From contig CANLOU010000003.1 in NCBI GenBank assembly GCA_947492995.1, forward strand, positions 744,001 to 808,000: a stretch of DNA of 64,000 bases. Reading direction: 5' to 3'. Shown piece after piece: positions 1 to 64,000 of the stretch. The stretch is from an uncultured Litoreibacter sp. GTDB lineage: Bacteria > Pseudomonadota > Alphaproteobacteria > Rhodobacterales > Rhodobacteraceae. Position 1 is the first letter of the stretch; every line of letters starts with the position of its first letter. Under the pieces are notes generated by a model that worked only from the letters and a program-made list of their open reading frames with translations, did not search any database and was not told the DNA's origin. The position numbers and the translations under genes are program-made.

Positions 1-559
1 TGAGGACGCGCGGCTCTGCGATGGGCTGCAAGGTGGTGAGGTCAAAAAGCGGCGTTTTCTTCCACCGCCCGGACAAGCGTGCTGCTCCGATGTTTTTGAC
101 CGACCGCGCGATGAAGGCCAACATGCTGCCTTGGCTGCCCTCTACCGGCCCCGTGGCCTGGTCGACCTTGTAGCGGAAATTCAGGGGGCCGAGCGCACCG
201 TCCGGCGCCTCCATATTTGCGGCAATCACGCCGACAAAGGGTATCTTCGGGCTAGCCATGGTGTTGAACAGCGGCGTGTTGCAGCATGACGCGTACCAGC
301 GAAACAGCCCCTTGGGGCTCAGACGCAGCAGCGCGAGGTGATGCTGGCCAGCCAACAACTGCACGTGGGACGGGTCTATCTGATAGACCTCCGTCCCGCC
401 GGAGGCATCGGTGGTTTTGCCGAACGCGCTCAGATGGCGCGCGAAGGCCTGACAATCGACGCAGTAACACATCCCATGATTGCTGTGGCGTGGGCCTGCG
501 TCATTGATAACAGCCTGAAAGCTGCCGCAATGGCATGAAAAGGGGATGTCTGTCGGCAT
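1..559 (-). CDS. GFA-like / DUF6151-type Cys-rich protein (C-terminus cut by window edge)
   Basis: Reverse-strand translation from ATG at 559: MPTDIPFSCHCGSFQAVINDAG...CYCVDCQAFARHL...; CHCG and CYCxxC motifs; open to the window edge. Confidence 0.7.
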   Translation of the reverse strand, partial: MPTDIPFSCHCGSFQAVINDAGPRHSNHGMCYCVDCQAFARHLSAFGKTTDASGGTEVYQIDPSHVQLLAGQHHLALLRLSPKGLFRWYASCCNTPLFNTMASPKIPFVGVIAANMEAPDGALGPLNFRYKVDQATGPVEGSQGSMLAFIARSVKNIGAARLSGRWKKTPLFDLTTLQPIAEPRVL

Positions 560-711
560 GGGGAGCTCCTGACGTTGACGTCACATCACGATACCGCCGA
601 TTTACCCTTTCGAACAGCGAAACTGAGGCTGGATTCGCGCTTCAAATAAGGCTACTCTGACCTGATAGACCCGAACAATCGGGCGTTGAGGCAGTAAACG
701 GCGGTATTTTC

Positions 712-1881
712 ATGACTGAAATGGTGTATGGCACCGTGACGGCACGCGTGGGCGAGCCGATCCTTCCCAAATGGTGGCGGACGGTTGACCGCTGGTCGAT
801 GGCCTGCGTGTTTGCGCTGTTTGGCATGGGGCTTTTGCTGGGGCTGGCGGCCTCGCCGCCCTTGGCCGCCAAGAACGGGCTGGACCCGTTCCATTACGTT
901 TCCCGCCAGGCTTTCTTTGGCTGTCTGGCGATGACCACGATGGTTGTGGTCTCGATGATGTCGACCAATCTGGTGCGACGGCTGGCCATTCTGGTCTTCT
1001 TCGTGACCTTCGCGGCGCTGGCTTTGCTGCCCGTCTTTGGCACAGATTTCGGCAAGGGCGCGACGCGGTGGTATTCGCTGGGCTTTGCCTCTGTGCAGCC
1101 GTCCGAGTTTCTAAAGCCTGTCTTCATCGTGTTTTCCGCCTGGCTGATCGCCGCCAGTTCCGAGATCAACGGCCCGCCGGGCAAAACATTCTCCTTCGCG
1201 CTGACCTGCGTCGTTGTGGGGTTTTTGGCGTTGCAGCCTGATTTCGGTCAAGCGTGCCTGATCCTGTTTGGCTGGGGCGTCGTTTATTTCGTCGCCGGAG
1301 CCCCCTTGACCTTGCTGGTCGGCATGGCGGGCGGCGTCGTCGCGGCCGGGGTCAGCGCCTACAACATGTCCGAACATTTCGCCCGCCGCATTGACGGCTT
1401 CCTGTCGGCGGAGGTCGATCCGACCACCCAGCTGGGCTACGCCACCAACGCGATCCGCGAGGGCGGTTATTTCGGCGTGGGCGTGGGCGAGGGGTCGGTC
1501 AAATGGTCCCTGCCGGACGCGCATACAGATTTCATCATCGCCGTGGCGGCGGAAGAATATGGGCTGGTGATGGTCATCGCGATCATCGCGCTTTACGCGG
1601 TCTTCACCATCCGGTCCCTGCACCGTTTGATGAAGGAACGAGACCCGTTCATCCGGCTGGCCGGCACTGGTCTGGCCGCGATGTTTGCGATGCAGGCGAT
1701 CATCAATATGGGCGTGGCGGTGCGGTTGCTGCCTGCCAAGGGCATGACCTTGCCGTTTGTGTCGAACGGCGGCTCGTCCTTGATTGCGGGGGGCATCGCG
1801 TTGGGGATGCTCTTGGCCTTCACCCGCAGCCGCCCGCAGGGCGACATGCGTGACATCATGATCCAAAGAGGCCGGGGATGA
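712..1881 (+). CDS. ftsW: Peptidoglycan glycosyltransferase FtsW (SEDS family)
   Basis: 389 aa polytopic protein with SEDS motifs ([34 protein letters not shown]); first gene of the dcw block. Confidence 0.95.
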
Positions 1882-2975
1882 GCCAGCCTTTGCTGGTCAT
1901 AGCCGCAGGCGGCACCGGCGGGCATATGTTTCCCGCCCAAGCGCTGGCGGAGGCGATGTTGGCGAAGGGCTGGCGGGTCAAGCTGACCACCGATGCGCGC
2001 GGGGCGCGCTACGTTGGCGGCTTCCCGCATAGCGTTGAGATTGAGCAGCTTAAGTCCGCGACCTTCTCGCGCGGTGGAATAGTCGGCAAGCTGACGGCCC
2101 CGTTCAAGCTGGGGTCGGGCGTTCTGTCGGCCATGATGAAGTTTCGCCGCGACCGGCCCGCCGTTGTGGTGGGCTTTGGCGGCTACCCGTCCTTCCCCGC
2201 GATTGCAGCGGCTTGGCTGATGAAGCTGCCACGGATGATTCACGAGCAAAACGGCGTATTGGGCAAGGTGAACACGGTCTTTGCCAAGAAGGTCGACACC
2301 GTGGCTTGCGGCACCTGGCCCACCAATTTGCCCGAGGGCGTTGAGGGCGTTTTCACCGGAAACCCGGTGCGCGGCGCCATTCTGGAACGCGCGGCGGCGG
2401 GGTATATCCCGCCGGGCGACTACCCGATGAGCGTAGTGGTGATTGGCGGCAGCCAAGGCGCGCGCATCTTGTCGGAGGTTGTGCCAGCGGCCATGACCCT
2501 GCTGCCTGACGCGCTGAAAGCCAATGTCCGCGTCGCCCATCAGGCGCGCGACGAAGACGCTGAAAGCGCTGCGCATATCTATGCGCAGGGCGGCATCACG
2601 GCGGAGGTGCTGCCGTTTTTCAACGACATCCCGCGGCGCTTTTCCGAGGCGCAGCTGGTGGTGTCGCGGTCTGGCGCGTCCTCGGTGGCGGATCTGTCGG
2701 TCATCGGCAGGCCCTCCATTCTGGTGCCCTTTGCTGCTGCAATGGCCGACCACCAAACCGCCAACGCGCGCGGCTTGGTTGAGGCGGGTGCGGCCATCAT
2801 GATCCCCGAAAGCCAACTGACAGCCGAGGCGCTGGCGGAGCAAATCCAGACCATCCTGACGCAAGATCAAGCTGCCATTCAAATGGCGAATGCGGCATTG
2901 AGCGTCGGCAAACCTGACGCAACCGAGGCGCTGGTCGCCTTGACGGAACAACTCAACGAGAAGAACAGCCAATGA
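1878..2975 (+). CDS. murG: UDP-N-acetylglucosamine--N-acetylmuramyl-(pentapeptide) pyrophosphoryl-undecaprenol GlcNAc transferase
   Basis: [17 protein letters not shown] and GGSQGA motifs; 4-nt overlap with ftsW. Confidence 0.97.
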
Positions 2976-4372
2976 ATGCTGCAGCAACAAAACTCCCCCT
3001 AGAACTCGGCGCGATCCACTTTGTGGGCATTGGCGGCATCGGCATGTCCGGCATCGCAGAGGTGCTTTTGAACCATGGCTACAAGGTGCAGGGCTCGGAC
3101 CTGAAAGCCTCGCCCATTACCAAACGGCTGGAAGAGCTTGGCGCGACGGTGTTCGAGGGCCAGCGGGCCGAGAATTTGGACCATGCGGATGTTGTTGTGA
3201 TCTCCTCGGCCATTAAGCCCGGCAATGCGGAACTGGATGCCGCGCGGTCAGCAGGCCTGCCGGTGGTGCGACGCGCCGAGATGCTGGCAGAGCTGATGCG
3301 GCTGAAATCGAACATTGCGGTGGGCGGCACCCACGGCAAAACCACAACAACCACGATGGTGGCGGCGCTGCTTGACGCGGGCGGGATTGACCCGACTGTC
3401 ATCAATGGTGGCATCATTCACGCCTATGGTTCGAACGCGCGTGTGGGTCAGGGCGAATGGATGGTGGTGGAGGCCGACGAGAGCGACGGCACGTTCAACC
3501 GGCTGCCCGCCACAATTGCGATTGTGACCAATATCGACCCCGAGCATATGGAGCATTGGGGCGACTTTGACACGTTGCGGCAGGGCTTTCTGGACTTCGT
3601 GTCGAACATTCCCTTCTACGGGCTGGCGGTGTGTTGCACGGACCATCCTGAGGTCCAGGCGCTGGTGGGCAAGATCAGCGACCGCCGGGTCGTGACATTC
3701 GGGTTCAACGCGCAGGCCGATGTGCGGGCGGTGAACCTGACCTACAAAGCAGGGGTCGCGCATTTTGATATTGCGCTGCAAAATGACGAGATGGTCATCA
3801 AGGGCTGCTCGCTGCCCATGCCCGGAGACCACAATGTGTCCAACGCGTTATCGGCTGTTGCCGTGGCGCGCCACCTTGGCATGAAGGCCGAGGAGATCAA
3901 GGAAGCGCTAGCCAACTTCGGCGGCGTTAACCGCCGCTTTACAAAAGTGGGCGAGGTTGACGGGGTGACGATCATTGATGATTACGGCCACCATCCCGTT
4001 GAAATAGCGGCCGTCTTGAAGGCCGCGCGGCAGTCCACGGAAGGCCGTGTTATTGCAGTGCATCAGCCGCATCGGTTCTCGCGTTTGCACTCGCTGTTTG
4101 ATGATTTCTGCTCCTGTTTTAATGACGCGGATGTTGTTGGCATCACGGATATTTTCTCGGCAGGCGAGGCCCCGATTGAGGGCGCGTCGCGCGACGATTT
4201 GGTGTCGGGCTTGATCCGTCACGGGCATCGTCATGCACGGATCGTGGAAGACGAAAATGCGCTGGAAAAGCTGGTGCGCGAGCAAGCGAAGCCGGGCGAC
4301 ATGGTGGTGTGTCTGGGGGCGGGCACGATCAGCGGCTGGGCCAACGGGCTTCCCGAAAGACTGTCCAAATGA
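2972..4372 (+). CDS. murC: UDP-N-acetylmuramate--L-alanine ligase
   Basis: [30 protein letters not shown]; overlaps murG. Confidence 0.97.
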
Positions 4373-4472
4373 GCATAAAGACAACTGGCCAAAGGTGCGA
4401 AAAGCCTGACTTTCCCCGCCATACCCCACGGTCCATACTCAGACCATGCCTGGTGCTGGAGACCCGACCAAT

Positions 4473-4727
4473 ATGAGCCTTTCGCTGATCTCAGCGGCCA
4501 TCTGGGCCATTGCCGCCACCTTTGTGGCGCTGCTGCCCATGCGCTTTCAATATGCGCCGGGGGTGACGCTGCTGGTGGCGGCCCCCTTCTTGGTGGGGTT
4601 CATCGGATATGAGCATGGCCTCTGGTTCGCCCTTTTGGGGTTGGCGGGGTTCGTGTCGATGTTTCGCAACCCGCTGATCTATTTTTATCGCTGCGCGCGC
4701 GGCAAGACGCCGGATATCCCGCGATGA
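4473..4727 (+). CDS. DUF2484 family small membrane protein (copy 1)
   Basis: MSLSLISAAIWAIAATFVALLPMRFQY...; position between murC and murB is typical of Rhodobacterales. Confidence 0.75.
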   Translation: MSLSLISAAIWAIAATFVALLPMRFQYAPGVTLLVAAPFLVGFIGYEHGLWFALLGLAGFVSMFRNPLIYFYRCARGKTPDIPR

Positions 4728-4996
4728 GCTGGTCGCTGGTATGCGCCTTTGTCTGGCTGATCGGGGCCAATGTCGTGGCGATGTTCCCATCGCGCGACCA
4801 CCATTGGCGCTTTGCCTATGGCATGATCGCTTTGGGGATACCGTTGCTGGGTTGGGTCACGTGGGAAAACGGGCCATGGATCGGGCTTATCGCGATGGCG
4901 GCGGGCATTTCCATCCTGCGATGGCCGGTCCGCTATCTGGGGCGCTGGATACGCCGCCGGTTGGGCTGGGAGAAACCTGTGGGGCCCGCGGAATAG
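4724..4996 (+). CDS. DUF2484 family small membrane protein (copy 2)
   Basis: MSWSLVCAFVWLIGANVVAMFPSRDHHWRFAYG...; similar to the preceding ORF, 4-nt overlap. Confidence 0.75.
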   Translation: MSWSLVCAFVWLIGANVVAMFPSRDHHWRFAYGMIALGIPLLGWVTWENGPWIGLIAMAAGISILRWPVRYLGRWIRRRLGWEKPVGPAE

Positions 4997-5056
4997 GGGG
5001 CTGATCGGCCCTGCGGGGCGGATATTTTTTGGAACAATGATGGTGTGGGCGGTTTC

Positions 5057-5983
5057 ATGAGTGACGGTTTGCCTGAGGTGCGCGGGGCTTTGACGCCAGA
5101 TCGCGGTTTGGCCGATTTGACATGGCTGCGTGTGGGCGGACCCGCGACGGCTCTGTTTCAGCCGGCAGATCGTGAAGATTTGGTTAATTTTCTGAAAAGC
5201 TATCACGGGGATGTTTTCCCGATGGGCGTGGGATCAAACCTGATCGTGCGTGATGGCGGCGTGGACGCGGTGGTGATCCGGCTGGGGCGCGGCTTCAACG
5301 GCTTTTCTGTTGAGGGCACGCGGGTGACCTGCGGGCCTGCTTTGCTGGACGCGCATTGCGCGCGCAAGGCGGCGGATGCGGGGTTGGATCTGACCTTCCT
5401 GCGCACCATCCCCGGGGCCATCGGCGGCGCGGTTGCGATGAATGCCGGGTGCTACGGCAGCTACATGGCAGATGTGTTTGTGGAGGCGACCGTGGTGTTG
5501 CGGTCGGGCGAGGTGGTGGTGCTGACCCGCGACGACGTGGAGTTCGGGTACCGGCAGTCGAACCTGCCCGAGGGCGCGGTGCTGGTTGAGGTGGTGATGG
5601 ACGTTCCCCGCGGGGAACCGGCGGCGCTGCATGCGCGGATGGAGGACCAGCTGGCCAAGCGCGACGCAACGCAGCCCACGAAGGACCGCACGGCGGGAAG
5701 CACGTTCCGCAACCCGGTCGGGTATTCGTCCACGGGCAAGGCGGATGACACACATGAGTTGAAGGCCTGGAAGGTCATTGACGACGCAGGTCTGCGCGGC
5801 GCGACGCTGGGCGGGGCGCAGATGAGCGAGAAGCACCCAAATTTTCTAATCAACACGGGCGACGCGACGGCTGCCGATTTGGAAGATTTGGGCGAGCATG
5901 TGCGGAAAAAGGTTTTCGAGAACAGTGGAATAGAGTTACAATGGGAGGTGCTTCGGGTCGGTTCGCGTACTGGTCGGGGCTAA
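5057..5983 (+). CDS. murB: UDP-N-acetylmuramate dehydrogenase
   Basis: [36 protein letters not shown] motifs. Confidence 0.96.
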
Positions 5984-6025
5984 ACACAAGATGTAGTGGT
6001 CGCAAAGGCCACACATACAAAAAGA

Positions 6026-6045
6026 AGCCCTCGCATAAGAGGGCT
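6026..6045 (+). promoter_or_regulatory. Hairpin in murB-ddl interval (AGCCCTC-gcataa-GAGGGCT)
   Basis: 7-bp perfect stem, 19 nt upstream of the ddl start; no following T-run. Confidence 0.4.
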
Positions 6046-6063
6046 GCGGTAAATGAGGCGAAG

Positions 6064-6978
6064 ATGTCGAGCAGGACATTTCGCAAAGTAGTGGTTTTGA
6101 TGGGCGGCCCCTCGGCTGAGCGCGAGGTGTCACTGTCCTCTGGGCGTGAATGCGCCGCTGCGTTGCGTGAGGCAGGGTATGATGTTGTGGAACTGGACGC
6201 GGGTCCGGACCTTGCCGCGCGTTTGGAAGAGATTTCCCCTGATTGCGTGTTCAACGCCCTGCATGGCCGCTGGGGCGAGGATGGCTGCGTGCAAGGGATG
6301 CTGGAGTGGATGAAAATCCCGTACTCGCATTCGGGCGTGCTGGCCTCGTCTTTGGCGATGGATAAAGAGCGCACCAAGGACGTGTACCGCGCGCATGGGC
6401 TTCCCGTTTGTGACAGCGTTTTGGCGTCCAAGGCAGACGTGATGGCGGGGCATGTGATGGCTGCGCCCTACGTGGTAAAGCCCTATAACGAAGGGTCCTC
6501 GGTGGGCGTGTATCTGGTCAGCGAGGGGGCCAACGGCCCGCCCGTCTTGGCCGATGACATGCCTGATGTCGTGATGGTCGAGGCCTTCGCGCCGGGGCGC
6601 GAGTTGACGACGACCGTGCTGGGTGACCGCGCGTTGGAGGTGACGGACATCATCACTGACGGCTGGTACGATTACGAGGCGAAGTATGAGGAAGGCGGGT
6701 CGCGGCATGTGGTGCCGGCGGATGTGCCCTCGGAGATACGGGACTTATGTTTCGAATACGCGCTGACCGCGCATAAGGCGCTAGGGTGCCGGGGCGTGTC
6801 GCGGACCGATTTTCGCTGGGATGAAAGCAAAGGGGCCGACGGGATGATCCTGTTGGAGACCAACACGCAGCCGGGGATGACCGGAACGTCGCTGACGCCG
6901 GAGCAGGCGGGCAAGGTCGGGATGGACATGGCGGCGCTGTGTTCCTGGATTGTGGAGGACGCATCATGCGACCGTTGA
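6064..6978 (+). CDS. ddl: D-alanine--D-alanine ligase
   Basis: MSSRTFRKVVVLMGGPSAEREVSLSSG; GSSVGV; ATP-grasp motifs. Confidence 0.95.
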   Translation: MSSRTFRKVVVLMGGPSAEREVSLSSGRECAAALREAGYDVVELDAGPDLAARLEEISPDCVFNALHGRWGEDGCVQGMLEWMKIPYSHSGVLASSLAMDKERTKDVYRAHGLPVCDSVLASKADVMAGHVMAAPYVVKPYNEGSSVGVYLVSEGANGPPVLADDMPDVVMVEAFAPGRELTTTVLGDRALEVTDIITDGWYDYEAKYEEGGSRHVVPADVPSEIRDLCFEYALTAHKALGCRGVSRTDFRWDESKGADGMILLETNTQPGMTGTSLTPEQAGKVGMDMAALCSWIVEDASCDR

Positions 6979-7859
6979 AGGGGCAGAAAAAGATCAACCT
7001 CAAACGCGACCCCGCGCCGAGCCGGATGGCCTATCGGCTGGAGCGGCTCTGGCTGCGACCTGTGTTTCGCCGCTTTGTCAGGATAGGCGCGCCGCTGGCC
7101 TTGGTGGCGGCGGTGGGCGCGTGGTACTTCAGCAATGAAGAGCGCCAGGAGAAGATGGTTGAGATGGTCGCGGAGGCGCGGGCCTCCATTGAGGAGCGTC
7201 CCGAATTCATGGTCAAAGCCATGGCGATCGACGGGGCGTCCAAGACGCTGTCGGGCCATATTCGTGAGGTGATGCCGGTGAGCTTGCCTGCGTCCTCGTT
7301 CGATTTGGACTTGGAAGCGATGCGCAAGCAGGTGGAGAGCCTGGACGCGGTGAAGCGCGTCGATGTGCGTGTGCGGTCCGGGGGCATGTTGCAGGTCAAT
7401 GTTGTTGAACGTGTCCCGGCGATTATCTGGCGCGGCCCGGACGGGTTGGAATTGCTTGATGAAGGCGGTCACCGGGTGGCGGCGTTGGGCTCGCGTGTGG
7501 AACGCAGTGACCTGCCGCTGATTGCGGGCGAGGGCGCGAACCGGCAAGTGCCGGAGGCCTTGGCGCTGTTCAAGAGCGCGGAGCCGATCAAGGCGCGGGT
7601 CACCGGCATGGTGCGGATGAGCGAGCTGCGTTGGGACGTGGTGATGGACCGTGGGCAGCGGATCATGCTGCCGCAGAACGGCGCGGGGCCCGCTTTGGAC
7701 CGCGTGATTGCATTGAATGAAGCACAAGACCTGCTGGCGCGCGACGTCGCGCGGGTCGACATCCGCAACGGGAAACGCCCGACATTGCGGCTGACAGAGG
7801 GGGCGCTGGAAGAGCTGCGCGCCCTGAAAAGCATTGAGATCAAAGGGACCAGAGAATGA
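6966..7859 (+). CDS. ftsQ: Cell division protein FtsQ
   Basis: N-terminal TM plus POTRA/FtsQ-like region; between ddl and ftsA. Confidence 0.9.
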   Translation: MRPLKGQKKINLKRDPAPSRMAYRLERLWLRPVFRRFVRIGAPLALVAAVGAWYFSNEERQEKMVEMVAEARASIEERPEFMVKAMAIDGASKTLSGHIREVMPVSLPASSFDLDLEAMRKQVESLDAVKRVDVRVRSGGMLQVNVVERVPAIIWRGPDGLELLDEGGHRVAALGSRVERSDLPLIAGEGANRQVPEALALFKSAEPIKARVTGMVRMSELRWDVVMDRGQRIMLPQNGAGPALDRVIALNEAQDLLARDVARVDIRNGKRPTLRLTEGALEELRALKSIEIKGTRE

Positions 7860-9190
7860 CCGATCTTTACCAAACCCAACGGGCGATGCGGAACCGGCGC
7901 GAGGCCGCTATTCAGCGAGGCGTGATTGCTGTGCTGGATGTGGGGTCCTCCAAGATTGCGTGTTTCGTGCTGCGCTTTGACGGGCCGGAGCGGTTCAAGG
8001 ACAGCGATGGCATCGGGACGATGGCGGGGCAGTCGGCGTTTCGGGTGATTGGCGCTGCGACCACGCGGTCACGCGGGGTGCGCTTTGGCGAGATCGAGAC
8101 GATGCACGAGACGGAGCGGGCCATTCGGACCGCCGTTCAGGCCGCCCAAAAGATGGCCAATGTGCGGGTGGACCACGTGATTGCGTGTTTTGCGGGCGCG
8201 AAGCCACGCAGCTACGGGTTGGCTGGAACGGTTGATCTGCATGACGGGCAGGTGACGGATAATTGTGTGGCGCGGGTGCTGAGCAGCTGCGACCTGCCGG
8301 AATATGGGCAGGACCGCGAGGTGCTGCATGCGCAGCCGGTGAATTTTGCGGTGGATCACCGCTCCGGTCTGGGTGATCCGCGCGGGCAGGCGGGCAACCA
8401 ACTGTCCACGGATTTGCACATGCTGACGGTGGACCGCTCGCCGATTGAGAACCTTCTCTACTGCATCAAACGTTGCGATCTGGATGTGGCGGGGATTGCG
8501 TCGTCCTCTTATGCCGCCGGGATTTCGTCGCTGGTCGAGGACGAGCAGGAGCTGGGCGCGGCTTGTATTGATTTGGGAGGCGGGTCCACGGGGATCTCGA
8601 TCTTCATCAAGAAGCATATGATCTACGCCGATACCGTGCGGATGGGGGGGGATCATGTGACCTCGGACATAAGCCAGGGCTTGCAGGTGCCGATGCCGAC
8701 GGCGGAGCGGATCAAGACGTTTTATGGCGGCGTGGTGGCCACGGGGATGGATGATCGGGAGATGATTGACCTGTCCTCGGACACTGGTGACTGGGAGCAT
8801 GACCGGCGGACCGTTTCGCGGGCCGAGGTGATCGGCGTGATGCGGCCCCGGATGGAAGAGATTTTGGAGGAGGTCAGAACGCGGCTGGATGCGGCCGGGT
8901 TCGAACACCTCCCGAGCCAGCGGATTGTTTTGACGGGCGGGGCCTCGCAGTTGCCGGGTCTTGATGGGCTGGCCACGAAGATTTTGGGCCAGCAGGTTCG
9001 GCTGGGCCGGCCGCTGCGGGTTCAGGGCCTGCCCCAGTCCGTGACGGGGCCTTCTTTTGCCGCCGCTGTGGGCACCTGCCTGTTCGCGGCGCACCCTCAG
9101 GATGAGTGGTGGGACTTTGATGTGCCCGTGGACAGCTATCCGGCGCGGTCTTTGAAGCGGGCGGTGAAGTGGTTCAAGGATAACTGGTGA
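7856..9190 (+). CDS. ftsA: Cell division protein FtsA
   Basis: AVLDVGSSKIACFVLR, GAACIDLGGGSTGISIF, ILTGGASQLPG (actin-like ATPase motifs). Confidence 0.96.
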   Translation: MTDLYQTQRAMRNRREAAIQRGVIAVLDVGSSKIACFVLRFDGPERFKDSDGIGTMAGQSAFRVIGAATTRSRGVRFGEIETMHETERAIRTAVQAAQKMANVRVDHVIACFAGAKPRSYGLAGTVDLHDGQVTDNCVARVLSSCDLPEYGQDREVLHAQPVNFAVDHRSGLGDPRGQAGNQLSTDLHMLTVDRSPIENLLYCIKRCDLDVAGIASSSYAAGISSLVEDEQELGAACIDLGGGSTGISIFIKKHMIYADTVRMGGDHVTSDISQGLQVPMPTAERIKTFYGGVVATGMDDREMIDLSSDTGDWEHDRRTVSRAEVIGVMRPRMEEILEEVRTRLDAAGFEHLPSQRIVLTGGASQLPGLDGLATKILGQQVRLGRPLRVQGLPQSVTGPSFAAAVGTCLFAAHPQDEWWDFDVPVDSYPARSLKRAVKWFKDNW

Positions 9191-9233
9191 TTGCGACGCA
9201 TGCGTCGAAATTGGCAAGTGATTGAAAATCATA

Positions 9234-9255
9234 GGTAAACAGAATTCTGTTTACC
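9234..9255. promoter_or_regulatory. 22-bp perfect palindrome GGTAAACAGAATTCTGTTTACC in ftsA-ftsZ interval
   Basis: Self-complementary by direct reading. Confidence 0.6.
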
Positions 9256-9542
9256 ACTTATTAACCCGCCAAACGGGCCGTGGGACAGCGGCGCGGGGGG
9301 GGCGAGGCAGGCTCAGACCGGCGCGACTCACCTGTTGCCCGATCTGTTTTCGCATGCATACTGGTAGTGGTATCAGGCCACCTGACACGCGAGATTTGCC
9401 TGTTTTGGCAAGATACCGCCGAAATAGGGCGGGTTTTCCCCAGATTTTGTGGCAAAAATGCCTTTTTTCACGTGACGGCGCTGCAGAGTCCAGATAGAGT
9501 TTCGCGTTAAGAGGCAAAATAATAAGGGCCGAATGGCTCATT

Positions 9543-9557
9543 TTTTACCCGGTAAAA
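9543..9557. promoter_or_regulatory. Inverted repeat TTTTACC-C-GGTAAAA just upstream of ftsZ
   Basis: 7-bp arms, 1-nt centre; GGTAAA half-site shared with palindrome at 9234-9255. Confidence 0.45.
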
Positions 9558-9578
9558 GTACAGACAGGCGGACAACCC

Positions 9579-11147
9579 ATGGCATTAAATCTTCGGATTC
9601 CCGAGCAACCAGAATTGAAACCACGCATCACCGTCTTCGGTGTGGGCGGAGCAGGCGGCAACGCGGTCAACAACATGATCGACAAAGAGCTGGACGGCGT
9701 TGAGTTCGTCACAGCCAATACCGATGCGCAAGCCTTGCAGCATTCCAAAGCCGCCGCGAAAATCCAGATGGGCGTGAAAGCGACCGAAGGTTTAGGCGCG
9801 GGCGCACGTCCATCGGTCGGCTCCGCCGCCGCCGAAGAGACCATTGAAGAAATCGTCGACCATCTGGCCGGCGCGCATATGTGCTTCATCACCGCCGGCA
9901 TGGGTGGCGGGACTGGCACAGGCGCCGCACCGATCATCGCGCAAGCCGCGCGGGAGCTGGGTGTTCTGACCGTGGGTGTTGTCACCAAGCCGTTCCAGTT
10001 CGAGGGCGGCAAGCGCATGAAGCAAGCCGACGAAGGCATTGAAGCGCTTCAAAAAGTTGTCGACACGCTGATTATCATTCCGAACCAGAACCTGTTCCGT
10101 CTGGCCAACGAAAAGACGACCTTTACCGAGGCGTTCTCCATGGCTGACGACGTGCTCTATCAAGGTGTCAAAGGCGTCACCGACCTGATGGTGCGCCCGG
10201 GCCTTATCAACCTCGATTTTGCCGATGTCCGCGCCGTGATGGACGAGATGGGCAAAGCCATGATGGGCACCGGCGAAGCCGAGGGCGAAGATCGCGCAAT
10301 CCAGGCGGCAGAGAAGGCGATTGCCAACCCGCTACTGGACGAGATTTCGCTGCGCGGCGCGAAAGGTGTTCTTATCAACATCACCGGCAGCCACGACCTG
10401 ACCCTGTTCGAACTGGACGAAGCGGCCAACCGCATCCGCGAAGAGGTCGACCCCGAAGCCAACATCATCGTGGGCTCGACGCTGGACACCACCATGGATG
10501 GGCAAATGCGCGTTTCTGTTGTGGCCACCGGCATCGAAGCTTCCGAAGAGCTGCTGGCACATCCTGTGCCACGCCGTTCCCTGGCCGCACCTTTGACCCA
10601 AGAGCGCGCGCCAGAAGAAGCCGCTGCCCCTGTTGCATCCGTTGCCGTCGAAATGACGCCGGTTGCGGCCGAAGCATCGCCGGAGCCGTCGCTGTTTGAG
10701 GGTGTTGCCGAAGCACCGGCACCATCCTTTGCGCCTGCGCCAGAGCAGGTTGCCGAAGATGGTTTGCCTGAGCCTGTGTACCAGCCAGCGCCAGCGCCAG
10801 CATTCACACAGCCAGCGGCCCAAGCGCCTGCACCGCAAGGCTATGTGGCCCCGCAGCCTGCGGCCCCCGGCACACCATCGCCGGAAGCCATGGACCGTCT
10901 GCGCGCCGCCGTGACCAAGGCCCCAACCATGGAGCCAGTGCGCGCCGAACCCGCACCTGCAGCCGCGGAAAAACCGCGGTTTGGCATCAACTCCCTGATA
11001 GGTCGCATGACCGGCGGGGCAGGGGAAGAGGGCCAGCAGGCCGTTCAGCGCCAGCCCGCACCAAGCACGCTGGAGCCGTCCGCCGAGGTGGACCCGGAGC
11101 AGGAAAAGATCGAAATTCCGGCCTTCCTGCGCCGCCAAGCGAACTAA
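9579..11147 (+). CDS. ftsZ: Cell division protein FtsZ
   Basis: [24 protein letters not shown] tubulin signature, Pro/Ala-rich linker, C-terminal peptide [14 protein letters not shown]. Confidence 0.98.
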
Positions 11148-11174
11148 CTCACACATCTGTGACGTAACGTCTTA

Positions 11175-11198
11175 GGCCGGGCATTGCCCGGCCTTTTT
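11175..11198 (+). terminator. Rho-independent terminator after ftsZ
   Basis: GGCCGGGCATTGCCCGGCC followed by TTTTT. Confidence 0.85.
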
Positions 11199-11388
11199 CG
11201 TTGTAGATCAACGTCTTGCTGCAGGTGCGAAAGCCGATTGTTTCAATATGTCAGGTTTGTTGCAGTCGGTCACAAAGAGTGAGTTGAGACCTGTGCCCCC
11301 AACCCCTATTTTTCAGCCATCAGGAACTGGGGGGTTCTTGGTGACGACAAGTACAACTAGAAATCTGCCGCTTCTTTGGAGGCTCTAC

Positions 11389-12309
11389 GTGCAAGCAACT
11401 TTGATCTCTGATGTCACCTTTGAGGGTGTCGGACTACATTCCGGCGCCCTGACCAAGATGACCGTGCGCCCCGCGCATGCCGGACATGGTATCTGGTTCA
11501 AGCGTGTGGACGTGCTGGACCGCGACCCCCACGTGCCCGCGACCTATGACGCCGTTGAGATGAAGCCGCTTTGCACCCGCATCGTGAACGCCGCCGGCGT
11601 CGAGGTGCTGACCATCGAACACATCACCGCCGCCCTTGCCGGCTGCGGCGTGCGCAACGCGCTGATCGAACTGGACGGGCCGGAAGTTCCGATCATGGAC
11701 GGGGCCTCGGGCGATTTTGTGCGGGCCTTCGTCGAGGCGGGCGTGCAAGCCCAAGACGCGCCGCTTTACGCGATCGAAATTCTTGAAACCGTTTCGGTGG
11801 AGCAAGACGGCGCCCGCGCCACCCTGTCGCCCGCCGGATCGCTGGAAATTGACTTTGCCATCGACTTTGCGGACGCGGCCATCGGCGCGCAGTCCAAAGT
11901 TCTGAACATGGCGAACGGCACCTTCGTGCGGGAGCTGTCCGACAGCCGCACCTTCTGCCGCAAATCCGACATCGACATGATGCATGCCAACGGCCTGGCC
12001 CTTGGTGGCACCTACGACAACGCGGTTGTCGTGGACGGCGACGACGTGCTGAGCCCGGGCGGCCTGCGCCACACCGACGAGGCGGTCCGCCACAAGATGC
12101 TGGACGCCTTGGGCGACCTGTCGCTGGCGGGCGCCCCCATTTTGGGCCGCTACACCGGCGTCAAAGCGGGCCACGCCATGACCAACGCCCTGCTGCGCAA
12201 ATTGTTCGCCACCCCGGACGCATTCCGCATGGTGCGCTGCACCCCGGCCCAGCTGAGCCGCCTTCCCGGCGTCGGCGTCAAGCGTGCCGACCTGGCGCTT
12301 GTCGCCTGA
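11389..12309 (+). CDS. lpxC: UDP-3-O-acyl-N-acetylglucosamine deacetylase (probable GTG start)
   Basis: MQATLISDVTFEGVGLHSGALTKMTVRPA; HxxxD region with MLDALGDLSL; in-frame GTG at 11389 fits the family N-terminus. Confidence 0.92.
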   Translation: MQATLISDVTFEGVGLHSGALTKMTVRPAHAGHGIWFKRVDVLDRDPHVPATYDAVEMKPLCTRIVNAAGVEVLTIEHITAALAGCGVRNALIELDGPEVPIMDGASGDFVRAFVEAGVQAQDAPLYAIEILETVSVEQDGARATLSPAGSLEIDFAIDFADAAIGAQSKVLNMANGTFVRELSDSRTFCRKSDIDMMHANGLALGGTYDNAVVVDGDDVLSPGGLRHTDEAVRHKMLDALGDLSLAGAPILGRYTGVKAGHAMTNALLRKLFATPDAFRMVRCTPAQLSRLPGVGVKRADLALVA

Positions 12310-12448
12310 ACCCGGATCACGGTTGGTTTTCCTTTGCAAAAACCGCATCAAAGACGTTTTGCCTTCCCAAGACATGTGCTAGAGCTTGTGCAAAGCGCCG
12401 ACCCCCTACGCAACCGGGGCGGCAATAGTGCAGGGTTGGCGGTCTAAT

Positions 12449-13330
12449 ATGCCGAACAGGTCAGTTATCAAAACGGTTTTCACGCTGTCGCTTGCCGCAG
12501 CCGTCTCCGCATGCGGCGGGGGTGGCGGCGACGGCGACCGGCGCGGCTTTTTGGGCGGGTTCTTCGCGTCCAACCGCGAAGCGCCGCTGGAAAGCTTCGG
12601 CCCCGAAGAGATCTTCCGCCGCGGCGAGGCCGCATTGGAGGATGGCAACGAAGACGAGGCCGTGCGCCTGTTTGGCGAGGTCGAGCGGCTGTACCCCTAT
12701 TCCGAATGGGCCAAACGCTCGCTCATCATGTCGGCCTTCGCCTACCATTCCGACCGCGAATACGAACAATCGCGCGCCGCCGCGCAACGCTTCATCGACT
12801 TCTACCCAGCCGACGAGGACGCGGCCTACGCCCAGTATTTGCTGGCGATCAGCTATTACGACCAGATCGACCAAGTGGGCCGCGACCAGGGCCTGACCTT
12901 CCAAGCGCTCCAAGCGCTGCGCACCGTGATCGAGCGGTACCCTGACACGGAATACGCGCGGTCCTCGATCCTGAAATTTGACCTGGCCTTCGACCATCTG
13001 GCGGGCAAGGAGATGGAGATCGGGCGCTACTACCTCAAGCGCGGGCATTACACGGCGGCCGTAAACCGGTTCCGCGTTGTGGTCGAAGAATTCCAGACCA
13101 CCACCCACACGGCGGAGGCCTTGCACCGGCTGGTGGAGAGCTACCTGTCGCTTGGCCTGACCGACGAGGCGCAGACGGCGGCGGCGATTTTGGGCCACAA
13201 CTACCAGTCCAACGATTTCTACCAGGACAGCTTTGATCTGCTGGCAGGGCGTGGGCTGAAGCCCGCGCCGCGTGGCACCGGCTGGCTGGTCGATATTTAC
13301 CGTCAGGTGATCCGAGGCAAGTGGCTGTAA
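12449..13330 (+). CDS. bamD: Outer membrane protein assembly factor BamD (lipoprotein, TPR)
   Basis: Lipobox-like SLAAAVSACGG; ComL/BamD TPR sequence (LYPYSEWAKRSLIMSAFAYH). Confidence 0.92.
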   Translation: MPNRSVIKTVFTLSLAAAVSACGGGGGDGDRRGFLGGFFASNREAPLESFGPEEIFRRGEAALEDGNEDEAVRLFGEVERLYPYSEWAKRSLIMSAFAYHSDREYEQSRAAAQRFIDFYPADEDAAYAQYLLAISYYDQIDQVGRDQGLTFQALQALRTVIERYPDTEYARSSILKFDLAFDHLAGKEMEIGRYYLKRGHYTAAVNRFRVVVEEFQTTTHTAEALHRLVESYLSLGLTDEAQTAAAILGHNYQSNDFYQDSFDLLAGRGLKPAPRGTGWLVDIYRQVIRGKWL

Positions 13331-13366
13331 GGGCGGCGGGGTGAACCCCGCCCTACGGGGGATGTC

Positions 13367-15010
13367 ATGCTGCGCTCTTTAGATATTCGCGACATGCTTA
13401 TCATTGACCGGCTGCTGTTGGAGTTTCAGCCCGGGCTAAATGTGCTGACCGGCGAGACCGGCGCGGGTAAATCTATCCTTCTGGATTCATTGGGTTTTGT
13501 GCTTGGCTGGCGGGGCCGTGCGGAATTGGTGCGGGCGGGCGCCGAGAAGGGCGAGGTGGAAGCCTCGTTCGATTTGCCCGCTGGCCATGCGGCGCATGGC
13601 GTGCTGGAAGAGGCCGGGTTTGACGCCTCAGACGAGCTGATCCTGCGGCGGGTGAATTACCCTGACGGGCGCAAGCAGGCCTGGGTGAATGACCGCCGCG
13701 CGTCGGGCGAGGTCTTGCGGGCGCTATCGGATGTGTTGGTGGAATTGCACGGGCAGCATGATGACCGGGGGCTGCTGAACCCTAAGGAGCATCTGGCGCT
13801 GCTGGACCAGTTTGCGGGCGTCGATCTGGAGCCAGTCCAGGCGGCTTGGTCGGCCATGTCGAAGGCGCGTAAGGCCCTGAGAGCGGCGGAGAAGGCCCTG
13901 GCCGAAGTTAAGGCGGAGGAAGATTTCCTGCGCCATGCCGTTGATGAGCTGGAGAGCTTGGACCCGCAGCCGGGGCAGGAGGCGGAGCTGGACGTGCTGC
14001 GCCGCCAGATGCAGGTAGGCGAGCGGATCAAGGAAGATATTTCTAATGCGTTACAAGGGCTTGGGCCCTCTGGGGCCGAGGGCCAAATGACGGATGCGGC
14101 GCGTTGGCTGGACGGCGTGGCCGAGAAAGCCGATGGGCAGCTGGACGCCCCGTTGAAGGCGTTGGAACGGGCGCTGACCGAGTTGGGCGAGGCGCATCAA
14201 GGGGTCGAGGCGGCTTTGCATGCGGTGTCTTTTGACCCGTTTGAGCTGGAGCGCACCGAGGAGCGACTGTTTGCCATTCGCGGGCTGGCGCGCAAACACG
14301 ACGTGTTGCCGGATGATTTGACCGCTTTGAGCGAGACGTTTCGGGCGCGGCTGGACGCTTTGGACGGCGGCGCGCGCGAGATTGCCGGATTGGAGCAGGC
14401 GCTGTCTGACGCAGAGGTGGCCTACGGGGTCGAGGCCGACGCGCTGCATGAGGCCCGGGTGGCGGCGGCGTCGCGTTTGGACGTCGCGATGATGACAGAG
14501 CTTGCGCCACTGAAGATGGAACGCGCTGTTTTCAAAACCGAAATTTCTGAGGACTCGCTTGGACCAGACGGGCGGGACGCGGTCGCGTTTACCGTGGCGA
14601 CCAATCCCGGCACCCCTGCGGGGCCGTTGAACAAGATCGCTTCGGGCGGGGAATTATCGCGGTTTCTGCTGGCCTTGAAAGTGTGCCTGACAGGCACAAC
14701 CGGCGACGTAACGATGATCTTTGACGAGATTGACCGCGGCGTCGGCGGGGCGACTGCGGATGCGGTGGGACGGCGATTGGCGTCTTTGGCCGATGGGAGC
14801 CAAGTTCTGGTTGTGACCCATTCGCCGCAAGTGGCGGCGTTGGGCGGGCATCACTGGCGGGTGGAGAAATCCGTGAAGGATGACGTGACGCTGTCGACCG
14901 TGGTGCCGTTGGACGAGGGCGCACGCGTGGACGAAATTGCCCGCATGGTGTCGGGCGATACCGTGACAGATGCGGCGCGGGACGCGGCGCGGGCGTTGTT
15001 GGAGCGGTGA
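13367..15010 (+). CDS. recN: DNA repair protein RecN
   Basis: MLRSLDIRDMLIIDRLLLEFQPGLNVLTGETGAGKSI; C-terminal SGGELSRFLLALK and DEIDRGVGG. Confidence 0.96.
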   Translation: MLRSLDIRDMLIIDRLLLEFQPGLNVLTGETGAGKSILLDSLGFVLGWRGRAELVRAGAEKGEVEASFDLPAGHAAHGVLEEAGFDASDELILRRVNYPDGRKQAWVNDRRASGEVLRALSDVLVELHGQHDDRGLLNPKEHLALLDQFAGVDLEPVQAAWSAMSKARKALRAAEKALAEVKAEEDFLRHAVDELESLDPQPGQEAELDVLRRQMQVGERIKEDISNALQGLGPSGAEGQMTDAARWLDGVAEKADGQLDAPLKALERALTELGEAHQGVEAALHAVSFDPFELERTEERLFAIRGLARKHDVLPDDLTALSETFRARLDALDGGAREIAGLEQALSDAEVAYGVEADALHEARVAAASRLDVAMMTELAPLKMERAVFKTEISEDSLGPDGRDAVAFTVATNPGTPAGPLNKIASGGELSRFLLALKVCLTGTTGDVTMIFDEIDRGVGGATADAVGRRLASLADGSQVLVVTHSPQVAALGGHHWRVEKSVKDDVTLSTVVPLDEGARVDEIARMVSGDTVTDAARDAARALLER

Positions 15011-15020
15011 TGCCTGGGGT

Positions 15021-15043
15021 AAATTCCTTCGGCGAAGGAATTT
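15021..15043. repeat. Hairpin AAATTCCTTC-GGC-GAAGGAATTT
   Basis: 10-bp perfect stem 3' of recN. Confidence 0.7.
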
Positions 15044-15044
15044 G

Positions 15045-15067
15045 AATTTTCTTCGACGAAGAAAATT
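15045..15067. repeat. Hairpin AATTTTCTTCG-A-CGAAGAAAATT
   Basis: 11-bp perfect arms; same arms occur in the palindrome at 62058-62081. Confidence 0.7.
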
Positions 15068-15114
15068 GCCTCCGGCGGGGATATTTTTGGAACAATGATG
15101 GTGGGGCGGTGCGC

Positions 15115-16488
15115 CTAGTTTATCTGGACCATTTTTCCGGGGTTCAGGATGTTTTGCGGATCGAAACTGCGTTTGATGTCGGACATGACCGACCATGCAT
15201 CGCCATGCTCGCGGGTCATGTATTTCATTTTGCCCAGGCCGACGCCGTGCTCGCCAGTGACCGTGCCGCCCATATCGAGCGCGCGGTCAACCATGCGGTC
15301 GGCGAGGCGTTTGGCCTCTTTCAGCTCGTCAGGATTGTCGGGATCCATCATCAGGATAGCGTGGAAATTGCCGTCGCCGACATGGCCCAGAATGGGGCCG
15401 GGAAGGGGGCTGTCTGCGATGTCCTTTTGGGTTTCGGTGACGGCTTCCGCGAGGCGCGAAATAGGCACGCAGATGTCGGTGGACATGGCGGTGCAGCCCT
15501 TTCTTGACGCAAGGATCGCGTAATAGCCGTCATGGCGCAGCTTCCACAGCGCGTTGCGGTCCTCGGGCTTGGTGGCCCACGTAAAGTCGGACCCGCCATG
15601 CTCGGCGACGATCTCGGCGAAGCGTTCGGATTGCTCTTTGACGGCTGCATCCGAGCCGTTGAATTCCACCAGCAGATGCGGCTTTTCGGGCATATTGCGG
15701 CCGGAATAGGCGTTGAAGGCCATGGTTGTGGCCGCATCCACGAACTCGATGCGGGCCATGGGGATGCCCATTTGGATCGTGGCCATGACGCAGTTGACCG
15801 CGTCGTCGATACTGTCGAAGGCGCAGATGCCTGCGGAGATCGCCTCCGGCTGGCCCTGCAGCTTGAGGGTCAGCTCGGTGATGAGGCCCAGCGTGCCCTC
15901 GGAGCCGATGAAGAGATGCGTCAGGTCATAGCCTGCGGCGGTTTTGCGGGCGCGGGACCCGGTGCGGATGATGCGGCCATCGGCCAGCACCACTTCGAGG
16001 CCCATCACGTTGTCGGCCATGGTGCCGTACATGACGGTGGTGGTGCCCGACGCCCGGGTGGAGGCCATGCCGCCGATGGAGGCGTTTGCGCCGGGGTCCA
16101 CCGGGAAGAACAGCCCCGTGGCGCGCAGGTCTTCATTGAGCGCGATGCGGGTGATGCCGGGTTGGACCTGAACGTCCATGTCCTCGGCGTTGATGTGCAG
16201 AACCTTGTTCATACGCTGGAAATCGACCGTGACCCCGCCTTTGAGCGCGAGCGCGTGGCCTTCGAGCGACGTGCCGGTGCCCCATGGGATGACGGGGCAG
16301 CCGTGCCTGACGCAAATTTTGACAATTGCGCTGACCTCTGCCGTGGTTTCGGGGTAGGCGACCGCGTCGGGGGGCATGGGGGCGTAATAGACCTCGGACC
16401 GGCCATGAATATCGCGATCGGACTTGGAGAGGTTGAGCCTTTCGCCTAAGACGGTCTTGAGCTCTTCGATTGCTGCGGCGATGGTCAT
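15115..16488 (-). CDS. FAD-binding oxidoreductase (GlcD / D-lactate dehydrogenase (cytochrome)-like)
   Basis: MTIAAAIEELKTVLGERLNLSKSDRDIHG...; GTGTSLEGHAL, PGANASIGGMASTRASGTTTVMYGTM, GEHGVGLGK. Confidence 0.88.
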   Translation of the reverse strand: MTIAAAIEELKTVLGERLNLSKSDRDIHGRSEVYYAPMPPDAVAYPETTAEVSAIVKICVRHGCPVIPWGTGTSLEGHALALKGGVTVDFQRMNKVLHINAEDMDVQVQPGITRIALNEDLRATGLFFPVDPGANASIGGMASTRASGTTTVMYGTMADNVMGLEVVLADGRIIRTGSRARKTAAGYDLTHLFIGSEGTLGLITELTLKLQGQPEAISAGICAFDSIDDAVNCVMATIQMGIPMARIEFVDAATTMAFNAYSGRNMPEKPHLLVEFNGSDAAVKEQSERFAEIVAEHGGSDFTWATKPEDRNALWKLRHDGYYAILASRKGCTAMSTDICVPISRLAEAVTETQKDIADSPLPGPILGHVGDGNFHAILMMDPDNPDELKEAKRLADRMVDRALDMGGTVTGEHGVGLGKMKYMTREHGDAWSVMSDIKRSFDPQNILNPGKMVQIN

Positions 16489-16560
16489 GTCATTGGCCTT
16501 ACAAGGGTTTTGCGAGATGTTAGGCCAGTACGGCCGCAAGGGAAAGCGTGGGGCTATGTG

Positions 16561-18249
16561 ATGGCCGACCCCAAACCGTCCTTCGTGCGAGGGCAGATCA
16601 ACGACGTCGTGGAGGCCTGCCAGAAGGGCTGGACGGTGATGCGCCATCGCGGGCCGTCGCAGCTGCAGTTCTGGTTCATTGCCTTGCTGATCGGGATTGC
16701 CGCCGGATTGGCGGCGGCGGGGTTCCGCATTTCCATCGAATGGCTGCAGGGCGTGTTGTATGACGCCAAGGACGTGCGGTCGCTCCAGGAATTCGCGACC
16801 GATCTGGAGTGGTACTTCATCCTGCTGATCCCCGTCGCGGGCGGATTGATGACCGGCGTGGTGCTGCATCTGTTCACCCCGGACGGGCGGGCGCGGTCGG
16901 TGGCGGAGGTCATTGAGGGCGCCGCGATGCAGAACGGGCGGGTGGAGAAACGGGCGGGGCTGGCCTCGGCCTTTGCGTCTATGGTGACCTTGTCGACGGG
17001 CGGCTCTACGGGCCGCGAGGGGCCGGTGGTGCATTTGGCGGGCGTCATCTCCAGCTGGGTGTCGGGGCTGATAAAGGCGGACGGGATCACCGGGCGGGAC
17101 CTGCTGGGCTGCGCTGTGGCGGCGGCGGTGTCGGCCAGCTTCAACGCGCCGATTGCGGGGGCCTTGTTCGCCCTGGAGGTGGTGCTGCGCCACTTTGCGG
17201 TGCATGCCTTTGCGCCGATTGTGATTGCGAGCGCGGCGGGCACCATCATCAGCAGGCTGACCTTTGGGGATGTGACCGAGTTCACCTTGCCGGTTGAATC
17301 GGCGCTGGGGTTTTACCAAGAATTGCCGGCGTTTTTGCTGCTGGGGTTGCTGTGCGGCATCGTGGCGGTTGTCCTGATGCGCAGCATCTTCTGGGCGGAT
17401 GACATCGGGACCGCATTGCAACAGAAGGTGGGCTTCCCCCGCTGGTTGCGGCCCGCGATTGCGGGGCTGTTGCTAGGGGCCATCGCCATCTGGTTCCCCC
17501 ATATCATCGGGGTTGGGTACGGGACGACCTCGGCGGCGCTGACCGGCGATTTGATCCTGTGGGAGGCGGTCGTGTTCACCGTTCTCAAGGTCATGGCCGT
17601 GTCGATCACCATGGCGGGGCGCATGGGGGGCGGAGTGTTCTCGCCCTCGCTGATGGTCGGCGCGCTGACGGGGCTGTCCTTCGGGATGATCGCGACGGGG
17701 TTGTTTCCGAACGTGTCGGGGTCCGAGACATTATACGCGTTGGCGGGGATGGGCGCCGTTGCGGCTGGCGTGCTGGGGGCGCCGATTTCGACCACGTTGA
17801 TTGTGTTCGAGCTGACGGGCGACTGGCAAACCGGGCTGGCGGTGATGGTCGCGGTGTCGCTGTCGAGCGCATTGTCGAGCAAGCTGGTCGACCGGTCCTA
17901 CTTCCTGACGCAGTTGGAACGGCGCGGCGTGCATTTGGCAGCTGGGCCGCAGGCTTATTTGTTGTCGATGTTTCGCGTGGTGAATGTGATGCGCACGCCG
18001 GACCATCCAAAGGCCGCGGCGGATGACCTGATTTGGCAGGTGATTGAGGAGGGCGTTTTCATCGACCCGAACGCCACGCTGGAAGATGCAATGCCGGTCT
18101 TTGAGGAAACCAACCGGGCCTTCATCCCCGTGGTGACCCTGGGCGAAGAGGGCCAGCCGCCCACCATTTTAGGGGCGTTGTTCCAAGTTGACGCGCTGCG
18201 CCAGTACAACCGCGCCTTGGCGGCGACGGCTGCCGAGGAACATTCCTAG
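16561..18249 (+). CDS. ClC-family chloride channel protein
   Basis: GGSTGREGPVVHL, GVFSPSLMVGA, GAPISTTLIVFELTGDW signatures; C-terminal CBS-like region. Confidence 0.92.
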   Translation: MADPKPSFVRGQINDVVEACQKGWTVMRHRGPSQLQFWFIALLIGIAAGLAAAGFRISIEWLQGVLYDAKDVRSLQEFATDLEWYFILLIPVAGGLMTGVVLHLFTPDGRARSVAEVIEGAAMQNGRVEKRAGLASAFASMVTLSTGGSTGREGPVVHLAGVISSWVSGLIKADGITGRDLLGCAVAAAVSASFNAPIAGALFALEVVLRHFAVHAFAPIVIASAAGTIISRLTFGDVTEFTLPVESALGFYQELPAFLLLGLLCGIVAVVLMRSIFWADDIGTALQQKVGFPRWLRPAIAGLLLGAIAIWFPHIIGVGYGTTSAALTGDLILWEAVVFTVLKVMAVSITMAGRMGGGVFSPSLMVGALTGLSFGMIATGLFPNVSGSETLYALAGMGAVAAGVLGAPISTTLIVFELTGDWQTGLAVMVAVSLSSALSSKLVDRSYFLTQLERRGVHLAAGPQAYLLSMFRVVNVMRTPDHPKAAADDLIWQVIEEGVFIDPNATLEDAMPVFEETNRAFIPVVTLGEEGQPPTILGALFQVDALRQYNRALAATAAEEHS

Positions 18250-18587
18250 GTTTGTTCGATGGTGACCTTGTCACTATCAAAGGCCAAATGCCCGGCGATT
18301 TTTTCCAGACCCTTTTTGGGTGCGTCATAGGACCATGCCGCGTTTTTGATCGGGCCGCTTTTGGCTTGGATCGTGAAATAGGTGGCGTCGCCCTTATGCG
18401 GGCAGTGCGTTGTGTGGTCGGTCTGGTCAAAAAACGCCATCGCCATGTCTGCGCGGGGGACATAGAGCACCGGGTCGGACGCGCCCTCGCGCAGTTCGAT
18501 CACATTGGCGCTTTCACCAAGCACAGCGCCGGCGGCGCGAATTGAATAGGTGCCGGACGCGTCGGACAGTTTGATATGATCGGACAT
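18246..18587 (-). CDS. DUF427 domain-containing protein
   Basis: LYVPRADMAMAFFDQTDHTTHCPHKGDATYFTI motif. Confidence 0.85.
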   Translation of the reverse strand: MSDHIKLSDASGTYSIRAAGAVLGESANVIELREGASDPVLYVPRADMAMAFFDQTDHTTHCPHKGDATYFTIQAKSGPIKNAAWSYDAPKKGLEKIAGHLAFDSDKVTIEQT

Positions 18588-18683
18588 GAGGCGGACCCTC
18601 CCTAAGACATGCTTTGCAATTTTGTGTAGAGGCGCAACATGACAGGTTTACGTAAGGGGACGCAAGGTCCGTGATGCCGCAGT

Positions 18684-20462
18684 TTACAGCGGCGCGGTTG
18701 CGGCCTTCAGCCAGTCGGCGGCGGCCCCGTCCACGTTGATTTTAGACGCAATTTCAGCGTGGTAGCTGTCGACCCAGTCACGCTCGCCCGGGCTGAGCAT
18801 GGTGGTGTCAATCAAGCGGCGGTCGATGGGGACCCAGGTGATGGTCTCAAAATCAAGGTGCTCGCGGTTGTCGCCCTTTGGGGCGGCCGCCCGCACCACG
18901 ATCAGGTTTTCGATGCGGATGCCGAAGGCAACCTCGCGGTAATAGCCCGGCTCGTTTGACAAGATCATACCGGGGTCGAGCGGCACCTCGCTGGCGCGGC
19001 TCAGACGTTGCGGGCCTTCGTGAACTGACAAATAGGTGCCAACGCCATGGCCCGTGCCATGGTCGTAATCCATGCCTTCGCGCCATAAGGGCGCCCGGGC
19101 CAGCGCGTCGAGATCACGCCCTGTGATGCCTTTGGGGAACCGCGCGCGCGAGACCGCAATCATGCCCTGCAAGACCAGTGTGAAGCATTTCTTCTGCTCT
19201 GCTGTCGGCGTTCCAATGGGGATTGTGCGGGTGATGTCGGTGGTGCCATCGACATATTGTCCGCCTGAATCAACCAACAACAGGTCGCCCTCTTCGACGG
19301 TGCGGTTGGTGTCTTCGGTCACGCGGTAATGCACGATTGCGCCGTTGGGGCCTGCGCCCGAGATGGTGTCGAAACTGACATCCCGCAGGGCATTCGTTTG
19401 CGTGCGGAAGCCTTCAAGCGTGGTGGCCACGTCAATTTCGGAAAACGTGCCGGGGGTTTGGGCGTCGAGCCAAGCAAGGAAGCGGATCATGGCCTGCGCA
19501 TCGCGGAGGTGGGCTTGTCTGGTGCCCTCAATTTCCGTCTTGTTCTTGCGGGCCTTGGGCAGGATGCAGGGGTCCATCGCGTGGACTGTTTCGACATCTG
19601 CCGCTTCCAGGATATGGGTGACCGCCAACGGGGCGCTGCCAGCGCCGACGCGCACGGGGCCGTCGAGCTTTGCGATGGTGGCGGCGAATTCTGCGGGTGG
19701 GATCACCGTGATGGCGGGGTCGGGGTCCAAATGTTCCACGCGGTGCTGGTCGATGAACAAATCGACCTTGGCATCGTCATGGATCACCGCGAAACACTGC
19801 ACGATGGGGATGCGCGGAATGTCGGATCCGCGGATATTGAGCAGCCAGCAGATCGAGTCCGGCAAGGTCAGGATCGCGGCCTTATGGCCCTTCTTGCGCA
19901 GCTTTTCGGCGATTTGGTCCCGTTTGTCGGGGGACCGCTTGCCGCTGAGCTCGATCGGGTAGGCCTCGACCTTGGCGGCAGGAGGGGCGGGTTGTGCGTC
20001 CCAGATTGCGTCAACAAAGTTGTCGGAGGGTGCCAGCGTGATGTCGGAGCCGCCGAGTTCGTCAGTGATTTCGTCGATTTGCAGCTTGGTAAAGAGCCAC
20101 GGGTCGAACGCGATTTTGCCTGACGTCAGGTGGTCTTTCAGCCAAGCGGCGGGTTTGATTTCGGGCCAATGCACGGGGGTGAAGTGGTCGGTGGCGACCT
20201 CGTCTTTGACCTGCACGCGGTAGCGACCATCAATGAAAATGCCGGCCTTGTCTCTGAGGACAATGCAGAACCCGGCGGAGCCAGTGAAGCCCGTGAGCCA
20301 TGCGAGACGCGCGTCGCGGTCAGACACGTATTCCCCTTGATAGGCGTCGGCGCGCGGCACGATGAAGCCGTCAAAGCCTTCTGTTTCAAGCACTTGCCGC
20401 AGGGCTTTCAAACGGGGCGGGCCTTGGTCGGGGGAGGTCGAGGCTTTGAAGGTTTGGAACAT
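18684..20462 (-). CDS. Aminopeptidase P family protein (Xaa-Pro aminopeptidase, M24)
   Basis: LLVDSGGQYVDGTTDITRT, DYDHGTGHGVGTYLSVHEGPQ, SNEPGYY. Confidence 0.92.
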   Translation of the reverse strand: MFQTFKASTSPDQGPPRLKALRQVLETEGFDGFIVPRADAYQGEYVSDRDARLAWLTGFTGSAGFCIVLRDKAGIFIDGRYRVQVKDEVATDHFTPVHWPEIKPAAWLKDHLTSGKIAFDPWLFTKLQIDEITDELGGSDITLAPSDNFVDAIWDAQPAPPAAKVEAYPIELSGKRSPDKRDQIAEKLRKKGHKAAILTLPDSICWLLNIRGSDIPRIPIVQCFAVIHDDAKVDLFIDQHRVEHLDPDPAITVIPPAEFAATIAKLDGPVRVGAGSAPLAVTHILEAADVETVHAMDPCILPKARKNKTEIEGTRQAHLRDAQAMIRFLAWLDAQTPGTFSEIDVATTLEGFRTQTNALRDVSFDTISGAGPNGAIVHYRVTEDTNRTVEEGDLLLVDSGGQYVDGTTDITRTIPIGTPTAEQKKCFTLVLQGMIAVSRARFPKGITGRDLDALARAPLWREGMDYDHGTGHGVGTYLSVHEGPQRLSRASEVPLDPGMILSNEPGYYREVAFGIRIENLIVVRAAAPKGDNREHLDFETITWVPIDRRLIDTTMLSPGERDWVDSYHAEIASKINVDGAAADWLKAATAPL

Positions 20463-22339
20463 CAGCTGGCCCGTTTCATGCCCATCACCCGCGCGCGGGC
20501 CCTTGGGTCGCTGTCAAAGAGCGCTGCGAGCTGTTCGGTCATCGCACCCGCCAATTGTTCGACATCTGTAATTGTCACGGCGCGGTCATAGTAGCGCGTG
20601 ACGTCGTGGCCAATGCCCACGGCGATGAGTTCCACAGCCTTGCGTTTCTCCACCATTGCGATGACATCGCGCAGGTGTTTTTCAAGGTAATTCGCGGGGT
20701 TAACGGACAAAGTTGAGTCGTCCACGGGTGCCCCGTCAGAGATCACCATCAAGATTTTGCGGCTCTCGGGACGGCCCATCATGCGACGATGCGCCCATTC
20801 CAGTGCCTCGCCGTCAATGTTCTCTTTTAACAAGCCCTCTTTCATCATCAGACCCAGATTTGGGCGGGCGCGACGCCATGGGGCGTCGGCGGATTTGTAG
20901 ATGATGTGGCGCAGGTCGTTCAGGCGGCCCGGCTGCTGCGGGCGGCCGTCATTGAGCCAGTTTTCGCGGCTTTGGCCGCCTTTCCACGCGCGGGTGGTGA
21001 AGCCGAGGATCTCTGTTTTGACCTGACAGCGTTCCAAGGTGCGGGCCAGAACGTCCGCACAGATGGCAGCGATGGAGATCGGACGGCCGCGCATGGAGCC
21101 GGAATTATCCAGGAGGAGCGTGACGCAAGTGTCGCGGAATTCAGTATCTTTTTCGACTTTGAAGGATAGCGGCGTTGTGGGGCTGACGATCACGCGGGCC
21201 AGGCGGCCTGCGTCGAGGATGCCTTCTTCGAGGTCGAATTCCCATGAGCGGTTTTGCTGCGCCTGAAGGCGGCGTTGCAGCTTGTTGGCGAGGCGCGACA
21301 CAGCGCCTTTCAAAGGGTCGAGCTGCTGGTCGAGATAGGCGCGCAGGCGCTCCAGCTCAGCGGGTTCGGCCAAGTCTTCGGCTTTGATTTCTTCATCAAA
21401 CTCAGTGGAGTAGACGATGTAGTTCTCATCCGCTTCCGAATGTGGCGCGGGCGGCGGCGGGTCCATCGGGGCCTCGCCCTCGGGCATTTCGGCCTCGTCG
21501 CCCATTTCGGCGTCGGCCATGTCGTCCAGCTGAACCGTGGCTTGAGACGCGTCTTGTTGTTCCTCTTGGCTTTGCTCTGGCGAGGCGTCGGCGTCTTCGG
21601 AATTGTCTTCTTTGTCAGGGTTGGACTGGTCGTCCTGGTCGGCCTGATCCTCGTCTTGGCTGGCCTCGTCTTCTTGATCTTCGTTGATGTCGTCAGGGTC
21701 GTCGCCCAGCTGGTCGCCATAGCCCAGATCGTCGATGATCTGGCGCGCGAATTTGGCGAATTTTGCTTGGTCGGACAACACGTCTTGTAGGTCTTCAAGC
21801 GTGCCGCCAGCGGCCCCTTCGATGAAATCTTTCCACAGATTCATGACGTTACCTGCCGCAGGGGGCAGGTCGCGACCTGTTGCAAGATGTCGGATCAGGT
21901 AGCCTGCGGCAACAGATAGTGGCGCTTGCGCGGCCTCGGTGACGCCGGCGTAGCCTTTGCGGTCTGCCTCGTTGCCAATCTTGGCGTCGATATTGCCCGC
22001 GGTGCCGGGCATGGTGCGGGCGCCCATCGCCTCGCAGCGGGCAGTTTCCATCGCGTCATAAAGATCGCGGGCCATGTTGCCCTGCGGCTCGTAGCGGTTC
22101 GCGGTGCTTGTGTTGTGGAAGCGGCGGCGCAGCGCGTAGGCGTCGGCGGTGCCGCGCGCCAGCAGAACTTCGTCTTTGGTCATGCGGCGGGTGACTTGTG
22201 GCAACCGGACCTGATCGTTGGTCATGCCGGGCGGATCGACGGAATAGCTGACGCCCAGATCAGGATCGTTGGCGAGCGTCTTGGTGGCCTCGGCAAGGGC
22301 CTTTTTGAACGGATCAGCTGGGTTGTCGTTTTGTGCCAT
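20462..22339 (-). CDS. cobT: Cobaltochelatase subunit CobT
   Basis: 625 aa, acidic central region, vWA-type [18 protein letters not shown]; paired with cobS. Confidence 0.93.
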
Positions 22340-22439
22340 GATGTGCGTCCTGCGGAGTTAGCGCAACTTAGGATGAAGTGGCCGGATTGGCTATGGGCAA
22401 TGGCCGAGGCCGCATCGCGTGCTTCCCCGCAAGTTTACC

Positions 22440-22892
22440 CTAAAGCTGCTCTGCCAAATTTTTGCAGATTTCCAAATCCGAACTCCACATTTCGTCTGTG
22501 GCGTAGGCGTCCCGCCCTGCTGCCACATTGTTTTTGTAATGCGTGTAGTATTTGCCCGAAGCCGCGAAAGCTGCGGCCACGGCGGCCTTGTTTGCATCGG
22601 CTTCCGCCTCTCCGGTCTCGGCAATGCGCAGTTTGGTGCCTGCTTCAAGGAACAGCGAGACATTGGACTTGGCCTGCAATGTGGCCTTTGGGCCAAGCGC
22701 GGTCTCGCCGATATAGTCCCAGACGGAATGAAACAGCCCGGCGCAGCGCAGTGCGAGGGTGCTTTCAGCGGAGCCCTCATTTACCAATTGTTCCAGAGAC
22801 AGAAAATTCAGGTTTTGCTGCTGTGCGTTGCCAGCGGATGCGGGCAGTACCAAAAGCGCAAGGGCGAGTGCGATTTGCCCTCTTGTCCTCAT
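22440..22892 (-). CDS. Hypothetical secreted protein between cobS and cobT
   Basis: Signal peptide [25 protein letters not shown]; 4-nt overlap with cobS. Confidence 0.75.
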
Positions 22893-23875
22893 CCCAAGCT
22901 CACGGAGGCAGCGCTTTCGGGGAGCTCCTCATCAAAGCAGCGTTGATAGAATTCGGCCACAGTTTCGCGTTCCAGCTCGTCACATTTGTTCAGGAAGGAC
23001 AGCCGGAAGGCGTAGCCTACATCATTGAAAATCAACGCGTTTTGCGCCCAGGCGATAACTGTCCGTGGCGACATCAGCGTGGATAGATCGCCGTTCATAA
23101 AGGCCGTACGCGTCAGGTCGGCGACGGTGACCATCTGGCCCACTTTCTTGCGGCCGTCTTCGGTGTTGTAGAACGGGTTTTTCGCCAAGATGATTGCGGC
23201 TTCGGCGTCGTGGCTGAGGTAGTTCAGGGTGGACACAAGCGACCAACGGTCCATCTGACCTTGGTTGATCTGTTGCGTGCCGTGATAAAGGCCGGTCGTG
23301 TCGCCCAAGCCAACCGTGTTGGCCGTCGCGAAGATGCGGAAATGGGGGTGCGGCTCGATCACCTTGTTCTGGTCGAGAAGCGTCAGCTTGCCGTCGACCT
23401 CCAAAACGCGCTGGATCACGAACATGACGTCGGCGCGGCCCGCGTCGTATTCGTCAAACACGATAGCCGTTGGGTTGCGCAGCGCCCATGGCAGGATGCC
23501 TTCCTGGAACTCGGTTACCTGCACGCCGTCTTTGAGCTTGATGGCGTCCTTGCCGATCAGGTCGATCCGCGAAATGTGGCTGTCGAGGTTCACGCGTACA
23601 CAGGGCCAGTTCAAACGGGCAGCAACCTGTTCGATATGGGTGGATTTACCCGTGCCGTGATAGCCCTGGATCATCACGCGGCGGTTGTGAGTGAAGCCCG
23701 CAAGGATCGCGAGCGTGGTGTCGCGGTCAAACTTGTAGGTGCTGTCAATCTCGGGCACGCGGTCCGTGCGGCTGGCGAACCCTTTGACCTTCATATCGCT
23801 ATCGATTCCAAAGACTTCGCGCACCGAAACGTCCTCGGTAGGTTTCGCGCCCAAATCTATGCTGCCGTCCGCCAT
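22889..23875 (-). CDS. cobS: Cobaltochelatase subunit CobS (AAA+)
   Basis: [40 protein letters not shown]. Confidence 0.95.
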
Positions 23876-24031
23876 TGTCGTGTCCTTTTCGTTATCCTCT
23901 GCGGGATGCCTCAAATCTTGAGGGAGAGCAAGGGGAAGGGGCGACATGACGCATCATGCCGGGGGCCAAGGCGCGGTATTTTCTTGCATGGCCGCCGCGC
24001 TCGGTTCAAAAATTGGCAGATATAGGAGCAG

Positions 24032-25498
24032 GTGCAAAAAGTGATAAACAAGCTGGCCCAAACCGCCGCATCAGGCGGGGGGGGCATCAAGAACATCCTG
24101 CTGCTGTCGGTCGAGGATTTGAACGACTGGATCGAGCCGTTGGGAGGACACCCAGACGCGGTGACGCCAAACCTGTCCCGATTGGCGGCGCGTGGCACCG
24201 TTTTCGAGCAGGCCTACACACCTGTGCCGGAATGTTCACCCGCCCGCACCGCCGCGCTGTTTGGCCAAGCGCCATGGCGCACCGGCATTTACGGGAACCG
24301 GCACAGCTGGGCCATGAAGTTCCCGCCGCATCAAAGGCGGTCCATCGTGGGGCAGGCGCGGGAGGCGGGGTTCCGCACCTTTGGCGCAGGCAAGGTGTTT
24401 CATTTGGGCAAATCAGGTCTGGATCAGGCCGATTGGGACGACGTGACCTACACGCGCCCCTGGAATTTTCCGCCCGTCAGCAAGGCCGCCCGGCGGGAGC
24501 TGATCGGCAAGCGGGAGGATTTTGGGGTGATGCCCGAAGGCTCCAAGGGCATGCTGGACGACGCCATGTGCGACCAAATGCTGGCGTGGATGCAGCCCGG
24601 TGACGCGGGCAAGTTTTGGGCGCATGGCGTCTATTGCCCGCATCTGCCATTCGTTGCGCCGGAGCGGTTCTTTGACATGATCCCCGACACCGTGCGCATG
24701 CCGCCGGCCTTTGGGAACCGTGGCTTTGACGCGTTGGACGAGACCGAGCTTGAGAGCCTGCCAAAGGCGGCCGCGTCGATGCCCCGGCGCTGGCTAGGGC
24801 GCAAGATTGGCCGAACCGGCGAATATAAAGCGTTTCTCCGCGCCTATTTGGCCTGCGTGGCCTATGCCGACAGCATTGTCGGACGGATTTTGGATCATCT
24901 GGACGAGACGGGCCTGAGTGACAGCACGCTGATCCTGTTTTGGTCCGACCACGGCTGGCAGCTGGGCGAAAAGCTGGCCTTCAAGAAGTTTACGCTGTGG
25001 GAACGCGCCCTGCGGGTGCCGTTGATGATGGCAGGGCCGGGGGTGCCGGTCGGGCGATGTGACGCGCCGGTATCGCTGCTGGATATGTACCCGACCCTGC
25101 TGTCAACGATGAAGCATGAGGCCCCGCATGCGTTGGATGGCCAAGACCTGTGGGACGTCTTGCAAGGGACCGCCGCGCATACTCACAGCGTGTCGGTCTA
25201 TGAGGCGGAAGGAAAACAGGCCTCGGTCGCGGGGCAGCTGTCGGCAAGTGTGCGCTCTGCGTCGCATCGGCTGATCCACTACCACGACGGGACGGGCGAG
25301 TTGTATGACCACCGCGTTGATCCGTTTGAGAAAAACACGCTTCTGGACCCCGCGCGGATGATCGCGGATCAGGAGCTGCCCGATGACTTGATGGAGATCC
25401 TGCTGGACCTGATGGAGCAGTTGCCCGAGATGGCCGCACCCCTTGATCCCGCGGTTTTGCCGCCCGACCTGGACACGCTTTACCGGCCGAACAACTAG
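24032..25498 (+). CDS. Sulfatase (alkaline-phosphatase superfamily)
   Basis: NILLLSVEDLNDWIEPLGGH...; C/S-x-P-x-R core (CSPARTAAL); SDHGWQLGEK. Confidence 0.88.
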   Translation: MQKVINKLAQTAASGGGGIKNILLLSVEDLNDWIEPLGGHPDAVTPNLSRLAARGTVFEQAYTPVPECSPARTAALFGQAPWRTGIYGNRHSWAMKFPPHQRRSIVGQAREAGFRTFGAGKVFHLGKSGLDQADWDDVTYTRPWNFPPVSKAARRELIGKREDFGVMPEGSKGMLDDAMCDQMLAWMQPGDAGKFWAHGVYCPHLPFVAPERFFDMIPDTVRMPPAFGNRGFDALDETELESLPKAAASMPRRWLGRKIGRTGEYKAFLRAYLACVAYADSIVGRILDHLDETGLSDSTLILFWSDHGWQLGEKLAFKKFTLWERALRVPLMMAGPGVPVGRCDAPVSLLDMYPTLLSTMKHEAPHALDGQDLWDVLQGTAAHTHSVSVYEAEGKQASVAGQLSASVRSASHRLIHYHDGTGELYDHRVDPFEKNTLLDPARMIADQELPDDLMEILLDLMEQLPEMAAPLDPAVLPPDLDTLYRPNN

Positions 25499-26133
25499 TC
25501 CGAAAAGCTGCGGCTTTCCTTGATCTGATCCCAGGCCCAGACCACCTGCTGCAGCTGGTCCTCGTCGGCTCGGTTGCCGCCATTCATGTCGGGGTGCAGG
25601 ACTTTGATGAGCGATTTGTAGAGCGCGCGCAGCTCTTTCTTTGTCATGTTGGGCTTGCCGTCGAGGATCTCCAACGCTTGGCGCTCGACCGGGGGGAGCT
25701 TGCGCCCGCCGCCGTCGGGATTGCGGCCCGGATTTCGGGTGGCGTTTTCGCCCAGAACCGACATCGGGTCATCTACGCCCAGCCTAGACCACGCCCGCTG
25801 TTCTTCGCCTTTTTTCATAGGCTTAGTGGGGCGCTCCCAGACCTTGTCAGACGACATTTGCCGTTCCATTTCTTCCTGAGTGTGGGTCTCGAAGAAGTTC
25901 CATTTCAGGTTGTATTCGCGGGCATGTGCTTTGCAGAACCAGTAGAAATCATCCAGCACATCAGGGCTTTTGGGGGCGCGGTATTGACCGGGTTCCTGGC
26001 AATCGGGGGCCTCGCACTGGCGCTGCGATGTTTCCACGGCACCGGACATGCCGCGGCGGCCGCGGGCGCGTTTCTTTTTGTCGGTGGAAACGGACATATC
26101 GAATTGAAATGGATCAAACGGTTCGCGCGCCAT
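25495..26133 (-). CDS. J-domain (DnaJ-like) protein
   Basis: C-terminal ALYKSLIKVLHPDMNGGNR (HPD motif). Confidence 0.88.
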   Translation of the reverse strand: MAREPFDPFQFDMSVSTDKKKRARGRRGMSGAVETSQRQCEAPDCQEPGQYRAPKSPDVLDDFYWFCKAHAREYNLKWNFFETHTQEEMERQMSSDKVWERPTKPMKKGEEQRAWSRLGVDDPMSVLGENATRNPGRNPDGGGRKLPPVERQALEILDGKPNMTKKELRALYKSLIKVLHPDMNGGNRADEDQLQQVVWAWDQIKESRSFSD

Positions 26134-26207
26134 CACTATGCCTTTCGTAAATGGAGTGGAGAGTTTAGTGTTTTTCCGAGCAAGGTGAAGGGGCAAAGGG
26201 CACAAAT

Positions 26208-26471
26208 ATGGGAATAGTTTCGGAAATTGAGCAAAAGCTCGCGGAGGCGTTTCAACCCAGCGTGTTGGAGGTTGTTGATGACAGCGAAAGCCATCGCGGG
26301 CATGCGGGATTTCAGGAGGGCGGCGAGAGCCATTTCAATGTGAAAATCGTCGCGGACGGCTTCGGGGGCATGTCACGGATTGCCCGCCACAGGGCGGTGC
26401 ATGCGGCCATCGGGCCGGAGATTATTGCCCGGATACACGCGCTGGCGCTGGACATTTCAGACGGTCAATAA
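26208..26471 (+). CDS. BolA family protein
   Basis: EVVDDSESHRGHAGFQEGGESHFNVKIVADGF...RHRAVHAAIG. Confidence 0.93.
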   Translation: MGIVSEIEQKLAEAFQPSVLEVVDDSESHRGHAGFQEGGESHFNVKIVADGFGGMSRIARHRAVHAAIGPEIIARIHALALDISDGQ

Positions 26472-26486
26472 GCGGGGGGCAAAGCC

Positions 26487-26912
26487 CTATTCGGCGGCGA
26501 CGTCGCGGCGCTTTTCAGGGTCGTCATTGGCCACGTCCCACGCGTCATCCTCAGACGCGACCTCAATCGTTTCTTCAATGATTTCAGGCTCTTGTGGGGT
26601 TTCCACTTCTTCGACCTCTTCCACGGGGGCTGCGAGGGCGAGGGTTTCTTCTGCGGCTTCGACCTCTTCGGCGACCTCAGCGACGGGGCGGCGGAAGACC
26701 AGCATGGAGTGGTATTTGACGGTCTTGCCAGTGAGGCCCTGACGTTCCTCGCAAGGCAGGGTGTCGGCGCGGAGATATTCCCAGCCATCGGTGCCCATCT
26801 CGTTCATCAGGCCGGTGATGGCATTGGCGAATTTCGCGGCCGCGCCGCGTTGGCCTTTGCCGGATTTGCCTTTGCGAGGGGCCGGAACGGCGCGGTACTC
26901 AAAAGCTGACAT
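26487..26912 (-). CDS. DUF4177-domain protein
   Basis: MSAFEYRAVPAPRKGKSGKGQRGAAAKFANAITGLMNEMGTDGWEYLRADTLP. Confidence 0.75.
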   Translation of the reverse strand: MSAFEYRAVPAPRKGKSGKGQRGAAAKFANAITGLMNEMGTDGWEYLRADTLPCEERQGLTGKTVKYHSMLVFRRPVAEVAEEVEAAEETLALAAPVEEVEEVETPQEPEIIEETIEVASEDDAWDVANDDPEKRRDVAAE

Positions 26913-27043
26913 GATGGCGGACTCCCGTTGAAAACAGCCTCTTTTCTAGCAGCCGCGCAGGCCCCGATCAAGTAGAGCTGCCGCGTCTTGCAGGCAGGTG
27001 GTGCAAAGGGGAGACGGGGGAGATTTAGGGGCCAAATCGCAAA

Positions 27044-27076
27044 TGTGTATTTGATGTGTATTTCATATGTATTTCA
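27044..27076. repeat. Three 11-bp direct repeats TGTGTATTTGA/TGTGTATTTCA/TATGTATTTCA
   Basis: Direct reading; 3' of the TPR gene at 27111-28880. Confidence 0.6.
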
Positions 27077-27110
27077 TGCGCATGGCGGTTGAGGGGGCTG
27101 ATTGGACAAA

Positions 27111-28880
27111 TCAGCCGTCGAGGGCCGCGATTTCGGCGAGGATGCGGTCGCGGGTGCGGGTGGCAGACGCGTGGTCATAGGAGGTGTGTTCGGGGTCTAA
27201 CACCGTCAATGCGTCCTCGACATGAGACAGCGCCTCGTGCAGATGCGGGAGAGGCGCGTCGGTCGCGTCATGATCGGCGATGGCCTCTTCTGCGAGTGCC
27301 AAATTCTTCATTGTCGTGGCCCAGTCCACGGGGTGGTCGGCTTTGGTGCGGACGGTGAGGGCGTCGCGAAAGGCGGTGACAGCCTCTGCCAGCAGGGCGG
27401 TGCCGTCCGGCCCGTCGGTGCGGATGCCTTGGTTGCTGAGAGCTGTGGCGAGGTTCTGGGTGGTCGTGGCCCATTGCACGGGGTGGTCGACTTTGGTGCG
27501 GACGGTGAGGGCGTCGCGATAGGCGGTGACGGCCTCTGCCAGCAGGGCGGTGCCGTCCGGTCCGTCGGTGCGGCTGCCTTGGTTGCGGAGGACGGCGGCG
27601 AGGTTCTGGGTGGTCCCGGCCCAGTGCACGGGGTGGTCGACTTTTGTGAGAACGGTGAGGGCGTCGCGATAGGCGGTGACGGCCTCTGCCAGCAGGGCGG
27701 TGCCGTCCGGCCCGTCGGTGCGGGTGCCTTGGTTGCGGAGGACGGCGGCGAGGTTCTGGGTGGTCCCGGCCCAGTACACGGGGTGGTCGACTTTGGTGAG
27801 AACGGTGAGTGCGTCGCGATAGGCGGTGACGGCCTCTGCCAGCAGGGCGGTGCCGTCCGGCCCGTCGGTGCGGATGCCTTGTTCTTGGAGGGCTGTGGCG
27901 AGGTTCTGGGTGGTAGTGGCCCAGTCCACGGGGTGGTCGACTTTGGTGCGGACGGTGAGGGCGTCGCGATAGGCGGTGACGGCCTCTGCCAGGAGGGCGG
28001 TGCCGTCCGGCCCGTCGGTGCGGATGCCTTGGTCAACGAGGGCATTGGCGAGGTTCTGGGTGTAGGCTGCCCAATCTCTTTGGTTTTGCGTATTTTGGAG
28101 CGCGTCTATTGCGGGGCGGATGATTTCAATGGCACGGGGCAGGCCGGTGCCGCCGTATCGCAGGCCGTGGTTGTAGAGGTCCTTAAAGTATGAGTTACGG
28201 CGTATTGCCATTTGGTCGACGTCGATGTCTCGGAAGGACTCTGCGGCTGCGGTGAAGATTTGGAAGGCTTGGTCGGGGCGGTTGCGGAGCAACGCGTTTT
28301 GGGCACGGGCTTCTTGGGTTGAGGAGAATATTTCGGCTTCGACCTCTGCCACGCGGGAGAGCAGGGTTTCAACTTCGTCGAAATCCAGCTTTTCGGCTGC
28401 GTGTTGGGCGGCGGCTTTGAGGTTGTGTGTGGCCTCGATCCGAGGGTCGATGTTTTCGATGATGGTGCGGTAGCTGCGGTATTCTTTTGCTTTTTGGGTG
28501 AGGAGTTGTTGGAGTTGGCCCTCTGAAAGCGTGTGTGGTGTTTCGATCTCGAACCGGGAGGCGAGGAGTTCGAGTTGGTCGCGTGTCAGCGCGCTGATGT
28601 TTTCAAGTTGATCTTTCGGGGACATCTGGGCGCGGTGTTGAAGCGCGTCAATTTCTTCGTCTGTGATCCCGAGCGCGTCGGAGAGGCGTTTGATGGTGGT
28701 GGTCGCGGGATTGGCGACCTTTCCTGTTTCCAGCTTGGAGATATCGCCTTTGCGTTTCTCGGCCTCCTCAGCGTCAAGATTGGGATAGAGCGCACAGGCG
28801 AGTTGTCCTTGCGTCGTTTTGGTCTCCGCGCGTTTGCGTTTGATGAGACGGCCAAAGGCAGCGCCGAAACTGTCTTGCAT
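27111..28880 (-). CDS. XRE-type HTH plus tetratricopeptide repeat protein (paralog A)
   Basis: N-terminal HTH (GRLIKRKRAETKTTQGQLACALYPN...DISKLETGKVANPATTTIKRLSDALGI); C-terminal array of 50-aa TPR-like units ALLAEAVTAYRDALTVxTKxDHPVxWA(T/G)TTQNLAxxLxxQGxRTDGPDGT. Confidence 0.88.
   Translation of the reverse strand: MQDSFGAAFGRLIKRKRAETKTTQGQLACALYPNLDAEEAEKRKGDISKLETGKVANPATTTIKRLSDALGITDEEIDALQHRAQMSPKDQLENISALTRDQLELLASRFEIETPHTLSEGQLQQLLTQKAKEYRSYRTIIENIDPRIEATHNLKAAAQHAAEKLDFDEVETLLSRVAEVEAEIFSSTQEARAQNALLRNRPDQAFQIFTAAAESFRDIDVDQMAIRRNSYFKDLYNHGLRYGGTGLPRAIEIIRPAIDALQNTQNQRDWAAYTQNLANALVDQGIRTDGPDGTALLAEAVTAYRDALTVRTKVDHPVDWATTTQNLATALQEQGIRTDGPDGTALLAEAVTAYRDALTVLTKVDHPVYWAGTTQNLAAVLRNQGTRTDGPDGTALLAEAVTAYRDALTVLTKVDHPVHWAGTTQNLAAVLRNQGSRTDGPDGTALLAEAVTAYRDALTVRTKVDHPVQWATTTQNLATALSNQGIRTDGPDGTALLAEAVTAFRDALTVRTKADHPVDWATTMKNLALAEEAIADHDATDAPLPHLHEALSHVEDALTVLDPEHTSYDHASATRTRDRILAEIAALDG
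27330..28080 (-). repeat. About five 150-bp in-frame tandem repeats within TPR paralog A
   Basis: GCGTCGCGA(T/A)AGGCGGTGAC recurs at 27361, 27511, 27661, 27811, 27961 (exact 150-bp spacing). Confidence 0.9.
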
Positions 28881-29034
28881 CTCTAACCTTCCCTAACCAC
28901 CGCTCAAACTTTCAACCACTTTGTCTCAAACCTTTGGGGACCTGAAAAAGCGGTGGCACATCAGCACATTGGGCCCGTGGGCAATGATGCTCGCGAACTT
29001 GGCCGAGTTCAAATTAATTCGAAAGGTGATCGAA

Positions 29035-29181
29035 ATGTTTGAACTTATGAAGAAATTGTGGGGCCCGAAGGGGCTGAACCTTGCCTTGGCGGCGGTCTGC
29101 GTTGCGGGCGCGTTTGGGGCGTCGCCGATGGTGGTGTGTCTGGCGTCGGCTGCGATCTGCGTGGGGTTGGCGTTTTATTGA
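29035..29181 (+). CDS. Putative 48-aa hydrophobic small protein
   Basis: MFELMKKLWGPKGLNLALAAVCVAGAFGASPMVVCLASAAICVGLAFY; GAAAGG SD-like sequence upstream. Confidence 0.5.
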   Translation: MFELMKKLWGPKGLNLALAAVCVAGAFGASPMVVCLASAAICVGLAFY

Positions 29182-29187
29182 GTGATT

Positions 29188-29308
29188 GGGATGGCTGGAC
29201 GACTCGCGGCTGCGCCGACGCCCCGCCCGCCATCCCGTGTGTGGGGGGCTGTGGCTGATGGGTGCTGCTCTCGGTGATTTTCTTTGAAAATGCACCTGCC
29301 GCCCACTG
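29188..29308. repeat. Dispersed structured repeat, copy 1
   Basis: GGGATGGCTGGACGACTCGCGGCTGCGCCGACGCCCCGCCCGCCATCCC plus GGTGCTGCTCTCGG..TTTTC..GAAAA..CACCTGCCGCCCACT; matches copy 2 at 37046-37170. Confidence 0.75.
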
Positions 29309-29323
29309 CGCGTCTGCGCTTCG

Positions 29324-29524
29324 CTAGGGCAGACGCGCGGGGCAGCCGGTGCCGCCTATGCCGTCGCCGCTGACGGCCTCCGCCGTGCAGTCGATGCCGT
29401 CCTTGGCCAAGGGGGCGGGGGCCTCGTTTAGGGCGGGCTCGACGATGATGACCTCGGCCTCCGGCGCGGGGGCTGCGCAGGCTGCGGCGAGCAGGAGCGT
29501 GAGGGCGGCGAGGGCGCGGGTCAT
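29324..29524 (-). CDS. Small putative lipoprotein
   Basis: MTRALAALTLLLAAACAAPAPEAE (lipobox LAAAC). Confidence 0.6.
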   Translation of the reverse strand: MTRALAALTLLLAAACAAPAPEAEVIIVEPALNEAPAPLAKDGIDCTAEAVSGDGIGGTGCPARLP

Positions 29525-30267
29525 TGGGCGTCATCCTGTTGGTCGGAGCGGGCGGGGTAGAAATAGGCCCCGGCCCTGAACCTATGGGTGGCGGCATCTG
29601 CGTGCAACGCCTTCATGGCAGCGGCCTGTTGGGAGAGCTCCTCGAACAGCGCCATTTGCCGGGTGTGGTGGTAGGTGGCGAGCTTTTGGGTCTGCGCCTC
29701 TGTCAGGCCGTCGTAATGGACCGCGCGCTCGAAATGGGGGGGCGTGTGGCCGGTGACGTTGTCGGTGGCGGCCGAGACGTGGTCGGCGAGGTTGTGGGCG
29801 AGGTAGCTGAGCTGGTCCTCGGAGCCCGCGAGCGGCTGGTAGGACCTGTGTTGCAGGGTGATTTGGTCTTGGTCAACGGCGATGGTGCCCGCGGCGTGCA
29901 GCGCGTCGAGCATCGTGCGGGGGTGGACGTCGCGGAGGATGGAGTGGGCCAGCGCCTCGAAGGAGGGGGCGGGACCGGATTTCGGGAGTGGGCGGCTTTG
30001 GTAGGCGGGGTCGGTCTGCCAGCGGGCGATGAGCGTGGCGAGGTGGTTGGGGCGTTCCTGACGGGGCGGCTCGGCGCGGAGGCGGGCGATGTCGCGGCGT
30101 TGCAGGCCGGTGACCACGGAGATGCGGCTGTCGGTTTTGGCACCGGCCCGCGTGGCGGCGGCGACGTAATGGGCTTTGAGCCGCTCGGCGAGGTCGGGGA
30201 AGGCGATGCCGCGCGCGACCATGAGGCGGGCGAGGGAGGCGAGCAGGGTGTCAAGGATCTGAAGCAT
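29521..30267 (-). CDS. DUF6502-like protein (start at 30267 favoured over 30285)
   Basis: MLQILDTLLASLARLMVARGIAFPDLAERLKAHYVAAATR...RISVVTGLQRRDIARLR. Confidence 0.7.
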   Translation of the reverse strand: MLQILDTLLASLARLMVARGIAFPDLAERLKAHYVAAATRAGAKTDSRISVVTGLQRRDIARLRAEPPRQERPNHLATLIARWQTDPAYQSRPLPKSGPAPSFEALAHSILRDVHPRTMLDALHAAGTIAVDQDQITLQHRSYQPLAGSEDQLSYLAHNLADHVSAATDNVTGHTPPHFERAVHYDGLTEAQTQKLATYHHTRQMALFEELSQQAAAMKALHADAATHRFRAGAYFYPARSDQQDDAQ

Positions 30268-30268
30268 A

Positions 30269-30285
30269 ATGTGCATTTTGCACAT
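30269..30285. promoter_or_regulatory. Operator-like inverted repeat ATGTGCA-TTT-TGCACAT
   Basis: Perfect 7-bp arms (8 bp with flanking A/T) in divergent promoter region. Confidence 0.6.
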
Positions 30286-30315
30286 TTTTGTTGACGAGGC
30301 CAGCGGAATCGTGAG

Positions 30316-30332
30316 ATGTGCAATTTACACAT
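30316..30332. promoter_or_regulatory. Second operator-like site ATGTGCAATTTACACAT
   Basis: 15/17 match to the site at 30269-30285; centre-to-centre 47 bp. Confidence 0.6.
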
Positions 30333-30350
30333 TTTGTTTGGAGATGCCTC

Positions 30351-31667
30351 ATGACCCGTAGATTGCCTTTGACTTTGAACCGACGCCTCTGGGCCGGATT
30401 GGCTTTGGTGGGGGCGTTGTCTGCCTGCGAAAGCGGGGGCCTGCGCGAAGAGGCCGTGATGGTCGAGCCCGCCATCGCCGACACCGTAGCAGTTGAAGGC
30501 GCGCCTTTGGCGCTGGAGAGCCCGGCGGAAAGAGCGGTAGTGGTCAAGCGGGTGCCCTCGCGCAGCCCGCGGGCCCCGCGTCGGGGCGTGCTGACGGCGG
30601 GCGACATTGACGACGCGCTGAACCTTGGGGCCTTTGCACGCTATCAGGGCGGGGCGGCAAAACGGCTGAAGCTGCCGCGCACCAACCTGTCGGCCCCGAT
30701 TTTGGCGCGGATCACGGATTTCAACGGCCAGCCTGCGGCGGGCATGCGGGTCACGTTGCGCAAACCCGGCGCGGCGGAGCCGTTCTATAGCGGTTATTCC
30801 GGCGTGGACGGGTTGGTCAGCGTGTTCCCGGCGGCCTACGGGCATGGGCGGCCCGGCAAGGTTGAGCTGCGGACCTTCCCTGAGGGGCAGGGTCAAGCGG
30901 TGACCCGCATGATTGCGACCAACGGCAAGCGGGCCAGCGTGGAGGTAAACACCGATCAGGGGTGGAAACCGGATTTTCTGGATCTGGCCTTTGTTGTCGA
31001 CACCACGGGCAGCATGGCCGACGAGCTGGCTTGGCTGACCAAGGAGCTGAAATCCATCGTGCGCCAAGCCAAGCGGGCCGCGCCCGGCGTTGACATCCGC
31101 TATGGGCTGATTGTGTACCGGGACAGAGGCGACCAATATGTGGTGCGCAATTACGGGTTCACGAAGTCTCAATCCCAGATGCAGAAATGGCTGCGCGCCC
31201 AAAACGCGGGCGGCGGCGGGGATTACCCAGAGGCTGCGGCGCAGGCGCTGGCGGCGGGGGCCGCGCTGAACTGGCGTCGGGGCAAGGGGGAGCGGCTGAT
31301 GTTCCACATTGCCGATGCGCCTGCGCATAAGCGTGACGCGAAGGCCTATCTGAGTGCTGCGCGGAAGGCTGCGGCGCAGGACGTGCAAATTTTCGGGCTG
31401 GGGGCCAGCGGCGTTGGGGCGGAGTCGGAATTTCTGATGCGGCAAGCGTCTGTAGTGTCGAACGGGCGGTATCTTTTCCTGACCGATGACAGCGGCGTGG
31501 GCTACGGCCACGCGGAGCCGACGATCAGTTGCTATCAGGTCTCAAAACTGAATGACCTGATGGTGCGGGTGCTGAAATCGGAGCTGTCTGGCAAGCGGGT
31601 GGAGGCCAAATCCAGCGGCGTCATTCGCCAAGTCGGCAGCTATCGGCGCGGCGTTTGCCTGAATTGA
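30351..31667 (+). CDS. vWA-domain lipoprotein
   Basis: Lipobox LVGALSAC; vWA MIDAS-type DLAFVVDTTGSMADELAWL. Confidence 0.82.
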   Translation: MTRRLPLTLNRRLWAGLALVGALSACESGGLREEAVMVEPAIADTVAVEGAPLALESPAERAVVVKRVPSRSPRAPRRGVLTAGDIDDALNLGAFARYQGGAAKRLKLPRTNLSAPILARITDFNGQPAAGMRVTLRKPGAAEPFYSGYSGVDGLVSVFPAAYGHGRPGKVELRTFPEGQGQAVTRMIATNGKRASVEVNTDQGWKPDFLDLAFVVDTTGSMADELAWLTKELKSIVRQAKRAAPGVDIRYGLIVYRDRGDQYVVRNYGFTKSQSQMQKWLRAQNAGGGGDYPEAAAQALAAGAALNWRRGKGERLMFHIADAPAHKRDAKAYLSAARKAAAQDVQIFGLGASGVGAESEFLMRQASVVSNGRYLFLTDDSGVGYGHAEPTISCYQVSKLNDLMVRVLKSELSGKRVEAKSSGVIRQVGSYRRGVCLN

Positions 31668-31744
31668 GCAGGGTTTGGCCGGTATTGCTGCAGCGCCGCA
31701 CAAGGGGTCTGCAGCGGCACACAGAACTAAACCGAACGGTTCAA

Positions 31745-31853
31745 AAACTTGCGGCTGGCGTGCAAGTTTACGCTGCGGCAGGTCCTTATCTTGAGTTGCA
31801 TGAAAGCGGGGTTCCTTCCCTGACCCCGCTGTTCCCAACTGAAGATAAGGACC
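31745..31853 (+). promoter_or_regulatory. Structured 5' leader covering the Shine-Dalgarno of the 31859 ORF
   Basis: Hairpin AAACTTGC/GCAAGTTT (31745-31769); outer stem GGTCCTTATCTT/AAGATAAGGACC plus AGTTG/CAACT, inner stem AGCGGGGT/ACCCCGCT (31781-31853). Confidence 0.65.
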
Positions 31854-31858
31854 ACATT

Positions 31859-32173
31859 ATGAAAACCCTTTTGATCCCTGCATTTGTTGCTTTGATGGCT
31901 GCCCCCGCTTTTGCTGATGCCGAAGATTTCGGTGAGAAGATGTTGGCGCAGAATGGCGACAACTCGACCGAGCAGACCATGGTGGTTGCCAAGCAAGCGC
32001 TGAGCGGCGACGACTTGGACGACCGCATCATGACTGGCGGCCCTGAGATCGTCTCGCGTGCGGGCGGTAGCATCAGTGCCGGACATCAGGCGCTGGCCGA
32101 CGCGATGGGCGTGAACGCATCTGACTTCACCGTCGCGGAATTGTCGGCAATGTTTATCGGCAAATACGACTAA
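31859..32173 (+). CDS. Small secreted protein of unknown function
   Basis: MKTLLIPAFVALMAAPAFADAEDFGEKMLAQNG...; signal peptide; SD AAGG 8 nt upstream. Confidence 0.75.
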   Translation: MKTLLIPAFVALMAAPAFADAEDFGEKMLAQNGDNSTEQTMVVAKQALSGDDLDDRIMTGGPEIVSRAGGSISAGHQALADAMGVNASDFTVAELSAMFIGKYD

Positions 32174-32196
32174 GCCCTGCAGGCTTGGACTGTCTG

Positions 32197-32227
32197 GGCC
32201 AGCGGGGGAAACCTCGCTGGCCTTTTT
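32197..32227 (+). terminator. Rho-independent terminator
   Basis: GGCCAGCGGGGGAAACCTCGCTGGCC followed by TTTTT. Confidence 0.85.
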
Positions 32228-32236
32228 CGTGGGCTG

Positions 32237-33091
32237 TTATGGCCGGAGGTTGGAGCGGTATTTGCCGGGGGTCGCGCCGTAGCTGGCGCGAAATGCGCGG
32301 GAGAAATGCGCCTGATCGGAGAAGCCGCAGCGTACCGCGATTTCGCCCAAGGACAGGCGGCCGTCTTGCAGGTGGATGCGGGCGGCGCGCAGGCGGACCT
32401 GTTTGACGAAGGCCATTGGCGACTGTCCGGTGCGTGTTTTGAATTTGCGGGCGAAGGTCGCCTCGCTCATCCCCGCGATGGCGGCGAGGGAGGCAGGAGT
32501 GATCTTGTGCTCCAGTCGCGCCTCTATGTGGTCGATGACCGCGCTGTAGGTTTTCAGATCGAAGGTGCCCGCGGGGCCCGGGTCGTGGATGCCGTAGTTG
32601 CGCACCATATTGACAAGGAACACACGGGCCAGCGCGTCAAAGAGGACATCCGCCCCGACATCTTGGCGCAAGGAGGCGCCGTGCAGGTGATGCGCGGCCT
32701 TGGCCAATGCGGGGTCGTTGATGACCACCTCGTTTTCCAGCGTGTTGCCGGTGAGAAGCAGCCGCATGTCCAGCTCGATGAAACGCTGCAGCGCCTCGGG
32801 GTTGAGCCAGATCAGGATGACTTTGGCGGGGTCGAACCATTCCCACGTCACATCGCTGCCCTGCGGGGCCAGCGCGATGTCGCCCTTGTTCAGCGTGTAG
32901 TGATGGGTGACGCCGTCGCGGATGGAGGCCGCGCGGATGGGCGCAAATTGCGCAGGCACCACGAGGCAATGCTGGTGTTCGGTATCGGCTTTGCGGCGAC
33001 CGGGGCCGCCCTCGCAATAGCTGAAGCGCAGCACCCCGTTGGCCGCAGTAACGGACGGGGTGGGGTGGTCAGATGGCGCGTGGCGTCCCAT
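32237..33091 (-). CDS. AraC-family transcriptional regulator
   Basis: C-terminal double HTH: SLAAIAGMSEATFARKFKTRTGQSPMAFVKQVRLRAARIHLQ...EIAVRCGFSDQAHFSRAFRASYGATPGKYR. Confidence 0.92.
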   Translation of the reverse strand: MGRHAPSDHPTPSVTAANGVLRFSYCEGGPGRRKADTEHQHCLVVPAQFAPIRAASIRDGVTHHYTLNKGDIALAPQGSDVTWEWFDPAKVILIWLNPEALQRFIELDMRLLLTGNTLENEVVINDPALAKAAHHLHGASLRQDVGADVLFDALARVFLVNMVRNYGIHDPGPAGTFDLKTYSAVIDHIEARLEHKITPASLAAIAGMSEATFARKFKTRTGQSPMAFVKQVRLRAARIHLQDGRLSLGEIAVRCGFSDQAHFSRAFRASYGATPGKYRSNLRP

Positions 33092-33288
33092 GTTGGTCTG
33101 TTCCTCGATTGAACCGGAAATTGGTCACTCGGAAATCTTGCGGCCTTCTTGTGCTTCTAACGGCGTGGGGCTGCGTTTCTGTCGATATTAAATATGAACC
33201 GTATGGTTCACTTGTTATCAAAAGATGGGGAGGGGGGCTTGTCGGTTCAAGTAAGGATTATGCGCATCGGCGGATTGTTTCCGCACAG

Positions 33289-34800
33289 CTATTCATCAAT
33301 TGGCGCACCACCCTCTTCGGTGCGTTTGGCGATGAAGGCGTCAATCGCCTCCATCCGGTCCTGAGGGAAGGCGGGCGGCGTGAAGTCCCTGAGCTTTTGC
33401 TGCCAGATTTCATGCGCCCGCTGGGTGGCGGTTTTGCTGCCGTTTTCGGCCCATTGGCCGAAGTTGGACAGGTCCGACAGGAAGGGGCTGTAGAACGCGT
33501 CCTGATAGCGCTCCATCGTCTGGGTGGTTTCGAAGAAATGCCCGCCGGGCTGCACCTGCGCGATGGCGTCGAACCCGATATGGGCGTCGTCCACAGGGAC
33601 GTCTTGCATGGCCTCGGCCAGCCCTTGCAGGATTTCGCAGTCGATCACCCATTTCTCGTAGCTGACGGTCAGCCCGCCTTCGAGCCAGCCCGCCGCGTGG
33701 TAGATCACGTGGGAATGGCCCATGAGCGCGCCCATCAGCCCCATCATGTTCTCGTAGGTGGACTGCGCGTCTGGGGCGTTGGAGGCGCTGCCTGCCCCGG
33801 AGCGCCACGGGATGTTGAGGAGGCGGGCCAGCTGCCCCGCGCCTATGTTGGTTTTAAAATGCTCGGGCGTGCCGAACGCGGGCGCGCCGGATTTCATGTC
33901 CACGTTGGAGGAGAAGGCCCCGTAGATGACGGGGACCCCGGGTTTGAAGATTTGGGCCAGCGTGATGCCGGCCAGCGCCTCGGCGTGGGACAGGGTCAGG
34001 GCGCCCGCGATGGTGATGGGGGCCATGGCGCCGGACAGGCAGAACGGCGTCATCACGATGGGTTGCCCGTAGGTGGCAAAGTCGATGATGCCGCGGGTCA
34101 TGGGGATGTCGAGCTGGCGCGGGGAGTTGGAGTTGATGACGGTTTGGGTCAGCAGGTGATTGGGCAGGTCCTCGATGTCGATGCCGCGGGCCAGCGCCAG
34201 CATCTCGAACCCGTCGACCACTTGGCGGTGGCCACGCGCGTAGATGAAGGGCAGCTTGTCGGAAAGTTCCAGCTGAGCGCGCATGGTGGCGTAGTGCCGG
34301 ATATGGACGGGGATGTCTTGGGGCTCAATGGACGAGGACAGCTTGGCGATGACGTCCCATTCCTGAGACAGCTTCATCAGGTCGCGGAAGCTGGCCATGT
34401 CGCCGGGGCGGCGACCCCGGGTCATATCGGTCACGTTGGGGCAGCCGCCCGAGGGCGAAAAGTTCACGTGGGTGCCGCCCATGTGGATGGTGCGTTTGGG
34501 GTTGTCGGTGCGCAGGCTGAAGCTGGAAGGGGCCTTGGCCACGTGTTGTGCGACCATGTCCGGCTCCATGAACACCATCATGGTGTCCTCATCGACCTTT
34601 GCGCCTGCCTGTTTGAACAAGGTGCGGCCTTCGGGCAGCAGCACCTTGATGCCCAGTTCGGCTAGGACACGGAGGCTTGAGGCATGGATATGGGCCAGCT
34701 GGTCGGCGCTGAAGACCTCCGCTTGTGGGAAGCGGTTGCGCAGCTGGGTGTAGTTGGTTGCGCGTGAGGTGGTTGGCTTAGAACGAGCACGGCGGGCCAT
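33289..34800 (-). CDS. MttB-superfamily (trimethylamine methyltransferase-like) protein, non-pyrrolysine type
   Basis: About 503 aa; HASSLRVLAELGIKVLLPEGRTLFKQAGAKVD...; FLSGAMAPITIAGAL-type region; no in-frame TAG. Confidence 0.82.
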   Translation of the reverse strand: MARRARSKPTTSRATNYTQLRNRFPQAEVFSADQLAHIHASSLRVLAELGIKVLLPEGRTLFKQAGAKVDEDTMMVFMEPDMVAQHVAKAPSSFSLRTDNPKRTIHMGGTHVNFSPSGGCPNVTDMTRGRRPGDMASFRDLMKLSQEWDVIAKLSSSIEPQDIPVHIRHYATMRAQLELSDKLPFIYARGHRQVVDGFEMLALARGIDIEDLPNHLLTQTVINSNSPRQLDIPMTRGIIDFATYGQPIVMTPFCLSGAMAPITIAGALTLSHAEALAGITLAQIFKPGVPVIYGAFSSNVDMKSGAPAFGTPEHFKTNIGAGQLARLLNIPWRSGAGSASNAPDAQSTYENMMGLMGALMGHSHVIYHAAGWLEGGLTVSYEKWVIDCEILQGLAEAMQDVPVDDAHIGFDAIAQVQPGGHFFETTQTMERYQDAFYSPFLSDLSNFGQWAENGSKTATQRAHEIWQQKLRDFTPPAFPQDRMEAIDAFIAKRTEEGGAPIDE

Positions 34801-34886
34801 GTGGTGATCCTTGTGAGGTGGGATCACGGTAGCGGGGTTTGGGCGGAATGGAAGGGGACAGATGCGGGCGTGAAGGCGCGAAACGG

Positions 34887-34932
34887 GTGTATTGAAAGTG
34901 TATTTATTTCGTATTGATTGCGTATGTATTTG
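34887..34932. repeat. Degenerate 11-13-bp GTGTATT-type repeats
   Basis: GTGTATTGAAA GTGTATTTATTTC GTATTGATTGC GTATGTATTTGC; 3' of TPR paralog B, similar to 27044-27076. Confidence 0.45.
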
Positions 34933-34944
34933 CGGCAGGGGGCC

Positions 34945-36963
34945 TCAGCCGTCAAGGGCGGCGATTTTGGCGAGGATGCGGTCGCGGACGCGGGTGGCTT
35001 TGGCATGATTGAAGGACATGTGGTCGGGGTCGAAAATGGTGAGTGACGCATCGACATAGTTCAGCGCTGTCTGCAGATGCGGATGCGGGTTTTCGGTGGC
35101 TTTGTGATCGGCAATCGCTTCCTCCGCCAATGCGAGGTTTTCTTGTGTCATGGCCCAGTCCACCGGATGGTCCGCCCTGGTGCGGACGGTCAGCGCGTCG
35201 CGATAGGCGGTGACGGCCTCTGCCAGCAGGGCGGTGCCGTCCAGCCCGTCGGTGCGGGTGCCTTGGTCTTGGAGGGCATTGGCGAGGTTCTGTGTGGTAT
35301 CGGCCCAGTGCACTGGGTGGTCCGCTTTGGTGCGGACGGTCAGCGCGTCGCGATAGGCGGAGACGGCCTCTGCCAGCAGGGCGGTGCCGTCTGGCCCGTC
35401 GGTGCGGGTGCCTTGGTTTTTGAGGGCAATGGCCAGGTTCTGGGTGGTCGTGGCCCAGTGCACCGGATGGTCGGATTTGGTGCGGACGGTCAGCGCGTCG
35501 CGATAGGCGGTGACGGCCTCTGCCAGCAAAGCGGTGCCGTCTGGCCCGTCGGAGCGGATGCCTTGGGTTTGGAGGGCTTGGGCAAGGTTCTGTGTGGTCA
35601 TGGCCCAGTCCACTGGATGGTCCGCTTTGGTGAAGATGGTTAGTGCGTTGTGATAGGCGGAGACGGCCTCTGCCAGCAGGGCGGTGCCGTCCGGCCCGTC
35701 GGTACGGGTGCCTTGGGTTTGGAGGGTAGTGGCGAGGTTCTGGGTGGTCATGGCCCAGTCCACGGGGTGCTCCGCTTTGGTGCGGACGGTCAGCGCGTCG
35801 CGATAGGCGGTGACGGCCTCTACCAGCAGGGCGGTGCCGTCCGGTCCAGCCGTGCGGATGCCTTGGTTTTGGAGGGCAATGGCTTCTGCGTTCTTTGCTT
35901 CTGCCCATAGAAGAGAGCTTTCCGGCGTCAACGAGATAGCTGTGCGCAGCATGGCTTGGGAAAGGGCCAGCCCTGTCCCGCCGAAGCGCAGGCCATGCGC
36001 ATAGAAAAGATCTTCGTATTTCAGTCGTCTACGGGCTGGCTCAAGCGGGTCTAGGGTGGCGAAGCTATCTGCAACTGCGCTGAGAAGGTCGAAGGCGTCT
36101 GAAATACGACCTCGCAGGATCAGGATCTCGGCTTTTTGTTCGTCGAGTTCGGCGTTTGCTTCTAATGCGGGGCGGAGGGTCTCTTGCTTCACAATCTCGC
36201 GTGCGTCATCCAGCCGTTCCTCTGCCTCGTCCAGACGGAGGTCATTGATGAGCGCATCGACCTCGGCGCGTACATTCGCGAGGCGCGGCAGGGTTGGGGG
36301 CAGGTCTTCGCGGTCTTGCTTGAGCCGTGCGATATCTTCCGCCTTGGCTTGCAGGAACGACATGAGTTGGAAGTCGGTTGCGGTGTCGTCTGGCGCGTCG
36401 TCGAAAAACTGTGCCGCCTCGCGCAATTGAGCGCTTGATGATTGCGTCGGGTTGCTGAGCGTTGCTTTGAAGGCTTCCAACATTTCGCGGTAAAGCGCGG
36501 GCTGGAGGGCCGCGAAAAGCCCCGTGTCATTGCACGCCTTGGTCAGGAGGGGCTTATAGATGCGTTCAAAGGCATCCTGAATGTCGTCGCGCCGATAGTC
36601 CTTTTCTTCGGAGTTTTTAAATCTGGTGCGCAGGTTTCTAAGGATATCGCGCGGGTTCAGGCCACACTGAACGAATTCGTCCGGTTGGGACAGCGCATGG
36701 TCCAACATTTGCGGGAGAAGCTCACGTGCATCGATGGGCTTGTCATAGGCTTTGGTGGCGAGCAGCTCTTTGAAGTCGCGGTCAATTTGTTTTGCGAGTT
36801 TGGCAAGGCCGGGATGGTCGGTGAAGAATTTATTGCGCGCCTCTATCGCGGCGTCGAGCGAGAGCGCCGTTGCCGCGATCCCGCTGGGGTCCACGCAAAA
36901 CGCGATTGCTGAAACGACGAGCTTGCCGGTTTCGGCTTTTCCGAGAAATGTGTTCAGCACCAA
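34945..36963 (-). CDS. Tetratricopeptide repeat protein with a distinct helical N-terminal domain (paralog B)
   Basis: C-terminal units nearly identical to paralog A (AEAVTAYRDALTVRTKADHPVxWAxTTQNLA); N-terminus MVLNTFLGKAETGKLVVSAIAFCVDPSGIAATALSLDAAIEARNKFFTDHPGL... unrelated to paralog A. Confidence 0.85.
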   Translation of the reverse strand: MVLNTFLGKAETGKLVVSAIAFCVDPSGIAATALSLDAAIEARNKFFTDHPGLAKLAKQIDRDFKELLATKAYDKPIDARELLPQMLDHALSQPDEFVQCGLNPRDILRNLRTRFKNSEEKDYRRDDIQDAFERIYKPLLTKACNDTGLFAALQPALYREMLEAFKATLSNPTQSSSAQLREAAQFFDDAPDDTATDFQLMSFLQAKAEDIARLKQDREDLPPTLPRLANVRAEVDALINDLRLDEAEERLDDAREIVKQETLRPALEANAELDEQKAEILILRGRISDAFDLLSAVADSFATLDPLEPARRRLKYEDLFYAHGLRFGGTGLALSQAMLRTAISLTPESSLLWAEAKNAEAIALQNQGIRTAGPDGTALLVEAVTAYRDALTVRTKAEHPVDWAMTTQNLATTLQTQGTRTDGPDGTALLAEAVSAYHNALTIFTKADHPVDWAMTTQNLAQALQTQGIRSDGPDGTALLAEAVTAYRDALTVRTKSDHPVHWATTTQNLAIALKNQGTRTDGPDGTALLAEAVSAYRDALTVRTKADHPVHWADTTQNLANALQDQGTRTDGLDGTALLAEAVTAYRDALTVRTRADHPVDWAMTQENLALAEEAIADHKATENPHPHLQTALNYVDASLTIFDPDHMSFNHAKATRVRDRILAKIAALDG
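35160..35870 (-). repeat. About five 150-bp in-frame tandem repeats within TPR paralog B
   Basis: Core recurs at 35191, 35341, 35491, 35641, 35791 (exact 150-bp spacing). Confidence 0.9.
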
Positions 36964-37045
36964 TGCGACCTTTCAACAATTTGGAAAGGTTATGGGCGGA
37001 TGTGAAGGGTGTCTAGATGGTCTTGAGTGGCATTGTTTTGTGTGT

Positions 37046-37170
37046 GGGATGGGCTGGACGACGCGCGGCTGCGCCGACGCCCCGCCCGCCATCCCGTTTG
37101 GGGTAATGTGGAGAGGTGGTGCCGCTCTCGGCGCGTTTTCGGATAGGGAAAACACGCCTGCCGCGCACTC
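37046..37170. repeat. Dispersed structured repeat, copy 2
   Basis: GGGATGGGCTGGACGACGCGCGGCTGCGCCGACGCCCCGCCCGCCATCCC...GGTGCCGCTCTCGGCGCGTTTTC..GAAAACACGCCTGCCGCGCACT. Confidence 0.75.
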
Positions 37171-37184
37171 AATCCCGAAGCCGT

Positions 37185-38699
37185 TTATGAGTTTAGTTTC
37201 TTTGAAACTAACTCATTGACGGCTTTGGGATTGGCTTTCCCCCCAGTCGCCTTCATCACCTGGCCTACAAACCAGCCCGCCAGCTTGGGGTTTTCCTTGG
37301 CCTTGGCGACTTGGTCGGGGTTATCGGCGATGATCTGATCCACAGCAGCCTCGATCGCGCCGGTATCTGTGACCTGCTTCATGCCACGCGCTTCGACGAT
37401 CTCGGCGGGGTCGCCGCCCTCAGAGTAGACGATCTCGAACAGGTCCTTGGCGATCTTGCCGGAGATGGCGTCTGAGGTAATCAGGTCGATGATTCCGCCC
37501 AGCTGCGCGGGGGTGACGGGGCTGTCCGTGATGGCTTTGTCGTCGTCTTTTTTGAGGCGACCAAAGAGTTCGTTGATGACCCAGTTGGCGGCAAGTTTGC
37601 CGTCGCGGCCGTCAGCCACCTGTTCGAAATAGGCAGCGTTGGTGGTGTCGGCTGTCAAAACGCTGGCGTCATATTCGGACAGGCCAAAATCGCCCATGAA
37701 GCGCGCGCGCTTGGCGTCGGGCAGTTCGGGCAGACCCTTGGCGATGTCGTCGACCCAATCCTGTTCGATCTCCAACGGCAGCAGGTCGGGGCAGGGGAAG
37801 TAGCGGTAGTCGTGGGCTTCTTCCTTGGACCGCATGGAGCGGGTTTCGCCCTTGTCGGGGTCATAAAGGCGGGTTTCCTGATCGACCGTGCCGCCTGCTT
37901 CCACGATGGCGATTTGGCGCTTGGCCTCGACCTCGATGGCTTGTTGGATGAAGCGCAGCGAGTTCATGTTCTTGATCTCGCACCGCGTGCCGAGATGGGA
38001 GAAATCCTGCGTCTCCTGATATTTTTCATAGGCGCCGGGCAGGCAGATGGAGACGTTCACATCGGCCCGCAGGTTGCCGTTTTGCATGTTGCCGTCGCAG
38101 GTGCCCAGGTAGCGCATGATCTGGCGCAGCTTGGAGACATAGGCGGCGGCCTCTTCGGGGCCGCGGATGTCGGGGCGGGAGACGATCTCCATCAGGGCGA
38201 CGCCGGTGCGGTTGAGGTCCACGAAGGACATGGTCGGGTCCATGTCGTGGATGGATTTGCCCGCGTCTTGTTCAAGGTGGATGCGTTCAATGCGGACGGT
38301 GCGGGCGATGCCCGGCTCCATGTCCACATGCACCTCTCCCTCGCCCACGATGGGGTGGTAGAGCTGGCTGATTTGGTAGCCCTGGGGCAGGTCGGGGTAG
38401 AAGTAGTTTTTGCGGTCAAAGGCGGAATAGAGGTTGATGTCGGCCTTCAGGCCCAGCCCCGTGCGCACGGCTTGGGCCACGCATTCCTCGTTGATGACGG
38501 GCAGCATGCCGGGCATGCCCGCGTCCACGAAAGCCACGTTGGAATTGGGTTCGGCGCCAAATTGGGTGGAGGCGCCGGAGAACAGCTTGGCGTTGGTGGC
38601 GACCTGCGCGTGGACCTCCAGGCCGATGACCAGTTCCCAGTCATGCTTTGCGCCTGCGATCACTTTGGGTTTCGGGGTCTCGTAGGTGAGGTCCAGCAT
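37185..38699 (-). CDS. gatB: Asp-tRNA(Asn)/Glu-tRNA(Gln) amidotransferase subunit B
   Basis: [24 protein letters not shown]...; full-length GatB/YqeY architecture. Confidence 0.97.
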
Positions 38700-38763
38700 G
38701 GGGTGTGCTCCGTCGCGTGTGTAACAGCCTGCTTGTATGGGAGCGCTGGGGGGCGGGCAAGCG

Positions 38764-39351
38764 CTATCCGGTCAGCTTGTAAAGGTCGTAGCCAATGTCG
38801 CCGGTCCACCGCCATGCGGCCAGCAGGGGTTGGTCATGGGTGACGCTGGCATGTGGCGCCATGGACGGGTGGAAGATGATGTCGCCTGTTTTGCGGGGGG
38901 TGGTGGTGTCGAAGCAGCGCCAGTCAGCCGCGCCCGCGACCATGATGAAGGTCTCCTCCGCGGCATGAACCCGCGTGACATAGTCGAGGCCGGCCTGCTG
39001 GAAGAAGAACCCGACGCGCAGGTGGTCGCAGGGCAGCATCGCGTTGCGACCAATGATTTCGGTGGTCAGCATGTGGCGGGCGATGTCTTCGCGGATGCGC
39101 CCATCGGCGAGGCCGGAATAGTGCCAGTCGAGGCTGAGGATCGTGTCCTTCAGCGCGGCGGCTTGCGGGTTTGGCGCGTGCTCAAAGACCTGCGCCAGCG
39201 CCGAGGTGTCAACGGGCGGCTCAAGGTTGACAAGGGGCGGGTTGGTTGCCGCGATTTCTGTCAGCGCCTTGGCGGCGGCGTCACCGCCGGGGCGGTTTTC
39301 GGCGGCAAAGAGTGTGGATAAAAAGGTCAGCAACGCGGACATATCAGCCAT
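38764..39351 (-). CDS. Cupin protein of the DMSP-lyase-like family
   Basis: [67 protein letters not shown]. Confidence 0.6.
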
Positions 39352-39488
39352 GGGGGCCTCCCGGATTGGTGCTTGATATGAGGCGAGTTAAGGCCAAGAC
39401 GGCGGGTTGTTGCGCGTCTGGAAACGACACAGGTAGATTTTCGACAAATTTGTTGTCAGGCCCAGCCTGATCTGTTTTTTTGCCCGCC

Positions 39489-40277
39489 ATGCGCTGCCAC
39501 GCTCTTCTTTTTGCTGCCCTTTTTGCGGCTGCCCCCGTGTTCGGGGAAGGATCCTCGACCACCCTGTCGAGTGCGCCTGACGTCGTTGTTCTGACCCCCG
39601 GGCCAGACGCGGTGCGTCCGGTGCCGCGCCCGGATTATCTGCCGCGCGCGCGGTGGGATTTTCGGTCCGACGGCCATCTTTGGACCCGCGCCACCATGTC
39701 AGCGCTGCAGGGGCATGGGCGTCCGCTGATTGAACTGGTGCCCGCCGACATTGCGGATTGGTGCCCTGCTTACCCCGAGAACGGCCCTGAGAAGCGGGCC
39801 GCGTTTTGGAACGGGTTCATTTCGGCCTTGGTCAAGCATGAAAGCACCTACAAGCCCCGCGCCGTGGGGGGAGGCGGCAAATGGTATGGGTTGACCCAGA
39901 TCCTGCCGGCCACGGCGCGGGGCTACAAATGCCGGGTTGGCACCGGCGCGGCGCTGAAACACGGGCCGTCAAACCTGAGCTGCGCCGTGCGCATCATGGC
40001 GTTCACCGTGAACCGCGACGGGGTTGTGGCCAAGAAGAACGGGCGGCTGGCGGGGGTTTCTGCCGATTGGGGCCCTATGCACAGCCGCAAGAAGCGCGCC
40101 GATATGGCGGCCTATACCAAGCGGCAGAAATACTGCCGCTTGTTGTCCTCGGTGAAACCGATCCCGCGGCCAGCGTCGATTGAAGCGATGCGGCCTTTGG
40201 TGGACCGGTTGAGCGGTATTAAGCCAGTGGAACGGCCCGCACGTGCGCGGGTGGCGCTGATTTCGGCATCTGACTAG
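39489..40277 (+). CDS. Lytic transglycosylase (SLT-domain) protein
   Basis: Signal peptide; ISALVKHESTYKPRAVGGGGKWYGLTQILPATARGY. Confidence 0.82.
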   Translation: MRCHALLFAALFAAAPVFGEGSSTTLSSAPDVVVLTPGPDAVRPVPRPDYLPRARWDFRSDGHLWTRATMSALQGHGRPLIELVPADIADWCPAYPENGPEKRAAFWNGFISALVKHESTYKPRAVGGGGKWYGLTQILPATARGYKCRVGTGAALKHGPSNLSCAVRIMAFTVNRDGVVAKKNGRLAGVSADWGPMHSRKKRADMAAYTKRQKYCRLLSSVKPIPRPASIEAMRPLVDRLSGIKPVERPARARVALISASD

Positions 40278-40283
40278 CTTCGT

Positions 40284-41543
40284 CTAGGCCGATGGGTCGG
40301 ACACTGTGACGCCGTCGGGGGTAACGCTGACAATCGCGCCAACTTCCAGTTCATTTTGATACGCTGGTGCCAGGGCTTTTAGGAATGACCGCACTCCTGT
40401 AGGCCACGCCCGCTGGCAATAGGCGCGGACATGCTTGCGCATCAGCGGGGCCAAGCCCGCCTTGATCTCCTGCATGGCCTTATCGTCCTTATTCGGGAAG
40501 AGCCCTGAGAACGCGCCTTCAGGTACGGCTCCGCGATTGGCATCGTAGAAGAGCCGCAAAGTGGTCAGCGGATCGGAGCCCGTCCGGTCCAGCAACGTGT
40601 CCAGCCCGTTGAGATAGCGGGGGACATCTACATGATGCGCTATGTCTTCTTGGTGGGTCAGCCCGTGTGATATGACCAGAAAATAGGCGGCATCGCCCAT
40701 CTCGACGTCAAGCCGGGTGGCCAGCCGGTCGGCCTCGGAGGCCAAAAATTCTGCATCGCCAAACCACCGGTCGAGGCAATGAAACGCGTGCCTGCGGTAT
40801 GCGCGCGGGTCGGTTGGATCGAGATCGACCCAGTCATCTATCGTGTCTTGCAGCCGGTCCGCCCCATTTTCTAGTCCGATATTAAGCAGGTACTGCACCT
40901 CCGCCAAGAACGGGGAGTTGTAAGCCACCGGATCAAAGCGCGTCACCAAATTGCGCGCCTCCGCGTAGTGTTCATTCATGGTCGCCCATTCACCAGCGGC
41001 CACAGTGTTGGCGGCGTCACTGCCGCGCGCGGCCCAACCACAATCGAGATGTAATCGGCCTAGAAACGCCGCCAATGCATAGTTGTCAGGGTCCCCGTCT
41101 AGCGTGGCTTTGAGTGTGGCCATCACGGCAACTGGGATACCGAATGCATATTCCTCGTTGCAATAAAGCGGTGCTTCGTAGAACTCGCAGATCGTCCAGC
41201 GCAGTTGATCGAGCACCACATTTAGATGGCGTTCTCCATCCGTGAAGGCCGGCCGAGATTGGTCAAGCTCTTCGATCCAAGCGGCGATTGCGGTCCAGTC
41301 CTGCGCTTCCGCCAAGGCTTTCGCGCGGTCTTGAAGGGCATCCACCGCCGCTTCACGTGCTTGGGGCGTGATGTCTTCGACGACCAGATGCTTCAAAAGA
41401 TAGTCGTCGGTAAAGAGCGTGTTGCGCTTGCTTGTCATGTGGCGCGCAATCGCGCCGGGGAGCCGGCCGGCCATGACCAGGCCAACGAGCGGTAGGGCAG
41501 CCAGACCGAGGGCCATCATCGGAAAAGTGCGCAATGCGGGCAT
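40284..41543 (-). CDS. Hypothetical membrane-anchored protein
   Basis: 419 aa ORF, N-terminal TM, helical repeat-like body. Confidence 0.65.
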   Translation of the reverse strand: MPALRTFPMMALGLAALPLVGLVMAGRLPGAIARHMTSKRNTLFTDDYLLKHLVVEDITPQAREAAVDALQDRAKALAEAQDWTAIAAWIEELDQSRPAFTDGERHLNVVLDQLRWTICEFYEAPLYCNEEYAFGIPVAVMATLKATLDGDPDNYALAAFLGRLHLDCGWAARGSDAANTVAAGEWATMNEHYAEARNLVTRFDPVAYNSPFLAEVQYLLNIGLENGADRLQDTIDDWVDLDPTDPRAYRRHAFHCLDRWFGDAEFLASEADRLATRLDVEMGDAAYFLVISHGLTHQEDIAHHVDVPRYLNGLDTLLDRTGSDPLTTLRLFYDANRGAVPEGAFSGLFPNKDDKAMQEIKAGLAPLMRKHVRAYCQRAWPTGVRSFLKALAPAYQNELEVGAIVSVTPDGVTVSDPSA

Positions 41544-41623
41544 GAAATGCTCCTTGTTAAATCAAGGGCATGGTGATCATGGATTTTGGCTATGTCGTGG
41601 CAGGTCTTGGGCGTTCTTTGGGT

Positions 41624-42376
41624 TTACCGCCCGCCTGAAACATCAACGGAGGTGCCGGTGATGTAGCTGGCCCCTTCGCCAAGCAGGAAAAGGATGGCGT
41701 GGGCGCATTCCTCGGCGTCGCCGGGGCGTTTCATGGGCACTTGGTCTGCGAGGTCATCGCAGCGGTCGGGCAAGCCGCCCTTGGCGTGGATGGCGGTCTC
41801 GATCAGGCCGGGGCGGATGGCCACGACGCGGATGCCTTCAGGCGCGACCTCGTCGCTGAGACCTTTGGTGAAGATGTCGATGCCGGCCTTCGTGGCGGCG
41901 TAGTCCACATATTGCCCGCCCGAGCCCAGCCGCGCGGCGGCGGAGCCGGTGTTGACGATGACGCCGCCATCGCCGCCATAGGCGGTCGACATGCGCAGCA
42001 CGGCTTCCTTGGCGACCAGCATCGGCGCGATGAGGTTCACGTCGACCATGCGGCGGAGCCGGTCATAGGACATCTCGTCCACGCGTTGAGGCTTGTCGAC
42101 GATCCCCGCATTGTTGACCAATGCGTCGAGCTGCGGGAAGGCGGCGTCGAATTCGGTGAAGATGCGCGTCACGTCTTCGGGGTTGGCCAGGTCGCCTTGC
42201 AGCAGGTGGGTGATGGCGCCTTCTTGTTCACACATCTGGGCCACCAACTGGGCGCCTTTCAAATCGGAGTTGTAGTGGATGCCCACGTCGTAGCCATGTT
42301 TGGACGCAAGAACGGCGGTGGCCGCCCCGATGCCGGAGGAGGCCCCGGTGATGAGGATTGATTTCTTGCGTGCCAT
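41624..42376 (-). CDS. SDR-family oxidoreductase
   Basis: ILITGASSGIGAATAVLASKHGYDVGIHYNSD; NNAG; YAATKAG. Confidence 0.93.
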   Translation of the reverse strand: MARKKSILITGASSGIGAATAVLASKHGYDVGIHYNSDLKGAQLVAQMCEQEGAITHLLQGDLANPEDVTRIFTEFDAAFPQLDALVNNAGIVDKPQRVDEMSYDRLRRMVDVNLIAPMLVAKEAVLRMSTAYGGDGGVIVNTGSAAARLGSGGQYVDYAATKAGIDIFTKGLSDEVAPEGIRVVAIRPGLIETAIHAKGGLPDRCDDLADQVPMKRPGDAEECAHAILFLLGEGASYITGTSVDVSGGR

Positions 42377-42388
42377 ATCTGCGGTGCC

Positions 42389-42919
42389 TCAGCTGATTTT
42401 GAATGCGGTCTGGATGTCTTCGAGCGCGGAGTGTTGTTTGGAGTTCATCGGGCCTTCGGCCTCGTTCAGGATCGTCTTCAGAATGGACATCAGCGGCGTG
42501 AAGGACCCCGCTTTGTCGAGCTTGTAGAGCTTGCGCGCCATGCGGTCGATGCCTTCCTGCGCGCCGTTGCATTGGGTCATCATCCAGCGGCCCAGCACCG
42601 CGATCTCGGCGGCGTCTTTGACGTTGAGGCCCAGCTCGGATTGTAGGCCGCGGATCATCGCGTCCTTTTCCTCCTGCGTCGGGTAGTCGTCGAGCTCAAG
42701 AAAGGACACCACGATGCCGGCGATGGCGATGTTGGGGTCCTCGATGTCCTCGACCGGGTGGCGGTTGTGGTTGCGGCGGAACCCGAAGCGGCGGGCGGCG
42801 GCGCGGATGTCGTTGGCAACGTCGAGAATTTCATGGGCGGTGTCGGCGGCGTTGCGCGCGCGCCAGACCCAGACGCCGATGGCGGTGATCGCGCCGAGGA
42901 TGGTGAGAAGAAGGGGCAT
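42389..42919 (-). CDS. Hypothetical TerB-like membrane-anchored protein
   Basis: MPLLLTILGAITAIGVWVWRARNAADTAHEILDVANDIRAAARRFGFRRN... Confidence 0.6.
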   Translation of the reverse strand: MPLLLTILGAITAIGVWVWRARNAADTAHEILDVANDIRAAARRFGFRRNHNRHPVEDIEDPNIAIAGIVVSFLELDDYPTQEEKDAMIRGLQSELGLNVKDAAEIAVLGRWMMTQCNGAQEGIDRMARKLYKLDKAGSFTPLMSILKTILNEAEGPMNSKQHSALEDIQTAFKIS

Positions 42920-43071
42920 CGCTAAGAACTCGCTTGGTTTGACTGGGCTTAAACAGGTCGAGTTTGGCGGATTTATGGCGGTCAGGGCAAGTTTTTTAGC
43001 AGAGCGACGCATGCGTCGGATTGGCTAAGCCTTTGAAATTGCAAGGATTGGCCTGCGTTGTTAGGGAAATA

Positions 43072-43884
43072 TTAATTTGGTGTCGTGGGTGGGTGAGATG
43101 TTCCGGTCTCGTAGGGGCAGATCTGTTCCATCTGCAGGGTTACGTCCGCTCCCTGCAGCGAGAGCACGCCCAGGGCGGGGGCCTCGGCGGCGGGCGCAAA
43201 GCTGGACCAGTCCCAATCGGGGACCGGCGGAGGGGCCTGATAGAGCACCGAGCGCATGGTCGAAAACCCGATGCCGCGGATCACGCCGGTGATCGGGCGG
43301 TGGACATGACCGATGCACAGATACCTCACGCATTCATAGCGGGCCACGAGGTCGAGCAGGCTCTCGCCGTCTTCCATCCGGTCGCTGTCCTGCATGGGCA
43401 ATCCCAAGGCCATGGGCGGGTGGTGCATAACGAGCGTGACGGGCGTGTCGCCCGCGTCGCGGAGGGTCTTGTCCAACCAAGCACGGCGGGACGGGCACAT
43501 CTCCCCCGCATCCGCGCCTGCTTTGAGCGTGTCTAGGCAGACCAGCAGCCCGCCCTCCACGGCCACCTGATATTGGATGAAATCAGCCATGCAGGTGGCG
43601 GGCAGGGGCAGCGTTTCGCGCAACAGCGCGCGGTTGTCATGGTTGCCGACCATGGGCAGAACGGGGACGCAGAGCGTCGCCAAGATGGCTTGCAACGCCT
43701 GATAATCCGCGCGGGTGCCGCGATTGACCATGTCGCCTGAAATGACGCAGGCCTGCGCGTCGCTGTGGTGGGTGTTGACGTGATCCACCGCAGCCTGCAG
43801 CCGGACGCGTGGGTCGTGGCCCAGCACATCGCCTTGATGGGTGAAATGCGGGTCGGACATCCAGATGATTTTGGGTGACGTCAT
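43072..43884 (-). CDS. Metallophosphoesterase (cAMP phosphodiesterase-like)
   Basis: IIWMSDPHFTHQGDVLGHDPR, ISGDMVNRG, VGNHDN, MHHPP, IGHVHRP. Confidence 0.88.
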   Translation of the reverse strand: MTSPKIIWMSDPHFTHQGDVLGHDPRVRLQAAVDHVNTHHSDAQACVISGDMVNRGTRADYQALQAILATLCVPVLPMVGNHDNRALLRETLPLPATCMADFIQYQVAVEGGLLVCLDTLKAGADAGEMCPSRRAWLDKTLRDAGDTPVTLVMHHPPMALGLPMQDSDRMEDGESLLDLVARYECVRYLCIGHVHRPITGVIRGIGFSTMRSVLYQAPPPVPDWDWSSFAPAAEAPALGVLSLQGADVTLQMEQICPYETGTSHPPTTPN

Positions 43885-43895
43885 TTTGGCGGCCT

Positions 43896-44090
43896 TCATG
43901 CCTGTTGCGAGATCGGGGAGAGGTCTGGTGCCACGAATGCCGCCCTCGCGGCGTCTGAAAAGAGCGTCGCTTTGGAAAAATGGGACAGCATGTCATCTTC
44001 GGCGAGAAACGCCTTGCAAGAGTAGGTCGCGCCCGCGCACTGCATCAAGTGGCGGCACGCTTCGTCCGTGGCACTGGTGCGGCTGCGCAA
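43896..44090 (-). CDS. Hypothetical small protein
   Basis: 64-aa ORF in the same orientation, ending at the start region of the phosphoesterase. Confidence 0.4.
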   Translation of the reverse strand: MRSRTSATDEACRHLMQCAGATYSCKAFLAEDDMLSHFSKATLFSDAARAAFVAPDLSPISQQA

Positions 44091-44132
44091 TGAAGAGCTC
44101 CTTTCGGGATCTGTCTTGGGTGGGGGGCTTGC

Positions 44133-44462
44133 TTATTCAGCCAGTAGGGCGGCCTCGATGGTGTCGTCCCAGCCCAGATGCCACGTCTCGCCCGCGCGGA
44201 TGACGGGGCGGGCCATGACTTTGGGTTGGGCCGCGATCTGCGCCTCGGCCTCGGAGTTTTTCAGCCAAGTGTTGAGCGCGCGGTAGTCGTTGGTGGTGGT
44301 GTCCACCAGATTGTCGCCGAATTCGGCGATTAGCATGGCCAGCTCGTCCTCGGACAGCGGCTCGGCACGGACATCGCGGAAAGTGACGGTATGGCCCGCG
44401 CCCTCAAGCGTTTTGCGGGCGCGGTTGCATTGGGCGCAGGTGGTCAGGCCGTAGATCATCAT
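44133..44462 (-). CDS. ArsC/Spx-family protein
   Basis: MIYGLTTCAQCNRARKTLEGAGHTVTFRDVRAEPLSEDELAML. Confidence 0.85.
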   Translation of the reverse strand: MMIYGLTTCAQCNRARKTLEGAGHTVTFRDVRAEPLSEDELAMLIAEFGDNLVDTTTNDYRALNTWLKNSEAEAQIAAQPKVMARPVIRAGETWHLGWDDTIEAALLAE

Positions 44463-44948
44463 GGGGCGCGGGCTTTCTGTTGGGTCCGTGTTACGGGCTT
44501 TCTGCCTGAAAACGGGGGCGGTGGCCATTTTTATTGGTGGGGTGGCTCTGGTCTGGCCCGTCGACGGGCAACCGGCTTTCGGGGGAAAACCGGCGCTTCA
44601 TGCGCTGGGGCGGGAGGAGGACGCGGTGGCGATGTTGCGGGAGATGGCTGCGGGGTAGCTGCGGTAGATGGGTTTGGGCGCGCTGCGACTGTCTGCTTGG
44701 AGCCCAGATGACCCTCATCAACGCGATTACCGCTGCCCGGTTAACAGGCCGCAGGCCCCGGGCATCGCCAGACCGTCCGACAGGGCTGGCGATTTGGTGG
44801 GCTGGGCGCTACGCATGTCTGGAAGATGACTTTGCTACCATAAAGCGCTGTCGAATGAGTCTTTGGGTCGCCATCCTGCGGTCTGGCCATGCCCTTCAAA
44901 TCAAACAGCAGGTTTCGACAAAGCTCTGCTCTGAGCCCGTAGCGGGAA

Positions 44949-45041
44949 AAGGCCGTTCGAACGGCCTTGTGCGCACGAATTGCAATTCGTGCTCAAAAAC
45001 GTCTTCGAAGACGTTTGCCCTAATCCGCTTCGAAGCGGATT
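44949..45041. repeat. Array of four perfect 20-bp palindromes
   Basis: AAGGCCGTTCGAACGGCCTT (44949), GCACGAATTGCAATTCGTGC (44973), AAACGTCTTCGAAGACGTTT (44997), AATCCGCTTCGAAGCGGATT (45022); spacing 24/24/25 bp. Confidence 0.9.
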
Positions 45042-45090
45042 TTTCCAGACCCGAACGACCGCTTCGTCCGCATAGCGGACTTCCAACCCT

Positions 45091-47655
45091 CTAAGCCCCC
45101 AAGATCCGCGTCACCATCTCGGTCGTGTCGCGGCTCAACCCCCCGGTGGCTTTGATCCGCTCCAGCGCTTCGCGCATTTGGCCTTGGCGGTCGGCGTCAT
45201 AGCGTTTCCATGTGTCGAACACCGACGACATGCGGGCGGTGGTTTGCGGGTTCATAGCGTCCAGCGCGATCAGCGCGTCGGCCATGACGCGGTAGCCCTC
45301 GCCGGACGGGTCGTGGAAGCCCGCCGCATTGGCGCCAAGCGCGCCGTAGACCGCGCGGAAGCGGTTGGGATTGGTCATGGTGAAATCGGGATGCTGGCTC
45401 ATCTCCACCGCCTTGGGGGCGGCGCGGTCGAGCTTGGCGTGGCCCACCTGCATGCCGAACCATTTGTCCATCACCAGCCGGTCGTCCTTCCATTGCTCAT
45501 AGAAGGCCTGGTTTTCCGCCTCGCCCTTCTCGGCGCGCAACAGGCAGCCGAGGGCAGCCAATTGCTGGGTCATGTTGTCGGCGCTGGCATATTGCTTGGC
45601 GGCCTGCGTGCCGCCATCGAGGCGGGACAGCATGGACAGCGCGGCGTTGCCCCATGCGCGTTTGTCGGCGTCCTCGATGCGCGGAGAATACGGTCCGGTG
45701 ACCTGCATCTCAGTATAGATGCGGGGCAGCAGGTCCTGCATCGCCTCGCTGATTGTGTGGTTGAGCGTCTGGCCGGTGAGAAAGATTTTGGTGGGGTCGG
45801 GCGTCATGCCGCCATCGACCAGCGCCTGCTGGATGTCGTCATTGGAGGGGCCGGAGAAGCAGAAGGCCTTGAAGCCCGGGTCCAGCGTGTCGTCGCGGGC
45901 CACGGCGATGAGCCCGTCGAGATAGGCTTGGTCCGGCGTCGCGTCCTCGGTCACCATGCGGACCATGACGTCGCGGGCAAGGGCGCGGCCTGCCTCCCAT
46001 TTGTTGAACGGGTCGGTGTCATGGGCCAAGAGGAACGCGCGTTCCGCGTTGGTCTGGTCACGCTCCAGAATGATCGGCGCGGAGAAGCCGCGGTTGATGG
46101 AGGGGACAGGTTTTTCGGCGAGGCCCGTGAAGCGGAACTTGTGGACCTCGTCCGTGACCTCGCAGATTTTGGTGGGGTGGATTTCTTCGCCCTGTTCGTT
46201 CAGCAGCCCCACGGCGATGGGGATGACGCGCGGGTCCTTGGTGTCCTGGCCGGGCGTCGGCGGCGTGGATTGGGTGAAGGTCAGGGAGTAGGTGCCGTCT
46301 TGGAACGCCTCGTCCACCTTAACGCGCGGGGTGCCGGCCTGTTGGTACCACAGTTTGAACTGGGTGAGGTCGCGGCCCGTTGTGTCTTCAAAGCACTTCA
46401 GCCAGTCCTCGATGGTGCAGGCCTGGCCGTCATGGCGGGTGAAGTAGAGGTCGCAGCCCTTGTAATAGGCCTCGTCGCCGATCAGCGTCTTCAGCATGCC
46501 GATGACCTCGGCGCCTTTCTCATAGACGGTGGCGGTGTAGAAATTGTTGATCTCCACGAAACTTTCGGGGCGCACGGGGTGGGCCAGCGGGCCGTTGTCT
46601 TCGCGGAACTGGCGGGCGCGCAGCTGCATGACGTCGGCGATGCGTTCCACAGCGTGGCCGCGCGTGTCGCCGGAGAATTGCTGGTCGCGGAAGACGGTCA
46701 GGCCTTCTTTGAGGCACAGCTGGAACCAGTCGCGGCAGGTGATGCGGTTGCCGGTCCAATTGTGGAAATACTCATGCGCGATGATCGTCTCGATCCGGTG
46801 GAAATTGCCGTCGGTGGAGGTGTCGGGCGAGGCGAGGACGGCGGACGAGTTGAAGATGTTCAGCCCCTTGTTTTCCATCGCGCCCATGTTGAAATCATCC
46901 ACGGCCACGATGTTGAACAGGTCCAGATCATATTCGCGGCCATAGACGTCCTCGTCCCATTTCATGGAGCGTTTGAGCGCGTCCATGCCGAAGGAGGTTT
47001 TGTGCAGGTCGCCGTCGCGCACGTAGATGTTGAGGTCCACCTCGCGGCCCGATTTGGTGGTGAATGTGTCGTGCAGGTTGACCAGATCGCCCGCGACCAG
47101 CGCAAAGAGATAGGCGGGTTTGGGGTGCGGGTCGTGCCATTTTGCGACCCCGTTTGCATCTGTGCCCAGATCGTTGCCGTTGGACAGTTTGACCGGCTCA
47201 TCGCCTTCGATTGTGACGGTGAACACAGCCATTACGTCGGGGCGGTCGGGGTAGTAGGTGATTTTGCGAAAGCCCTCGGCCTCGCATTGGGTGCAATACA
47301 TGCCGTTTGACATGTAGAGGCCTTCCAGCGCGGTGTTGGTGGACGGCGAGATTTCCACTTCGCATTCAAAGAGAAACGGCGCGTCGGGGGCTTGGGCGGT
47401 CAAGCCCAGATCGGTCAGCTTGGCATCCGCGTCCTGCCCGTCGATGGTGGCGGAGATCAGTTTGAGCTGCTCGCCATGCAGATAGAATGTCCGGTCTTTC
47501 GTGTCCGGGTTCGGACGGAAGGCGATTTTGGAGAGCACCCGCGTGGCGGTTGGGTGCAGCTTGAAGGTCAGCTGGACCGTGTCGACCAGATAGGCGGGGG
47601 GTGTGTAGTCGCTGAGAAAGATTTCCAGAGGGGCGGCGGGGGAGGCGTCTTTCAT
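45091..47655 (-). CDS. pepN: Aminopeptidase N (M1 family)
   Basis: GAMENKGLNIFN, HEYFHNWTGNRITCRDWFQLCLKEG. Confidence 0.97.
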   Translation of the reverse strand: MKDASPAAPLEIFLSDYTPPAYLVDTVQLTFKLHPTATRVLSKIAFRPNPDTKDRTFYLHGEQLKLISATIDGQDADAKLTDLGLTAQAPDAPFLFECEVEISPSTNTALEGLYMSNGMYCTQCEAEGFRKITYYPDRPDVMAVFTVTIEGDEPVKLSNGNDLGTDANGVAKWHDPHPKPAYLFALVAGDLVNLHDTFTTKSGREVDLNIYVRDGDLHKTSFGMDALKRSMKWDEDVYGREYDLDLFNIVAVDDFNMGAMENKGLNIFNSSAVLASPDTSTDGNFHRIETIIAHEYFHNWTGNRITCRDWFQLCLKEGLTVFRDQQFSGDTRGHAVERIADVMQLRARQFREDNGPLAHPVRPESFVEINNFYTATVYEKGAEVIGMLKTLIGDEAYYKGCDLYFTRHDGQACTIEDWLKCFEDTTGRDLTQFKLWYQQAGTPRVKVDEAFQDGTYSLTFTQSTPPTPGQDTKDPRVIPIAVGLLNEQGEEIHPTKICEVTDEVHKFRFTGLAEKPVPSINRGFSAPIILERDQTNAERAFLLAHDTDPFNKWEAGRALARDVMVRMVTEDATPDQAYLDGLIAVARDDTLDPGFKAFCFSGPSNDDIQQALVDGGMTPDPTKIFLTGQTLNHTISEAMQDLLPRIYTEMQVTGPYSPRIEDADKRAWGNAALSMLSRLDGGTQAAKQYASADNMTQQLAALGCLLRAEKGEAENQAFYEQWKDDRLVMDKWFGMQVGHAKLDRAAPKAVEMSQHPDFTMTNPNRFRAVYGALGANAAGFHDPSGEGYRVMADALIALDAMNPQTTARMSSVFDTWKRYDADRQGQMREALERIKATGGLSRDTTEMVTRILGA

Positions 47656-47773
47656 ATGGGGCTCGACTTTTTGGGATCCAGATACATCTGAGAGGGTATG
47701 TTCCCGATAAGGCGCGCACAACTGTCAAAACAGCGCCGGGCAACATATTGGAGATATAGAAAGGAACCTGACA

Positions 47774-47974
47774 ATGTCTGCACCAGACACAAACACCGAG
47801 ACCCAAAAACGCCGTCACGCAGGGCCTTTAGCCGGTATGAAGCTGGTTGTTGTCTTCGCGCTTGTGCTGCTTGCCGCGCTGATTGGCTGGACGGTCTACA
47901 AAGGCGGAGAACCCACCGGTGCCGACACGCAAGTCGATGGTCGGACGGGCGCTGAAACCGCTGTGACCGAATAG
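47774..47974 (+). CDS. Small single-TM hypothetical protein
   Basis: MSAPDTNTETQKRRHAGPLAGMKLVVVFALVLLAALIGWTVYKGGE... Confidence 0.55.
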   Translation: MSAPDTNTETQKRRHAGPLAGMKLVVVFALVLLAALIGWTVYKGGEPTGADTQVDGRTGAETAVTE

Positions 47975-48011
47975 GACTGGCGGGGGCGCCTCTGAGGGCT
48001 ACCTCGACCTT

Positions 48012-49544
48012 ATGACAGATGCGCCCGCGATTGTTTGGTTCAAGCGCGACCTTCGGGTCGCTGACCACCCCGCCCTGACCCACGCGGTCAGGCGGGGTTT
48101 TGCCGTTCTGCCCCTCTACATTGTCGAGCCAGACTATTGGCAGCTGCCCGACACATCGGCGCGGCAATGGGCGTTTTTGCGGGACTGCGTGGAGAGCCTG
48201 CACACTGAGCTGGCCCGATTGGGCGCGCCGTTGATCGTGCGATCCGGCGACGCGGTTGAGGTGTTGGAGGCGCTCAGGGCGCATACCGGCGCCGCGCATA
48301 TGGTCAGCCACGAGGAAACCGGCAACGCATGGACCTATGAGCGGGACAAGCGCGTTGGCGCATGGGCGCGGGCCGCCGGTGTGGCGTGGGAAGAGCTGCC
48401 GCAATCGGGCATCGTGCGCCGCCTGCGGGGCCGCGACGGTTGGGCCAAGCGCCGCGACGGATTTGTCTATCGGCCGCAATTGGGCGCGCCTGAGGCGCTG
48501 ACGCCGCATGGGGTGGAGGCGCAGGCCCTGCCTGATCTCAAGCTGGTCGGGGCCTGCCCCGGACGCCAAAGCGGCGGCCGCGACGCGGCTTTGTCCTTGC
48601 TTGGCGGGTTTCTGACGGAGCGCGGGCAGCACTACCGCAAGGCGATGTCCTCGCCGCTGGCCGGGGAATGGGCCTGTTCGCGACTGTCGCCGCATATTGC
48701 GTTTGGGACGTTGTCCGTGCGCGAGGCCGCGCAGGCGGCCCGCGCCCGCAAGGCCGAGTTGAAAGGCACCCGCACCGGGTGGCTTGGGTCCATGCGATCC
48801 TTTGAGGGCCGGTTGGCGTGGCGTGACCATTTCATGCAAAAGCTGGAAGACGAGCCGGAGATTGAGAGCAGGTGTTTGCACCATGCCTACGAACATCTGC
48901 GGCCTCGGGAAAGCGACGGGTCGCGGCTGCATGCGTGGCAGCATGGCCAAACAGGCCTGCCATTTCTGGACGCGTGCATGCGGTTCTGCCAGCACACGGG
49001 CTGGCTGAATTTCAGGATGCGGGCGATGGTGACGGCAGTGGCGTCCTACCATCTATGGCTGGACTGGCGCACGCATGGCCCCGTGCTGGCGGGCATGTTC
49101 ACCGACTACGAGCCGGGCATTCATTGGAGCCAGGTGCAGATGCAATCGGGGACCACGGGGATGAACACGGTGCGGGTGTATAACCCTGTGAAACAGGGCC
49201 AGGATCAGGACCCCGACGGGATATTTACCCGCCGCTGGTGCCCTGAATTGGGGGATGTACCGGACCAACACCTGCAGGAGCCGTGGCGTTGGGACGGGGC
49301 GGGGCGCATTGTCGGGCGGAGCTACCCCGCGCCGATTGTTGACCCCAAAGAAGCCGCCAAAGCTGCGCGGGACGCGGTCTGGGCGGTGCGCAAGGGCGAC
49401 GCGTTCCGGTCCGAGGCCGCGCGGATTGTCGAAAAACATGCCAGCCGCAAGGACCCCCGCTTTGTCAATGACCGCGCGCCGCGCAAGCGCGCCAAGCCTG
49501 CGACCTCCCCAAGCTCTGGGGCCCAGTTGAAGCTGGATTTGTGA
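48012..49544 (+). CDS. Cryptochrome / deoxyribodipyrimidine photolyase family protein
   Basis: IVWFKRDLRVADHPAL; FAD-domain FLDACMRFCQHTGWLNFRMRAMVTAVASYHLWLDWR. Confidence 0.92.
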   Translation: MTDAPAIVWFKRDLRVADHPALTHAVRRGFAVLPLYIVEPDYWQLPDTSARQWAFLRDCVESLHTELARLGAPLIVRSGDAVEVLEALRAHTGAAHMVSHEETGNAWTYERDKRVGAWARAAGVAWEELPQSGIVRRLRGRDGWAKRRDGFVYRPQLGAPEALTPHGVEAQALPDLKLVGACPGRQSGGRDAALSLLGGFLTERGQHYRKAMSSPLAGEWACSRLSPHIAFGTLSVREAAQAARARKAELKGTRTGWLGSMRSFEGRLAWRDHFMQKLEDEPEIESRCLHHAYEHLRPRESDGSRLHAWQHGQTGLPFLDACMRFCQHTGWLNFRMRAMVTAVASYHLWLDWRTHGPVLAGMFTDYEPGIHWSQVQMQSGTTGMNTVRVYNPVKQGQDQDPDGIFTRRWCPELGDVPDQHLQEPWRWDGAGRIVGRSYPAPIVDPKEAAKAARDAVWAVRKGDAFRSEAARIVEKHASRKDPRFVNDRAPRKRAKPATSPSSGAQLKLDL

Positions 49545-49687
49545 TGGCCAGGATGCGCAAGAAATCCGACCTGCCGTCCAAGACCTGCGCCACCTGCGGC
49601 AAGCCGTTCACATGGCGCAAGAAATGGGCTGATGTATGGGATCAGGTGAAATACTGCTCGGAGCGGTGCAGGCGGTCAAAGCCCTGA
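49544..49687 (+). CDS. DUF2256 domain-containing protein
   Basis: 47 aa: MARMRKKSDLPSKTCATCGKPFTWRKKWADVWDQVKYCSERCRRSKP; start overlaps the photolyase stop; below the ORF-track size cutoff. Confidence 0.88.
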   Translation: MARMRKKSDLPSKTCATCGKPFTWRKKWADVWDQVKYCSERCRRSKP

Positions 49688-49818
49688 GCCGCGGGCTTTC
49701 AATTTGAGCAAAAGACAGATGCTTGGCAAATTGGTAAATTATTTTGACCAGTTTCTTGCGGAGCCGAGATTTGTTTCGTAAAGGAAACACATACCGCTGC
49801 ATACGAAGGATTTCTTGC

Positions 49819-51957
49819 ATGACCGACCGCGTGACCCGCTCTGACCTGGCTGTCGACAAGAGGCTGGCCGATTTTATCGAAACGCAAGGCCTTGAGGGGA
49901 CAGGGGTTTCTGCCGACACGTTCTGGTCGGCGCTGTCGCAGATGGCCCATGAGCTTGGCCCCAAAAACAAGGCGCTGCTGGACAAGCGGGAGGCCATTCA
50001 GGCGCAGATAGACGCGTGGCACGTCGAGAACCGCTCCAAAAACCACGATCCTGCCGCCTACAAGGCGTTCCTGCAGGAGATCGGCTATCTGGTGCCCGAG
50101 GGGGACGACTTTCAAATCGAAACCGCCAATGTAGACGCGGAAATTGCCACGATTGCGGGGCCACAACTGGTGGTGCCGATCACCAATGCCCGCTACGCGC
50201 TGAACGCCGCAAACGCCCGGTGGGGATCGCTCTATGACGGGTTCTACGGCACGGACGCGATGGGCTCGCCCGCGCCCGCAGGGGGGTACGACAAGGGGCG
50301 CGGCGCCCGCGTTGTGGCCCGCGCGCGGGTCTTTCTGGATGAGGCCTTCCCGCTTGAGGGCACCAGCCATGCGGATGCGCGGCGCTACGCGGTCCGGGAC
50401 GGGGCGTTGATGGTCGATGACATGCCGCTGGCCAGCCCCGAGAAATTTGTGGGCTACCGTGGGCACCCCAAGGCGCCTGACGCGATTTTGTTGAAAAACA
50501 ACGGGCTGCATGTCGAACTTGTGTTCGACCGCACCCATAGGATCGGGTCCCGCGACCAAGCCGGTCTGGCGGATGTGGTCATGGAAAGCGCCATTTCGGC
50601 CATCATGGATTGCGAGGATTCCGTGGCCTGCGTCGATGCCGAGGACAAAGTGCAGGCCTATTCCAACTGGTTGGGCCTGATGCGCGGCGATCTGGAAGAG
50701 CAGGTGGAGAAGGGCGGCAAGACCTTCACCCGCGCGCTGAACGCGGACCGCGCCTACACCGCGCCGGATGGCGGCGACGTCTCGGTCAAGGGCCGCGCGC
50801 TGATGCTGGTGCGCAATGTGGGCCACCTGATGACCAACCCCGCCATTCTGGACCGCGAGGGCGGGGAGATTTACGAAGGGTTGATGGACGCGCTGATCAC
50901 CACCATGCTGGCCATGCATGACCTCAGACGCGACGGGGGCAACTCGGTCACCGGGTCGGTCTATGTGGTGAAGCCCAAGATGCACGGCCCCGAGGAGGTC
51001 GCGTTTACCGACGAGATTTTCACCATGGTTGAGGCGGCGTTGGGGCTGCCGCAGCACACCGTCAAAATCGGCATTATGGACGAGGAGCGCCGCACCACGG
51101 TCAACCTGAAGGAATGCATCCGCGCCGCCAAGTCGCGGGTGGCGTTTATCAACACCGGGTTCCTGGACCGTACCGGCGACGAGATACATACGTCGATGGA
51201 GGCGGGGCCGTTCTCGCGCAAGGACTTCATCAAGCGCAAATCCTGGATTGGCGGCTACGAGAACCAGAACGTCGATATCGGGCTGGAATGCGGGCTGTCG
51301 GGCAAGGCGCAGATCGGCAAAGGCATGTGGGCGATGCCCGACATGATGTCGGCCATGCTGGAGCAAAAGATCGAGCACCCCAAATCGGGCGCAAACTGCG
51401 CCTGGGTGCCATCGCCGACCGCGGCCACATTGCATGCGCTGCATTACCACCGGGTTGACGTCTTCGCCGTTCAAAAGAAGCTGCTGGAAGGCGGGCGACG
51501 CGGCCATGTGGAGACCATTCTGGAAATCCCGCTGGCCAGCTACGGCATGTGGACCGAGGACCAGATCATGCGCGAGGTGGAAAACAACGCGCAGGGCATC
51601 CTTGGCTACGTGGTGCGCTGGGTCGATCAGGGCGTTGGCTGCTCGAAAGTGCCTGACATCAACAATGTCGGGCTGATGGAGGACCGCGCAACCTGCCGGA
51701 TCTCGTCGCAGGCGCTGGCCAACTGGCTGCATCACGACGTGGTCAACGGCCAGCAGGTGATGGCCGCGATGCAAAAGATGGCCGCCGTTGTCGACGCCCA
51801 AAACGCAGGCGACCCCAGCTACACCCCGATGTCGCCCGACTATAACGGCATCGCCTTTCAAGCGGCCTGCGATCTGGTTTTCAAGGGGCGGGTACAGCCG
51901 TCCGGCTACACAGAGCCGGTGCTGCATGCCCGCCGGCTGGAGCTGAAGGCGGGGTGA
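49819..51957 (+). CDS. glcB: Malate synthase G
   Basis: Long MSG-type sequence: [58 protein letters not shown]. Confidence 0.97.
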
Positions 51958-51985
51958 TGTCGCCGCGCTTGCGCGCGTCGATCCG

Positions 51986-52008
51986 CTGGGGAGGCGCTGC
52001 CTCCCCAG
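51986..52008. terminator. Hairpin CTGGGGAGGC-GCT-GCCTCCCCAG after glcB
   Basis: 10-bp perfect stem, followed by GGGATATTTTTGAACGAAGG. Confidence 0.6.
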
Positions 52009-52050
52009 ACCCCACCGGGATATTTTTGAACGAAGGAAGAGGACCAGACC

Positions 52051-52479
52051 ATGGCTGAAATTTCTCTCAACAAGGCGCGGACGATTGTGCGCAAATCTAT
52101 CGCCAAGGGGCGCGAGCTTGAGCTCAAGCCTCTTTCCGTCATCGTGCTGGATGCCGGCGGCAACGTGAAGGCCTTTGAACGCGAAGACGGCGCGTCGCCG
52201 GGGCGGTTTTCGATTGCGCATGGCAAGGCCTATGGCTCGGTCATGCTGGGCATTGCCGGGACCGCGCAAATGGCGCGTGCCGAGCAGCAGCATTACTTCA
52301 TGACCGCCGTTAACGGCCTGTTTGGCGGGCAAGTCGTGCCTGTCCCCGGCGGCGTGTTGGTCCGGGACAAGCGCGGGGCCGTGATTGGCGCGGTTGGCGT
52401 GACAGGCGACACGTCTGAGAATGACGCGATTGCGGCCATTGCCGGGATCGAGGCTGCGGGGCTGTCCGGCGAGCAATAG
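52051..52479 (+). CDS. GlcG/HbpS family heme-binding-type protein
   Basis: MAEISLNKARTIVRKSIAKGRELELKPLSVIVLDAGGNVKAFEREDGAS; VRDKRGAVIGAVGVTGDTSEND. Confidence 0.9.
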   Translation: MAEISLNKARTIVRKSIAKGRELELKPLSVIVLDAGGNVKAFEREDGASPGRFSIAHGKAYGSVMLGIAGTAQMARAEQQHYFMTAVNGLFGGQVVPVPGGVLVRDKRGAVIGAVGVTGDTSENDAIAAIAGIEAAGLSGEQ

Positions 52480-52512
52480 CGTGCTCGCAATGCGCACATG
52501 AAATGTGCAAGA

Positions 52513-52540
52513 GGGCGGCTCGACACGGGGCCGCCCTTTT
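52513..52540 (+). terminator. Rho-independent terminator
   Basis: GGGCGGC...GCCGCCC followed by TTTT. Confidence 0.7.
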
Positions 52541-52575
52541 GCGTATGTTGCCTCAACACTGAGGAAGGTTCATCC

Positions 52576-53352
52576 ATGGCGCGGCCTGTTATCGGCATCA
52601 TCGGCAACTCTTATCTGATAAATGACGAATACCCGGCCTATGCCTGCGGAAAAATGAACTGCGACGCGGTGGCGGAGGCCACTGGCGGCTTGCCAGTCAT
52701 CATCCCGACCAACCCCAAATATGCGTCCACCAGCGAGTTGATGGAGATGTGTGACGGCTTCCTGTTCACAGGCGGGCGGCCCAATGTCCACCCCGAGGAA
52801 TATGGCGAGGAGCCGACCGAGGCGCATGGGGAATTCGACCGCGAACGCGACGGGGTTGCCCTGCCGCTGATCCGGGCCTGCGTTGCCTCCGGCCTTCCCT
52901 TCTTTGGGGTATGCCGCGGATTTCAGGAGGTCAATGTCGCTATGGGCGGCACGCTTTACCCCGAAATTCGCGACCTGCCGGGCCGCATGAACCACCGCAT
53001 GCCACCCGACGGGACGTTGGAAGAAAAATTTGAGCTTCGCCACGCCGTGACCTTCACCGAGGGTGGCCCTTTCCACCGGATTTTGGGGGATGCGGAGGTT
53101 ATGACCAACACGCTGCATGGCCAGGGGATCAAGGTGGCGGGGCAACGGGTGGTTATTGACGGATACGCGCCTGACGGCACGCCGGAGGCGATCTATATCA
53201 AGGACGCGCCGGGGTTCAGCCTGTCAGTGCAATGGCACCCCGAATATTGCGCCTGTCAGGACCCGGTGTCCCGGCCGCTGTTTCAGGCGTTTGGGGAAGC
53301 TGCTGCGCGGTGGAAGGCGGGCGAGCGGCCCAGCGTGCTGCAAAGCGCTTGA
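52576..53352 (+). CDS. Gamma-glutamyl-gamma-aminobutyrate hydrolase-like class I glutamine amidotransferase
   Basis: GFLFTGGRPNVHPEEYGE, LPFFGVCRGFQEVNVAMGGTLYPEI, SVQWHPEY. Confidence 0.9.
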   Translation: MARPVIGIIGNSYLINDEYPAYACGKMNCDAVAEATGGLPVIIPTNPKYASTSELMEMCDGFLFTGGRPNVHPEEYGEEPTEAHGEFDRERDGVALPLIRACVASGLPFFGVCRGFQEVNVAMGGTLYPEIRDLPGRMNHRMPPDGTLEEKFELRHAVTFTEGGPFHRILGDAEVMTNTLHGQGIKVAGQRVVIDGYAPDGTPEAIYIKDAPGFSLSVQWHPEYCACQDPVSRPLFQAFGEAAARWKAGERPSVLQSA

Positions 53353-53469
53353 TCGTTTCTTTCTGCTCAAAATATGCCGGGTGAAGGCGCGTCAGCGTCG
53401 AGGGCGGAGCCCTCCACAACCCGAGCGTCAGCGAGGGGCATCACGTGCGGCGTAGCCGCTCAATTTGGT

Positions 53470-53760
53470 TCAAGCCGTTAGAATTTCGCTGACCTTCAGG
53501 GCGCGCATCTGATTGCCGTCAACTTTCAGCTTGCCCGACATCACGGCCATGATCGGGTTTTGCGACCCATCAAGAATGGCGCGGAAGGTTTTCTCGGAGG
53601 CTTTCAGCGTCACATCTGCCGCGCCGTCCCCTGCGGTTGCGCCGTCTTGCGTCAGCATGACCACGCCATGATCTATGATCTCCAGCTTGGCCGTGCCTTT
53701 GATGGCCCCTTTGGCCTTCGGGGTCAGGGTGGTGACAAATTCTTCTAAGACGGAAGGCAT
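53470..53760 (-). CDS. SCP2 sterol-binding domain protein
   Basis: DVTLKASEKTFRAILDGSQNPIMAVMSGKLKVDGNQMRALKV. Confidence 0.85.
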   Translation of the reverse strand: MPSVLEEFVTTLTPKAKGAIKGTAKLEIIDHGVVMLTQDGATAGDGAADVTLKASEKTFRAILDGSQNPIMAVMSGKLKVDGNQMRALKVSEILTA

Positions 53761-53830
53761 CGGGCGGTCCTTTGGCTGACGTTTACGTCACAGTGGAGCA
53801 CTCGCCCTGCTTGGCAAGGCAAACGTGGCG

Positions 53831-54733
53831 TCAGTCCTCGAAGCCGTAAAGCCGCACAGGGGCATCCACCAATATGGTCTGGCGGTCCCGATCCGATTTG
53901 ACCACGCGGTGAAAGGCGTCCAGCGCCTGACCCGCATCCGGCATCTTTGCGCCGCCCAGCATGATGTAGGGGAAATCGGACCCCCAAAGGCAGCGTTCGG
54001 GGTTGGCCGCGACCAGGGCCGCAACCAGCGGATCGGCTGTTGTCCAAGGTGCCTCCGAGGTACGGTAGAGCCCCGACAGTTTGGCGTAGGCATGGCCGCT
54101 TTTCAACAGGTCGCACATCGCGACAAAGCCCGGGTCCTGCGCCCCGGCCGCAACATCGGGCCAGCCGATATGGTCGAAGACGACCGGGCAGGGCAGTTGC
54201 CGGATTTCGGGCGCAAGATCCGCCATATGCCTGTCGGCGTTCACCAGCATCTGAAGATGCATGCCGCGATCGGCCAGGGCGGGGGCAAGCGCCTTTGCCC
54301 CGTCCCAGCTGAGCACGCCGCCATGGACATAGTTCAGCCGGATCCCTTTGACCCCAGCATCGGCAAGCCGGTCGAGCTGCGCCTGCGTTGCGCCGTCTTC
54401 CAGCAGGCCGATCCCGCGGGCGTCTGGGCCGAGGCGGCGGATGGCCTCAAGCGTGACGGCGTTATCCGCGCCGTAAATGATCGAATGCACCACGACGGTG
54501 CGCTGGATGCCCAACAGGGCGCATTGCGATCTGTAGGCCTGCAGGAAGCTGTCCATTGAGAGCGGCGCGGGGTTCTCGACGCGGGTGGGGGACAGCGCGA
54601 ACTCATCTGGCGCTGCGAGGACATGGATATGGCTGTCAACCGCGCCCTGTGGGGCCTTTTGCTGCGGCGGGCTTGCTGATGTGGGGGGAGCGCTGGTTGG
54701 GATCATCGGAGCCTTCGGCGAGGATATTTTCAA
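53831..54733 (-). CDS. Amidohydrolase (2-pyrone-4,6-dicarboxylate hydrolase-like)
   Basis: GAVDSHIHVL, IRLNYVHGG, VFDHIGWPD, CLWGSDFPY. Confidence 0.85.
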   Translation of the reverse strand: MKISSPKAPMIPTSAPPTSASPPQQKAPQGAVDSHIHVLAAPDEFALSPTRVENPAPLSMDSFLQAYRSQCALLGIQRTVVVHSIIYGADNAVTLEAIRRLGPDARGIGLLEDGATQAQLDRLADAGVKGIRLNYVHGGVLSWDGAKALAPALADRGMHLQMLVNADRHMADLAPEIRQLPCPVVFDHIGWPDVAAGAQDPGFVAMCDLLKSGHAYAKLSGLYRTSEAPWTTADPLVAALVAANPERCLWGSDFPYIMLGGAKMPDAGQALDAFHRVVKSDRDRQTILVDAPVRLYGFED

Positions 54734-54747
54734 ACATGGGAAGCGGC

Positions 54748-56343
54748 TTAGCCGTATGTGTCGAGCATTTCCTTGAGGTCGTCCAGTGTGTTGGCCTCCT
54801 GTATGGGCTTGTCATGACGCCAGCGCGACATGCGCGGGAACCGCAGCGCCACGCCAGATTTGTGACGGGGAGATTTCTGGATGCCCTCGAAGGCGATCTC
54901 GAAGACATGTTCGGGGGTGACCTGCCGCACGGGGCCAAATTTTTGCAGCGTGTTGCGCTTGACCCAGGCGGTGATCTGGCGGAACTCGGCGTCGGTGAGG
55001 CCTGAATAGGCCTTGGTGAAGGGCACCAGATCATTGCCGTTGCGCACCGCAAAGGTGAAGTCGGTGAACAAGTTGGCCCGCCTGCCGGATCCCGCCTGAG
55101 CGTAGATCATCACCGCGTCGATCATCAGCGGGTCGACCTTCCATTTCCACCAATCGCCTTTTTTGCGCCCCGACAAATAGGGGCTGGAGCCCCGTTTCAG
55201 CATGAAGCCTTCGGCCAGGTTTTCACGCGACGTCTCGCGCAGTTTGCCAAGCGCATCCCAGTTCGTGAACGGCTGGTTGGCGGAGAGGCGGATCGGGGCC
55301 TCTGCGGGAAGGGCGGCGATCACCCGCGCCAGATGCGCGCGCCGGTTGTCATAGGGCTGGCTGCGGATGTCCTGCCCACCATGTTCCAGCAGGTCATAGG
55401 CATAGAGAACGGCGGGCGCGTCCTTGAGCAGCTTCTTGGGCACTGTTTTGCGGCCGATGCGGGGTTGCAGCGCATTGAAGGATTGCGGCGCGTTGCCTGC
55501 GTGATCCCATGCGAGGATTTCGCCATCGAAAACCGTGCCGTCGGGCACAAAATCAGGGAGCATGGCAAATTCAGGGAAGCGGTCGGTGATAAGCTCTTCG
55601 CCGCGCGACCACAGGTGATGTATGCCCCGGCGGATGACAAGTTGCCCGCGGATGCCGTCCCATTTCCATTCGGCGCGCCAATCGGCGGGTGGGCCAAGGG
55701 CCTCGAGATCCTCCATCTGGTAGGCCAGATAGAACGGGTAGGGTTTGGAGGCGTCGGCTTCGGGGTTTTCGCTGAGGATCAGGTCCTCAAACGTGGTGGT
55801 GTCCGGCGTCCAATCGCCCATCAAGCGGTGGGCGAGGGTGGCTTCCTCGATCTCCGTGGCTTGGGCCAGCGCCCGGGTCATCAGCTTTTGAGACACCCCG
55901 ATGCGCAGCCCGCCGGTAATCAGCTTATTAAACAGAAAGCGCTCAAGGGGCGGGAGGCTGTCCCATGCGTCCAGAATGATCTGCTTTTTCGTCCCGACCT
56001 CGTGCTGGCCAATGTCGCGCACGATCTCGATCCATTGGGTCAGGGGTTTGTCGGATGTGCCCGTGGCGGGCGGCAGCACCAACGCGATGGTTTCCGACAG
56101 GTCACCGACAATTGGATAGGATTCCTCGAACAGCCATAACGGGATGCCTGCCTTCTCAGCAGCCCATTCGCGCAGCAATGTGGTGGTCACCCCACGCTTG
56201 GGGCGGCGGCCCGACAACAGCGCGATGGTCCACAGCTTGTCGGTGTCGGGGGCCGCTTTGAAGTAGTCCGCCAGAGCGGCCACCTTGGCGTTGGTCTTGG
56301 TGGTTTGGTCGAGCGTCGTAAATAGATGGGCGAAACGCTTCAC
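54748..56343 (-). CDS. ATP-dependent DNA ligase (ligase-associated repair cluster type)
   Basis: AEWKWDGIRGQLVIR adenylation motif; EGFMLKRGSSPYLSGRKKGDWWKWK. Confidence 0.93.
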   Translation of the reverse strand: MKRFAHLFTTLDQTTKTNAKVAALADYFKAAPDTDKLWTIALLSGRRPKRGVTTTLLREWAAEKAGIPLWLFEESYPIVGDLSETIALVLPPATGTSDKPLTQWIEIVRDIGQHEVGTKKQIILDAWDSLPPLERFLFNKLITGGLRIGVSQKLMTRALAQATEIEEATLAHRLMGDWTPDTTTFEDLILSENPEADASKPYPFYLAYQMEDLEALGPPADWRAEWKWDGIRGQLVIRRGIHHLWSRGEELITDRFPEFAMLPDFVPDGTVFDGEILAWDHAGNAPQSFNALQPRIGRKTVPKKLLKDAPAVLYAYDLLEHGGQDIRSQPYDNRRAHLARVIAALPAEAPIRLSANQPFTNWDALGKLRETSRENLAEGFMLKRGSSPYLSGRKKGDWWKWKVDPLMIDAVMIYAQAGSGRRANLFTDFTFAVRNGNDLVPFTKAYSGLTDAEFRQITAWVKRNTLQKFGPVRQVTPEHVFEIAFEGIQKSPRHKSGVALRFPRMSRWRHDKPIQEANTLDDLKEMLDTYG

Positions 56344-57224
56344 GGCAGATGCACGCGGAAGTCATTGGCCATGAATTGCAGGGATTCGTCCGCCTCCGCC
56401 GTCCATCCGGCGGCCAGCTGCCAGACATGGGGGACGTTTTCCCAGACTTGAAAATCCATGTCGGGCAGGGCCTCTGCCAGCCGTTCCGCGTCATTGTAGA
56501 GCCATTCTTCTTCGGCCACATGCAGGGCGCAGTAGGGCATCATCGACAGGTCCCCCAACAGCGGCGAGATGGCGGGGTCGGCGGGGTCATGGGGTCCGAG
56601 ATAGGCGGCCAGCGCGCGGTCGACCCATTTGGAGGGGAGCAGCATATCGGTGCCGCGCCGGTCCGCGCGGGTTGGGATGCCGGGGCTTAGATCGGCCAGC
56701 GGGGACAAAAGCCCGATGGCTGCGGGCAGCGGCAGGCCAGCGGCGTGGGCGCGGGCGACGGTGTTGAGCACCAAGGTGCCGCCCGCGCTGTCGCCGGCGA
56801 TGACGATGCGCTCGGCGGGGTAGGTGTCCAGCGCGTGTCTGTAGGCGGCGAGGCAATCCTCGGGGGCTGCGGGGTAGGGGTGCGCGGGGGCCAGCCGGTA
56901 GTCGGGCAGCCACGCCTGAGCGTCGCATCCAGACGCCAGCCGCGCCGCCAGCCAGCGATGCGTAAACGACGACCCGATGGTGAAGCCGCCGCCATGGAAA
57001 TAGAGCAGCAGGTTTTTGGCGTCCGGGTCCGGTATCATGCGGCGCATGCGAAAATCCGGCAGGGCTGTGAAGTGCTGCGCGCAGCCCCTGAGCGGGCGGG
57101 TGGTGAGCGCGGCGGTCACGTCGAATATCCTGGAGAGCGTCGGCTGATGGGCCACGAGCCCGAGGGTCGGCTTTTGAACGCAGTGCGCGCCTGCGTTGAA
57201 CAGCTTTTGTGCAAAAGAGGTCAT
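56340..57224 (-). CDS. Alpha/beta hydrolase (HSL-type esterase)
   Basis: LLLYFHGGGFTIGSS, IAGDSAGGTLVLN. Confidence 0.9.
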   Translation of the reverse strand: MTSFAQKLFNAGAHCVQKPTLGLVAHQPTLSRIFDVTAALTTRPLRGCAQHFTALPDFRMRRMIPDPDAKNLLLYFHGGGFTIGSSFTHRWLAARLASGCDAQAWLPDYRLAPAHPYPAAPEDCLAAYRHALDTYPAERIVIAGDSAGGTLVLNTVARAHAAGLPLPAAIGLLSPLADLSPGIPTRADRRGTDMLLPSKWVDRALAAYLGPHDPADPAISPLLGDLSMMPYCALHVAEEEWLYNDAERLAEALPDMDFQVWENVPHVWQLAAGWTAEADESLQFMANDFRVHLP

Positions 57225-58231
57225 TCGACGACCTCCATGTCGGGCTGATCGAGACTTTCGCCCTCGAATTCGGTGTCCACGATGGCGGCGTCGTACCCTT
57301 GTTCGGACAGCCAGCGCGAAAACTGCGTTGTGTAGCCATGGGTTACGAAGACCCGCTCGGCCCCGGTGGCTTTGATGGCGGTGTTCAGCCCCTCCCAGTC
57401 GGCGTGGTCGGACATGACGAACCCGCGATCCGCTGATCTGCGGCGGCGCACGCCGCGCATCGCCATCCATCCCGAGGCGAAGGCGGTGCTGGCCTGCCCG
57501 AACCTGCGCGCCCAGGTGCCGTTCATGGCGGACGGCGTGGCGATGACAAGGCCACCGGCATGATCTTTGATGTTGGTGTCGGGGGTGACGCGGACGGTTG
57601 CTGGCAAGGCCACGCCCTGCGCGCGGAGCACCTGATTGGTGTTCTCGATGGCACCATGCGTCAGGATCGGGCCAATCGACGTGTCGACATTGGCAAGGAT
57701 GCGCTGCGCCTTGCCCAGCGCGTAGGCCCCGATGATCGAAAAGCGCCCGGCGTCCCTGTTGGCTTGCCACCACGCGTTGATGCTGGCGATCACGTCGTCC
57801 TGGCGGTCCCATTTGAAGACCGGAAGCCCGAAGGTGCTTTCCGTGATGAAGGCGTGGCAGGGGACGGGCTCAAACGGCTCCGACAGGCCGTCATCGGTGG
57901 TTTTGTAATCGCCTGAGGCAACCCAGACCTCGCCTGCGACCTCGATGCGGATTTGTGCAGAGCCGGGCACGTGGCCTGCGGGGTGGAACGAGACGGTGGC
58001 GTCGCCGATCCGGCGTTGCTCGGCATATGCGATGGTCTCGATGTCAATGTCGCCAAGCCGGTGCTTGATGACGGGCGTCGCGGCCTGCGTCGCCAGATAG
58101 CGTTTCATCCCCCATCGCGAATGGTCGGCATGGCCGTGGGTGATGAGCGCGCGGTCGACCGGCTTCCACGGGTCGATGTAGAAATCTCCGGCGGGGCAGT
58201 AGATGCCTTGGGGACGAAATTCGAGAACCAT
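57221..58231 (-). CDS. Ligase-associated DNA exonuclease (metallo-beta-lactamase fold)
   Basis: LITHGHADHSRWGM, FHPAGHVPGSAQIRIE, VMSDHADW. Confidence 0.9.
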   Translation of the reverse strand: MVLEFRPQGIYCPAGDFYIDPWKPVDRALITHGHADHSRWGMKRYLATQAATPVIKHRLGDIDIETIAYAEQRRIGDATVSFHPAGHVPGSAQIRIEVAGEVWVASGDYKTTDDGLSEPFEPVPCHAFITESTFGLPVFKWDRQDDVIASINAWWQANRDAGRFSIIGAYALGKAQRILANVDTSIGPILTHGAIENTNQVLRAQGVALPATVRVTPDTNIKDHAGGLVIATPSAMNGTWARRFGQASTAFASGWMAMRGVRRRRSADRGFVMSDHADWEGLNTAIKATGAERVFVTHGYTTQFSRWLSEQGYDAAIVDTEFEGESLDQPDMEVVE

Positions 58232-58362
58232 GGGCCTAACCTAGCAGCGTTGCGCCGGGTTGCGAGTGCGGGGTTTGGATATTTTTGAACATGGGAAGGC
58301 GTTGGGGCTGGTCCCCAGAATTTCTGGGCGTAATGTGCGTGTGACCAATTGGGAGACTGTGG

Positions 58363-59121
58363 ATGAGCATCGCGGGTTTGAAGGCACGGATGGTGTCGGG
58401 CGAGCGGCTGGTGGGGACGTTTCTGAAGACGGCCTCAGTGGATTTGATTGAGATCTTGTCGGGCTCGGGCCTCGATTTCATCGTGCTGGATGCAGAACAC
58501 GCGCCCTTTGACCGCAACCGGCTGGATGCGTGTCTTGCTGTTGGCCGGGCGCTGGATTTCCCGCTACTGGTCCGGGTGCCGGCGGGCACCCCGGACGAGT
58601 TGCTCAAGGCCCTGGATGCGGGGGCGGTGGGCGTTGTGGTGCCGCATGTGGACAGCGCCGCGAAGGCAGAGCTGGTGGCGCGGTCCTCGCGCTTTGGCCC
58701 GGGCGGGCGCGGCTATGCGGGGTCCACGCGGTGGGCCGGGTTTGCGACGCGGACCATGGCGGAGGTGCTGCAGCAGGCGAAGGACGAAACCATTGTGATC
58801 GCGCAGATCGAAGAAGTAGAGGGCGTGGAGGCTATTGACGACATCGCGGGCTGCGACGGCATTGACGGCGTGTTCATTGGCCCTGCGGATTTAAGCGTGT
58901 CGCTGGGCAAATCCGACATCAACTCGGCCGAGCTGGGGGAGGCCATGAAGCAGGTTGGCGCGGCGGCCAAGCGCCATGGCGTGGCCTATATCACCTGGGT
59001 GCCGGGACCGGCAAAGGCGGCGGAGTGGGACAAATTTGGGTTCACAACTTACGTAGCGGCATCCGAGCACAGCTGGATGCTGGCAGGGGCGAAAGCGGCG
59101 GTGGCAGGCATTAAAAGCTGA
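58363..59121 (+). CDS. HpcH/HpaI aldolase family protein
   Basis: GLDFIVLDAEHAPFDRNRL, VGVVVPHVDSAA, GIDGVFIGPADLSVSLG. Confidence 0.92.
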   Translation: MSIAGLKARMVSGERLVGTFLKTASVDLIEILSGSGLDFIVLDAEHAPFDRNRLDACLAVGRALDFPLLVRVPAGTPDELLKALDAGAVGVVVPHVDSAAKAELVARSSRFGPGGRGYAGSTRWAGFATRTMAEVLQQAKDETIVIAQIEEVEGVEAIDDIAGCDGIDGVFIGPADLSVSLGKSDINSAELGEAMKQVGAAAKRHGVAYITWVPGPAKAAEWDKFGFTTYVAASEHSWMLAGAKAAVAGIKS

Positions 59122-59251
59122 CATTGCCAAGGGTTAACGACACGCTATGCGTTTGACGCATGGCGGATTGCCGCAATTGGCGGGTGTTTCTGCGGCGCGG
59201 CAATCCTATGTTTGGGTCAACTGAAATGATGATCCGAACCGGAGACCTGAC

Positions 59252-59407
59252 ATGACCGACACATTCGCAACCGTGAACCACAAAGACATTGAAGCCCGCG
59301 CCCGCAAGCTGCGCGCAGAGGCCACTCGCGCGGGCCTGTTGGCCATTCGTCGCGCAATTGCCAACAGCTTTGCGTCGCTTGGGCTGCGTCGCACTTCGTC
59401 GGCATAA
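59252..59407 (+). CDS. Small conserved-type protein (DUF1127 / RSP_7527-like)
   Basis: 51 aa: MTDTFATVNHKDIEARARKLRAEATRAGLLAIRRAIANSFASLGLRRTSSA; GGAG SD; below track cutoff. Confidence 0.65.
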   Translation: MTDTFATVNHKDIEARARKLRAEATRAGLLAIRRAIANSFASLGLRRTSSA

Positions 59408-59547
59408 GCCACCATAACACATTCAGAATACCCCAAAAATCCCGGTTTTGCCCTCAAAGCGGACCGGGATTTTCTCATTTATGCCTAAATTTAGGGCGAA
59501 ATCTTACGCATCTATTAACACGGGATAGCCCCGTTGGGAGATGCGAC

Positions 59548-60237
59548 ATGACTTTGTTTAAAACCTTGGTAGCGTTGGTGTTGGTTGGCGGATTGAGCGC
59601 CTGTGGCGGAGCGGATCCGGTCACGCGTGGGCCAAGCGCCGCAGACGCGCCTTTGGTGCCGCTGGAAATATCGGGGCAGGCCGCGTCTTGGAACGTTGTC
59701 GACGTGCGGGTGAACGTGCCAAGCACGCTGAAGGTATCAGAGGCCAATCGCTACTACCCGATCGCAGACATTGTCTGGCGCGAGGACCCGTTTGGGGACC
59801 GCTACGCACAGGTTGCATCCATCATGGATGCCGGGCTGACGGCGGGTTTGACCCACCTCAAGGGCGACCGCCCCGTCTATTTCGACATCACCGTCTCGCG
59901 GTTCCATTCGCTGACCGAAAAGGCGCGCTACAGCGTTGGCGGTGTGCATAACATGATTTTCACGCTCACCGTCGTAGATGCGGCGTCGGGGCAGGCGCTG
60001 CATGGGCCGGTCAAGATCGAGCTTGACCTCAAAGCCTATGGCGGGTCGCAGGCCTTTGCGGCGGAACGCCGGGGCCACACGCAAAAAGTGCGCATCAACA
60101 GCCATTTGACCAACACCATGAAACGCCAGTTTGGCGGCATCGTGGCGCAGCTGCCTGCTGCCGACGGCGCCGTTCAGGTCAGCCGCGCGGCCTACAGCCC
60201 GCTTGTGCCGACCGGCTATGAGCCCGCCCGCCGCTGA
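59548..60237 (+). CDS. Putative lipoprotein (DUF6778-like)
   Basis: MTLFKTLVALVLVGGLSACGGADP lipobox. Confidence 0.75.
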   Translation: MTLFKTLVALVLVGGLSACGGADPVTRGPSAADAPLVPLEISGQAASWNVVDVRVNVPSTLKVSEANRYYPIADIVWREDPFGDRYAQVASIMDAGLTAGLTHLKGDRPVYFDITVSRFHSLTEKARYSVGGVHNMIFTLTVVDAASGQALHGPVKIELDLKAYGGSQAFAAERRGHTQKVRINSHLTNTMKRQFGGIVAQLPAADGAVQVSRAAYSPLVPTGYEPARR

Positions 60238-60289
60238 ATTGCGGGGATTGCCGCTTCCAAGCGGCGTCTAATGAGACTAAGGGGGAGCC

Positions 60290-61513
60290 ATGACTGGTTC
60301 CCCCTCTTCCGTTTCGCCCTCTTCTGCAACCTTGCCCGTGGTCCGGCTGAAGCCGAAGGCCGATGTCTTGCGCATCAGGCGCGGCGCGCCCTGGGTCTAT
60401 GCCGACGACATTGTCACCGACCGGCGCACCAAGAATATCGAGCCGGGCGCCGTGGCCATTCTGCATGACCCCGAGCGGCAGGAGCTTGGCCTCGTTGCGT
60501 TTAACGGCAAGTCCAAAATCATGGTCCGCATGCTGGATGCCGATGTGGATGCGGTGCTGGATCAGGCCTGGTTCGAGGCCAAATTCACCCGCGCCCTGGC
60601 GATGCGGGAACGGCTGTACGACGCACCTTTCTACCGGCTGATCCATGCCGAGGGCGACGGGCTGCCCGGCGTCGTCGTGGACCGCTTCGGCGACACCTGC
60701 GTGGTGCAGGCCAACGCCGCTTGGGCTGATTTGCGGTTCGACATGCTGGTGGACGCATTGGTTGCAGTCACCGGCGTGGCACACGTCTACAAGAATGCCA
60801 GCGGGCGGACGCGGGAGCTTGAGGGGCTGGACGCCCAAAGTGCTGTGGTGCGCGGATCCGTGGACGGATCCTTACCGGTGGTGATGAACGGGGCCACCTA
60901 TATTGCCGACCTCGCGGGCGGTCAGAAGACCGGCTTGTTCTATGATCAAAGGCCAAACCACGCCTTCGCGGCCAATTTGGCGCAAGGGGCGCGGGTGCTG
61001 GATGTGTTTTCGCATGTCGGCGGGTTCGGGTTGGCCGCATTGGCGGGCGGGGCCGTGTCGGCCGTGGCCGTGGACGGGTCGCAGCCTGCGTTGGATTTGG
61101 CCGTGGAAGGGGCCGCGGCCAGTGGCTTTGCGGATAAGTTCGAGACCCGCAAGGGCGATGCGTTCAAAACCATGGAGGCGTTGCAGGGCGAGGGGGCGCT
61201 GTTCGATCTGGTTGTTGCCGACCCGCCCGCCTTTGCGCCGTCGAAACAGGCGTTGCAGAACGGGCTGACCGCGTATGCGCGGGTGGCCTCGATGGCGGCG
61301 AAGCTGGTGGCGCCGGGCGGGTATCTGGTGGTGTGCTCGTGCTCGCACGCGGCTGACATTTCCAAGTTCCGGCAGGCGTCGCTGCGGGGCATCTCGCGCG
61401 GTGGGCGGCAGGCGCAGCTGATCCATACAGGCGGCGCAGGGCCGGATCATCCGATGCATGCGGCGCTGGCCGAAAGCGGCTACCTGAAGGCGCTGTTCTT
61501 CCGGCTGGATTGA
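60290..61513 (+). CDS. Class I SAM-dependent RNA methyltransferase (RlmI-like)
   Basis: N-terminal PUA-like region; TGLFYDQRPNHAFAANLAQGARVLDVFSHVGGFGLAAL; VVADPPAFAPSK. Confidence 0.9.
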   Translation: MTGSPSSVSPSSATLPVVRLKPKADVLRIRRGAPWVYADDIVTDRRTKNIEPGAVAILHDPERQELGLVAFNGKSKIMVRMLDADVDAVLDQAWFEAKFTRALAMRERLYDAPFYRLIHAEGDGLPGVVVDRFGDTCVVQANAAWADLRFDMLVDALVAVTGVAHVYKNASGRTRELEGLDAQSAVVRGSVDGSLPVVMNGATYIADLAGGQKTGLFYDQRPNHAFAANLAQGARVLDVFSHVGGFGLAALAGGAVSAVAVDGSQPALDLAVEGAAASGFADKFETRKGDAFKTMEALQGEGALFDLVVADPPAFAPSKQALQNGLTAYARVASMAAKLVAPGGYLVVCSCSHAADISKFRQASLRGISRGGRQAQLIHTGGAGPDHPMHAALAESGYLKALFFRLD

Positions 61514-62052
61514 TGCGGGCCTGTCTGGACGCCTGCGTGCTGTTTCCGACCGTGCTGCGGGAGGTGCTGACGGGCGTTGCGGGGCTGGGGCTGTACCAGC
61601 CGATCTGGTCGGAGCGGATATTGGAGGAATGGGCGCGCGCGACGCGCAAGCTGGGGCCTGAGGCCGAGCCGCAGGCGCGTGGCGAGATTGCCGTGCTTAG
61701 ATCGCAGTTCCCCAACGCATCGGTGGCCCCGCGCGAAGGCGACATGGCGCGGCTGCATTTGCCCGACGAGAATGACATCCATGTGCTGGCCTGTGCGATT
61801 GCCGCGTCGGCAGATGTGATTGTGACCTTGAATGCGAAGGACTTCCCGCGGCAAATTCTGGCCTTTGAGGGCGTGACGCGGCTTGGCCCGGATGAATTTC
61901 TGATGCGCCTGTGGGTGGAGACGCCGCAGGCGGTTGAACAGGTCGTGCGGGAGGTGCATGGCGTGGCGACACAGATGATGGGCGAAGACATTGCGCTGCG
62001 GGCCTTGATGAAACGCGCCCGACTGCCCCGTCTGGGGAAGGCATTGGGGTAG
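61510..62052 (+). CDS. PIN-domain protein
   Basis: RACLDACVLFPTVLREVL; DENDIHVLACAIAASADVIVTLNAKDFP; overlaps methyltransferase stop. Confidence 0.85.
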   Translation: MMRACLDACVLFPTVLREVLTGVAGLGLYQPIWSERILEEWARATRKLGPEAEPQARGEIAVLRSQFPNASVAPREGDMARLHLPDENDIHVLACAIAASADVIVTLNAKDFPRQILAFEGVTRLGPDEFLMRLWVETPQAVEQVVREVHGVATQMMGEDIALRALMKRARLPRLGKALG

Positions 62053-62057
62053 GGCGG

Positions 62058-62081
62058 AATTTTCTTCGATCGAAGAAAATT
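62058..62081. repeat. 24-bp perfect palindrome AATTTTCTTCGATCGAAGAAAATT
   Basis: Direct reading; arms shared with 15045-15067. Confidence 0.85.
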
Positions 62082-62110
62082 ACAATAGAGTTTTGAACAA
62101 ACTCTATTGT
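62082..62110. terminator. Hairpin ACAATAGAGTTT-TGAAC-AAACTCTATTGT between convergent genes
   Basis: 12-bp perfect stem; overlaps the stop codon of the M48 protease gene. Confidence 0.7.
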
Positions 62111-62793
62111 GTCAGACCCCATTTTGCTTCGTTTTCCTCAATTGCGGCAATGCGTTCATGGGTTTTGGGATGGCTCAGCAGCCATGCCGGCGTGCCGGCA
62201 CCCGCGCCTTTGGACAGCTTGTCCAGCTTTTGGAAAAGCGATTTTTGTGGCGCTGTTCCGATGCCGGCCTTGGTCAGCAGGGCCGAGGCATAAGCGTCGG
62301 CCTCGTATTCGTCGCGCCGCGACAGTTTTGCGGCCAACATGGTGGTCAACATGTTGGCCAGCATCGCGCCTGCGAAGGGGATGATCCGGCCCAGGATCGA
62401 GGCAAGCACCACGCGGATCGCGTTTTGGCCGGAGAAGTCGATCATCCGGCGGCGGGAGTGGCCAAGGGCCACATGCCCCAGCTCGTGGGCGATGACCGAG
62501 GCCAGCTCTTCGGCGGTGACCGCGCCCTCTTTATATTTGTTGTAAAACCCGCGCGTGATGAAGATGCGCCCGTCGGGCGCTGCGAGGCCGTTGACCTGCT
62601 CCACCTCAAAAAGGTGGACCTTGATGCGCGGCACATCGAGGGCGCGGGCCATGTCCTTGTTCATCTCCCCCAGCGTCGGATCGGCCAGCGGGGTCGATTT
62701 TTCGTTGAGCATCCGCTTCGTGCTCCACGCCGAGAAGCGGAACGTGAGGTAGCCGTAAAGGGTGACCAGCAGCAGGGGCAGGATTTTGAACAT
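62104..62793 (-). CDS. M48-family metalloprotease
   Basis: ELASVIAHELGHVALGHSRRRM (HExxH). Confidence 0.93.
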   Translation of the reverse strand: MFKILPLLLVTLYGYLTFRFSAWSTKRMLNEKSTPLADPTLGEMNKDMARALDVPRIKVHLFEVEQVNGLAAPDGRIFITRGFYNKYKEGAVTAEELASVIAHELGHVALGHSRRRMIDFSGQNAIRVVLASILGRIIPFAGAMLANMLTTMLAAKLSRRDEYEADAYASALLTKAGIGTAPQKSLFQKLDKLSKGAGAGTPAWLLSHPKTHERIAAIEENEAKWGLTQ

Positions 62794-63113
62794 GAATTGG
62801 ATATGGGGCGCGGGGCGGCGGTTATCAAACTTATTCTAGGAGGAGCGCTATCCGGGAGGGCGGGCTTAGGTATTTTTGCCAAGATGAAACGCATGTTTCG
62901 TCGATTTCACGATCTGTGTGCGGGTTCTCACGGGGGCGTGACGCTGTGGTCTGCGGTGATTATATATATGTGCGTATATGCGCAGAATTTACGCTAATTG
63001 TATCGTTTTGTGTGTTGAGGTGGCTGCAGGGGCGCGTCATATTGATCCTATCAAACGGCAACACGCCGACACACACAGCCCGGCACGGGCAACACCAAAC
63101 TGGAGAAACCGAA

Positions 63114-63401
63114 ATGAAAACTGTTATCGCATCCGCCATCGTCGCCCTGTCCTTCGCCGCACCTGTAAGTGCTGACATATCCAACGCCCAAGCCTTTTTC
63201 GCGCTGGGCAACGACTCTGCCGCCGAGCGCATTCTTGGCGACACATCGACCGGTGATCCGGTTGGCACTGCGCGCACATTGGCACTGGTCAATGACAGCC
63301 CCGCAGAGAACACCGTGAATTTTGAGCGCGCGCGCAACGTTGACGTGTCCGCTGTCCAAGCGATGTTCGCGCTGACCAACGACTCGCCTGCCGAGAACTA
63401 A
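63114..63401 (+). CDS. Small secreted protein with internal L-x-NDS-x-AE repeats
   Basis: MKTVIASAIVALSFAAPVSADISNAQAFFALGNDSAAERI...TLALVNDSPAEN...AMFALTNDSPAEN. Confidence 0.8.
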   Translation: MKTVIASAIVALSFAAPVSADISNAQAFFALGNDSAAERILGDTSTGDPVGTARTLALVNDSPAENTVNFERARNVDVSAVQAMFALTNDSPAEN

Positions 63402-63430
63402 GATACCCTGTCTGTCTCCCCCCAGAGAGA

Positions 63431-63460
63431 AAACGGCCCCTTTTCGGAGGGGCCGTTTTT
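63431..63460 (+). terminator. Rho-independent terminator
   Basis: AAACGGCCCC...GGGGCCGTTTTT. Confidence 0.9.
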
Positions 63461-63464
63461 CGTT

Positions 63465-64000
63465 TCAGCGGGTGAGCAGCTTCATGCCGCGTTCGATCCC
63501 GTCCAAGGTCATGGGCACCATGCGGTCCTTGCCAAATATGGCTTGGATCATTTGGGTCGATTGAGTGTGTCGCCAATAGCGTTCATCCAGCGGGTTGATC
63601 CAGAGGTTGGATTGCCATTGGTCGCGGGCGCGGCTGAGCCAGACCTCGCCAGTCTCGGCGTTCCAATGCTCGTTTGCGCCGCCGGGATAGGCGATCTCAT
63701 AGGGCGACATCGAGGCGTCGCCGACGAAGATGCATTTGTAGTCGGGGCCATATGTGCGCAGCAGCTCATGGGTTTCGGTTTGCTCTGACCAGCGGCGTTT
63801 GTTGTCGGTCCACACGCCCTCATAGAGGCAGTTGTGGAAGTAGTAATGCTTGAGGTGCTTGAATTCGGTTTTGGCCGCTGAGAACAGTTCCTCAACCACC
63901 TTCACATGCGGGTCCATCGACCCGCCAATATCCAGAAACAGCAGCACTTTGACGGCGTTGCGGCGTTCCGGCCGGGTTTTGACGTCGAGATAGCCGTTTT
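63465..64000 (-). CDS. vWA-containing CoxE-like protein (N-terminus beyond window edge)
   Basis: VKVLLFLDIGGSMDPHVKVVEELFSAAKTEFKHLKHYYFHNCLYEGVW; open to right edge. Confidence 0.85.
   Translation of the reverse strand, partial: NGYLDVKTRPERRNAVKVLLFLDIGGSMDPHVKVVEELFSAAKTEFKHLKHYYFHNCLYEGVWTDNKRRWSEQTETHELLRTYGPDYKCIFVGDASMSPYEIAYPGGANEHWNAETGEVWLSRARDQWQSNLWINPLDERYWRHTQSTQMIQAIFGKDRMVPMTLDGIERGMKLLTR

Follow-up and report, generated by a model that had tools for sequence, protein, structure and literature searches.

The closest described relatives of the sequence considered here include the REP/BIME elements, among them REPs tagged with GTAG or CGTC (PMC3733652) and REPs linked to a RAYT (PMC2817692). 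Like these, the palindrome arrays described below are short, clustered, dispersed and extragenic, and the roles proposed, in termination and mRNA stabilisation, are the same. Tandem or bidirectional intrinsic terminators offer a further parallel, with strong G+C-rich hairpins placed right after stop codons and enriched between convergent genes. Pneumococcal BOX and RUP and other bacterial MITEs (PMC3049150, PMC2229807) resemble the local form of the element in being small, dispersed and intergenic, with internal stem-loops and inverted-repeat-like ends, while RNA hairpins maintained by template switching (PMC8794818) share with the arrays their apparently simultaneous compensatory changes. The array in question lies near pepN in a 64-kb stretch of an uncultured Litoreibacter sp. 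genome, and this stretch as a whole is called the window throughout.

Results

A sequence check of the window upheld the initial annotation in its description of the locus: four perfect 20-bp palindromes (H1 to H4) of conserved size, period and centre, with variable arms, a small hairpin on either side, and some 50 bp between the array and the 3' end of pepN (45041 to 45091; Table 1). The array sits in a gap of about 560 bp that separates pepN, on the minus strand, from a small gene at 44133-44528. Only short T runs adjoin this copy (TTTCC after H4 on the plus strand, TTCCC after H1 on the minus strand). No further run of the four-palindrome type occurs in the 64-kb window, where the remaining long perfect palindromes stand alone. 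An isolated perfect 22-bp palindrome, GGTAAACAGAATTCTGTTTACC, lies between co-directional genes at 9234-9255.

Table 1. Array features and neighbouring elements in the window
Feature	Coordinates	Strand	Remark
Whole dispersed element with four-hairpin core	44926..45081	+	17 genomic copies, 91-97% identity to window copy
Small 5' hairpin of element, CCCG-TAG-CGGG	44936..44946	+	Window sequence and element consensus
H1, AAGGCCGTTCGAACGGCCTT	44949..44968	+	Unchanged in 17/17 genomic copies
H2, GCACGAATTGCAATTCGTGC	44973..44992	+	Counterpart in other genera is ACGCGATTTGCAAATCGCGT
H3, AAACGTCTTCGAAGACGTTT	44997..45016	+	Palindrome in window; cross-genus comparison
H4, AATCCGCTTCGAAGCGGATT	45022..45041	+	Palindrome in window; genomic copies
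Small 3' hairpin of element, GTCCGC-ATA-GCGGAC	45066..45080	+	Window sequence
pepN-like aminopeptidase gene	45091..47721	-	Transcript would run into array, H4 first
Two AT-rich hairpins (AATTTTCTTC..GAAGAAAATT type)	15021..15067	+	About 10 nt after stop codon
Two AT-rich hairpins (AATTTTCTTC..GAAGAAAATT type)	62058..62110	+	Fill convergent gene junction

The array is not confined to this locus and is far more than chance would give. Statements about the whole Litoreibacter sp. genome rest on pattern, BLAST and model searches and on 400-kb samples. The pattern TTCGAA-N10-40-TTCGAA occurs at 28 places in the 3.84-Mb genome, compared with one for a reversed control pattern, which bears out the suggestion that tandem TTCGAA palindromes are enriched, and 16 of the 28 carry the H3-H4 sequence of the window or a near variant. 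By BLAST, an element of about 150 bp is present in 16 other copies in both orientations, and one divergent three-hairpin relative comes in addition. Conservation extends from about 29 nt 5' of H1 to some 30-40 nt 3' of H4, beyond which the flanks are unrelated in most copies. The two ends of the element, GAATGTCYGCT.. and ..GCGGAC(ATT), resemble each other as degenerate inverted repeats. The earlier account needs one shift of emphasis: although the units of one array have different arms, the array as a whole has been copied as a unit in this genome, where 17 near-unchanged copies are found; that it is not a single terminator is agreed.

Changes among the 17 copies are unevenly distributed: they affect 3 of 1360 hairpin sites, as against 18 of 221 in the interleaved spacers (Fisher p = 2e-13) and 157 of 1003 in the inner flanks (p = 3e-57). 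These p values are nominal, as sites are non-independent across related copies, but the contrast is large. Since spacers alternate with hairpins and do vary, whole-copy homogenisation by gene conversion is ruled out as the sole cause of the hairpin invariance. Array cores in this genome stand at least 46 nt from stop codons because the element flanks intervene. One copy (L029) lies directly behind an intact ordinary terminator and is therefore not needed for ending the upstream gene.

Other repeats surround these copies. A second dispersed repeat adjoins the array at 44733-44935, and copies of it, 84-94% identical, are found on contig C1 and next to further copies of the array; it accompanies the window copy (L016) as well as L020, L022 and L024, in the last on the opposite side of the array. 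The 3' end piece CGAACGACCGCTTCGTCCGC..GCGGAC (45051-45080) matches alone in about 15 other genera (L054, L057, L059-L062, L064, L066-L069, L071-L073), which suggests, at the sequence level, a separate widespread small repeat. That the sequence at the end of the element (GTCCGCTTTGAGCC) would be the mark of a carrier common in the Litoreibacter sp. genome but free of arrays was considered and found no support. Several congeners have either the SDR gene (41624-42376) or the gene at 42389-43012 immediately after pepN; the corresponding span here is 41624-47721. As genes 43072-44528 and repeats intervene in the Litoreibacter sp. genome, the pepN locus has been rearranged there.

Comparison across the family brought out the arrangement of the hairpins. 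Other Rhodobacteraceae genera possess three- or four-hairpin arrays with different arms in the same order. An alignment (A2) and a covariance model (R1) were built from nine arrays of nine genera, and R1 matched 54 of the 397 genomes searched in the family (E<=1e-3), and about 20 of these had at least 9 matches each; ordered arrays thus occur in related Rhodobacterales, as the initial annotation had proposed to check. In a class-wide draw of 290 genomes, R1 matched only the Litoreibacter sp. genome and gave one weak hit (L165, in G631), which was rejected as an unrelated tandem repeat; that locus, from another alphaproteobacterial family, holds about 10 tandem copies of the 14-mer GAAAGCGCTTGGCC. 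Scanning named genomes by pattern yielded 60 stretches, in Tropicibacter, Pseudoponticoccus, Nioella, Marivita, Shimia, Ruegeria, Maliponia and relatives, and a single match in Enemella is probably contamination. Within the genus Litoreibacter, arrays of this kind (type A) are present in 1 of 12 other genomes, as about nine divergent ones, and 11 of 12 are without them; in congener G688 several arrays are visibly decayed, some with one-sided changes. Rfam covariance models gave no curated family match, only a nearby sub-threshold chance hit, and in plasmid and phage collections the window array had no match, nor did another genus's array in the plasmid collection. A published description was not found in the open-access literature, which is weak evidence that ordered four-hairpin arrays constitute an undescribed family.

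What is conserved between genera is pairing. In A2, 99.6% of cells are paired, 14 of 32 pairs show double changes, and there are 26 double-changed cells as compared with 5.3 after shuffling. In Tropicibacter alexandrii and Pseudoponticoccus marisrubri, H1 and H2 display 40 symmetric double and 2 one-sided changes in 384 pair cells (H3 and H4, being part of the search pattern, were left out of this count), and their spacers differ at about 35% of positions. Decayed coding sequence, the refutation envisaged earlier, is excluded by copy number and covariation. None of the genuine array hairpins of the set, those of co-directional arrays included, has a clear G-U pair, as opposed to about 9-12% of pairs in the U-tract terminators of array-bearing genomes, a contrast that is indicative given that detection rules differ. 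Four hairpins are commonest among 66 arrays (36), followed by two (18), and spacers are mostly 3-5 nt. Units mostly start with AAG or ACG and end with CTT or CGT; the AAG ends of H1, H3 and H4 are nearly invariant, and H2 has no AAG end. The loops are TTCGAA (170), TTGCAA (29) and other TTNNAA forms, with the outer TT..AA kept even around a non-palindromic centre. Such centres (TTCCAA, TTTGAA, TTGAAA) are frequent although the arms are palindromic, as expected for hairpins. The plus and minus strands of the array fold about equally well.

The arrays are also tied to gene ends. The median distance from the start of an array to the closest stop codon is about 9 nt. By context, 23 arrays lie between convergent, 34 between co-directional and 3 between divergent genes, where the junctions of these loci taken together number 58/225/49; the odds ratio is 2.9 for convergent (p=8e-4) and 0.30 for divergent junctions (p=0.04). 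As genes were called from codon usage by a simple program, single gene ends may be misplaced. With respect to the upstream gene, the order H1-H4 runs either way about equally often. Many convergent arrays leave only 5-15 nt on either flank; in three sampled family genomes the median native convergent gap is 54-92 nt. An unselected 400-kb sample of T. alexandrii had arrays at 4 of 48 convergent and 0 of 49 divergent junctions, and contained 7 arrays of at least 4 hairpins; chains of at least 3 were absent from Markov copies of the 400-kb samples, the comparison that had been called for. In the same species the 8 nt after the first array hairpin hold 0.58 T on average (at least 5 T in 0 of 12 cases), as against 2.61 after other gene-end hairpins, so the first hairpins are not canonical intrinsic terminators. 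Several gene ends in this sample (L176-L195) have GTAGGATGGGT-loop-ACCCATCCTAC hairpins of a GTAG-containing repeat family distinct from the arrays. Orthologous junctions have retained two-hairpin arrays in three genomes of Nioella and likewise in three Marivita-type genomes with aligned stretches of 85-95% identity.

A detector that makes no use of specific sequence found 14 tandem-hairpin chains per 400 kb in T. alexandrii, 8 in congener G687, 16 in the Litoreibacter sp. genome and 1 in an outgroup, versus 0.0-0.33 in Markov copies. G687 and the Litoreibacter sp. genome have two- and three-hairpin arrays with AT-rich arms, unrelated to type A, that abut stop codons. At the junction of array copy L028, G687 has the same convergent genes separated by a different, three-hairpin AT-rich array rather than by a clean empty site.

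Discussion

The reading that we prefer, in which we place roughly even confidence, is that the array is a bidirectional multi-hairpin gene-end element that serves to end transcripts and/or to protect their 3' ends, and that is partly mobile. The sequence of either strand folds into four distinct strong hairpins, as a rule a few nucleotides past the stop codon, which sequence, position and covariation bear out. Through these, RNA polymerase could be stopped or roadblocked and/or the RNA 3' end shielded from exonucleases; both neighbouring genes would be served, mainly where they converge, and a U-tract would not be required. The arms of one array probably differ so that each hairpin folds on itself and not with its neighbour, and probably also because direct repeats in the DNA, which could be deleted, are thereby avoided. 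In the Litoreibacter sp. genome a small dispersed element also carries the array and has spread to 17 places; elsewhere the arrays stay at fixed junctions by inheritance and change in pairs, possibly aided by template-switch mutation. Location at gene ends, covariation, constraint on the hairpins, non-palindromic centres, folding of both strands, neutrality of orientation and retention at orthologous junctions all speak for this gene-end reading; the scarcity of T after the hairpins, the lack of clear G-U pairs, copy L029 and the patchy distribution count against it. Of the three options named in the initial annotation, a multi-hairpin RNA fits best because of gene-end location, covariation and loop centres that do not need palindromy; a protein-binding array we regard as unlikely, and a palindrome-generating process alone is insufficient.

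The best arguments for either a DNA-level role or simple mobility are the lack of clear G-U pairs in co-directional arrays and the position of L029 behind an intact terminator. The arrays could be selfish palindromic repeats, their hairpins being substrate for a trans-acting transposase (of single-strand or REP-like type) and gene ends merely harmless insertion sites. This is rather unlikely in our estimation. In its favour are the dispersal of 17 copies whose flanks are unrelated and whose ends form short, imperfect inverted repeats, the patchy presence within the genus, L029 itself, and the absence of the array from pepN of congeners at a locus rearranged in the Litoreibacter sp. genome. It fits poorly, however, with the fact that this genome lacks the REP-associated transposase NF047646, which shows no association with arrays in 37 genomes either, and with the conservation of arrays at orthologous junctions. 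In other genera, moreover, the array often makes up the whole convergent gap, and because the leftover flanks are shorter than native gaps, it was not simply inserted into a normal one. Neither a clean empty site nor a target duplication was found, and the one junction examined closely (L028) held another array in the congener.

The palindromes might instead act as DNA, by extruding as cruciforms or by binding a dimeric protein, for example as a BIME-like gyrase or IHF site that would affect topology or form a polymerase barrier. Since one sense RNA alone needs hairpins in co-directional arrays, the lack of clear G-U pairs even there, where U-tract terminators in these genomes have roughly 10%, suggests that pairing is needed on both strands or at the DNA level, and the neutrality of orientation, the nearly invariant TTNNAA centre and the AAG ends of H1, H3 and H4 are in keeping with a DNA site. 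Yet half-site sequences vary freely between copies, H2 is without the AAG end, AT-rich arrays of unrelated sequence are found at equivalent sites, some units lose their palindromy at the centre, and so close a tie to stop codons would be more natural for an RNA. We consider a DNA-level function unlikely. Very improbable, in our judgement, is that the arrays are a mere mutational product in which template switching keeps generating perfect palindromes without selection. The mechanism is documented for RNA hairpins (PMC8794818), and the double changes, which lack intermediates, speak for it, as does the occurrence of both loop orientations; it fails to account for hairpins that are near-invariant in 17 copies despite varying interleaved spacers, for loops that are conserved although such switching could not correct them, and for the conserved H1-H4 order and gene-end location. 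Template switching may thus contribute to the double changes, but alone it leaves conserved sequence, loops and location unexplained.

Extending the gene-end RNA reading, we would suggest only tentatively, and with more doubt than belief, that Rhodobacteraceae possess a distinct two-way gene-end device, independent of U-tracts, of 2-5 ordered, sequence-different and strictly Watson-Crick hairpins, which comes in interchangeable sequence families and is probably read by a dedicated factor for UUNNAA-type loops. If the RNA reading were true, terminator finders based on U-tracts would miss a widely used means by which a large bacterial family ends convergent transcription. Regardless of function, a genome may have tens of arrays in which the interleaved spacers vary and one-sided changes are close to nil. 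They offer a natural test case for the question whether compensatory changes come about in a single step, by template switching, or through short-lived intermediates.

Taken together, the array would appear, judged from its sequence, to work like REP/BIME elements or tandem terminators, but it lacks their defining features. Unlike REP/BIME, it is an ordered array of four different perfect palindromes, the arms of which differ between units of one array; the GTAG (or CGTC) tag at the foot of the palindrome is absent from its units, GTAG being found only inside the small 5' hairpin of the element, and the tyrosine transposase (RAYT) is missing from the Litoreibacter sp. genome (G000), as mentioned above. 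Intrinsic terminators differ in that the arrays comprise up to four or five hairpins in fixed order and spacing, usually with no U-tract and with no clear G-U pairs. In contrast to BOX, RUP and other MITEs, the hairpin core occurs in many genera without the element ends, and what is kept in it is the pairing, not the sequence. Finally, whereas the hairpins described as maintained by template switching belong to RNA genes, the arrays are dispersed elements of gene ends.
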